The translations under genes were made by a program, and so were the position numbers. Shown piece by piece: positions 1-42,993 of a stretch of DNA of 42,993 bases. Source of the stretch: Candidatus Crickella caballi (lineage in GTDB: Bacteria > Bacillota > Clostridia > Peptostreptococcales > Anaerovoracaceae); contig JAGHUV010000038.1 in the NCBI GenBank assembly GCA_018064665.1, positions 1-42,993 on the forward strand, in the 5' to 3' direction. Every line of letters begins with the position of its first letter. Position 1 is the first letter of the stretch. The notes under the pieces were generated by a model. That model searched no databases and was not told where the DNA came from. It saw only the letters and a list, made by a program, of their open reading frames with translations.

Positions 1-56
1 ATATTATATTCTGAAAAATGACAAGTGACGTAATTACCCCTCTTGTTACCCTCTAT

Positions 57-337
57 GCCCTCACTTTTGGAATATGAATCGCTGAAAGCATTGATTTTTA
101 AATCAATAATTCCAATTTCTCTTGCCTAAAGTGAAACCGACACATCTCGTAACGTTACGATCTGCGTTTGTATTGGAATTAAAATCTTTAATATCAAGCG
201 TTTCAGCGATTTTAATTCCAATTCGCCTCCCCGATGTCGTTCATTGGTCGAGCTTCATCACGCTTTTGTGAGGAGTGATTGGAATTTTTCATTTTATTTT
301 CAAGGGTTTCAAGGTTTCATGTTCCAAAAGTGAGGGC
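57..337. repeat. Noncoding block bounded by inverted repeats (MITE-like)
   Basis: The ends form a perfect 16-bp inverted repeat (57-72 against 322-337). With one mismatch it extends to 24 bp (55-78 against 316-339). Inside are further nested inverted repeats: 77-87 against 201-211, 172-186 against 208-222 (15 bp perfect), and a 14-bp palindrome at 147-160. No convincing ORF is present. The architecture fits a miniature inverted-repeat element or a highly structured RNA. The flanks show only AT on each side, so no long target duplication supports transposition. No known family is recognised. Confidence 0.45.
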
Positions 338-360
338 ATTTTGCATTTTCATGTTAAAGC

Positions 361-394
361 TATGAGGTCATCAGCAAAAGCCGATGACCTCATA
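361..394. terminator. Hairpin downstream of glmS
   Basis: A perfect 12-bp stem (361-372 with 383-394) around a 10-nt loop lies 34 bases beyond the glmS stop codon. It is well placed to end the glmS transcript, which reads leftwards. Neither strand has a good U-tract after the stem, so it could instead be an mRNA 3'-end stabiliser. Confidence 0.5.
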
Positions 395-428
395 ATCACT
401 TAATAAATATTATGCTGTTAAAGCTCTG

Positions 429-2246
429 TTATTCTACTGTAACAGATTTAGCAAGATTCTTAGGCTTGTCTATATCGCAGCCGTTCTTCTTTGCAACATA
501 ATATGCAAATAACTGCAGCGGTATTATCTCTACGATAGGTACAAACAGCGGATCTACAGCCGGTACAGGGATAACATTATCTGCTTCTGTATAAATCTTG
601 CGGTTATTCTCAAGTGCGACTGCAAGAAGGTCTGCTCCACGAGCCTTGACCTGCTGCATATTGGAAATCGTCTTGTCAAGAAGTGCCTCATGGCAGCACA
701 GTGCTACTACCAGTCTTCCCGGCTCGATCAGTGCGATAGTACCATGCTTAAGCTCTCCTGCAGCATATGCCTCTGAATGGATATAGGAGATCTCCTTAAG
801 CTTAAGGGATCCTTCCAGACAGATGGAGTAGTCCAGATTACGTCCGATGAAGAACAACGAATTAACACCTGCATACTTCTCGGCAAGCTTATCGATATTG
901 GAGTTAAGATACAGAGCTCTCTGTGCCATCTCAGGAATGTTTCTGATTTCGTTAGTCAGGCGGATTGCCTCCTCATCAGAAATCCTGCCGAGCTGCTCTG
1001 CAGCCCATACAGCAAACATATCCAGAACTGCTACCTGTGTAGTATATCCCTTGGTTGTTGCTACAGCTATTTCAGGACCTGCCCAGGTATAAATAACCCA
1101 ATCCGCAAGCTTGGCAATAGTGCTTCCAACAACGTTTACGATTGCGAGTACCGATGCTCCTCTTGCCTTGCATTCCTTCATAGCTGCAATAGTGTCTGCT
1201 GTCTCTCCGGACTGGCTGATAACGATGACCAGAGTCTTCTCATCCATAACCTTGTCCGCATATCTTAATTCACTTGCGACTTCCCCTTCAGTCGGTATTC
1301 TGCACAGCTTTTCAATTATATTCATTCCCACGCATCCTGCATGATAAGCCGAGCCGCATGCTGTGAAAAGAATTCTGTCAAATTTCTTGATATCAAAATC
1401 GAACTCCTCGAAGGAGATTCTGCCGTTCTTGATTCTAGGCTCGATGGTTGCTTTCAGAACTGCCGGCTGCTCCATAATCTCCTTGAGCATAAAGTGCTCA
1501 TAGCCACTCTTCTCTGCAGATGAAACGTCCCATGTAATGCGTCTGATCTGTGGCTCGAGCTCACGACCCTGCATATTCAGAACAGAGACCTTCTCAGGAG
1601 TGATTACTGCCAGCTCTCCATCATTGAGGTCAATGACAGTCTTAGTGTAGCGAATGAGCGCTGTAATATCTGATGCAAAATAATTCTCACCAGATCCCAG
1701 ACCTATAATCAGCGGGCTTGCTTCCTTGGCTACATATACAGTCTCCGGATCCTCTGAGCATATAACACCCAGAGCGTATGATCCCTCCAATCTTGACAGT
1801 GTTCTGAGCAGAGTGTTCCTAACGTCTCCGTCATAATAGTAGTCAAGAAGCTGAGCAATAACTTCTGTATCTGTTTCGCTAAGGAACTTGATACCGGCCT
1901 GCTCCAGTTCCTGACGAATCTCTGCAAAATTCTCTATAATTCCATTATGTACAACCGCAAATCTGCCCTTATCTGACATATGCGGATGAGCATTGATCTC
2001 GTTAGGAACACCGTGAGTAGCCCATCTGGTATGGCCTATTCCGCTCTTACCTGTAAGATTGCTGACTGACTTAACTCTATCAACCAGACACTGCACCTTT
2101 CCGGTCACCTTCTCAAGCTTAATTCCTTCCTTGCCTACTACAGCAACGCCGGCAGAGTCATATCCTCTGTACTCAAGCTTCTGCAGACCATCCAGCAGAA
2201 TTGGAGTTGCCTCACGATTTCCTATATATCCGATAATTCCACACAT
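429..2246 (-). CDS. glmS: Glutamine-fructose-6-phosphate aminotransferase (isomerizing)
   Basis: The 605-residue product makes glucosamine-6-phosphate from fructose-6-phosphate and glutamine, the first committed step to UDP-GlcNAc and peptidoglycan. It starts MCGIIGYIG, so the catalytic Cys becomes N-terminal after Met removal. The class II glutamine amidotransferase domain covers about residues 2-220 (RWATHG, HNGIIEN motifs). Two SIS sugar-isomerase domains follow, with SQSGETADT near residue 345. The C-terminus KSVTVE is typical, and the length is normal for the family. An AAGGATAAGG ribosome binding site precedes the ATG. It appears monocistronic: a terminator lies upstream, its own promoter is predicted near 2330, and a hairpin lies downstream. 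I see no glmS ribozyme in the leader. Confidence 0.97.
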   Translation of the reverse strand: MCGIIGYIGNREATPILLDGLQKLEYRGYDSAGVAVVGKEGIKLEKVTGKVQCLVDRVKSVSNLTGKSGIGHTRWATHGVPNEINAHPHMSDKGRFAVVHNGIIENFAEIRQELEQAGIKFLSETDTEVIAQLLDYYYDGDVRNTLLRTLSRLEGSYALGVICSEDPETVYVAKEASPLIIGLGSGENYFASDITALIRYTKTVIDLNDGELAVITPEKVSVLNMQGRELEPQIRRITWDVSSAEKSGYEHFMLKEIMEQPAVLKATIEPRIKNGRISFEEFDFDIKKFDRILFTACGSAYHAGCVGMNIIEKLCRIPTEGEVASELRYADKVMDEKTLVIVISQSGETADTIAAMKECKARGASVLAIVNVVGSTIAKLADWVIYTWAGPEIAVATTKGYTTQVAVLDMFAVWAAEQLGRISDEEAIRLTNEIRNIPEMAQRALYLNSNIDKLAEKYAGVNSLFFIGRNLDYSICLEGSLKLKEISYIHSEAYAAGELKHGTIALIEPGRLVVALCCHEALLDKTISNMQQVKARGADLLAVALENNRKIYTEADNVIPVPAVDPLFVPIVEIIPLQLFAYYVAKKNGCDIDKPKNLAKSVTVE

Positions 2247-2326
2247 AATTACTTACCTTATCCTTTATATATTTCCTACAGCCACCTTCCCCGATTTAAG
2301 AAAAAGCGGATGCAGTTTACGTTGTA

Positions 2327-2369
2327 ATTATACCACGATAGTCAATATTAAGCCTACAATATTGACTAT
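2327..2369 (-). promoter_or_regulatory. glmS promoter -10 with overlapping palindrome
   Basis: A perfect TATAAT lies on the minus strand at 2327-2332, about 80 bases before the glmS ATG. Immediately upstream a perfect 12-bp inverted repeat (2338-2349 with 2358-2369, 8-nt spacer) covers the place where the -35 box should be. No good -35 hexamer is visible at 17 bp. A repressor or activator operator is one reading; a hairpin is the other. Confidence 0.5.
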
Positions 2370-2415
2370 GATACTCGAAAATATTATTGAATCTTCATTC
2401 CCTTATATAATGCTA

Positions 2416-2445
2416 AACCCCACAGATTTTTGTCTCTGTGGGGTT
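2416..2445 (-). terminator. Terminator-like hairpin ending the pilus operon
   Basis: A perfect 11-bp GC-rich stem (2416-2426 with 2435-2445, 8-nt loop) begins 6 bases after the stop of the last pilus-operon gene. The U-tract is poor on the minus strand. Position and stem strength make it the likely operon end. Confidence 0.7.
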
Positions 2446-2450
2446 AGATT

Positions 2451-3020
2451 CTAATACTCTTTTTCACATCTTACGGTATATCTGTTTACACCACCTATAG
2501 TACAGGTAAACAACGTAAGATCCCAATCACCATCATCCATGAGACTGACAGAAGTGCCCTTTATAGTCTCCATATACGAAACTCTGTATATGAATTCGTT
2601 TCCTTCCATATCAGTAAACTTCACTATATCTCCGGGTGCAAGCTTGTTAATATATCCGAAGTGAGACCAGAAATTATGGGCTGCTATTATCAGATTATCC
2701 TGATATGCAGAGCCTTTGTATCTGCATGGTGCAATATTCAAATTGCTGTTTGATACTTCGGATATTACAGGAAGCTTAACATTGATCCTTTCGATCTCAA
2801 TGATACCTATATAGTCTATGCCGTCTATAAACTCAACAGGCATTTCACGGTCAGGATTAATGTCAGGAGCATATGCATCCTGAATCACTGAAGATAATAA
2901 ATCATATGCCTTTGCAGCATCCCTTCCCGCTTTGTTGCTCTGAGCGACGTTAAAAACTGCCAGAGCTACTGCCAGAACAAGGAAAAATATACCAATTCGT
3001 ATAAAAGACCTACTCTTCAT
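2451..3020 (-). CDS. Sortase family transpeptidase (second sortase of the pilus operon)
   Basis: This is a membrane-anchored sortase of about 189 residues. An N-terminal transmembrane segment (RIGIFFLVLAVALAVFNVA) precedes the sortase beta-barrel. The catalytic triad is visible as His in AAHNF, Cys in TLFTCT and Arg in NRYTVRC. The ATG at 3020 is preferred: AGGAG sits 8 nt upstream, whereas the further GTG at 3029 overlaps that site. It overlaps the end of the minor pilin gene by 11 bp, which implies translational coupling. It lacks the lid and the C-terminal membrane helix of the class C enzyme two genes upstream. It may therefore anchor finished pili to the wall or attach the base pilin. 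The class (B or D-like) cannot be settled by eye. Confidence 0.85.
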   Translation of the reverse strand: MKSRSFIRIGIFFLVLAVALAVFNVAQSNKAGRDAAKAYDLLSSVIQDAYAPDINPDREMPVEFIDGIDYIGIIEIERINVKLPVISEVSNSNLNIAPCRYKGSAYQDNLIIAAHNFWSHFGYINKLAPGDIVKFTDMEGNEFIYRVSYMETIKGTSVSLMDDGDWDLTLFTCTIGGVNRYTVRCEKEY

Positions 3021-3996
3021 CAAATTCACTCCTGCGCTTCACAAATCCTATAACAAGGAACAGCAGACCTACTGCAATACACGCCGGAACAGGCCACCAG
3101 AGCTGTCCTGTCTGAGGCAGCTTATCTGTTTTATCAGACGAGTTATCTTTACTCCCCGGTGGGTTATTCTTGTCAGTTTGATTGATTACATAATATGTAT
3201 CATCCTTGCACTCTATTTTAACCTTATAGTGGTCTAAAGGCTTTTCGACTACAAGCCACTCATATTCTGCATCAAGCTTCTCCCATGTATACTTCCAGTT
3301 ATCCTTCTCCGTAAGTTTTACTGTATCATATACTTTACCGTTTCTAAGAAGTTCAACAGCAACATATTCCGGTCTTTTCTTTTCATAACCCTTGTCTTTC
3401 CATATCTTAACCGCTGAAATATCCACATGCGTCGGGTCGTCATCCGGATCAAATGGTGGAACTTCCTTTTTGTTATACTTGATATTTATAGACCAGTCAT
3501 AAGCTCTTACGTTCTTCTCGGAATCTGTTCCCGGGAGGAATGTCATAATAGGCTGGCCTGTATATTCAAAGTTGCCTAAAGTTGCTACCTGTGGAGCAAC
3601 GAGATACAATCCCGGCATCAGAATACCTGTATTCGGACCACCAACTGTCACAGTGCCATCGTCTCCGATAGTTGCCGTTGTTACAGGCTCAATTTTATCT
3701 CTGCATGCATAGCTTTTAAATGTGAGGGCAAGCTCATTCCACTCTTTATCATGGTCTTTGCCACGTGGAAGGTCTATTTTATAGTTGGCAAAATCACCGG
3801 TCATTTCAACCTCGCCGGTATCGTCTGTTGTTGCAACATAATAAATTTTGCATATTGCACCGGCAACAGGAGTAGTACCATCTATATATGAAATTGTAAG
3901 TGAGCATTCTTTGTCCACATCAATTCTTTCTGCTGCATAAGACACGCAGGGAAGAATCAACAGAAGTGTCATCATGACTGCTATTACTCTCTTCAT
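3010..3996 (-). CDS. Minor (probably basal) pilin, LPQTG-anchored
   Basis: This 328-residue secreted surface protein has a signal peptide (MKRVIAVMMTLLLILPCVSYA). A SpaA/SpaB-like domain follows, then a Cna_B-type domain near residues 185-260 (VSAVKIWKDKGYEKKRPEYV style). A Pro/Ser/Asp-rich linker leads to the sorting signal LPQTG near residue 292, a hydrophobic helix and a positively charged tail. It starts one base after the class C sortase stop, with its AGAGGAAA site inside that gene. Small size and position after the sortase suggest a base or accessory pilin joined to the major shaft subunit. That role is inferred from the order of genes in SpaA-type pilus clusters. Confidence 0.85.
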   Translation of the reverse strand: MKRVIAVMMTLLLILPCVSYAAERIDVDKECSLTISYIDGTTPVAGAICKIYYVATTDDTGEVEMTGDFANYKIDLPRGKDHDKEWNELALTFKSYACRDKIEPVTTATIGDDGTVTVGGPNTGILMPGLYLVAPQVATLGNFEYTGQPIMTFLPGTDSEKNVRAYDWSINIKYNKKEVPPFDPDDDPTHVDISAVKIWKDKGYEKKRPEYVAVELLRNGKVYDTVKLTEKDNWKYTWEKLDAEYEWLVVEKPLDHYKVKIECKDDTYYVINQTDKNNPPGSKDNSSDKTDKLPQTGQLWWPVPACIAVGLLFLVIGFVKRRSEFDEE

Positions 3997-3997
3997 C

Positions 3998-4843
3998 TTA
4001 TTTCCTCTCGCTATTCTTTCTTCTTGGAAGAATCACTGCTATTAATAGTACAAGAAGCATCGGCAGAGCCACAATAGGTGCTATGATCATCGGCTCGATC
4101 TGCATTGCATCCTGCGGCACTCCGGCATATCCGTTATTCGGTATTCTATGCCCTCTTACAAGAAGTCTGTGTGTATTTACACCATATGGCGTGCATGTTA
4201 TAAGCGTGCAATAGTCCTTTCCTTCTACAATCTGGAGATCCTCGGTCTCTTCAGGAAGAACTATTTTGATCTGATCCACTTCATAACAAAGTGTTTCGTT
4301 CAATATCTTAAGGGAGAATACATCTCCTACTACCAGACGATCAATATCCGTAAACAGTCTTGCGCTTGGCAGGCCTCTGTGACCGCTGATAACAGCATGC
4401 GTACTCTCACCGCCTACCGGAAGGCTAGTCCACTCAATATGTCCGGCCGCAAACTGAAGTACTTCATCTGCGGTTCCATGATAAATAGGAAGCTGGCATT
4501 GTATCAGAGGGATCTCTATATATCCCATTATACCATCATCATTAAAATCCAGAAGTGAATCATATTCCTTCTTCTGCTCGCTACTCAAAATAGTATTGCA
4601 TCCTTCTTCAGCAAGCTTACTGTTATACTTATGAGCATCATCCATAATTTTTTTGCACTGATCCTCATCAAGCTTTGAAACTGTGCTTACATAATCAGAT
4701 ATCACCCGTGTCTGATGGAATGAGTTCCACCAGTTTGCAATACTCGGATAAAGCAGCAGGGACAACCCTGCAATAAGAACAAGTACCAGAACAGTGGTTA
4801 TTAAATTATCACCTTTCTTTCTGTTCTTTTTACTGCGTTCCAT
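3998..4843 (-). CDS. Class C (pilus-polymerising) sortase
   Basis: This enzyme is expected to join pilin subunits by lysine isopeptide bonds. It is about 281 residues when started at ATG 4843, which has GGGAGAG 6 nt upstream; the longer frame runs back into the upstream hairpin. Features: an N-terminal membrane helix (TTVLVLVLIAGLSLLLYPSIA), the catalytic Cys motif TLITCTPYGVNTHRL with downstream Arg, the catalytic His in SGHRG, and a C-terminal membrane helix (IIAPIVALPMLLVLLIAVIL) with basic tail. Two membrane helices plus TLxTC-TPYG is the class C pattern. It lies between the major and minor pilin genes, as expected for a dedicated polymerase. Confidence 0.92.
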   Translation of the reverse strand: MERSKKNRKKGDNLITTVLVLVLIAGLSLLLYPSIANWWNSFHQTRVISDYVSTVSKLDEDQCKKIMDDAHKYNSKLAEEGCNTILSSEQKKEYDSLLDFNDDGIMGYIEIPLIQCQLPIYHGTADEVLQFAAGHIEWTSLPVGGESTHAVISGHRGLPSARLFTDIDRLVVGDVFSLKILNETLCYEVDQIKIVLPEETEDLQIVEGKDYCTLITCTPYGVNTHRLLVRGHRIPNNGYAGVPQDAMQIEPMIIAPIVALPMLLVLLIAVILPRRKNSERK

Positions 4844-4864
4844 GCAAGACTCTCCCTGATGCTT

Positions 4865-4889
4865 TCTCCGGGGGCAAAGCCCCCGGAGA
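4865..4889 (-). promoter_or_regulatory. GC-rich stem-loop between major pilin and sortase genes
   Basis: A perfect 11-bp stem (4865-4875 with 4879-4889), nearly all G/C, closes a 3-nt loop. It lies 14 bases after the major pilin stop codon and ends before the class C sortase ribosome binding site. No U-run follows on the minus strand. It could act as a partial terminator or 3'-end protector that gives more pilin mRNA than sortase mRNA. Confidence 0.7.
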
Positions 4890-4902
4890 GTAATCATTTA
4901 AA

Positions 4903-6387
4903 TTATTTTGCGTCGTTTGACATTCTCTTTCTGGATACGAGCAGGATCACTGCTGCAATTGCAAGTAATGAACCAAGTCCGTAGAAGATCTTAGTACCGA
5001 TACCACCTGTTGAAGGAAGTACCATACCTGAGTTATTCTCCACATGAGCAGTCTGCTTGTACTGTCCATTGTTCTCGATTGTAGCTGATGAATCTGCAAG
5101 AGTACCATCTTTGTTATATGTAGCAGTAATCTTTACTTCTACAGGATCCTTAATAAGGTTATATCCTTCTGGAGCTTCAGTTTCTACAAGCTGATATGTA
5201 CCAGCATCAATACCTATGAAGCTAGTAGCACCATTAGCATCTGTTGTCTTAGGTGTAGCATCATCCTGAGAATCTACCCATACAACCTTCTTATTATCAG
5301 CATCATATGAGTAATACTTTCCATCAGCGTTCATAAGTACGAACTTAGCTCCTTCAAGCTTTGTAGCCTTTGTTGAGTCTGCTCCATCATACTTGTCAAT
5401 TACAAGATCGAAATCAAATACATATGTCTTCTTTTCTGGAGTAGTACCATGCTTTGATGTATCGTTAGGGTTGTTTGAATATGTAAGCTTTACAGTATTG
5501 TTTTCCTTGTCTGTAGTAAGAGCCTTGCTGTTTAATACTGCATCATATGAAATAACGATGGCTTTGCCTGCATTATCCTTCTGGTTGATGAAGTCATTGA
5601 ATGTGATAGTGATCTTCTGTCCATCAATCTTCTCTGTGAAAGCAGTGTAGTCCTTGCCGTCAATTGTGATCTTAACAGAATCATCAACAAGAGTCAGACC
5701 CTCTGACATTGTATCGTTTACGATGAAATCATAGCTAGTATATCCATCCATCTTAGGAACTGTTGAAGTTACCTTAAATGTTACAGTATCTCCAACGTTT
5801 ACAGCTGTTCCTTTGCCATCCTGTCCGTTAGCACTGTCAGCTTCAGCGATAACCTTGTCAACGCCTGGCTTGTCAGCCTTTACTTCAACTGTTTCGTTAC
5901 CAACTACCTTTAAGATGAACTTTGTGATTGAGTCATCTTCTCCGTCTACATCTGTAGTGTCCTTAACAAAGTAGTAACCGTCATTACCTACATTGATTGC
6001 ACACTTTCCATCTTCGTCCGATGTACCTGTCTTAGCCTTAGCTGCAACCAGGTGCTTTGCAACGATTTTAGCAAAGTCATCTGCTGCTGTTGCTGTAGTC
6101 TGCTCTGAAAGAACCTTTGCTACTGCTGCTGCAGTCTTGCAATCTTTGTAAGCATCTAATTTCTTGAGGTCAGTAAGAAGTGCATCTGAATCTACGCCAT
6201 CACCCCACTGAATTTTGTTTAGGTTGGTTCCATCCTTAGTACCCTTGAATACCTGATAAGCTTCAAACGTATGTCCTTCCTGTGCACCTGTAAGTGTAAT
6301 TGAAGAACTATCTGCCGCAAATACTGTTGCAGACATTGAGAGAATTACACAGAGTGCTAATAATAAACTAGTTAATTTCTTAATCAT
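4903..6387 (-). CDS. Major shaft pilin, SpaA/SpaH-type, LPSTG-anchored
   Basis: The 494-residue pilin has a clear signal peptide (MIKKLTSLLLALCVILSMSATVFA). The N-terminal domain runs to about residue 170. A lysine-containing segment (VEVKADKPGVDK) sits where the pilin-motif lysine normally lies. An isopeptide-forming fimbrial domain 2-like region follows, then a Cna_B-type domain with the E-box YQLVETEAPEGY near residue 410. The sorting signal LPSTGG is near residue 457, followed by a hydrophobic helix and RKR tail. Size, the E-box and the following class C sortase identify it as the polymer-forming subunit. Which lysine is the cross-link nucleophile is inferred, since the canonical YPK is absent. 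Confidence 0.93.
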   Translation of the reverse strand: MIKKLTSLLLALCVILSMSATVFAADSSSITLTGAQEGHTFEAYQVFKGTKDGTNLNKIQWGDGVDSDALLTDLKKLDAYKDCKTAAAVAKVLSEQTTATAADDFAKIVAKHLVAAKAKTGTSDEDGKCAINVGNDGYYFVKDTTDVDGEDDSITKFILKVVGNETVEVKADKPGVDKVIAEADSANGQDGKGTAVNVGDTVTFKVTSTVPKMDGYTSYDFIVNDTMSEGLTLVDDSVKITIDGKDYTAFTEKIDGQKITITFNDFINQKDNAGKAIVISYDAVLNSKALTTDKENNTVKLTYSNNPNDTSKHGTTPEKKTYVFDFDLVIDKYDGADSTKATKLEGAKFVLMNADGKYYSYDADNKKVVWVDSQDDATPKTTDANGATSFIGIDAGTYQLVETEAPEGYNLIKDPVEVKITATYNKDGTLADSSATIENNGQYKQTAHVENNSGMVLPSTGGIGTKIFYGLGSLLAIAAVILLVSRKRMSNDAK

Positions 6388-6460
6388 TTCGTCTGTTCCC
6401 TTTCTTAAAATTTTTATAAATTAACCTATTTATAACTAATTTCTTCACTCTAGGAAGATT

Positions 6461-9400
6461 CTAGATCCTCCCTTCTGTGATTTTTTTATATAACAGGATT
6501 CCCGATAATGCCATAAGCATCAGTCCTCCTATTGTATACGGTAAGGTTCCGCTACCACCTGTATGCGGAAGTTCGTATGACGGTACCTCTGTCTGGGTAT
6601 TCTTAATAGTTATTGTACCCTTTGAAATACCACCATTATTATCATATGTAGCCTCGTAGTATTCTACAGGCAGTTCCTCTACATAATATGTATATGTAAT
6701 CTTATTACCATCAGAGTCACGTTCAGTCTGTTGAAGTTCATCACTCATCCACTGCCAGCCATTAGCCTTTGAAATACTGTATGTACCCAATTCCTTAGTT
6801 ACAGGCGTTGGATCTGGAGCAGGTGGTGGTGACTTAACAATCTCAATGTTGAATGTACTATCATTAATCAAACTATGAGCCGAATTAGGTTGTACTACAA
6901 TCTCGAGATTTTCATTAGCCACTAGTTCATTTTCTAATTCAAAATGTGCTAAATTAATTTTGTACCATGGGTTCACATAGTAGTCTTCATTATTCTGAAT
7001 CGCTTTAATCGATTTTCCATTCACAGTGCAAGCTAAATCAATATTAGTCGGTGAATCACCTTTTGTATCAAAAGAACACTTTATCGTTGAGCCTTTCGGT
7101 ACTGTGATTTCTTTTTTAGTATTGTATGCACTCCATGATGGAATACTTAAAATCATTTTTACGGTAACATTTCCGGTATCCGGATGACTCTCAGTTGCCG
7201 CTACCTGATATAGCTTAAACCGTATTGGTTCATTATCAACACTGTCAGTAATATCATTACCATCAATATCAAACCATTTCTTATCTACAACAAGCGCATC
7301 CTTTGCTTCATTTTGAACAGTGAACGCTATCTTATGTGTTGTATCATTCTTGCTATAATCAGTAACAAAGTCCCATTTCTTAGTCGAATCTTGTCCTGTT
7401 ACTTCATAGCTTGATGTACCAGATTTGCTTAAATCAAGGTGAATTACTTCATCAACTGCTTCCTGATATCCTTTAGGAGGCTTCACTTCCTTGATGTAGT
7501 AGTTCTTGCCTTCATATAAGCCCCAGGCATGTAACAGTCCATCATCACCTACAGTAAATGTATTCTTAGCTGATTGTCCCTGCTTATATGCATCTTCACT
7601 ATCATACAGTTCTGCAGCATTTTTGCAGTTCACGTCTGTATAAACTGCAAATTCTGCGCCTGGAAGAGGCTTCTTGCTTTCTTGATCCTTCTTTGTCAGA
7701 TCAAGAGAATATCTTGCAGGGATTTTCTCATTCTGAACAGTAAATGCTACCGAATGATTCTGATCATTCTGGTTATAGTCTGTAACGAAAGGCCAGCTAT
7801 CATCGTGATTAAGCACTTCGTACTTTGCATTGCCCTTGTTACTTATATTCAAATGTATGATCTCATTAGTAACATTCTTATATCCTGCCGGAGGATCGAC
7901 TTCCTTTATATAGTAATCTTTTCCTGCAGATAATCCCCAGGCATGCAGTTTACCATCCTGTCCAACTGTAAATGTATACTTAGAAGCTGCCCCTGCTCTG
8001 TACGCACTTTCGCTGTCCCAGAGTTTAACTGGCTTAGTGCATTCCGGATCTGTAAAAATCTGGAACTCTGCACCTACAAGGTTCCTCTTATCCGCCTGAT
8101 CCTTCTTTGTGATCTCAAATGAATATCTCGGCGATAAATTGAAATATATTGCACAGTTCGACTGTGATGCACCTCTCTCAAGGTAATATATTGTGATCTT
8201 ATGCTCACCCTCGCCAAGGTTTATTCTGTCATATAAGACAGTATCATACTTTCCATCGTCAGATTTGCCTCTATCTGTTACTCCAATCTTACCGATGTTT
8301 CCAGAATTGTTATCTGGATAATAGTTTGCCGTTGCACCTGCTTGTCCACGCTTAACCTCACCTGTAGCGAAATTGATTTCACCGTAGTTAACATCATGAA
8401 CACCACCGAGGTCCAGTGCAAGTTTTCCGTCAACAAATACCCAGATGTCATCATCTCCGGCAAATTTGAAAATCATGTCATCGCCCTTAGTTGACTGATT
8501 TCCATAATTACCATAGCTGTCCTTCTCATTGGTTCCATTTGGAAGGTAGAATGATATCTCACTCTTCATTCCGAACCAGTAATCTACTTCTCTGCTCTTA
8601 TTACCGTACTTTTTCACACCACCAACTGTGCTAGATGGATTAGTACCATCATTAAACGGAAGAAAATCCGAATGGTTTTCGGTATCCGCATCAGAAGCAG
8701 CAGTCATGACACGATAGTTATAAACATAGAATCTCTGCTGATTCTGGTTATATGCTGCCGCATTTCTGACACTGTCATAGTAATAGTATCCTGAATTAGC
8801 ATCATACTGATAAAGATGACTGTCACTGCCGACATATTTCTTTCCAAGACCATCCTGCGGTGAGAAGAGCTTGTCTAACAGACCATTAGTTGATGCAATT
8901 CCTTCGGTAATAATTCCCTCATAGTAATTAAGTCCCTTAGTTACCTGTGAACTACCTGTTCGGCCGCCTTCTCTTCCATTAGGAAGGAAAATATATCCTT
9001 GATCCTTTTGTACAGCCGTATCAAAGAAACCAAAGTTCAGGGTTTCAGACCTGGTCATTGTATCATTACCACTGTGAGTGAGACTCCAGATTTCTTTATG
9101 TCCATTTCCATCTACATATGAACCCGATTGGAGCCCAAGGCTGTTCATGTTAAACAGTTCATTATAGTCAAACACTTCATTCTTGATAAAGCTGCTGTAG
9201 TCCGGTGTGTTTATTGCATTTGCTGAAGATGCATTATAGTTTGCAGCTATCCAGTCTGCATACAGGACTGTATGTTCAGTAAGTCTGATTTCCTCACCTG
9301 GCTTATAGTACCTGTTATGGTTGAAATCATACCAGCCATTAAGCGTATAATTGAATGGCATTGATATTGTCTGTGCACCTGGAGCGGTTACATAATAACC

Positions 9401-10873
9401 CCAACCGTCTTTACCCCACTTCTGTGTGGCTGTTATCTTTTGCTCACCTGCGTTATAGTAATATGAAGTGTTCTGAGTACAACCATTATTCTTAACAAAG
9501 TATGCTATCGGCGCACCGCCATAATAGTTTACTGCGTAATCTGAGAATGACTCAGTTTCGAATTCCAATGTAACTGTGTCATCTTCTTCAGTTACTGCAG
9601 TACTCATCACTTCTATTTCTTTTTCAGCAAAGTGTATTACCTGATTAGGAGCTTCTTCATCTGACTTAACACCGTTCATTACGATCTGAACATTAACAGT
9701 TCCGTCAGGCTCTACCTCTCTGCCGTCACTTTCGAAGTGAATATCGTAAAGGCTGAAGCTCTCTATCTGAGCGTCCTCGTTGCTGCTGTTTTCTTTCAGG
9801 AATTTATATGCTTCCTCAAGTCTTGCTGCATAAGTGTCGTCGTCCTTATCATATGGCTTTACAACAAGCTCAGCATCTTCAGGAAGAGTTCCTTCTCCCA
9901 TGTATGTAGCTGTAACCTTGATATCCTTATCTTCATATGTGAAGACCTTATTATCGTTATTGCCGTTCTTATCTGCCTTTTTATCAGCTGCAGTCTTCTC
10001 TGCAAGGTCTGCAGGCTCCTCAGGCAGCTGGCCATAGCCCATGATGTCTCCATCCTTAATATCATAGGTATGCTTCTTTACGGCGTCCTCTGAATCACCC
10101 TCTATAGTCTTTATTTCTGTAGATTCATTCTGCTTATCTGCCACAAGCTCTTCGACGATGCCTACATGATCAGCTTTCTTGTCATTATCGCAGTCAAAGA
10201 AAACGATGTCTCCTGCCACCGGTGTATATTCACCCGACTTGTGGTAAAGGCCATAAGCTTCACTGCTCAAAGTCTTGATCCAGTTCTGGCAGTCTGCATC
10301 CTGTGGGAAGTATTCTGCAGGGATTTCTGCATAGTTAAGGCAGAATGAGACGAACATTGCATCCCAGTCACCATATGCATCTCCGTACCAGTCGCCGTAT
10401 CTTGTATAGCCCTTCTTCTCCTCGTTATCGTCTATTGCATAGTTCGCTGTGCTTTCTGTGTATCCGATCTGAGTTCCGGCTATAGCAAGAAGATCCTTGT
10501 CCCAATCTCCCTTGAGCTCTACCTCTACCATTGTCTTCTCCCAGTCAGGAGTTCTCTCTACATCAGCCTTAGAATTAGAATGGCATTCATCTGTGTGCTC
10601 ATGCTCCTTCTTGCCGCATACAAGCGCCTGCTGATAGCATTCATCTGTATGCTCATGCTCTTCATCACAAACAAGCTGCATCTCATAGCAGCTGTCTGTA
10701 TGCTTATGCTCGTCCTGTCCGCAATATGTGGTCTTCTCAAGCGTAAGTGCAGGAAGAATCAGCGCATAAGTTGTGCAGAACACAACAAGAACTGAAAGCC
10801 AGGTTATAACCTGTTTCAGTATCCTGTTTCTTCTTGAGTATTCAGTTGTCTTCTGCGGTTTTTTATACCCCAT
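6461..10873 (-). CDS. Giant LPHTG-anchored tip adhesin with CHAP-like and fibro-slime domains
   Basis: The 1470-residue surface protein probably caps the pilus. In order: a basic N-terminus and membrane helix (about 18-45, ending YALILPALTLE); three Cys/His-rich repeats (EHKHTDSCY, EHEHTDECY, EHEHTDECH; about 48-98); a CHAP/NlpC-like domain (about 120-290) with WDAMFVSFC and ADHVGIVEE; a fibro-slime/PA14-like region (about 740-910) with FAGDDDIWVFVDGKLALDLGG; two similar SpaA repeats (each starting TKKDQ, sharing HAWGL and YYIKEV; about 915-1170); a Cna_B-type domain; then LPHTGG near 1434, a helix and a basic tail. RBS AAGGTGA precedes the ATG. The usual catalytic Cys of the CHAP motif appears replaced by Asp. 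Tip location is inferred from size and gene order. Confidence 0.88.
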   Translation of the reverse strand: MGYKKPQKTTEYSRRNRILKQVITWLSVLVVFCTTYALILPALTLEKTTYCGQDEHKHTDSCYEMQLVCDEEHEHTDECYQQALVCGKKEHEHTDECHSNSKADVERTPDWEKTMVEVELKGDWDKDLLAIAGTQIGYTESTANYAIDDNEEKKGYTRYGDWYGDAYGDWDAMFVSFCLNYAEIPAEYFPQDADCQNWIKTLSSEAYGLYHKSGEYTPVAGDIVFFDCDNDKKADHVGIVEELVADKQNESTEIKTIEGDSEDAVKKHTYDIKDGDIMGYGQLPEEPADLAEKTAADKKADKNGNNDNKVFTYEDKDIKVTATYMGEGTLPEDAELVVKPYDKDDDTYAARLEEAYKFLKENSSNEDAQIESFSLYDIHFESDGREVEPDGTVNVQIVMNGVKSDEEAPNQVIHFAEKEIEVMSTAVTEEDDTVTLEFETESFSDYAVNYYGGAPIAYFVKNNGCTQNTSYYYNAGEQKITATQKWGKDGWGYYVTAPGAQTISMPFNYTLNGWYDFNHNRYYKPGEEIRLTEHTVLYADWIAANYNASSANAINTPDYSSFIKNEVFDYNELFNMNSLGLQSGSYVDGNGHKEIWSLTHSGNDTMTRSETLNFGFFDTAVQKDQGYIFLPNGREGGRTGSSQVTKGLNYYEGIITEGIASTNGLLDKLFSPQDGLGKKYVGSDSHLYQYDANSGYYYYDSVRNAAAYNQNQQRFYVYNYRVMTAASDADTENHSDFLPFNDGTNPSSTVGGVKKYGNKSREVDYWFGMKSEISFYLPNGTNEKDSYGNYGNQSTKGDDMIFKFAGDDDIWVFVDGKLALDLGGVHDVNYGEINFATGEVKRGQAGATANYYPDNNSGNIGKIGVTDRGKSDDGKYDTVLYDRINLGEGEHKITIYYLERGASQSNCAIYFNLSPRYSFEITKKDQADKRNLVGAEFQIFTDPECTKPVKLWDSESAYRAGAASKYTFTVGQDGKLHAWGLSAGKDYYIKEVDPPAGYKNVTNEIIHLNISNKGNAKYEVLNHDDSWPFVTDYNQNDQNHSVAFTVQNEKIPARYSLDLTKKDQESKKPLPGAEFAVYTDVNCKNAAELYDSEDAYKQGQSAKNTFTVGDDGLLHAWGLYEGKNYYIKEVKPPKGYQEAVDEVIHLDLSKSGTSSYEVTGQDSTKKWDFVTDYSKNDTTHKIAFTVQNEAKDALVVDKKWFDIDGNDITDSVDNEPIRFKLYQVAATESHPDTGNVTVKMILSIPSWSAYNTKKEITVPKGSTIKCSFDTKGDSPTNIDLACTVNGKSIKAIQNNEDYYVNPWYKINLAHFELENELVANENLEIVVQPNSAHSLINDSTFNIEIVKSPPPAPDPTPVTKELGTYSISKANGWQWMSDELQQTERDSDGNKITYTYYVEELPVEYYEATYDNNGGISKGTITIKNTQTEVPSYELPHTGGSGTLPYTIGGLMLMALSGILLYKKITEGRI

Positions 10874-10883
10874 AAGTCACCTT

Positions 10884-11510
10884 TTATTTAAGTTTGCCTA
10901 TTTTATTTAGCGGCCATACTCTGAATACGATTTTCCCGACCATCTGTTCATCCGCTACGCATCCAACAGATGCGCTTCTCGAGTCTACCGAAGTGAATCT
11001 GTGGTCTCCCAGCACAAATATCCTGCTTTCCGGTACCTGATAAGGAAACATGATGTCTGTTTCTCCTACGCATTTTTCGTTGACATACGGCTCATCCAGG
11101 TATTGTCCGTCAACGAATACATTTCCGTCCGTATCAATGTTGACCCATTGTCCTGCGCCGGCTATATATCTCTTGACGAGAAGCTTGTTACCAAGATAGA
11201 AGCTCACAAGATCGCCCGACTCATAATTATTTCCCTTTACCGAAACCACGATATCTCCTTCTGTAAGCGTAGGATTCATCGAGTTTCCGTAGATCTGAAG
11301 CACAGGCATCCATATTGTTGCAACAAGTACCGCAATGGCCGCTACAACAATGAGTGTATATACTGTGCTCTTTAAAACGCTTTTATATCTTCTGTTATAT
11401 CTGACCCTGCTGACTTCCTTCTGCAGCTCTTCCACTGAAGGTCTTTCCGGGGTCGCGTTACTGTTTCTTTTACTAATTTTATTTATCTTATTAATCTTAC
11501 TTATCTTCAT
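10884..11510 (-). CDS. lepB: Signal peptidase I
   Basis: This 208-residue membrane protease presumably removes signal peptides from the pilins of this operon. The N-terminus is unusually rich in Lys-Ile-Asn/Ser repeats (KISKINKINKISK), followed by one membrane helix (STVYTLIVVAAIAVLVATIW). The catalytic Ser is in GNSMNPTL, the general-base Lys in LLVKRYIAGAG, and box E is GDHRFTSVDSR. Length fits the Gram-positive single-helix type. It overlaps the upstream coiled-coil gene by 14 bp with no clear Shine-Dalgarno site, suggesting translational coupling. Dedicated signal peptidases are known in other sortase-assembled pilus loci, such as SipA of streptococcal FCT regions. Confidence 0.93.
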   Translation of the reverse strand: MKISKINKINKISKRNSNATPERPSVEELQKEVSRVRYNRRYKSVLKSTVYTLIVVAAIAVLVATIWMPVLQIYGNSMNPTLTEGDIVVSVKGNNYESGDLVSFYLGNKLLVKRYIAGAGQWVNIDTDGNVFVDGQYLDEPYVNEKCVGETDIMFPYQVPESRIFVLGDHRFTSVDSRSASVGCVADEQMVGKIVFRVWPLNKIGKLK

Positions 11511-11970
11511 TGCTCTGTGTTTTCTTTGCCTGAAGACGCGTCATAAGACCATATGAGTCCTGCAGAAGCTTTTCGACCTTCTTATGAACTCCCTCGCTGT
11601 ATTCATCAGCTCGCGCCCTTACATTTCTTTCATACTCATTCGCGCGCTCTATAATTTCCGAGGCCTTCTGCCTTGCTTCCTGCTGAAGCTTTTCTGCAAC
11701 ATTATCCTTGCCTTCGTATAGTCTTTTTACATTTTCCAGATACTGCAGCGATGCCTTCTCCGCTGCTTCGAACACGCCGTTAAGCACCAGGGATGCCTCT
11801 GCGATCGAACCTGCTTTAGCAATACTTATTTCCCTTGATGAAAGCTTTTCTTCAAGCTCTGCTATCTTGGCTTTTAGTTCTTCGTTTTCCTTTGAAACTT
11901 CAAACAGAAGCTCCACGAGTTCTGAACGCTTTAGTTTTCTGATTTCCTGCCCTGTCACTTTATTCACCAA
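11497..11970 (-). CDS. Coiled-coil protein, first gene of the pilus operon
   Basis: This 157-residue, highly charged protein is predicted to be almost entirely helical. A leucine-rich coiled coil (ELKAKIAELEEKLSS) lies near 30-50, and a second helix near 95-145 is rich in Glu, Arg and Ala. It has no signal peptide or membrane segment, so it should be cytoplasmic. It resembles DivIVA/GpsB-style or scaffold coiled coils, but I recognise no family with confidence. The start is uncertain: the frame opens at TTG 11970, with GTG codons at 11967 and 11958, and none has a strong Shine-Dalgarno site. It is the first gene after the riboswitch and overlaps lepB. A role in localising secretion or assembly is only a guess from position. 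Confidence 0.8.
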   Translation of the reverse strand: MVNKVTGQEIRKLKRSELVELLFEVSKENEELKAKIAELEEKLSSREISIAKAGSIAEASLVLNGVFEAAEKASLQYLENVKRLYEGKDNVAEKLQQEARQKASEIIERANEYERNVRARADEYSEGVHKKVEKLLQDSYGLMTRLQAKKTQSNEDK

Positions 11971-12082
11971 TTTATCGCTTTTCTTATATCTTTTCCTGTT
12001 GTATCTGCATGCGTGTTCTCAATGCATATTTATAAAAAAGGGCGTCATCTCGGAAAGCTTTATCGATTTTAACGATTTAAAC

Positions 12083-12128
12083 AAAAAACCTTAAACGGCA
12101 CGAATATTCATACATCTGTTTAAGGTTT
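12083..12128 (-). terminator. Intrinsic terminator in the pilus leader (riboswitch expression platform)
   Basis: On the minus strand an 11-bp stem (12118-12128 with 12086-12096) is followed by TTTTTTG. It lies about 70 nt after the aptamer and over 110 nt before the first pilus gene, so it can only act by stopping the leader transcript early. The 5' arm (CCTTAAA) is complementary over 7 nt to the strand at 12269-12275, which overlaps the 5' side of the aptamer's closing helix. That gives a plausible antiterminator. Confidence 0.85.
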
Positions 12129-12196
12129 GCATAGCGACAATATACTGTCTGCTCGCTCTATTAAGTTCTACGACTACGTCGCTTTTTCCACTATGT

Positions 12197-12270
12197 GGGT
12201 AACTGGCTATCCGCTTGGGACCCTGCAGCTTTCCGTCACAGGATTACTCCTGCTTTGGCAGAACTTACCC
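12197..12270 (-). ncRNA. Cyclic di-GMP-I (GEMM-I) riboswitch aptamer
   Basis: Read on the minus strand, the 74-nt segment has all GEMM-I parts. The closing helix P1 is GGGTAA with TTACCC. The junction TGCCAAAGC follows. P2 is CAGGA-GTAA-TCCTG with a GNRA tetraloop. Next is the signature TGACGGAAAGC. P3 is short, with GCAGG in the tetraloop-receptor position and a GTCC/GGAT stem. The segment ends ATAGCCAGTTACC. The residue matching G20 of the Vibrio Vc2 aptamer is G (12259), and the C92 equivalent is C (12199). This favours c-di-GMP over the cGAMP variant, which has A20. The aptamer starts about 23 nt after the predicted transcription start and leads into a terminator upstream of the pilus operon. 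Confidence 0.9.
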
Positions 12271-12299
12271 TTAAAAGTAAGCACACTACAATCTAACAG

Positions 12300-12329
12300 A
12301 TGATAACACGCATCGCAACAGCAAGTCAA
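12300..12329 (-). promoter_or_regulatory. Promoter of the riboswitch-pilus transcript
   Basis: The minus strand has TTGACT (12324-12329), an 18-bp spacer and TATCAT (12300-12305), a good vegetative sigma factor promoter. Predicted initiation near 12293 leaves about 23 nt before the c-di-GMP aptamer. Confidence 0.75.
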
Positions 12330-12413
12330 CAATTATCATCCATTAACTGCTTACATTTATAAAGAGTCGTTCACATCTCAAAAAGGCTCAAATTTTTTAT
12401 ATAAAAGTTATAA

Positions 12414-12447
12414 ACTGTCATTTCTTATAAGCATAAGCAATGACAGT
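12414..12447 (-). terminator. Terminator downstream of pyrG
   Basis: A 9-bp stem (12414-12422 with 12439-12447) continues past a single mismatch into 5 more base pairs (CTTAT/ATAAG) closed by a tetraloop. On the minus strand it is followed by TTATAACTTTTAT. It separates pyrG transcription from the riboswitch promoter. Confidence 0.65.
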
Positions 12448-12498
12448 CTTTATCTTCATATATTATAATACAGAATTTTCCTTAATAAATCAACGCTT

Positions 12499-12543
12499 TG
12501 CGGGATTTTTAGCACAGCTATTTCTGCTATTTCTTATCCCGCA
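12499..12543 (-). repeat. Long hairpin just after pyrG
   Basis: TGCGGGAT (12499-12506) is repeated inverted at 12536-12543, with inner AGC/GCT pairings. It begins 14 bases after the pyrG stop. It could be a first weak terminator or an mRNA 3'-end structure; there is no strong U-tract. Confidence 0.45.
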
Positions 12544-12556
12544 GAACACACCGCAA

Positions 12557-14258
<1,702 letters not shown>

Positions 14259-14293
14259 CTATGTCTTCCATGCATGTAATGAGCCGTTCTTTC

Positions 14294-15709
14294 TTATAAT
14301 TTTATTTCGGAATCTATTCCCTCAGCTTCCTCAAGAAGCTTCTTCAGACCAGCCAGGTAGTTGTCTACCTGCTGTACCGATCTGCCGATATAGCGTGATC
14401 CTTCCAGCAGTGCACTCAAGTCGCTTTCGCTGAGCTGAAGCTCAGGTCTTGCCGCAAGCAGGCTGATGAGGTCGAATTCCTCTCCGTTCTTCATCTTCGC
14501 AGTGGTTTCCATGGAACACTGTCTGATGATTTCGTGAAGTTCCTGACGATCGCCGCCTCTCTTGACGGCTTCCATAAGAATGTTCTCTGTTGCGATAAAC
14601 GGCAGATACTCACGAACTCTCTTCTCAACGATTTTGTCATTGACATGAAGTCCCGAAGTAACATTGACAGCAAGTCTCAGAATGCCGTCACAGCACATGA
14701 ATGCTTCCGGGATGCTGATTCTTCTGATAGCAGAATCGTCCAGAGTACGCTCCATCCACTGAGTTGATGCAGTCATGGCCGCATTCATAGGCTGAGATAT
14801 GAGATATCTCGAAAGAGAACATATTCTCTCACAGCGCATAGGATTTCTCTTGTATGCCATTGCCGATGAACCGATCTGCTTTTCTTCGAAAGGTTCCTCG
14901 ACCTGCCTGTCGTGCTGCAGAAGTCTGATGTCTTCTGCCATCTTGTAGGCGCTCTGTGCAATAGACGAAAGAACATTCACGATCAGGGAATCCATCTTTC
15001 TCGGATATGTCTGTCCACAAACAGGGAAACACTTCTCAAAGCCGAAATCCTTGGCAATCAAAGCGTTCATCTGATCGATTTTAGCCTCATCGCCATCATA
15101 GAGCTCCATAAAGCTAGCCTCGGTGCCGGTTGTTCCTCTCGCGCCTCTCAGCTTCATCTGTGAAATGACAAAGTCCAGCTCTGCAACATCATTGACAAAA
15201 TTGTCCAGCCACAGGCATGCTCTCTTGCCTACAGTTACAAGCTGTGCCGGCTGATAATGAGTATATCCGAGCGTAGGCATGCTCTTGTACTTGTCTGCAA
15301 AATCAGCAATAGCAGCGCAAAGCGATATGAGCTCCGTTCTTACCAGATTGAGCGCATCTCTGTAAATAATCAGGTCTGCGTTGTCTGTAACGTAGCAGCT
15401 TGTTGCTCCGAGATGAAGTATTCCGGCTGCTTTAGGTGCAAGCTTGCCGTAAGCATAGATGTGTGCCATTACATCATGACGCACCTCCTGCTCGCGCTTT
15501 CTTACCACATCATAGTCAATGTCATAAATATGTTCTGTAAGCTCCCCTATCTGCTCATCAGTGATCGGAAGCCCCATCTCCTTCTCTGCCTTGGCAAGAG
15601 ACACCCACAGCTTACGCCAGGTCGTATATCTTGTATCCTCAGAGAAAAGCTCCTGCATCTTACGGGAAGCATATCTTGTTGAAAGTGGTGACTTGTAAAT
15701 GTCGCTCAT
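14294..15709 (-). CDS. purB: Adenylosuccinate lyase
   Basis: The enzyme acts twice in purine synthesis, cleaving SAICAR and adenylosuccinate with release of fumarate. About 471 residues result if translation starts at ATG 15709 (MSDIYKSPLS), which has GAAGG 6 nt upstream and lies one base after the purA stop codon. The signature loop of the fumarase/aspartase superfamily is GSSAMAYKRNPMRCE. TSCYVTDNADL and MKLRGARGTTGTEASF are further conserved blocks. Tight spacing to purA shows a purA-purB operon, with both genes serving the branch from IMP to AMP. Confidence 0.96.
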   Translation of the reverse strand: MSDIYKSPLSTRYASRKMQELFSEDTRYTTWRKLWVSLAKAEKEMGLPITDEQIGELTEHIYDIDYDVVRKREQEVRHDVMAHIYAYGKLAPKAAGILHLGATSCYVTDNADLIIYRDALNLVRTELISLCAAIADFADKYKSMPTLGYTHYQPAQLVTVGKRACLWLDNFVNDVAELDFVISQMKLRGARGTTGTEASFMELYDGDEAKIDQMNALIAKDFGFEKCFPVCGQTYPRKMDSLIVNVLSSIAQSAYKMAEDIRLLQHDRQVEEPFEEKQIGSSAMAYKRNPMRCERICSLSRYLISQPMNAAMTASTQWMERTLDDSAIRRISIPEAFMCCDGILRLAVNVTSGLHVNDKIVEKRVREYLPFIATENILMEAVKRGGDRQELHEIIRQCSMETTAKMKNGEEFDLISLLAARPELQLSESDLSALLEGSRYIGRSVQQVDNYLAGLKKLLEEAEGIDSEIKL

Positions 15710-15710
15710 C

Positions 15711-16994
15711 TTATGCCTTCTTTCTGATAATAATGCTGTCTCTTTCAGGTCCGACAGAAACATAAGTTATAGGGCAATTGATGCCTTCTTCGATAAATTT
15801 TACGTAATCCTGAGCCGCATTAGGAAGTTCATCCCATTCCTTGCAGCCTGAGATGTCCTCTTTCCATCCCTCAAAGTAGCTGATTACCGGCTGTGCGTCT
15901 TTGAGCAGTGTCGGGAACGGGAATCTGTCTACCTGCTCTCCGTTTACAAGATATGCAGTGCATACAGGAATCTTGTCCATGCCGCTCAGTACATCAAGCT
16001 TTGTGAGTGCGATCTCTGTTGCAGCCTGAACCTCTACTCCGTAGCGTGTAGCAACGATATCCATTGCTCCGACTCTTCTTGGACGGCCTGTCTTTGCACC
16101 GTATTCAGCTCCGACCTCTCTTAAGTGATCTGCCTCAGCTCCGAAAAGCTCTGATACGAAAGGTCCCTCTCCAACGCAGGTAGAGTACGCTTTAACGATT
16201 CCCAGAATATCGTCTATCTTAGCTGACGGGCAGCCTGAACCTACAGGTGCGTATGCAGCAATAGTATTTGAAGAAGTAGTATATGGATAAATACCGTTGT
16301 CAAGATCTCTCAGCGAACCGAGCTGTGCCTCGAAGAGGATCTTCTTGTTGTCCTTCTGTGCCTGCTGAAGGAACTGCATTGTATCGCATACGTATGGCTT
16401 GATCTTCTCGCAGCTGTCGTTGATCCAGTCCTCAAGCATTTCCATAGTATATGGCTCTGCACCGTATACGCCTGTCAGAATCAGGTTCTTCCACTCCATC
16501 AGATCCTTGAGATGCTGTCTCAGCTCTTCCGGATAGAAAAGTTCTCCTGCCATAACAGTCTTCTTCTGGTACTTATCTGAATAGAAAGGAGCAATGCCCT
16601 GCTTTGTGGAGCCGTACTTCTTGTCCTTCAGTCTGAGTTCCTCCAGCTCGTCCATTTTTCTGTGCCATGGAAGCAGGAGTGAAGCTCTGTCACTGATCTT
16701 AAGTCTGTCCGGAGTAAGGTCGATTCCCTTGGATTTAACATCCTCGATCTCGATTGCGAGATTCTCAGGGTCAACAGCTACGCCGTTACCCAGAATATTT
16801 ACAACGTCCTCTCTGAAGATGCCTGACGGAAGCAGGTGCAATGCAAACTTACCCTGATCATTGATTACTGTGTGACCTGCGTTTCCTCCACCCTGATAGC
16901 GAACAACGATATCATAATGGTCTGTCATCAGATCCACCATTCTTCCTTTGCCTTCGTCTCCCCAGTTAATACCAACAATTGCACAATTTGACAT
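15711..16994 (-). CDS. purA: Adenylosuccinate synthetase
   Basis: The enzyme makes adenylosuccinate from IMP, aspartate and GTP. About 427 residues start at ATG 16994 (MSNCAIVGINWGDEGKG). The frame opens one codon block earlier at a TTG, but that overlaps the ribosome binding site GAGAGG, so the ATG is preferred. The GTP-binding loop GDEGKG is near residue 12. Other conserved blocks are GGGNAGHT and TGRPRRVGAMD, and the substrate-binding region continues toward the C-terminus. It is followed after one base by purB. The 17010-17113 gap upstream is AT-rich and probably holds the promoter, but I could not fix one. Confidence 0.96.
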   Translation of the reverse strand: MSNCAIVGINWGDEGKGRMVDLMTDHYDIVVRYQGGGNAGHTVINDQGKFALHLLPSGIFREDVVNILGNGVAVDPENLAIEIEDVKSKGIDLTPDRLKISDRASLLLPWHRKMDELEELRLKDKKYGSTKQGIAPFYSDKYQKKTVMAGELFYPEELRQHLKDLMEWKNLILTGVYGAEPYTMEMLEDWINDSCEKIKPYVCDTMQFLQQAQKDNKKILFEAQLGSLRDLDNGIYPYTTSSNTIAAYAPVGSGCPSAKIDDILGIVKAYSTCVGEGPFVSELFGAEADHLREVGAEYGAKTGRPRRVGAMDIVATRYGVEVQAATEIALTKLDVLSGMDKIPVCTAYLVNGEQVDRFPFPTLLKDAQPVISYFEGWKEDISGCKEWDELPNAAQDYVKFIEEGINCPITYVSVGPERDSIIIRKKA

Positions 16995-17113
16995 ATAACT
17001 ACCTCTCAAAATATTTATAGTAATAATATATTTTTATTATATAGCGTCGCATTATTATAACATTCCGTTATTTCAGCCCTGTATATACGGCTGAAACTGT
17101 ATTTGCTCCGATA

Positions 17114-19207
17114 TCAATATACAGAGAAAAGCAGCTCTTCATATACCGGGAACGGAAGAAGTCTCTTCGGACAAAGCTCCTCAGTCTCGTCGCATACCTT
17201 TCTCAGCTTCTCCATGGCAGGTATAAGCTCATCGCGTATCACTTCAGAACACCTGAACGTGTCTGACAGATCCGCCTTATCAAGTATGCTTTCCAGATAC
17301 TCTGTTCTGTCATAAATTTCATCGCACATGCCGCTGAGTTTCTCTATCATCGTAGACTCATATCTGCACGATGCTGACGGCACTGCCTTCTTCTTATTAT
17401 TTACTGTGTTTGAAAACTCATCCATCATTGTACATACTGACGGAAGAATGTCTCTTCTCACCATATCCAGCATAGTTGATGCTTCAATCAGAAGACACTT
17501 GCAGTAGTTATCCAGCTTGATTTCACATCTGGAAGCAAGCTCCTTCTCGCTGAATACATTCATGCGCTCAAGCATTTCAACATTCTTGGAATGAACAAGA
17601 TACGGTATACAGTCTGCGGCAGTGCGGAGATTAAGAAGTCCGCGTTCTTCAGTTGCTTCCTTAACCCATTCGTCATCATAGCCGTTACCGTTAAACAGTA
17701 TTCTCTTGTGTTCCTTGATGGTGCTTCTGATAAGCTGATGCATATCCTTCTCAAAGTTCTTGCTGTCCTCAAGCTTGTCCGCAAATTCTCTGAGTGTGTC
17801 CGCAACAGCAGAGTTGAGTATGATATTCGCACTTGCGATGGAATCTGCAGATCCCACCATACGGAACTCGAACTTGTTACCTGAGAAAGCGATCGGCGAA
17901 GTACGATTTCGGTCGGTGCTGTCTCTTGGGAAATCCGGAATCATGTCGACACCGAGCTTGATAAGCTTACGCTTTGATCCAACGTACGGTGAGTTATTCT
18001 CGATTGCTTTCAGTATTGCGCTCAGTTCATCTCCGAGGAATATTGAAATGATTGCCGGCGGTGCCTCGCTTGCACCGAGTCTGTGGTCATTTCCCGCAGT
18101 TGCAACGCTGAGGCGAAGCAGATCCTGATAGTCATCAACAGCCTTGATAACAGCCGTCAGGAACAGAAGGAACTGCGCATTCTCCGATGGTGTTTTCCCC
18201 GGTGACAGCAGGTTGCTTCCCGCATCCGTCTGCATTGACCAGTTGTTGTGTTTACCCGAACCGTTAACATAGTCGAAAGGCTTTTCATGAAGAATGCAGA
18301 CAAGTCCGTGATTCAGCGCGATATTCTGCATAAGCTCCATAATCAGCTGGTTGTGGTCGGTTGCAATATTGCATGACTCATATACCGAAGCGAGCTCGTA
18401 CTGTGAAGGAGCCACCTCGTTGTGCTCTGTCTTGGCAGGTATTCCGAGCCTCCAGAGAGTTTCGTCAAGGTCTTCCATGAAGGCCTGAATTCTCGGATTG
18501 ATAGCTCCGAAATAATGATCGTCGAGCTCCTGACCCTTTGGCGGCTTAGCACCGAAAAGCGTGCGTCCTGTGAAAATAAGATCCCTTCTCTTCTCGTATG
18601 GCGCTTTGTCGATCAGGAAATACTCCTGCTCAGCTCCTGTCATTGGTGTAACTCTGTTGACTGTCTCATTGCCGAACAGACGAAGCACTCTGACCGCCTG
18701 TGTGTTAAGTGCTTCCATAGAACGAAGCAGCGGTGTCTTGTTGTCCAGAGCATCTCCGCTGTATGCGCAGAAAGCTGTCGGGATGCAAAGTGTCTTACCT
18801 TTTATAAATGCAAAGGATGTTGGATCCCATGCTGTATATCCTCTTGCCTCGAATGTCGCTCTCAGTCCTCCCGATGGAAAGCTGGATGCGTCAGGCTCTC
18901 CCTGTATAAGCTCTTTACCGGAGAAGTCCATGATTACACCGCCGTCGCCGCAAGGATTAATGAAGCTGTCGTGCTTCTCTGCAGTGATACCTGTCATAGG
19001 CTGGAACCAGTGTGTGTAATGAGTGGCACCCTTGGATACCGCCCAGTTCTTCATTGCAATGGCTACCTCTCCTGCGATACTGCTGTCAAGTTGTCGTCCT
19101 TCATGAATGGTTTGATCAAGCTTATTATAAACTTCCGTAGATAAAACCGATTTCATTGCACGACTGTCAAACACATCACAGCCGTAATATTTTGCTATGT
19201 CGCTCAT
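17114..19207 (-). CDS. glnN: Glutamine synthetase type III
   Basis: The 697-residue GSIII-family enzyme makes glutamine from glutamate, ammonia and ATP. It is far longer than GSI (about 450), as expected for GSIII. Recognisable blocks are [13 protein letters not shown], the Glu-rich site [21 protein letters not shown], and [17 protein letters not shown], which is close to a GSIII signature. The ATG at 19207 has AAGGGGG upstream. It is transcribed away from a LysR-type regulator, with a shared 129-bp intergenic region containing a perfect palindrome, so the regulator is the obvious candidate to control it. No amtB or glnK is visible nearby. Confidence 0.96.
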
Positions 19208-19237
19208 AAGCAGTACCCCCTTATAAAATACTTCCTA

Positions 19238-19265
19238 ATTATAGCACTTGCTCCCATTGAAACAA
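19238..19265 (-). promoter_or_regulatory. Putative glnN promoter
   Basis: On the minus strand TATAAT lies at 19238-19243, with TTGTTT (19260-19265) 16 bp upstream. The -35 is weak, as for an activated promoter. It lies about 31 bases before the glnN start and about 17 bases from the palindrome at 19282. Confidence 0.5.
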
Positions 19266-19281
19266 ATACATATAATATGAA

Positions 19282-19310
19282 TGTTATCATATGTTTTTCG
19301 TATGATAACA
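19282..19310. promoter_or_regulatory. Palindromic operator between glnN and the LysR gene
   Basis: TGTTATCATA (19282-19291) is perfectly inverted at 19301-19310 with a 9-bp spacer. The arms contain the T-N11-A dyad form typical of LysR-type binding sites. It lies 27 bases before the LysR start and 75 from glnN, so autoregulation and glnN control are both possible. Confidence 0.65.
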
Positions 19311-19336
19311 ATATGAACTTAACAAGGAGGCTATCT

Positions 19337-20230
19337 ATGGATTTCAGAACACTTACATACTTCGTGACTGTAGCCGAAAGCCTTAACATTACCAAGGCCG
19401 CAGAAAAGCTGCACATCAGCCAGCCGCCTCTTTCCAATCAGATAAAGTCTCTGGAAAAGGAGCTGAACACAGTACTGTTCATACGAGGCAAGCGCAGCCT
19501 CCAGCTGACCGATTCTGGAAGGCTTCTGTATCGAAGAGCAAAGGAAATACTAAGCCTTACAGACAAAGCCGCCAGCGAGATCATCTCAATGAGTCAGGGT
19601 ATGACAGGAACGGTTTCAATAGGACTCGTAGAAGGTTCTGCACCGAACATCGCTGCCGAATGGATAGAACAGTTTGCATTGCAGCATCCGCAGGTCAAAT
19701 TCAGAATTATGGATGGAAACAGCGACGAGCTTATCGGAAAGCTCCGAAGCGGACTTATTAACCTGGCCGTTATTACTGCCCCTTGCGATCAGTCGCTGCT
19801 CAACAGCTTCTCAGTTGGCAAGGAAAAGATAACAGCGTTCATGAGCAAGGATAATCCTCTGGCAAAGCTGCCGGGCGACACGCTTGACTTCAGGCTTCTC
19901 AACAAGCAGCCTCTTATAGTGCCGAGTCGTGCAGCTGTAATAGAAATGATCTATAAGTGGTTCAGGGAAATAAAGTCCGAGCCGAACATCATCTGCGAGA
20001 TGGACAACTATCTCGATGTAGCCGCCCTTGCGGGAAGAAATGTAGGTATAAGCATTTTCCCTAAGACTTCATTTATCCTTAACCCGGGCATTGTTGCCAA
20101 AGAGATCGTCAACCCGGAGAGATACCTGGAGTATCTGTTCGTGTGGCTCAAGGGACGCCCTCTTCCGAGTGTCGAGGAAGCCTTCATCGATTACGTCAAA
20201 GGCAGGCTCTCATGTGATAGGAACGAGTAG
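19337..20230 (+). CDS. LysR-family transcriptional regulator
   Basis: The 297-residue regulator starts at ATG 19337, which has a strong AAGGAGG 6 nt upstream; the frame is open further back but without support. The N-terminal winged helix (MDFRTLTYFVTVAESLNITKAA then SQPPLSNQIKSLEKEL) is the standard LysR DNA-binding domain. It is followed by a linker helix and a periplasmic-binding-protein-like effector domain from about residue 90. It is divergent from glnN, so nitrogen or glutamine-linked regulation is an inference from position. It is one of only two plus-strand genes in the window. Confidence 0.93.
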   Translation: MDFRTLTYFVTVAESLNITKAAEKLHISQPPLSNQIKSLEKELNTVLFIRGKRSLQLTDSGRLLYRRAKEILSLTDKAASEIISMSQGMTGTVSIGLVEGSAPNIAAEWIEQFALQHPQVKFRIMDGNSDELIGKLRSGLINLAVITAPCDQSLLNSFSVGKEKITAFMSKDNPLAKLPGDTLDFRLLNKQPLIVPSRAAVIEMIYKWFREIKSEPNIICEMDNYLDVAALAGRNVGISIFPKTSFILNPGIVAKEIVNPERYLEYLFVWLKGRPLPSVEEAFIDYVKGRLSCDRNE

Positions 20231-20297
20231 AGTCGCACATTGTAAAACGCCGTTAATCCCGCGTATCAGAAAACATTGTTAATCCCGAACATTCGAA

Positions 20298-20335
20298 AAC
20301 GCCGTGGTTCCTGCACAAGCAGAATTCACGGCGTT
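20298..20335. terminator. Bidirectional terminator between the LysR and amidohydrolase genes
   Basis: A 9-bp stem, AACGCCGTG (20298-20306) with CACGGCGTT (20327-20335), contains an inner CTGC/GCAG pairing. It separates two converging genes. Upstream, partial copies of its left arm (AAAACGCCGT at 20244) and a direct repeat GTTAATCCCG (20252 and 20278) suggest local duplication. Confidence 0.7.
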
Positions 20336-20382
20336 ATTTATCAGGCTTTTATATTCCTTTTTTTAATTCTATGCGTTTTATT

Positions 20383-22008
20383 CTACGCGGAATATACGAC
20401 ATTTCCGTCAACGATTGTTGCCTGAAGCTTAGCCTTGGCAACCGTATCAAGCTCATCCTTGGTGAAGTCGCAATCATATACTACCAGGTTGGCAATCTTG
20501 CCCACCTTCAGGCTTCCCATGTTGTCGAATTCTCCAAACTGAATTGCAGGATTTACAGTCATTGCCTTAAGAGCATCCATTCTTGAAATGCGCTCCGATG
20601 CTTTTCTCGGCTCGCTTCCCGGGATATCCGGATTGCTTCTGGTAACTGCCATGTATACAGACCTTGGAACACTCATTGCAGGTGAAACCGGGTAATCAGA
20701 GTGGAATGCGATCATAGCACCTTCATCCATAAATGCTTTGATCGGATACTCATTCTCCCATCTGTCCGGCCCCAATGATTCAAGCTCAATTTTGTCAACA
20801 TTAGGGGCAAGAGTCTTAGGCACCCACAGAGGAGCAACTACTGCAGTAATATTGAGTGCTCCCGTCCTCTTAATGTCTTCAGGCCTTACGATCTGAAGAT
20901 GAGCGATCTCATTTCGCTGATCGTATCTTCCGTCTTCACTGCGTGCTGCTTCAATTCCGTCTACAACATACTTTGTCGCAGCATCACCTATGCAGTGTGT
21001 ATGGATAAACAGGTTCTTCTCCGCAGCTGCTTTCACGAGATTTTTAATATTATCCGGATCCGAGAACCTCTTGATTCCATAGTATCCCGGTTCATCACTG
21101 TATTCGTCGATAAGCCATGCCGTATGAGCCTCAACAACACCATCAACGAAAATCTTAATGCCCTTCACTTTAGAATATTCATTATCGAACTCCTGAGAAA
21201 GTGCGTATGCATTGTCAACGATCGCCTGCATGTCAGTGTCCTTACCCTCATCAACAAGGAGGTTGACAGCAGTCCTGATTTTGAGAAGCTTCTTCTCTGC
21301 CATTGCTGCCATGACCTTGATACCACCTACTGTAAGACCTGCATCCTGACACGCTGTAATTCCCTGACTGAATGCAAAGTCCTGCCATGCAAGCAGACTC
21401 TCGGAAACAAGCTCAGGTGTCAGAAGCTTAATCATTCCGCTGATAAGGTCAAGTGCCGGTTTTTCCGAAACGTATCCTGTAATATCTCCATTCTCATCTA
21501 CTCTGATCAGCTCGGTACCAAATTCCTTTACCTTATTCTCATCAAAGCCGAATTTATCAAGAGCCGCACTGTTAAGCCATACCGAATGTCCGTCAAAGGA
21601 ATTCAGAATCATAGGCACATCAGGGCAGATCTCATCAAGAATTGATTTGTGTGGCCGGAAATCGACAATCTTCCATCCTGCGCCCTGATAATTGGCTCTT
21701 CCCGGATGATCGGCAACCCACTTCTTCAAAGTATCGACATAATCCTGCAGGCACTCTCCCTTGCTGAGATCGACCTGCATCATTCTTGTGCCGGCAACAA
21801 GCGGATGACAATGAGCCTCAATGAAGCCCGGATAGATTGTATTGTTCCCGTAATCTATAAGCTCTGTAGTCTCGTCTTTATAAGCTTCAGCGTCTGCAGC
21901 CGAACCCACGAAAACGATTTCCCCCTCTGCAACAGCTACCGCTTCTGCTACAGGAAAGTCTTCCTCCATAGTTATTACATTACCAAGATATATCTTATCT
22001 GCCTTCAT
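20383..22008 (-). CDS. Metal-dependent amidohydrolase (YtcJ/NfdA-like)
   Basis: The 541-residue amidohydrolase superfamily member is of the family 3 type, typified by YtcJ and N-substituted formamide deformylase. The metal-ligand motif GFIEAHCHP is near residue 62. The DAHTAWL-like and FIHTHCIGD motifs carry further ligand residues, and FHSDYPVSP near residue 455 gives the conserved Asp. It is cytoplasmic, with no signal peptide. The substrate is not predictable. A spaced AGGAG site precedes the ATG. The PAP2 gene ends 25 bases upstream, so the two may be co-transcribed. Confidence 0.88.
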   Translation of the reverse strand: MKADKIYLGNVITMEEDFPVAEAVAVAEGEIVFVGSAADAEAYKDETTELIDYGNNTIYPGFIEAHCHPLVAGTRMMQVDLSKGECLQDYVDTLKKWVADHPGRANYQGAGWKIVDFRPHKSILDEICPDVPMILNSFDGHSVWLNSAALDKFGFDENKVKEFGTELIRVDENGDITGYVSEKPALDLISGMIKLLTPELVSESLLAWQDFAFSQGITACQDAGLTVGGIKVMAAMAEKKLLKIRTAVNLLVDEGKDTDMQAIVDNAYALSQEFDNEYSKVKGIKIFVDGVVEAHTAWLIDEYSDEPGYYGIKRFSDPDNIKNLVKAAAEKNLFIHTHCIGDAATKYVVDGIEAARSEDGRYDQRNEIAHLQIVRPEDIKRTGALNITAVVAPLWVPKTLAPNVDKIELESLGPDRWENEYPIKAFMDEGAMIAFHSDYPVSPAMSVPRSVYMAVTRSNPDIPGSEPRKASERISRMDALKAMTVNPAIQFGEFDNMGSLKVGKIANLVVYDCDFTKDELDTVAKAKLQATIVDGNVVYSA

Positions 22009-22032
22009 GAGAATTTATCTCCTATTAACGTA

Positions 22033-22716
22033 TTAATTATATTTCTTTCCAGGGTTAATCTTAGCTACAAGCACATAGCAGATTACAGCAAGTGAAATTC
22101 CCGCAATCATATCTACGAAATAATGCTGTTTGGTAAATTGCGTCGAAAGACAGATCAGCACAGCCATGATAAAAGAGTATACTCTGTAGCCCTTGCTGAT
22201 TTCAGCCTGCTTGCGTACACCAAGATATGAATATGTGCTGATCATGCAGTGAAATGACGGGCACAGGTTATATGCCATTGAGCTTCCGTCATTCGAATAT
22301 ACCCAGGCAAGAATGCCATTGAAGAATCCGTCATTAGCTGAGACCTTCATCAGTCCTTCTGCCGTTCTATCCATATATGAAGGAAGGAATGCAAAAATGC
22401 AGAACCCAATAATATATGCAAGCAAAAGTCCCGTAACATAATTAACCAGATTACTCTTCCTGGTAAGCGATACTGCAACAGGCGCACATATCCAGAACAC
22501 ATATGAGAAAACATATATTAATACGAACACCGGTACAAGATGCACCATATCATCAATAGCCGGAATCTTGGGACTCCATGCGTGATTTATAGTTCCAAGC
22601 GATACCGAAAGTCTGTATGCCGCGCTGTATAAGCCGAACTGCAAGGCAAAAAGGCCTATGCCCAGAACCCATCCCCACCAAGGAATTCTTTTTAATAAAC
22701 TCTTTTCATTCAACAT
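22033..22716 (-). CDS. PAP2-superfamily membrane phosphatase/transferase
   Basis: This 227-residue integral membrane protein has about six hydrophobic helices. The PAP2 active-site remnants are CPSFHCMIS (in place of PSGH) and TKQHYFVDMIAG (HxxxD). The first KxxxxxxRP motif is not obvious. This pattern resembles the PAP2_3/inositol-phosphotransferase-like branch acting on lipid phosphates or phospho-head groups. AAGGCGG lies before the ATG. It follows the broken copper ATPase gene in the same orientation. The substrate is unknown. Confidence 0.8.
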   Translation of the reverse strand: MLNEKSLLKRIPWWGWVLGIGLFALQFGLYSAAYRLSVSLGTINHAWSPKIPAIDDMVHLVPVFVLIYVFSYVFWICAPVAVSLTRKSNLVNYVTGLLLAYIIGFCIFAFLPSYMDRTAEGLMKVSANDGFFNGILAWVYSNDGSSMAYNLCPSFHCMISTYSYLGVRKQAEISKGYRVYSFIMAVLICLSTQFTKQHYFVDMIAGISLAVICYVLVAKINPGKKYN

Positions 22717-22779
22717 ATCTTACCGCCTTATTATTGAGCTCGTATACACAAGCCCATGTTTCATGGACATTATGCCATG

Positions 22780-24047
22780 TTATTCTATAGTAATAAATTT
22801 GTATCCGCCTTCCTCTATGGCTTTTCTGATAATCTCTTCCTGAACATCCTTGCTGAATTCTACAACTGCAGCACCATCCGTGTGGCTTGGTGCAGCTGTT
22901 TCAATACCATCAATTGACTCCAGAGCATTTTTAACGTGCTTCTCGCACATAGGGCACATCATTCCTTCAATAATAATCTTCTTAGTCATTTCTTCTTTCT
23001 CCATATTCTTTATTGACTGTTCAGCAAATTCTTCAGCTATAGTTCTGATATCTTCTGTGCTGACTTCATTCTTGAGCTTTCTGTCTATGCCACCGGAATG
23101 GATCTTAAGCATATTGAGTCTCAACGCATTACTTACAACGCAGAAGCTCGCCAGGCTCATCGCCGCCGCCGCAATCATCGGGTCAAGCTCCCATCCGAGC
23201 CATCCTGCATAGCAGCCTGCGGCAAGCGGTATACACAGAGCGTTATAGAAAAACGCCCAGAAAAGATTCTCGTGAATGTTGCGCAAGGTTGCTCTGCTGA
23301 GTCTTATCGCAGCCGAGATGTCGCTTACTTTGCTGTTAACAAGAACAACATCTGCCGCATCTATCGCCACGTCCGTACCTGCACCTCTTCTATCGGTAAC
23401 TCTTTCTCTTCTCCATCTGCAACGACAACCGCACTCTGAGGTGCAAGCTTCATCAACGAACGCAAAGCATCAGTCGTCTTGCCCTTGCTGCGCGCTTCGA
23501 GCATTTTGCCGACAGTGATAAGTGCAAGTATCATTGCCGCCGAATCAAAGTACAGCTTCTCTGTATCATGCAATACGAATAGAGAATATACGCTCCACAT
23601 GAATGACGTGGATGAACCAAGCGCCACCAGTGTGTCCATATTGGCAGCACCATGCATAACGCTTTTGAATCCCGAGATGAAGAATCTTCTGTTGATTATC
23701 ATTACAACGGCAGCAAGAATCATCTTGATAACAGCCGGCTTGATGAACATAAGCGCTGCTGCCAGAACAATGCTGACAATCAATCTGTTACGCAGATTCC
23801 CGGTCTCATTGTCCGTCGATAAATACTCATAGGAAATCGAGCCGCTATCTGCCGAAGCTGCTCCATATCCGGCTGATACGACAGCGGCAATTATTTCCTG
23901 CTCACTCGCCGTGCCCTCAACATTCATACTGTTAGTCAGTAAACTTACGGCACAATATGTAACGCCAGGCAATTCAGAAACTGCTTTCTCGACTCTTGCC
24001 TGGCATGCTGCACATGACATTCCTGTTACATTAAACTTTTGTTCCAT
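22780..24047 (-). pseudogene. copA: Copper-translocating P1B ATPase with large internal deletion and frameshift
   Basis: The N-terminal part (24047-23361) encodes a heavy-metal domain (GMSCAACQ), transmembrane helices and the start of the actuator domain to PIEEVQV, then shifts frame and stops. The C-terminal part (to 22780) resumes at GAGTDVAIDAADVVLV, runs through the last helices and ends in a second metal-binding domain (GMMCPMCEKHV). The TGE loop, the DKTGT phosphorylation site, the ATP-binding domain and the CPC helix are all missing, roughly 400 codons. The two parts meet at 23376-23385, where GGTGCAGGTA fits both coding contexts, as expected for deletion between 10-bp direct repeats. 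It starts 3 bases after atpC. Neither fragment could pump metal. Confidence 0.9.
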
Positions 24048-24050
24048 TAA

Positions 24051-24476
24051 TTATCTTTTCTTCTTCGCTACAGCAATTCTGTTCATGGCTCTTGAGAGCT
24101 GTGCTCTTGCAGACAGATACTCCTGCTTTGACTTTTTCTGAAGCATAGCTTCCCTTGCTTCTGCTTCTGCCCTCTTGGCTCTTTCAATATCTATTTCCTC
24201 AGGGCTTTCGCAGGTATCCACCAGCAGAAGAACATCGTTATTCTCTATTCTGATGATTCCACCGGATACAGCTGCGTATTTACGCTCCTGTCCACTGCCT
24301 TTCTCGTTGCACATAACAAAATCGATCTCGCCCGGTACGACCGCCATTACGGTGTTGGCGTGATGAGCCATTACACCGACACGGCCTTCGGTAGTCGGCA
24401 GATTTATTATTGTGGCAGGACCTGAATAGAACGATCTGTTGCTTGCCATTATTTCAAGATTAAATGTGTTGCTCAT
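24051..24476 (-). CDS. atpC: F1 ATP synthase subunit epsilon
   Basis: The 141-residue epsilon subunit has the N-terminal beta-sandwich (STFNLEIM-like start, VGVMAHHANTV block about 30-40) that contacts gamma and the c-ring. A two-helix C-terminal domain (about 90-141, rich in Ala, Arg and Lys) can inhibit ATP hydrolysis. It is last of the seven atp genes and 15 bases from atpD. GGAGAG precedes the ATG. Length is normal. The broken copA begins 3 bases after its stop. Confidence 0.95.
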   Translation of the reverse strand: MSNTFNLEIMASNRSFYSGPATIINLPTTEGRVGVMAHHANTVMAVVPGEIDFVMCNEKGSGQERKYAAVSGGIIRIENNDVLLLVDTCESPEEIDIERAKRAEAEAREAMLQKKSKQEYLSARAQLSRAMNRIAVAKKKR

Positions 24477-24491
24477 AATAAATCTCTCCGG

Positions 24492-26832
<2,341 letters not shown>

Positions 26833-26854
<22 letters not shown>

Positions 26855-28575
26855 TTGCTCTCAAACTCTTTTGCTATATCTATTATTTCCTGTCTCTCAT
26901 CATCCTCAAGCTTGCCGGTCTTGTCTATTCTGCTGCAGATATCTGCATGCTCTTCCTCAAAATGCTTAATGATGTCATCGATAAAGCCGGTGATGTCATC
27001 AATAGGAACATTCTGCATTGTATGTGCAAGTGCCATAACAAGAGTGATTACCTGCTCATGCTGGCTCTTTGGATGATACTGCTTCTGTCTGAGCATTCTC
27101 ATGATGCCCTGACCGTAAACGAGCTGCGCCTTGGTCTGATCGTCAAGGTCGGAAGCGAACTGTGTGAACACCTCCATCTCACGATACTGTGCAAGGTCTA
27201 TACGCAAAGTACCGGATGCCTTCTTCATCGCTTTGGTCTGAGCTGCTCCACCAACTCGGGAAACAGAAAGTCCTACGTTGACCGCAGGTCTCTGACCCGA
27301 GAAGAACAGATCGGATTCAAGGAAAATCTGACCGTCTGTTATAGATATGATGTTAGTAGGAATGTACGCCGAAACGTCTCCTGCCTGAGTCTCAACTATA
27401 GGAAGTGCGGTAATAGATCCGCCGCCGAATTCATCGCTCATTCTTGCAGATCTTTCGAGCAGTCTTGAATGCAGATAGAATACGTCTCCCGGATATGCCT
27501 CACGTCCCGGTGAACGGTCGAGAAGCAGTGAGAGTGCACGATATGCTACCGCGTGCTTGGAAAGGTCATCATAAACGATAAGAACATCCTTGCCCTCGTT
27601 CATGAAATACTCTGCCATAGCGCAGCCTGAATAAGGCGCGATATACTGCAGCGGTGCAGAATCACTTGCACTTGCGCATACGATAATTGAATACTCGAGT
27701 GCACCGTGCTTTCTCAGTGTCTCCGCGATCTGAACAACTGAAGATGCCTTCTGTCCTATTGCTACGTAGATACAGATGCAGTCCTTACCCTTCTGGTTAA
27801 TGATAGTGTCCAGTGCAATTGCTGTCTTGCCTGTCTGACGGTCTCCGATGATTAGCTCTCTCTGACCTCTTCCGATCGGGAACATAGAGTCAATTGCGAG
27901 CAGTCCCGTCTCAAGCGGAGTGTTTACAGGCTGTCTCTGTATAATGCTTGGAGCCGGTCTTTCAATAGGATAATAATCTGTAGCCTTAACCGGGCCCTTG
28001 CCGTCAATAGGTACACCAAGAGCGTCGACAACACGACCGAGGAAGTCGTCACCCAGAGGAACACCTGCCACCTTTGCGGTTCTGTGTACTGCTGAGCCTT
28101 CAACTACTTCGCCGTCATCGTCGAACAGTATGCAGCCTATTTCATCTTCTCTGATATCCTGTACCATTCCTCTGATGCCGTCTGTGAACATCAGGATCTC
28201 TCCGTAGGTTGCGTTCTCCAGTCCTTTAACTGTCGCAATTCCGTCACCTACAGACAGCACTTCGCCGGTCTGCTGTGCCAGAGTCTCCGGAGTCCAGGAA
28301 GCAATAGTCTCCTTGAGCAGAGGAATAATGTTTCCGTTGGAAGCAGGAACATTAACGAGTGTCTCTCTGAGCTGCTGAAACCTTCCGCCTACGGACCAGT
28401 CGTAGAATTCGTTTCCTACCTCAAGTCTGAATCCGCCGGGAAACGCCTTTGACTCTTCCCACTCCAGTTCAATGTCCTTGCCATACTTTCCGGACAGGAA
28501 TTTTATAAATCTTTCTTTCTGCTGTTCGTTAGGAGCAGTCTGAGAATAAATTTTTGCCTTTAATAATTCGCTCAT
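26833..28575 (-). CDS. atpA: F1 ATP synthase alpha subunit with N-terminal delta C-terminal-like domain
   Basis: The product is 580 residues, about 75 more than normal alpha. From about residue 83 (IIPLLKETIASWTP) it is a standard alpha subunit with VLSVGDGIA, the P-loop GDRQTGKTAIALD and the Arg-finger region ISRVGGAAQTKAMK-like. Residues about 8-75 instead match the C-terminal domain of subunit delta (OSCP): NEQQKERFIKFLSGKYGK, PGGFRLEVGNEFYDWSVGGR, FQQLRETL. No separate atpH exists, as only 5 bases separate atpF from this ATG. The delta N-terminal helical domain, which normally binds the alpha N-terminus, is absent and appears replaced by covalent fusion. AAAGGGG precedes the ATG. Confidence 0.93.
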
Positions 28576-28580
28576 CTATA

Positions 28581-29075
28581 CTAGCCCCTTTCAGTTCTTT
28601 CAGCAGCGTCAAGGAACTGATCGAATGCATCTGAAGCAGACTGCTCAAGAGCAAGCTTCTCAGTTGCTTCAGTTACCATGTCCGAAATCTCCTTTTGAGC
28701 AGATGTAATAATCTTCTCCTTCTGTCTCTCAGCCTCTGCCTTGGCATCATTGAGTATCTGCTCTGCCTCGTCCCTGGCCTCCTGAATTCTCTGAGAAGTT
28801 ACCTTGTCTATATCTTCACGTGCTTTTTCTTTTTCAGCTCTGATTTCCTGATCAAGCTGAGAAATCCTGGCTTTATATTCGTCACGTTCCGTCTCGGATG
28901 CTTTAAGATTATCCTGAGCCTTCTGATCTATATCCTCATAATACTTTTCTCTCTTGGCAATGAAATCTTTTACCGGCTTGTAGAGAAGTATCCACAGAGC
29001 TCCGAAAAGTATTGTGAAGTTCAGAAGATGGAGCATGATCTGCTGCCAGTCTATATTCAATGGAACACCTGTCAT
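28581..29075 (-). CDS. atpF: Fo ATP synthase subunit b
   Basis: The 164-residue peripheral stalk subunit has an N-terminal membrane helix (IMLHLLNFTILFGALWILLY), then PVKDFIAKREKYYEDID, then a long charged coiled coil. The C-terminus (MVTEATEKLALEQSASDAFDQFL) is the part that normally contacts subunit delta; here the partner would be the delta-like domain on alpha. AGGAG precedes the ATG. Length is normal for b, so no delta sequence is fused here, unlike the mycobacterial b-delta fusion. Confidence 0.95.
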   Translation of the reverse strand: MTGVPLNIDWQQIMLHLLNFTILFGALWILLYKPVKDFIAKREKYYEDIDQKAQDNLKASETERDEYKARISQLDQEIRAEKEKAREDIDKVTSQRIQEARDEAEQILNDAKAEAERQKEKIITSAQKEISDMVTEATEKLALEQSASDAFDQFLDAAERTERG

Positions 29076-29093
29076 ATCATATACTCCTATCTG

Positions 29094-29483
29094 TTACAGT
29101 ACGAATATTATCAGTATTACTGCAAGCAGCGCGTATATGATCGCAGTCTCTATAAATACAAGACCGAGCATGAAGTTTGTTCTGATTTTACCCTCAGCCT
29201 CAGGCTGTCTTGCAATACCCTCTGATGCTCTGGCACCAGCTATTCCCATTCCGATGCCGCCGCCACCGGCTGCTATACCGATTGCAATACCTACACCGAT
29301 AGCCTTCATACCGATGGTATTATCAACAGTCTGCTCTTCCTGAACCTGCTCTACCGCCTGTCCATCGTCCTTTGCACCATCTGCTGCATCAGCAAAAGCA
29401 AATCCTACAGATGCAATTGAAAGAACTAATATGATAATCCCCAATACTGCTGCGATTCTCTTTAAATTAAGTCTGTTTGCCAT
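29094..29483 (-). CDS. atpE: Fo ATP synthase subunit c with N-terminal extension
   Basis: This is the rotor-ring subunit. The 129 residues are about 45 more than usual. Residues 1-32 look like a signal peptide or extra helix ([25 protein letters not shown]). About 25 mostly acidic residues follow, then a normal hairpin from about residue 58: glycine-rich helix, ARQPEAEGK loop, and a second helix with the ion-binding Glu in [11 protein letters not shown]. The long form is supported by AGGAGG 8 nt before its ATG; the internal Met has no such site. E-T...Y of the sodium motif is present, but Met replaces the Gln ligand of helix 1 (GIGMGIAG). Confidence 0.93.
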
Positions 29484-29512
29484 TCTGTTTTCCTCCTATG
29501 GTCAAGGCGCTG

Positions 29513-30388
29513 TTACGCTGCCTTTTTATCTGTTTGATCCTTTACTTTGTTCTTACGACCAGTCTTCTTTGCCTTCTTCTCCTTAGGAGGCGGTGGTGTA
29601 TCATCGGATACCTGACCGTAGAACAAGGACGTAAGCATTGTAAGTACGTATGCCTGTATTAATGCATGCAGCAGTGTGAACAGCACGCCTACGAAAACAG
29701 GCAGTACATAGCTGAGACTTGAATAATAGTATACAAGCTCAGTTACCAGTGCACCGGAAAGCAGCGCACCAAATAGTCGAAAGCTGAGTGATATAGGCAA
29801 CGAATACTCCTTGAGTGTTTTTCCTATACCTTTTAATCCGTTACCGGCAACTCCTCCGCTCATTATGAACAGATATGAAAGGCATCCCATCATAATCGCA
29901 CCGTTTATGTCAGACAATGGTGCAGGAAGTGATATGGATAAACCCTCTGTGGTTACCGCCTGAACTCCGAGGAGTTCGAATAGAGTTCCGGTAAAAATGT
30001 ATGCTCCGGCTGCAAAAATATATGCTCCAAGCACTCTGTTGATCTTCGAGCTGCCCTTTGCCATGTTGTCGAACAAGCTGACAACAGTCTCAAGAAACAT
30101 CTGCAATCTTCCCGGAACGATCTTGAACCTCGGAATAACGAACAGTCTGCATATCAGTGCAAACACGATCAGTATTCCGGATACAATCACTCCGGAAAGC
30201 AATCCCGGATTGACTGCTCTTCCCAAAAGCATGACCTTGTTGCTGTCGTGAAGAACCGCGTCACGCATAACCTCCTGTACGGTTTCGGTCTTGGGAACAT
30301 TCGAAGCTGTCAGGAAAGATGCTATCAGAAACACCAGAGCTATCACAGCGAAAATAATTATTGCCTTTCGCCTTTCCTTTTTAGTCAT
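29513..30388 (-). CDS. atpB: Fo ATP synthase subunit a
   Basis: This is the stationary ion-channel subunit, about 291 residues from the ATG at 30388; the GTG five codons earlier overlaps the AAAGGAAG site, so the ATG is preferred. Several membrane helices are evident. The essential Arg is in LSFRLFGALLSG, and the conserved last helix is LLHALIQAYVLTMLTSLFYG. The C-terminus carries an unusual run of prolines and lysines (PPPPKEKKAKKTGRKNK) of about 30 residues on the cytoplasmic side. It is first in the atp operon. No atpI is present upstream. Confidence 0.95.
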   Translation of the reverse strand: MTKKERRKAIIIFAVIALVFLIASFLTASNVPKTETVQEVMRDAVLHDSNKVMLLGRAVNPGLLSGVIVSGILIVFALICRLFVIPRFKIVPGRLQMFLETVVSLFDNMAKGSSKINRVLGAYIFAAGAYIFTGTLFELLGVQAVTTEGLSISLPAPLSDINGAIMMGCLSYLFIMSGGVAGNGLKGIGKTLKEYSLPISLSFRLFGALLSGALVTELVYYYSSLSYVLPVFVGVLFTLLHALIQAYVLTMLTSLFYGQVSDDTPPPPKEKKAKKTGRKNKVKDQTDKKAA

Positions 30389-30437
30389 TTTCTTCCTTTC
30401 CACTGTATTTTGAACAGTAATAATTAATTTTGCTTTG

Positions 30438-31850
30438 TTAGTAAGCTGTAGCCAGGCCCAAGAGCAACAGTGCTGATGTTAGCAGCAGGTTGAGGCACTG
30501 GAACTTCCACGAGAACTTCGCCCACTGACCATAGCCCACATCCGAAAGGCCGAGTGTGATCAGTAATGCCGGATTAGTCGGATAGAATACGTTGCTGAAC
30601 CCGTCACCGAAAGCAAACGCAACGATGCAAAGCTGTGCGCTGATTCCGAATATCTGTGCAATAGGCACAATAAGCGGAATGAGCAAAAATGCCTTGGCCG
30701 AACCTGAAGGTATGAAGAAATTCATCACGAGACATATAAGGTATATGAATAGAATTACTTCTGCCTTAGGCATGGACTCCGCAATGCTGACTGCACCGTG
30801 AAGCATCGTATCCAAAATTCGTGATTCCACGAGAGTATATTTAATTGATGAAGCCATCAATATCATTATTATCGATGGTGAAATAGCAATCAGTCCGCTC
30901 ATGAAGGATCTGCCCAGCTGCCTGCCCTTCATTCCTGTAACCAAAGCTGAAACTACACCTGCAATAAGGAACATCAGTGCAACTATAATCATAGTATAGT
31001 CCTGAAGGAACTCTATGAAGCTGGAGCACAGTACCGTTATTATGCCGATTCCCAGAATCGAAGCAAAAGCTACCAGAGCCTTGTCCATTCCTTCATCCTT
31101 GACATAATCATTCTGAACTCTGCACCCGCCGAGCTCAAGCTCTGAAGCCTTATCGATTTTCTTTGCATAATGTCTGAGGAAGCCTAGCAAAAGTGCATAA
31201 ATGAAAGCAAAGGAAACTAGTCTCAGCCACATTCCGCTGAACATCGGCAGTCCCGCAAGGCCCTGTGCAACACCTACAGTAAACGGGTTTGCAACGCCGG
31301 CAGCAAAGCCGCATCCTGCCGCAAGCAGAGACATACCAACACCTGTTAAAGCATCCCATCCAAGAGCAATTGAAAGTGCTACAACAATAGGCGACATCGG
31401 TACTACCTCTTCAAAGGATCCGACAAGAGATCCCATAGCCATAAAGAAAAAGCACAGTATCGCCATGAGCTTGTATTTTACCGATCCGAATCTGTGCACG
31501 ATCTTGCCGAGCATATAGTTCATCAGACCGCACTCTGTAAGTGCATTGAACACTCCACCTATTATCAGCAGGAATGCAAGTACAGCTATGATTGTTCCGG
31601 AGCCCTCAGCTCCCAGAACAAGAATCGGTGAGAGCAGCCATTTCCAGAACGAAATGCCTCCATCTACATACTTAAAGCCGCCTGCCGTGTCAATAATAGA
31701 ATTGCCATTGGCATCAATTACTCTCGCATATTCGCCGCCGGGAAGCACTATCGTAAGTATGTAGGTCCCGATCATAAGCGCAAAGATAATTACGATCGCT
31801 ACAATAAATGATTTTGCACTGATATTCAGTCCTTCTTTTTCTGATTTCAT
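30438..31850 (-). CDS. YfcC-family membrane transporter
   Basis: This 470-residue integral membrane protein has about 12 hydrophobic segments and belongs to the YfcC/short-chain-fatty-acid-transporter-like group within the ion transporter superfamily. Recognisable blocks are LPGGEYAR near residue 36, FEEVVPMSPIVVALSIALGWD, GFAAGVANPFTVGVAQG and FFIPSGSAKAFLLIPLI. Many members are annotated as arginine/ornithine or dicarboxylate carriers, but the substrate cannot be read from sequence. AAAGGAAGAGAG precedes the ATG. It follows the M20 peptidase gene by 79 bases, suggesting uptake of a peptide or N-acyl amino acid and its cleavage. Confidence 0.85.
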   Translation of the reverse strand: MKSEKEGLNISAKSFIVAIVIIFALMIGTYILTIVLPGGEYARVIDANGNSIIDTAGGFKYVDGGISFWKWLLSPILVLGAEGSGTIIAVLAFLLIIGGVFNALTECGLMNYMLGKIVHRFGSVKYKLMAILCFFFMAMGSLVGSFEEVVPMSPIVVALSIALGWDALTGVGMSLLAAGCGFAAGVANPFTVGVAQGLAGLPMFSGMWLRLVSFAFIYALLLGFLRHYAKKIDKASELELGGCRVQNDYVKDEGMDKALVAFASILGIGIITVLCSSFIEFLQDYTMIIVALMFLIAGVVSALVTGMKGRQLGRSFMSGLIAISPSIIMILMASSIKYTLVESRILDTMLHGAVSIAESMPKAEVILFIYLICLVMNFFIPSGSAKAFLLIPLIVPIAQIFGISAQLCIVAFAFGDGFSNVFYPTNPALLITLGLSDVGYGQWAKFSWKFQCLNLLLTSALLLLGLATAY

Positions 31851-31888
31851 CTCTCTTCCTTTTCTGAGTATAAGATTACACGATTTTA

Positions 31889-31913
31889 TATACTGCCTCG
31901 GTATACTGCCTCG
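31889..31913. repeat. Short tandem repeat between the peptidase and transporter genes
   Basis: TATACTGCCTCG occurs twice in tandem (31889-31900 and 31902-31913, 13-bp period) in the 79-base gap. It could be a slip duplication or a binding site. No other features are visible in this gap besides the transporter ribosome binding site. Confidence 0.6.
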
Positions 31914-31929
31914 TTACTTTTAAGCCCGT

Positions 31930-33258
31930 TTACATTTTTTTCATCAGATATCTGTACCACTCTACAGCCGGAATGAGCGCATCAATGCTCATATTCTCAT
32001 TTATTCCATGTATGGATTCCAGCTGCTGCTCATTAATTGTAAACGGCAGAAACCTTATGCACTGGTTGCAAACCCCGTCATAAAACCTGGAATCAGATGC
32101 CCCGGTCATAACATACGGCACGACCTCATCAACATTTGGCATTGTTGCTCTGGTCGCCTCCTCAACAAGTCTGAAGGCCTCGCCCTTATAATCTGTCAGT
32201 CTCGATTCAACACCCGGGTCAAATACATCAATTTCTATATCAAATTTTGCTGCGATTTTTCTGATAGCTTCAAGCGAAGCTCTCTCCCCCTGATGATGTG
32301 ACGATCTCATATTTCCTACTACCCAGGCCTCTGTCGGAAGCGCATTACTGCTCTCAGCGCCCTTTGCCATTGTGAAAGCGAGCGTTGTCTTCAGCAATGC
32401 TCCTGCCGTCGCACTGAACTTTGGCAGTACTCTGTTAAGCACAGGCTCCAGCTTGTCCGGGTTTCCAACAATCTTGCCGAGAGAGCCCATATAAGGAGCT
32501 ATTCTTCGGAACATTTCCTTAATAGTCGGCGACATCTCAACATCAAAAACCTCATGACGTTCAACATATGCCATAAATTTCCCCAGCCTTACAAGAGGAG
32601 TATTCTTTCCCGGTGTAGAAGCGTGTCCGCCCTCTGAGCGAGCAATAAACCTTATATTAGAGCAGCCTTTTTCTCCGACTCCGACCATGGCGAAAGTACC
32701 CTTTGCTCCCCCTATCGGGTCATACATTACCATGCCGCCTTCATCGAAGCTCATATCCAGTCGAATGCCATTGTCAAGCAGCCAACGTGAGATCGCAATT
32801 GCGCCCTCTCCGAATGTCTCTTCAGTACACGCGGATTCAAAAAAGATATCTCTTTCAGGGACAAATCCCTCTGCGGCAAGTTCATCAGCTGCCTGAAGCA
32901 TAGCCCACAAACCGCACTTTGTATCTACTGCTCCACGGCCCCATATTGCTCCGTCCGCAACGTCTCCTGAAAACGGCTCATGCTCCCAGTCGCCCTCTGC
33001 CGAAACAACGTCCATATGATTCATAAACATTACAGGAAGCTTCTTCTCTGCCCCGCTGTCAGCACCCTTCCATCGAAGCAGCAGGGATCCCTCGAAATCC
33101 ATCACCTCGCATGCCTCGAAGATGTTAGGAAACAGAGTTTTCAGTAGCTTGTGAAACTCTCTGAACTTTTCGGGATTGATATTTCCCTCTTCAGATACAG
33201 TGTCCTGCTGAAGCATTTTCCTGAAATTATCTATATATTTATCTTTTCTCTCACTCAT
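31930..33258 (-). CDS. M20-family metallopeptidase (carboxypeptidase/deacylase)
   Basis: The product has about 442 residues from ATG 33258 (MSERKDKYIDNF), which has AGGAG 7 nt upstream; the frame extends 13 codons further without support. Zinc ligands and catalytic residues are seen in MFMNHMDVVSAEGDW (His and Asp), GRGAVDTKCG (bridging Asp) and SACTEETFGEGA (catalytic Glu-Glu). The dimerisation domain follows near 200-310 (EGGHASTPG). The closest general type is the PM20D1/CPS1-like peptidase group acting on dipeptides or N-acyl amino acids. It is cytoplasmic. It is paired with the YfcC-type transporter. Confidence 0.9.
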   Translation of the reverse strand: MSERKDKYIDNFRKMLQQDTVSEEGNINPEKFREFHKLLKTLFPNIFEACEVMDFEGSLLLRWKGADSGAEKKLPVMFMNHMDVVSAEGDWEHEPFSGDVADGAIWGRGAVDTKCGLWAMLQAADELAAEGFVPERDIFFESACTEETFGEGAIAISRWLLDNGIRLDMSFDEGGMVMYDPIGGAKGTFAMVGVGEKGCSNIRFIARSEGGHASTPGKNTPLVRLGKFMAYVERHEVFDVEMSPTIKEMFRRIAPYMGSLGKIVGNPDKLEPVLNRVLPKFSATAGALLKTTLAFTMAKGAESSNALPTEAWVVGNMRSSHHQGERASLEAIRKIAAKFDIEIDVFDPGVESRLTDYKGEAFRLVEEATRATMPNVDEVVPYVMTGASDSRFYDGVCNQCIRFLPFTINEQQLESIHGINENMSIDALIPAVEWYRYLMKKM

Positions 33259-33447
33259 GTAATAACTCCTGTGATAATCGGCTGATTTACAAATCACGCA
33301 ACTTATATTATTTTATATCATTCTCGGATATATGTCCATTTTTCAAGCATTTCAGATATAAATTCTAAAACGCAGGTATAAAAGCAACACTACCCCTGTT
33401 GCACAAATAAATCTATGTATTTGTTAACAAGGTCTGTCGAAGACAAT

Positions 33448-33477
33448 AAAAAACTCCTTACAGCCGTAGCCGAAGGA
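33448..33477 (-). terminator. Intrinsic terminator of the ECF/NTPase cluster
   Basis: On the minus strand a 9-bp stem with one bulge (TCCTTCGGC with partner at 33455-33465) is followed by TTTTTTATT. It lies 37 bases after the NTPase stop and separates this cluster from the M20 gene. The rest of the 33259-33513 gap is AT-rich and presumably carries the M20 promoter; I could not assign one. Confidence 0.75.
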
Positions 33478-33513
33478 ATTTATATTTGTTGCTTCGCATC
33501 TGTTGCCGAAAAG

Positions 33514-34038
33514 TCAATGTATCATTTCTTCAACAACAGCCTTAAGCTCTGCATACACCTCATTCCTGTTTTCCTCGGTCAGTGTATACAGCATAACGTT
33601 CTCGTGATTTCTGACTTTATCCAGAAAGCCGCCGAAATGCTTGCATTTTGCAGCTGCAATCACCGGAATATCACCATCCAGCAGTTCCAGAACTCTATCA
33701 CAGAAATACTTCGATCCCTCTTCCATGAATCCAAGTTCATCCATAACTATAATGCCATCCGGTTTTGCTTCGAGCAAACTTACACCAAGACTGTCAAACA
33801 CATCAAGATTGATTCTCCTGTCCCTCCTATTGCAGTCACCGACATGATTCTCTTCGGTCTGCGTATCATCCGTACTGCCTGCCGCATACATGTATATGCC
33901 ATGATATCCGTCCGGGCCATAATCAGTGCAGCGAGTCTCGAAACCATATATAGGTACATCACAGTCCTCAATCAGTTTTCTGATAAGAGTTGTTTTTCCA
34001 ACTTGTCTCTCACCTGCAATAACAATGTGCTTCTTCAT
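33514..34038 (-). CDS. THEP1-like P-loop nucleotide triphosphatase
   Basis: This 174-residue single-domain P-loop protein has Walker A GERQVGKTT at residues 8-16 and Walker B IIVMDELGFME near residue 98, the arrangement of the NTPase_1/THEP1 family. A segment near 45-75 (CTDYGPDGYHGIYMYAAG) may bind nucleotide or substrate. No membrane segments are present. It is last in a cluster with an ECF S component, a SUOX-fold protein and a methyltransferase. The biological role of bacterial THEP1 homologues is poorly defined; in related clusters they sit near cofactor or metal-uptake genes, so a cofactor-processing role is only inferred. Confidence 0.85.
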   Translation of the reverse strand: MKKHIVIAGERQVGKTTLIRKLIEDCDVPIYGFETRCTDYGPDGYHGIYMYAAGSTDDTQTEENHVGDCNRRDRRINLDVFDSLGVSLLEAKPDGIIVMDELGFMEEGSKYFCDRVLELLDGDIPVIAAAKCKHFGGFLDKVRNHENVMLYTLTEENRNEVYAELKAVVEEMIH

Positions 34039-34105
34039 TTAACCTCATCCTCCGTCAGATACCCGTCGTGCCTTCAGCTATCCATGGTTTCTCATTTGCT
34101 TCAAA

Positions 34106-34783
34106 CTATTTATCCCAGGCAATAAGAGTCTCTATTGCATCCAGTCTTCTTTCATTGCCGGGTCTGAATCGAACTTCCTCAAACTCCGGTTCAATTCCTC
34201 GTGCTTTCAGATAATTAAGAATTATTTCGCTCTGTCCCGGTCGATCATCATAAATCTCGTCAAGAATCCCCAGGCAAACTCTTCTCTCGGCTATTCCTTC
34301 CAGCTTTCTTATCGATTCATCCAGATTCTCGAAAATAAGAGCTCTGCTGCATATCACAATCTCGCAAAGCGGAAGCTCTCTCATGCCCCAGTCTTCGTTC
34401 CAGTCGAGCATAATCGGATGTATCAATGAGTCCAGTCCAAATGTCTTCGCATCCTCCATCATGCGCTCAAGCATTTTTGATGAAAAATCTGCACCATATA
34501 CCTCATGTCCCTTTTGAGCAAAAGCTATAGTCATCGTTCCGGCTCCGCATCCCATATCGAATACCCGCTCGCCCGGTTTTACACGTGTCATTTCATAGAA
34601 GCTTTCTTCATATGGGTCATTTCCGTCTTTCTTCATATACTTATAGGCACGATCATCCCAGTATGAAAGCTCCGGCCTGAAGGAATGCTCTTTGCGGATA
34701 TATTGTGTCCACTCATCATTCCATTTTAGTTCCGATTCATTTTCCTGACAATTATTCACAGATGCGATTGCATTCTTAATCAT
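34106..34783 (-). CDS. SAM-dependent class I methyltransferase
   Basis: The product has about 225 residues from ATG 34783; the 12 preceding codons overlap the upstream gene and lack a ribosome binding site. The Rossmann-type SAM site is visible as VFDMGCGAGTMTIAFA (motif I), VYGADFSSKMLE (acidic end of beta 2) and LCEIVICSRALIF (motif IV region). The start overlaps the stop of the SUOX-like gene by one base (TAATG), indicating coupled translation. The substrate is unknown. The upstream partner genes suggest a small-molecule or cofactor substrate. Confidence 0.85.
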   Translation of the reverse strand: MIKNAIASVNNCQENESELKWNDEWTQYIRKEHSFRPELSYWDDRAYKYMKKDGNDPYEESFYEMTRVKPGERVFDMGCGAGTMTIAFAQKGHEVYGADFSSKMLERMMEDAKTFGLDSLIHPIMLDWNEDWGMRELPLCEIVICSRALIFENLDESIRKLEGIAERRVCLGILDEIYDDRPGQSEIILNYLKARGIEPEFEEVRFRPGNERRLDAIETLIAWDK

Positions 34784-35265
34784 TATTTTACTTCTACTTC
34801 CATCAAATACCTGACACATCTCTTGCTGTTCTTGTCCCCGAAAACAACAAGTTCTGCTCCGTTTGTTCCCTCATCTATTCCCTCAACCTTCTCGCCATCG
34901 CATGCAGTTGCAATGTACACTTTGTCGTCATTGAGAATCTCATCACCTGTAATAGTTGCTGAATAATTATCCGCAGAAGTCACCGTTACTTCAGATGTTT
35001 CCTCCACAACGAATCCGTTATTCTCGAGAGCATCTCTCAGAAGTATGCCGCTGAAATCATGCTCGAAGGTCTCTCCCTTTCCATTTACTAACGTTCCTGA
35101 AAAATCAGTAATCGTTAGCTTATCCAGTGACAGTTCGATCTGTTCAGACTCGCTTATAAAACTGATGCCGCCTTTCTCATCCTGTCCATTCTTGTGAATT
35201 ACAACTCCGATAACAGCCATGGCAAGCACGAGCACCACGACAACAGTTAAAATTTTCTTTTTCAT
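34783..35265 (-). CDS. Membrane-anchored SUOX-fold (molybdopterin-binding-like) domain protein
   Basis: This 160-residue protein has an N-terminal membrane anchor (KKILTVVVVLVLAMAVIGVVI) and an extracytoplasmic domain. Blocks such as FSGILLRDALENNG, VTSADNYSATITGDEI and VRYLMEVEV match the sulfite-oxidase/YedY molybdopterin-binding fold in reduced form. No molybdenum-binding Cys context is recognisable, so it probably binds something without redox catalysis. It sits directly after the ECF S component gene and overlaps the methyltransferase by one base. A substrate-capture role for the transporter is an inference from context. Confidence 0.7.
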   Translation of the reverse strand: MKKKILTVVVVLVLAMAVIGVVIHKNGQDEKGGISFISESEQIELSLDKLTITDFSGTLVNGKGETFEHDFSGILLRDALENNGFVVEETSEVTVTSADNYSATITGDEILNDDKVYIATACDGEKVEGIDEGTNGAELVVFGDKNSKRCVRYLMEVEVK

Positions 35266-35286
35266 TATTTTCCTCCAATATATTTC

Positions 35287-35838
35287 TTACTTACTACCGT
35301 ATTTCAGTTGAACAAAGTCCGGAATATGATTCATCCTTTTTATGATCACATTTCCTATCATTCCTGCAATGATGCCGAAGCTGGCTGCGACCAGTATCCA
35401 CAGTACAAGCATAGAGCCTTTGAATCCGAAAACTATATAGTTGGAAGCAATGGCACTTCCTATATTTGCCAGCATACATGACACTATTGTGTAAACTGAG
35501 TCTCTATCCTTCATCAGGAGTCTTAGAATATCGATGATCATTCCCGGAACAGTAAATGTCACCAGTGCAAACAGTCCCTGATTTCCGCTCATTCCAACGC
35601 CAAGCGCGACCATTGCCTGTATCAGGCAAAGAACGGTTCCCGCTACTTTCCAGTCTGTAACAGATACAGCTATTACAATAAAAAGGATCGAAAATGCTGA
35701 TGTAGCACTTCCACCCGGGAGTCTTATAAAATCCGTCAGAATATTGGTTAGTGGGGCTATAAATCTCTTGCAGACAAGTCCCAGGACGACACACATCGCC
35801 ATAAATACCAATTCTTTACTGCTTACTTTTCTCTTCAT
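35287..35838 (-). CDS. ECF transporter S component (substrate unknown)
   Basis: This small membrane protein has about 183 residues from ATG 35838. Six hydrophobic helices begin SSKELVFMAMCVVLGLVCKRF, followed by RLPGGSATSAF, the N-terminal pattern common to energy-coupling factor S components. Substrate specificity cannot be read. No EcfT or EcfA genes are present, so it would share the energising module encoded elsewhere (group II). It is first in its cluster and divergent from a Crp/Fnr regulator. The further TTG start at 35856 lacks a ribosome binding site. Confidence 0.82.
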   Translation of the reverse strand: MKRKVSSKELVFMAMCVVLGLVCKRFIAPLTNILTDFIRLPGGSATSAFSILFIVIAVSVTDWKVAGTVLCLIQAMVALGVGMSGNQGLFALVTFTVPGMIIDILRLLMKDRDSVYTIVSCMLANIGSAIASNYIVFGFKGSMLVLWILVAASFGIIAGMIGNVIIKRMNHIPDFVQLKYGSK

Positions 35839-35876
35839 AATAATTAACCTGTTCAACTCGCAGAAAAATATTTTTC

Positions 35877-35955
35877 TAAGTGTTCATAGTATATTCCTAA
35901 ATAAGTGTTCAATAATATACTTGAAACAACAAGCAGAAGGGAGTATTGTTGTTTC
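35877..35955. promoter_or_regulatory. Repeats in the ECF/Crp divergent intergenic region
   Basis: TAAGTGTTCA occurs twice (35877-35886 and 35902-35911, 25-bp spacing). A perfect 10-bp inverted repeat, GAAACAACAA (35923-35932) with 35946-35955, lies nearer the regulator gene. These are likely operators for the Crp/Fnr protein or another regulator. The region 35839-36025 holds no gene. Confidence 0.5.
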
Positions 35956-36025
35956 GACAACATTAATGGATGAAAAAAACAATTACAATTACCGGGGACA
36001 ATATATACAAAAAAGAGGATCATAA

Positions 36026-36667
36026 ATGGAGCATCTTGAAGCATTGATAAACAGCGGATTATTTGGCGAGCTTGATAAAAGCAGCTATATTACCGCCTAT
36101 GAAAGTCTCGATATTCGTCACAAAGACTACAAAAAATCAGAATCCGTTTTTCACGAGGGCGACATCGTCACCGAACTTTGCATAGTTGACGCAGGCAGCG
36201 TGAGTGCCGAAAAAACATATTTTAACGGAAATGTTCATCTTGTAGATATCTATAACAGGAACTCTTTTTTCGCAATTGAGTTTCTTCTGTCCAGGAAGAA
36301 GACCTCAGATATGGATTATTTTGCAAACGAGAACTGCTCTGTGATCTTCATCAGCCTTGAGTCAATACTTAACTCTCCTTTCCGTGATGAATTGATGACT
36401 ATCCTGATTCATACACTTACCCTGTTCAATATCAAAATGGAAAGAAAAATAGATATGCTGGCAGAAAAGTCCCTAAGGGATAAAATTCTCATGTATCTGA
36501 ACCTCATGTCCGAAAGGAACAGAAGCAAGGAATTCAACACAAGAATGACACAGGAACAGTTTGCACAGTTCCTGTGCGTAAACAGAAGCGCGCTTTCCAG
36601 CGAATTGAGCAAAATGAAAAAGGATGGAATAATCGATTTCAAAAAAGATCATTTCATCCTCAAATAA
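36026..36667 (+). CDS. Crp/Fnr-family transcriptional regulator
   Basis: This 213-residue regulator has an N-terminal cyclic-nucleotide-binding-like domain (about 15-120; SVFHEGDIVTELCIVDAGSV), a dimerisation helix and a C-terminal winged helix (about 150-213) with the recognition region TQEQFAQFLCVNRSALSSEL. It has no iron-sulfur Cys cluster like true Fnr. GAGG lies before the ATG. It is transcribed away from the ECF S component cluster and towards the hydrogenase operon end. It probably regulates the adjacent cluster and itself; the effector is unknown. Confidence 0.9.
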   Translation: MEHLEALINSGLFGELDKSSYITAYESLDIRHKDYKKSESVFHEGDIVTELCIVDAGSVSAEKTYFNGNVHLVDIYNRNSFFAIEFLLSRKKTSDMDYFANENCSVIFISLESILNSPFRDELMTILIHTLTLFNIKMERKIDMLAEKSLRDKILMYLNLMSERNRSKEFNTRMTQEQFAQFLCVNRSALSSELSKMKKDGIIDFKKDHFILK

Positions 36668-36672
36668 CAGGC

Positions 36673-36697
36673 AAGGCACTTCGAAATGAAGTGCCTT
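36673..36697 (+). terminator. Terminator of the Crp/Fnr gene
   Basis: A perfect 10-bp stem (36673-36682 with 36688-36697) with a 5-nt loop begins 6 bases after the stop codon and is followed by TAAAGTCTTTATTT. A second hairpin, 9 bp (36729-36737 with 36743-36751), lies between it and the converging hydrogenase stop at 36765. Confidence 0.8.
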
Positions 36698-36764
36698 TAA
36701 AGTCTTTATTTATATGGTTTTTCTTGATTAATTGCAAATCACTTGCAATTAGTCCCACTCGTAT

Positions 36765-38489
36765 TTAAATTGACCAGTCTTCCTGTCTGGTATGAAGCAA
36801 CTCGTGTGACCTGTGTGATAACGGTTTTTCCAGGTATTCGTCGTAGAGAGCCAGAACATCCGGATTCTCATGTGATCTTCTGAGAGAGTTCTTTCTGTCG
36901 ATATCGTACAGTCTTTCTTTTCTCTCATCTGCCAGCTCCTGACCGTCCTTTATCGGCTGACCGCCACCGCCGGCGCATCCGCCCGGACATGCCATTACTT
37001 CAACGAAATCGTATTCGACCTCGCCTGCTTTGATCTTTTCCAGAAGCTCTCTTGCATTAGCAAGTCCTGAAGCAACAGCTACTCTTACGTCAATATCTCC
37101 TGCGCGGAACGTTGCATCTCTCCAGCCGTACAGACCTCTTACGTCACTGAATGCATCAGCATCAACATTCTCACCTGTGATAAGGTAGTATGCCGATCTG
37201 AGAGCCGCCTCCATTACACCACCGGTCGCTCCGAAAATGACCGCAGCACCTGTACCGCTTCCGAGTGGGCTGTCAAATTCCTCTTCAGGCAGGTTAAACG
37301 GATCGATATTAAGCTCCTTAATGATTCTTCCGAATTCTCTTGTCGTGAGAACCATGTCAACGTCCTTATCCGATGCATCATTCACTTCAGGCACATCGCA
37401 TTCATATTTCTTTGCAGTGCATGGCATAATCGAAACACAGAAAATATCTTCAGGCTTTCTTCCGAGCTTTTCGGCAAAATATGATTTCGTAACTGCTCCG
37501 AACATCTGCTGTGGTGATTTTGCTGTCGACAGATTGTTTACGTACTCAGGATAATGCAGTTTTACAAATCTAACCCATCCCGGACAGCATGAAGTGAACA
37601 TCGGCATCTTATGCTCACCCGGATGAGTCATTCTTTCGATGAATTCACTGCCCTCTTCCATGATAGTCAGATCAGCCGCGAAGTTGGTGTCGAATACATA
37701 ATCAACACCCATTCTTCTCATTGCTGCAGCCATTCTCTTCTCTGTAGCCAGTTCAGGAGGCAAGCCCAGTGCATCGCCCCATGCTGCTCTTACTGCAGGA
37801 GCTACCTGTGCTACAACGATCTTTTCTGATGATTCAACAGCATCGAGAAGCTTATCCGTATCATCTCTTTCAATCAGCGCGCCAACAGGGCAATGAGTTA
37901 CGCACTGTCCGCACATTGCACAGCCTGCCTCATTTAATGAAAGCCCCTGATTTACACCGACTCTTGCGTGACAGCCGGTGCCTATGAGATCCCATACACT
38001 GATTCCCTGTATCTTGTCGCATACTTCAATGCAACGCATGCAGGAAATGCACTTTCCTTCTCTTCTGATAAAAGGAAGGCTGATATCCCACCTGGTCTTG
38101 AGAACGGTTCTTTCATAAGGAATATGATAGATATTGAACTGCTCGGCCAGACTCTGCAGTTTGCAGTTTCCGTTTCTGTTACATGCAGGGCAGAAGCCGT
38201 CGTGCTTAGAGAGGATGAGTTTGAGATTGACCTCTCTTGCCTTTCTTACTCGTCTGGAATTGGTTCTGATCACCATTCCCTCTTCGCAGAGTGTATTGCA
38301 TGCCGCATTGAGTTTGGGCTCTCCTTCTATCTCTACCACGCATACTCTGCAGGCACCGATGTCATTAAGGCCTTCGAAATAACAAAGAGTAGGGATAGGT
38401 ACTCCTATGGATTTTGCTGCATCCAGGATAGTTGTTCCTTTTTCAACAACAGCTTCCATTCCGTCTATTGTTAATCTGATTTTTTCCAT
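36765..38489 (-). CDS. [FeFe]-hydrogenase, group A-like catalytic subunit
   Basis: The 574-residue iron-only hydrogenase has all H-cluster motifs: TSCCPGW, MPCTAKKYE and ACPGGCAGGGGQP. N-terminal accessory clusters are a [2Fe-2S] ferredoxin domain (CYFEGLNDIGACRVC and the following Cys), a His-Cys3 site (HDGFCPACNRNGNC) and a 2x[4Fe-4S] ferredoxin (CISCMRCIEVC, CAMCGQCVTHC). It starts at ATG 38489, overlapping the stop of the upstream GltD-like gene by one base, so the two are translationally coupled. It should exchange electrons between protons/H2 and a partner. No nuoE or complete nuoF partner is present, unlike the bifurcating HydABC. The maturases are not in the window. Confidence 0.94.
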   Translation of the reverse strand: MEKIRLTIDGMEAVVEKGTTILDAAKSIGVPIPTLCYFEGLNDIGACRVCVVEIEGEPKLNAACNTLCEEGMVIRTNSRRVRKAREVNLKLILSKHDGFCPACNRNGNCKLQSLAEQFNIYHIPYERTVLKTRWDISLPFIRREGKCISCMRCIEVCDKIQGISVWDLIGTGCHARVGVNQGLSLNEAGCAMCGQCVTHCPVGALIERDDTDKLLDAVESSEKIVVAQVAPAVRAAWGDALGLPPELATEKRMAAAMRRMGVDYVFDTNFAADLTIMEEGSEFIERMTHPGEHKMPMFTSCCPGWVRFVKLHYPEYVNNLSTAKSPQQMFGAVTKSYFAEKLGRKPEDIFCVSIMPCTAKKYECDVPEVNDASDKDVDMVLTTREFGRIIKELNIDPFNLPEEEFDSPLGSGTGAAVIFGATGGVMEAALRSAYYLITGENVDADAFSDVRGLYGWRDATFRAGDIDVRVAVASGLANARELLEKIKAGEVEYDFVEVMACPGGCAGGGGQPIKDGQELADERKERLYDIDRKNSLRRSHENPDVLALYDEYLEKPLSHRSHELLHTRQEDWSI

Positions 38490-40309
38490 TAGAGTCCTGC
38501 CTCCTTTCTTTTTCCAAGTCCGAAGTGATCACAGCGCAGACATCTCGAGCATTCCTGGGCAACCTCTGCATCGCTCATGCAGTATTCCATAAGGTCGAAA
38601 TCCTCTTTGCGCTCTGATGCTGTACGTTCTGCCATGTTTACCCTTCCGCATGCAGGTGCAAATTTGTATGATGCAGCTACTCTTTCTGCAGGCATTGCTA
38701 CCTGTCCGTTTCCTCCGAGATACTCATCGATGGTTACAGCCGCAACTTTACCCGCCTCGATAGCTCTGATAACAGTCTCCGGTCCGAATACACAGTCACC
38801 GCCGGCAAATACTCCTTCCATATCTGTGACCTCTGCCGCAAGGTTGGCAACGATCCTGTTTCTTCTGGTAGGAATACCGACCTGAGCCATTGCATCCGAG
38901 TTAATACTCTGTCCAATCGCAACGATGACGATATCTGCAGGTATAACCGTCACATCCTCGTCAGCATTTCTGACAGACGGTCTGCCTCTGTCAACAGGTC
39001 CTGTGACCTGCTTCTGAAGCAGCATTGATTTTACGCGGTTATTTTCATCAACCTCGATTTTTACAGGTGCCATCAGGCTCATGATCTCAGCGCCCTCTGC
39101 CATTGCGCCCTCGATTTCTTCAGCCTGAGCCGTCATATCCTGAATTCTTCTTCTGTATGCACAGACAACGCTCTCAGCACCAAGTCTCAATGAAGTTCTT
39201 GTAGCATCCATTGCAACATTGCCGCCGCCGATTACAACGACCTTCTTACCGCTGAAGTCAGGTCTTTCGCCGTCTCCGATCATTCTCAGGATCTCTACTG
39301 CAGACATTACGCCATCAGCATCTTCGCCGTCTATCCTGAGAGAGGATGCAGCCTGTGCACCTATTCCTATATAAATTGAATCATATTCTTTTCTGATATC
39401 CTCCAGCCTGATATCTTCTCCGATTGACACTCCGGTCTCGAATTCAACACCTGTCTTGAGGATGGCATCGATATCCCTGTCCAGCCATTCATCCGGCAGT
39501 CTGTATGGCGGAATACCATATCTCAGCATGCCTCCGAGTCTGTGTCTCTGATCGAAAACCTTTACCTTGTGGCCCATGAGGCTGAGGTAATATGCTGCTG
39601 TAAGACCGGAAGGGCCGCCGCCGATTACTGCGACCTTCTTTCCTGTCGAAGCACCACATTCAGGAGGAGCAACTACTCCCGCCTTTTCTACAGCCACTCT
39701 CTTGAGGCCTCTGATATTAACAGCGTCATCAACAAGCTGACGACGACAATAATTCTCACAAGGATGTTCACAAACAAGACCGCAAACGCTAGGGAACGGA
39801 TTCTGTCTTCTGATGATTCTGATAGCATCATCATACAGCCCCGCCTGAACACAGCTGATATATCCCGGAATATCAACATGGGTAGGACATGCTGCCATGC
39901 AAGGGATCTCACTTACCTTAGCTGCACACATGTTTTTGTTGATATGTGCCTCGTAATCCTCTCTGAAGGCCAGAAAACCATCCAGAACCAGCTTTGCTCC
40001 TTCGAATCCGATCGCACAATCTGCAGAATCAGCTATTGATCTTGCTGTTTCCTCTATTAAATCAAGATCTCCCAGCTTTCCGTTTCCATCAAGAATCCTG
40101 TCATAAATCGCAGAAAGCTTATCCAGTCCGACACGGCATGGAACACACTTTCCGCAGCTTTGTGCAAGGCAAAGCTTCAGAAACGCGCTGGTCATTTCTA
40201 CCGGGCAGTTTCCTGTAGGCGAACCTTCAAGTCGTCTTGAGAGATCACCATACAGATTCTTCATGATTTTGTCAGCCTCAGAAGGTCTGATGATTCTAAC
40301 TTGTGACAT
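38489..40309 (-). CDS. NuoF C-terminal domain fused to GltD-like NAD(P)H oxidoreductase
   Basis: The product has about 606 residues from ATG 40309 (MSQVRIIRPSEADK) with AGGAC 6 nt upstream. The first about 120 residues match the iron-sulfur tail of NuoF (SCGKCVPCRVGL). A GltD-type part follows: N-terminal cysteines CMAACPTHVDIPGY and CGLVCEHPCENYC, an FAD-binding motif VAVIGGGPSGLTAAYYL near residue 238, and a second Rossmann motif VVVIGGGNVAMDATRT for NAD(P). A C-terminal extra Cys motif (CSRCLRCDHFG) ends it. The FMN/NADH domain of true NuoF is missing. It is coupled to the hydrogenase and probably carries electrons between NAD(P)H and it. Confidence 0.88.
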   Translation of the reverse strand: MSQVRIIRPSEADKIMKNLYGDLSRRLEGSPTGNCPVEMTSAFLKLCLAQSCGKCVPCRVGLDKLSAIYDRILDGNGKLGDLDLIEETARSIADSADCAIGFEGAKLVLDGFLAFREDYEAHINKNMCAAKVSEIPCMAACPTHVDIPGYISCVQAGLYDDAIRIIRRQNPFPSVCGLVCEHPCENYCRRQLVDDAVNIRGLKRVAVEKAGVVAPPECGASTGKKVAVIGGGPSGLTAAYYLSLMGHKVKVFDQRHRLGGMLRYGIPPYRLPDEWLDRDIDAILKTGVEFETGVSIGEDIRLEDIRKEYDSIYIGIGAQAASSLRIDGEDADGVMSAVEILRMIGDGERPDFSGKKVVVIGGGNVAMDATRTSLRLGAESVVCAYRRRIQDMTAQAEEIEGAMAEGAEIMSLMAPVKIEVDENNRVKSMLLQKQVTGPVDRGRPSVRNADEDVTVIPADIVIVAIGQSINSDAMAQVGIPTRRNRIVANLAAEVTDMEGVFAGGDCVFGPETVIRAIEAGKVAAVTIDEYLGGNGQVAMPAERVAASYKFAPACGRVNMAERTASERKEDFDLMEYCMSDAEVAQECSRCLRCDHFGLGKRKEAGL

Positions 40310-40436
40310 TCTTATGTCCTCATCTTTCTTTAGTTTTACTATCAATGCATTCTTCTACTATGTTACCACAAATACAGGCTGCTTTGCATTCAAAACCGCA
40401 TCTCTTGAATTAAACACGATACGAAATTATTAGAAT

Positions 40437-40475
40437 AGCAGTCCGAAAATGCATTTCTTGCACACTCGGACTGCT
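40437..40475. terminator. Hairpin upstream of the hydrogenase operon
   Basis: A 10-bp stem (40437-40446 with 40466-40475) lies in the gap between the propeller gene end and the hydrogenase operon start. It may be a second terminator or an element of the hydrogenase leader. The 40310-40560 gap holds no gene. Confidence 0.5.
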
Positions 40476-40498
40476 GCTATTTCTATTTTTCGTACTTC

Positions 40499-40528
40499 AA
40501 AAAAGCCGGGAGGAATGCTCCTCCCGGC
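40499..40528 (-). terminator. Strong intrinsic terminator of the propeller gene
   Basis: On the minus strand GCCGGGAGGA pairs perfectly with 40505-40514 over a 4-nt loop and is followed by TTTTTTG. It lies 32 bases after the stop codon. Confidence 0.92.
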
Positions 40529-40560
40529 AATGTGTATGCATTGTCTTTGTTTAATGCCTT

Positions 40561-42333
40561 TTATTTAATCTTACTGCTCAGCTTCGTCTTGCTCCATGCT
40601 CCGTAATACTTTGTTGAGCCAAGCTTCTTGTATGCACGAACCTTCACATAATATCTCTTACCCTTCCTGAGCTTTTTGATTACCTTGGACTGCTTTGTGG
40701 TTGTAGTGTACTTCCACTTGTTCTTGCCCTTCTGCTTATAAGCAATCTGATAAGTTGCTCCGCCTGTTGATGCCACCCTGGTCTTCATTTTTACGGTGAA
40801 CTTCTTCTTGCCCGGCGTCGCCTTGTATACTACCGCCTTCTTAGGGTTTATCTTGAATGTCTTTGTAATAGTACCTTTGTAATTTCCTGTTCCCGTGACT
40901 GTTACGGTTGCCTTGCCTACCTTTGTGTTGTTCTTATATGAAATCTCATAATCCACGCCTTTCACTAAAGTTTGGTCAAGGCTGTTTTTAACAGTTACGG
41001 CAGGTGCTTTAGGCGTTCCATCATAACAAATGTTTTCATCTTTGATGGATACAGATTGAATACTTCCGGATTCAGAAGGATCCCGCGCTTCTCCGTCATT
41101 TTCAAATTCGAACGTACGGGTCGCAAGTCCTGCCTCTGAGCCGGCATACAGTGTTTTCCCGTAGAAATCAAGTGTGTATACATCATCAAATTGTCTTGCA
41201 GTCCGAGGATCCGTTGTGGCCCAGGAATTTTCTGCAGATGAGAACTTTTCAGTAAGCTCAAGCTGACCGCCAATAATCATAGAATCTGCTACATAGAATA
41301 TCCCGTCCTTGGAAGTACCGAACCACAGTCCTCCGTCAGGGTCGATCGCAACCGCTCTCAATTCAGAGTCTGTCTGGAAATTGTCCTCTCCAAAGAGATC
41401 ATATCCTGTGTACTCTTCAGGGGGATTTCCCGGAGCATCCACATACCACACCTTGCCGCCATGGTTGTTCATTCCGCCATGTGATCCGGAAGCAACTATC
41501 CAGGCGCCGCCATCTGCATCAGCAGCGATATCTCTTACCCATACGTCAGCCAGTCTATATTCTCCTGTGTTACTATCCATTTCTGATGTGTACTGATACT
41601 TAACTACTTCGCCGTCCTTGAAATATGCAAACCCACCGACGTAAGGACCTGATCCGTCTGATAATTCCGAGTCAGGATAAAATCCGCACCAGATGCCTCC
41701 GGCCCTGTCGAATTCGATATTGTCTACGGACATTGCAGGAAAACCGTCGTCTACATCCCACGTCTGCCATGTTTCAGCCTTAGGATCATACTTTGTCAGT
41801 CCTCCGTATGAACCAAACCATACATTTCCAGACTTATCGATTCTGACATCCTGAACATTGTTGTCAGGAATGGTTGCAGGCTCGTCATCTGCCTGGTAGT
41901 ATGTCAGCTTTCCGTCCTTCATGTAGGCAACACCGCTGTTCTGAAAACCGTTAGTATTGTCTTCGTTCTGAGTGAACCACACACCTCCGTTTGCATCGGG
42001 ACATACAGCTGATACTATTGTACTTGTCAAAGCAGGCTCGCTTGACATGTTGTAAGCAACAAAGTCATCGGAATCCTTAGCATTGTATAAAAGACCGCCG
42101 CCGTATGTTCCTACCCACAGATTTCCATCCTTATCCCTTGCAGTAGATCTGACGCCGCCTTCATTAAATGTACTTGTTGAGAATTCAGAGCCACTGTCAG
42201 ATGTTGTTAATACTACTTTTTGTGTCTGTTGCGAAATGTCACTCTCTGCCGCATATGCCGCAGCTCCCATCATCGGCATCATGGTAAATATCATGGTCAA
42301 CGATAAAAGAATGCTTAGTATTCTCCTTTTCAT
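40561..42333 (-). CDS. Secreted beta-propeller protein with Ig-like and fibronectin III-like C-terminus
   Basis: This 590-residue exported protein has a signal peptide (MKRRILSILLSLTMIFTMM, then AAAYAAE cleavage region). Residues about 55-400 hold repeats like two-component-regulator propeller (Reg_prop) blades: DKDGNLWVGTYGGGL, DKSGNVWFGSYGGLT and DPDGGLWFGTSKDGI. A short Ig-like domain follows near 430-500 (VKNSLDQTLVKGVDYEISYKN then NYKGTITKTF). A very lysine-rich fibronectin III-like domain ends it (QKGKNKWKYTTTTKQSK). There is no kinase, membrane anchor or LPxTG. AGGAGAGGGG precedes the ATG. Binding or sensing of an external ligand is a guess from the fold. Confidence 0.85.
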   Translation of the reverse strand: MKRRILSILLSLTMIFTMMPMMGAAAYAAESDISQQTQKVVLTTSDSGSEFSTSTFNEGGVRSTARDKDGNLWVGTYGGGLLYNAKDSDDFVAYNMSSEPALTSTIVSAVCPDANGGVWFTQNEDNTNGFQNSGVAYMKDGKLTYYQADDEPATIPDNNVQDVRIDKSGNVWFGSYGGLTKYDPKAETWQTWDVDDGFPAMSVDNIEFDRAGGIWCGFYPDSELSDGSGPYVGGFAYFKDGEVVKYQYTSEMDSNTGEYRLADVWVRDIAADADGGAWIVASGSHGGMNNHGGKVWYVDAPGNPPEEYTGYDLFGEDNFQTDSELRAVAIDPDGGLWFGTSKDGIFYVADSMIIGGQLELTEKFSSAENSWATTDPRTARQFDDVYTLDFYGKTLYAGSEAGLATRTFEFENDGEARDPSESGSIQSVSIKDENICYDGTPKAPAVTVKNSLDQTLVKGVDYEISYKNNTKVGKATVTVTGTGNYKGTITKTFKINPKKAVVYKATPGKKKFTVKMKTRVASTGGATYQIAYKQKGKNKWKYTTTTKQSKVIKKLRKGKRYYVKVRAYKKLGSTKYYGAWSKTKLSSKIK

Positions 42334-42418
42334 TTTCTATTCCCCTCTCCTACAACAAATTGAATGTACAATAAGCTTTATGATTAGTCCGCTATATAGA
42401 GCCCTGGGATTGTAATTT

Positions 42419-42447
42419 AACATAATAAATCCTATCACATAATGCAA
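42419..42447 (-). promoter_or_regulatory. Putative promoter of the propeller gene
   Basis: On the minus strand TTGCAT (42442-42447), a 17-bp spacer and TATGTT (42419-42424) lie about 90 bases before the ATG. This is a moderate match to the vegetative consensus. Confidence 0.5.
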
Positions 42448-42519
42448 AGTCTTTTTTTGTTTTTTTGACAAATAACCCACTGGATTCATTTCCCATGGCG
42501 ACAATTCAAAAAAGGTAGA

Positions 42520-42559
42520 AAAAAAGCTATCCAACCTTTATTAGTTGCATAGCTTTTTT
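42520..42559. terminator. Strong bidirectional terminator
   Basis: AAAAAAGCTAT (42520-42530) pairs with ATAGCTTTTTT (42549-42559). CAAC/GTTG extends the stem inside past one mismatch. The arms give U-tracts on both strands. It ends transcription coming from the right edge, including the guaA-like tail at 42638-42679. Confidence 0.85.
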
Positions 42560-42637
42560 GTGATAATATGTTTGTTGCCAAAGAGCAGTCCTGTCTTTTC
42601 AAACGCCAGTGTTTTCAAAAGTTTGCGGTTATTCTTT

Positions 42638-42679
42638 CTATTCGAATTCGATGGTCCCCGGCGGCTTGCTCGTATCCCT
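42638..42679 (-). pseudogene. guaA-like 3' terminus (possible attachment-site remnant)
   Basis: On the minus strand 13 codons read RDTSKPPGTIEFE then TAG. GMP synthases end SKPP-(A/G)-TIE-(W/F)-E, so the match is specific although short. Upstream the same frame is open to about 42800 but no longer resembles GMP synthase and has no start codon. Downstream comes a strong terminator, as after a real gene. The segment is richer in GC than the local average and differs in codons from the relic at 14160. guaA 3' ends are known integration sites for genomic islands and conjugative elements such as Tn5801. An element edge is inferred, not shown. Confidence 0.5.
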
Positions 42680-42696
42680 AAAAAAAACGCCCCAGA

Positions 42697-42776
42697 GGAC
42701 GGAAAACTTCACCGCAGTTGCGGTGATAATGACATCTATCTCCTTTTCACAATGGAAAGTCCGGGTGTTTCCGTCC
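42697..42776 (-). other. Structured noncoding segment
   Basis: GGACGGAAA (42697-42705) is perfectly inverted at 42768-42776. Between them a perfect 7-bp hairpin, TCACCGC (42709-42715) with 42720-42726, has a 4-nt loop. On the minus strand the outer stem is followed within 10 bases by eight T residues (42681-42688). An AAGGAG-preceded ATG inside opens only an 8-codon frame. A small RNA or leader is possible; no family is recognised. Confidence 0.4.
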
Positions 42777-42864
42777 GAACCCCGACCACAATACCATGGA
42801 AAAATCTTTAGGTACTATGATTCGAAGATCTATTCTATTGGCATCATTTTACCATAATACAGCG

Positions 42865-42892
42865 AAAAAGCACACGATATTATTCGTGTGCT
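42865..42892 (-). terminator. Intrinsic terminator near the right edge
   Basis: AGCACACGA (42869-42877) pairs perfectly with 42884-42892 over a 6-nt loop, with TTTTT following on the minus strand. It should end a leftward transcript whose gene lies beyond the window edge. No coding frame survives in the last 100 bases. Confidence 0.85.
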
Positions 42893-42949
42893 TCAGACTG
42901 TAGACAAAGTCCTTTTCTCCACTAACGTGGAGGGAGGGCTTTTCTAGTG

Positions 42950-42983
42950 TCAAAAAACAAGATCAGCGCTCAAAAAACAAGAT
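42950..42983. repeat. Two direct repeats at the right edge
   Basis: TCAAAAAACAAGAT occurs at 42950-42963 and again at 42970-42983, a 20-bp period. The window ends ten bases later, so the array may continue. It could be part of a tandem repeat or the end region of a mobile element. Confidence 0.7.
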
Positions 42984-42993
42984 TTATAATCTC

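Follow-up and report, generated by a model that had tools for sequence, protein, structure and literature searches.

The F-type ATP synthase α subunit of Candidatus Crickella caballi carries the C-terminal half of a δ (OSCP) subunit, fused in frame to its N-terminus. The N-terminal half of δ is lost, no other δ was found in the genome, and the arrangement is conserved across a clade of relatives. We analyzed a stretch of 42,993 nucleotides (the window), on the minus strand of which the α gene (26833–28575) encodes 580 amino acids. About 80 extra N-terminal residues had been read as a δ C-terminal domain in an initial annotation, and a search with the Pfam profile PF00213 found this similarity, i.e., profile positions 103–172 of 172 correspond to α residues 5–73 (28357–28563, minus strand) with E 1.5e-8 and 35.4 bits (curated cut-off 22.3). 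The match in α is limited to these positions, and the δ N-domain was found nowhere else in the genome at E ≤ 10. NCBIfam δ models cover α residues 1–88 (best E 5.7e-9), solely with their C-terminal ends; all these matches stay below the full-length cut-offs, as expected for half a δ. A δ HMM that we built from 24 separate δ subunits of the host family matched with positions 111–179 of 181. The rest of the protein is an F-type α subunit, with 742.2 bits for TIGR00962 against a cut-off of 484.45. This match starts at residue 82, near which the α body begins. Alignments delimit a linker and α N-terminal helix at residues 74–103 (NIIPLLKETIASWTP in the window; 28267–28356, minus strand), where relatives are alike, followed by the α body proper, residues 104–580 and stop (26833–28266, minus strand; TIGR00962, PF02874, PF00006 and PF00306).

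Structure prediction agrees with the profile searches. In an AlphaFold2 model of residues 1–125, calculated with 27 aligned rows, block means reached 82–91 pLDDT over residues 1–60 and were poor beyond (mean 64.6). Foldseek comparison with the PDB returned ATP synthase entries at all of ranks 1–29, with δ/OSCP chains on top (best 6yny_G1 at 1.4e-4; Bacillus PS3 δ, 6n2y_I, at 1.8e-4) and an engineered δ–α fusion, 9jc1_I, at rank 12; unrelated folds were intermixed from rank 30 on. Residues 5–73 are hence predicted to fold like a δ C-domain, and we regard their identity as the C-terminal half of δ/OSCP, fused in frame to α, as confirmed. A model of full-length α was too weak for use (mean pLDDT 64.5). 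The motif GFRL......YDWSV.GRF.QL is invariant in the 27 rows, which is partly built in for its DWSV.GRF part, as the same motif had been used to gather the set. In seven rows found without the motif, only D and W of this stretch and single nearby residues are invariant.

The operon on the minus strand has the order a-c-b-α-γ-β-ε. It consists of atpB (a subunit, 296 aa, 29513–30403; PF00119, E 2.7e-17), atpE (c subunit, 129 aa including a long extension at the N-terminus, 29094–29483; PF00137 at residues 62–125), atpF (b subunit, 164 aa, 28581–29075; PF00430, E 2.3e-13), the fused α gene, atpG (γ, 25889–26854; PF00231, E 6.3e-86), atpD (β, 24492–25892; TIGR01039, 802.6 bits) and atpC (ε, 24051–24476; PF02823 and PF00401). 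Between atpF and atpA lie 5 bases (28576–28580), as noted initially. The fused domain would be the likely docking site of the b subunit. Among 52 non-redundant b subunits of the clade, conservation is 0.70 at residues 136–158 versus 0.51 at residues 61–120, and F154 and L155 are invariant; this C-terminal conservation is compatible with a possible docking on the fused domain.

Other parts of the locus have features of their own. The c subunit starts with about 55 extra residues that combine a signal-peptide-like segment and an acidic stretch, and extensions of a similar kind occur in clade relatives among those listed. The a subunit has FRLFGA where, e.g., L184 has FRLFGN and L051 FRLYGN; FRLFGA is common to the close clade relatives listed, and the window a subunit has an extra N-terminal hydrophobic stretch. 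Adjoining atpC, two overlapping frames (22780–24047) resemble opposite ends of a heavy-metal P-type ATPase. Each contains one HMA domain, and no match to a catalytic ATPase domain was obtained in between.

In textbook F-type enzymes, a single peripheral stalk and a single a subunit are present, and the size of the c-ring sets the H+/ATP ratio. The host genome, 94.26% complete with 1.449 Mb in 42 contigs, gave seven ATP-synt_ab matches at E ≤ 0.001. They comprise the window α and β, a pair on contig C16 (597 and 467 aa) that we interpret as an A/V-type ATPase, a 417-aa protein with a score of 94 bits, and two matches below the cut-off. One F-type α and one F-type β were thus found. Moreover, the 34 codons of the window linker before the α core contain no ATG, GTG or TTG. 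Since a single F-type α gene was found and the linker offers no start codon, each F1 (α3β3) would carry three δ-like docking domains, a count that the initial annotation had likewise given. The linker contains an ATG in 36 of the 67 fused loci, a set to which the window belongs. Ribosome-site pairing at these ATGs is weaker overall, with a median of −3.7 (best −11.3) versus −9.9 at the fused start; an internal α start is conceivable in some of these relatives.

The initial annotation had also supposed that covalent fusion replaces the δ N-domain. The N-domain is indeed gone; more precisely, the covalent bond takes over the holding of the C-domain on α. Its further assumption of one b stalk per enzyme is unsupported, as the equivalent engineered fusion of Bacillus PS3, in which δ residues 105–178 were joined to α, had zero to three stalks in cryo-EM and about two a subunits on average by gel, with a maximum of three stalks and three a subunits per enzyme (PMC12229609; PDB 9jc1). 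The δ N-domain lies on the threefold axis and is argued there to restrict the enzyme to one stalk. In the fusion enzyme, gel analysis gave 2.2-fold more a and 1.8-fold more b, and H+/ATP was 5.8 compared with 3.0 (PMC12229609). Cryo-EM showed 0, 1, 2 and 3 stalks in 15, 51, 26 and 8% of particles, i.e., a mean of 1.26; this is less than the gel and H+/ATP values imply, and the authors suspect losses during grid preparation (PMC12229609). Chain 9jc1_I aligns with window α residues 6–558. Because of this alignment and the same architecture, more than one stalk is a reasonable expectation for the natural enzyme, and by analogy the window enzyme most likely has three docking sites and is able to hold more than one stalk.

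We therefore favor, as rather probable, a natural δΔN-α F-type ATP synthase with three stalk-docking domains per F1, in which more than one b2-a unit is possible, H+/ATP is raised and ATP can be synthesized at low proton-motive force. With the δ C-domain fused to α and the stalk-limiting N-domain lost, b2 dimers would dock canonically on the fused domains, several b2-a units could then assemble on one F1 and c-ring, and H+/ATP would rise in proportion to the number of a subunits. The host, in which RnfC was matched over its cut-off and which probably ferments, would thereby make ATP at low proton-motive force; by analogy with the PS3 fusion, its enzyme may use an unusually weak membrane gradient. 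Several points count against this proposal. Multi-stalk assembly would need a and b to be made in excess over α, most PS3 fusion particles on grids had no stalk or one, and ATP-driven pumping by the PS3 fusion enzyme was lower (PMC12229609). Furthermore, with the putative A/V-type ATPase pair in the host, its F-type enzyme might run in either direction and may serve another purpose.

The main rival is a single working stalk, which we consider possible but on balance unlikely. All three α subunits would carry the domain, yet one b2-a unit would assemble, either for steric reasons at the c-ring or from limited supply of b and a, and two domains would be idle or cap the crown. This agrees with the single-stalk particles being the largest class in the PS3 fusion (PMC12229609), and with a and b being single genes of the same operon as α. 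However, the PS3 authors report that their maps with two and three stalks reveal no significant structural constraint, and they hold the lost N-domain to be the limiter (PMC12229609). In addition, the numbers of chains in PDB entries for Chloroflexus aurantiacus suggest that a natural enzyme there has two stalks and two a subunits (see below).

Alternatively, α might be processed after translation, by a cut that leaves one attached copy to act as a short δ. In favor of this, the stretch just after the fused domain is variable, but the next helix (majority NIIPL.KET..WTP) is largely kept in the 27 rows, and we regard this reading as very improbable.

Even less credit is due to a separate δ that was overlooked, next to which the α domain would be an accessory. 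The host genome, assembled in 42 contigs, reaches 94% completeness, and a δ too divergent for the PF00213 profile would have escaped our search. Nevertheless, the fused α was the sole OSCP match in the host genome at E ≤ 10, and the window operon contains neither atpH nor a gap roomy enough for a further gene. We looked for OSCP in 16 of the 17 fused genus genomes with a completeness of 90% or more, with E limits of 10, 0.01 or 1 depending on the search. Each gave one match, except for one genome (G394) with a second, weak one at E 0.354; for seven of the 16, the match was taken as the fused one from its E-value and the genus search. In the 15 genomes other than that of the host, no second match passed the cut-off or reached E ≤ 0.01. 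The missing atpH of the initial annotation is thereby upheld for operon and genome, with no full-length copy found elsewhere, and the lack of a separate atpH, in the host as in the 15 further genomes, together with the in-frame C-domain at the α N-terminus and the lost N-domain, places the window enzyme among natural δΔN-α fusions. The refuting result named at the outset, a full-length atpH in another place combined with a lack of OSCP similarity in α residues 1–80, was contradicted in both parts.

An assembly or annotation artefact, as might be feared for a window from a fragmented genome, is refuted by the fusion being present in 36 of 47 genus genomes and by one stop-free frame over domain and α in 67 of 67 loci from named genomes. 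The same holds for 30 of 30 genus loci that we fetched, a set that includes the window's own locus and partly overlaps with the 67. One stop inside the frame occurs in the genus-search rows of three genomes (G389, G380 and G373) and in a second copy in G375.

A survey of relatives, as had been proposed at the outset, found the fusion in the genus and beyond, from Clostridia to Mycoplasmatota. In 35 of the 36 fused genus genomes the match begins at residue 6 or before and in one (G395) at residue 22; fused relatives in the genus are 73–79% identical. The other 11 genus genomes comprise three with an α of the separate-δ kind (G082, G360 and G361; loci L051, L204 and L205), one broken by a run of N (G376, L203) and seven without a match. 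A 927-aa α frame in L203 was rejected as a fusion, as it results from the run of N. For most genomes of the genus, the fused form is hence the α that was found. Outside the genus, at least 22 of 398 genomes of a phylum sample (own genome included) have the fusion in a stop-free frame over both parts, plus one (G590) at a contig edge. In a class sample, searched with a profile of the window clade at E ≤ 1e-24, it was found in 14 of 391 genomes, again including the host. All surveys are samples, of 119, 297, 398, 346 and 391 genomes. The scan of named genomes with the DWSV.GRF motif gave 67 fused loci, some of which share a genome and some of which apparently lie on contigs that the genus search had also covered. 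They stem from ruminant-gut 'Mogibacterium sp.', Clostridiales MAGs, Candidatus Gallimonas, Avimonoglobus, a Lachnospiraceae MAG, and Anaeroplasmataceae and Acholeplasmatales MAGs.

In a quick tree of 76 α bodies, 42 of them labelled as fused, the window belongs to a clade (25 rows, SH-aLRT 99) that consists of fused α subunits throughout and reaches Clostridia and Mycoplasmatota. Ordinary α subunits of its own genus and family, accompanied by separate δ subunits, are placed elsewhere in the tree, and the window operon was therefore probably acquired horizontally. Other families make up a second fused group of 12 rows (support 90). Omp85 was present in 11 of 11 genomes tested here, i.e., ten of the 12 of this group and one (G511) on a long branch outside it, and was found in none of nine tested genomes of the window clade and family f43 (G000, G667, G539, G619, G793, G418, G462, G565 and G590). 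Separate origins of the fusion in the window clade, the Omp85-positive group and family f43 are not supported. The fusion label needs four changes on the first tree, of which the starred branches force two, and three changes on a tree without rows L197, L040 and L043; with these rows left out, a single clade of the three groups, which were named after the tree was seen, was not rejected (p-AU 0.504).

Relatives contain further forms of the fusion. In two genomes of different genera, G107 (L206:7484–9556, 690 aa) and G805 (L221:5354–7435, 693 aa), a full-length δ with N- and C-domain is fused to α. No other OSCP match at E ≤ 1 was found in either genome (91% and 80% complete, respectively), and three complete δ subunits per F1 would be expected for these enzymes. 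To judge from these frames, fusion and N-domain loss are not always linked. G793, with an ordinary operon elsewhere in its genome, has a 691-aa frame with a degenerate δ N-domain (L182:5271–7346) and lies within the window clade, on the same branch as a row with the C-domain alone; its fusion is a possible evolutionary intermediate. In G105, a 750-aa frame (L040:2961–5213, minus strand) on one 8,880-base contig joins a membrane helix and stalk that resemble b (PF00430, 28.4 bits, cut-off 28), a δ C-domain and α, with a separate b gene just upstream. No other F-type α was found in this genome (79% complete), and no second b-δ-α frame appeared among the matches listed from 346 genomes of the family. 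If the frame is real, every α would supply its own membrane-anchored stalk.

Two near-complete genomes, G095 (L045:5882–6364) and G011 (L046:5666–6148), have separate 160-aa δ frames whose OSCP match covers the C-terminal half, positions 88–172 (in L045 also 85–172). Two others, G037 (L047) and G112 (L048), contain N-ATPase-like operons with a 252-aa b subunit that has a δ-like C-terminal domain.

A more far-reaching reading, which we put forward tentatively and would not yet bet on, describes a horizontally spread enzyme of gut and rumen Clostridia and Mycoplasmatota that normally has two or three stalks with as many a subunits, so that H+/ATP would be doubled or tripled. It would have arisen from a separate δ via full-length δ-α to δ C-domain-α and, in one genome, to b-δ-α, where the protein chain itself would fix the number of stalks. 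Natural α-δ fusions that lack the part thought to enforce one stalk and one a subunit offer many enzymes for direct measurement of stalk number and H+/ATP, and the set of fusion forms provides material for asking how such a change evolved.

In the mycobacterial b-δ fusion (7jg5_d), a δ domain likewise resides on another stator subunit; in contrast to the window α, it is joined to b, and the δ N-domain region aligns there too. This fusion is present in one copy per enzyme. The window domain also weakly matches positions 187–243/246 of the N-ATPase b model TIGR03321 (E 0.0018); there, however, the δ-like domain sits on b. The window enzyme was rejected as an N-ATPase, as α (608 versus 750.5) and β (599.7 versus 752) stay below the NCBIfam 'alternate' cut-offs.

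Chloroflexus aurantiacus (PDB 9itj and related entries) suggests a second natural route to a two-stalk, two-a enzyme. The chain counts, i.e., 36 a, 72 b and 180 c in 18 entries and 12 δ and 18 α in six entries, correspond to two a, four b and ten c per entry on average, and two δ with three α in the six. Like the proposed window enzyme, it occurs naturally and apparently has more than one stalk, although its δ is a separate 157-residue chain, unfused to α. A literature search, thin in subscription papers and preprints, found no paper on this structure.

The closest counterpart is the engineered PS3 enzyme, with a δ C-domain on the α N-terminus, no δ N-domain and no separate δ. It differs in its artificial junction and in an ε without C-domain, and its stalks, H+/ATP and structure were measured, whereas the window enzyme is described from its genes. 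The δ C-domain-α kind as such is already in print: the Discussion of PMC12229609 names natural fusions, UniProt G4Q3K6 and A0A1I2C5T3 and the Acidaminococcus fermentans FoF1, a δ-α fusion without N-domain for which it infers more than one stalk. We liken these three to the window enzyme by that paper's description rather than by sequence. No organism of the window clade is named in that Discussion, and among the matches listed by a search covering few subscription papers and preprints it was, by title and abstract, the only report of natural α-δ fusions or multi-stalk enzymes. Tested members of the window clade are Omp85-negative, and a separate fused group is Omp85-positive. Acidaminococcus, by comparison, is a diderm Negativicute. 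To the kind already described, the present analysis adds the spread of the clade, full-length δ-α fusions in two genera and one candidate b-δ-α triple fusion.
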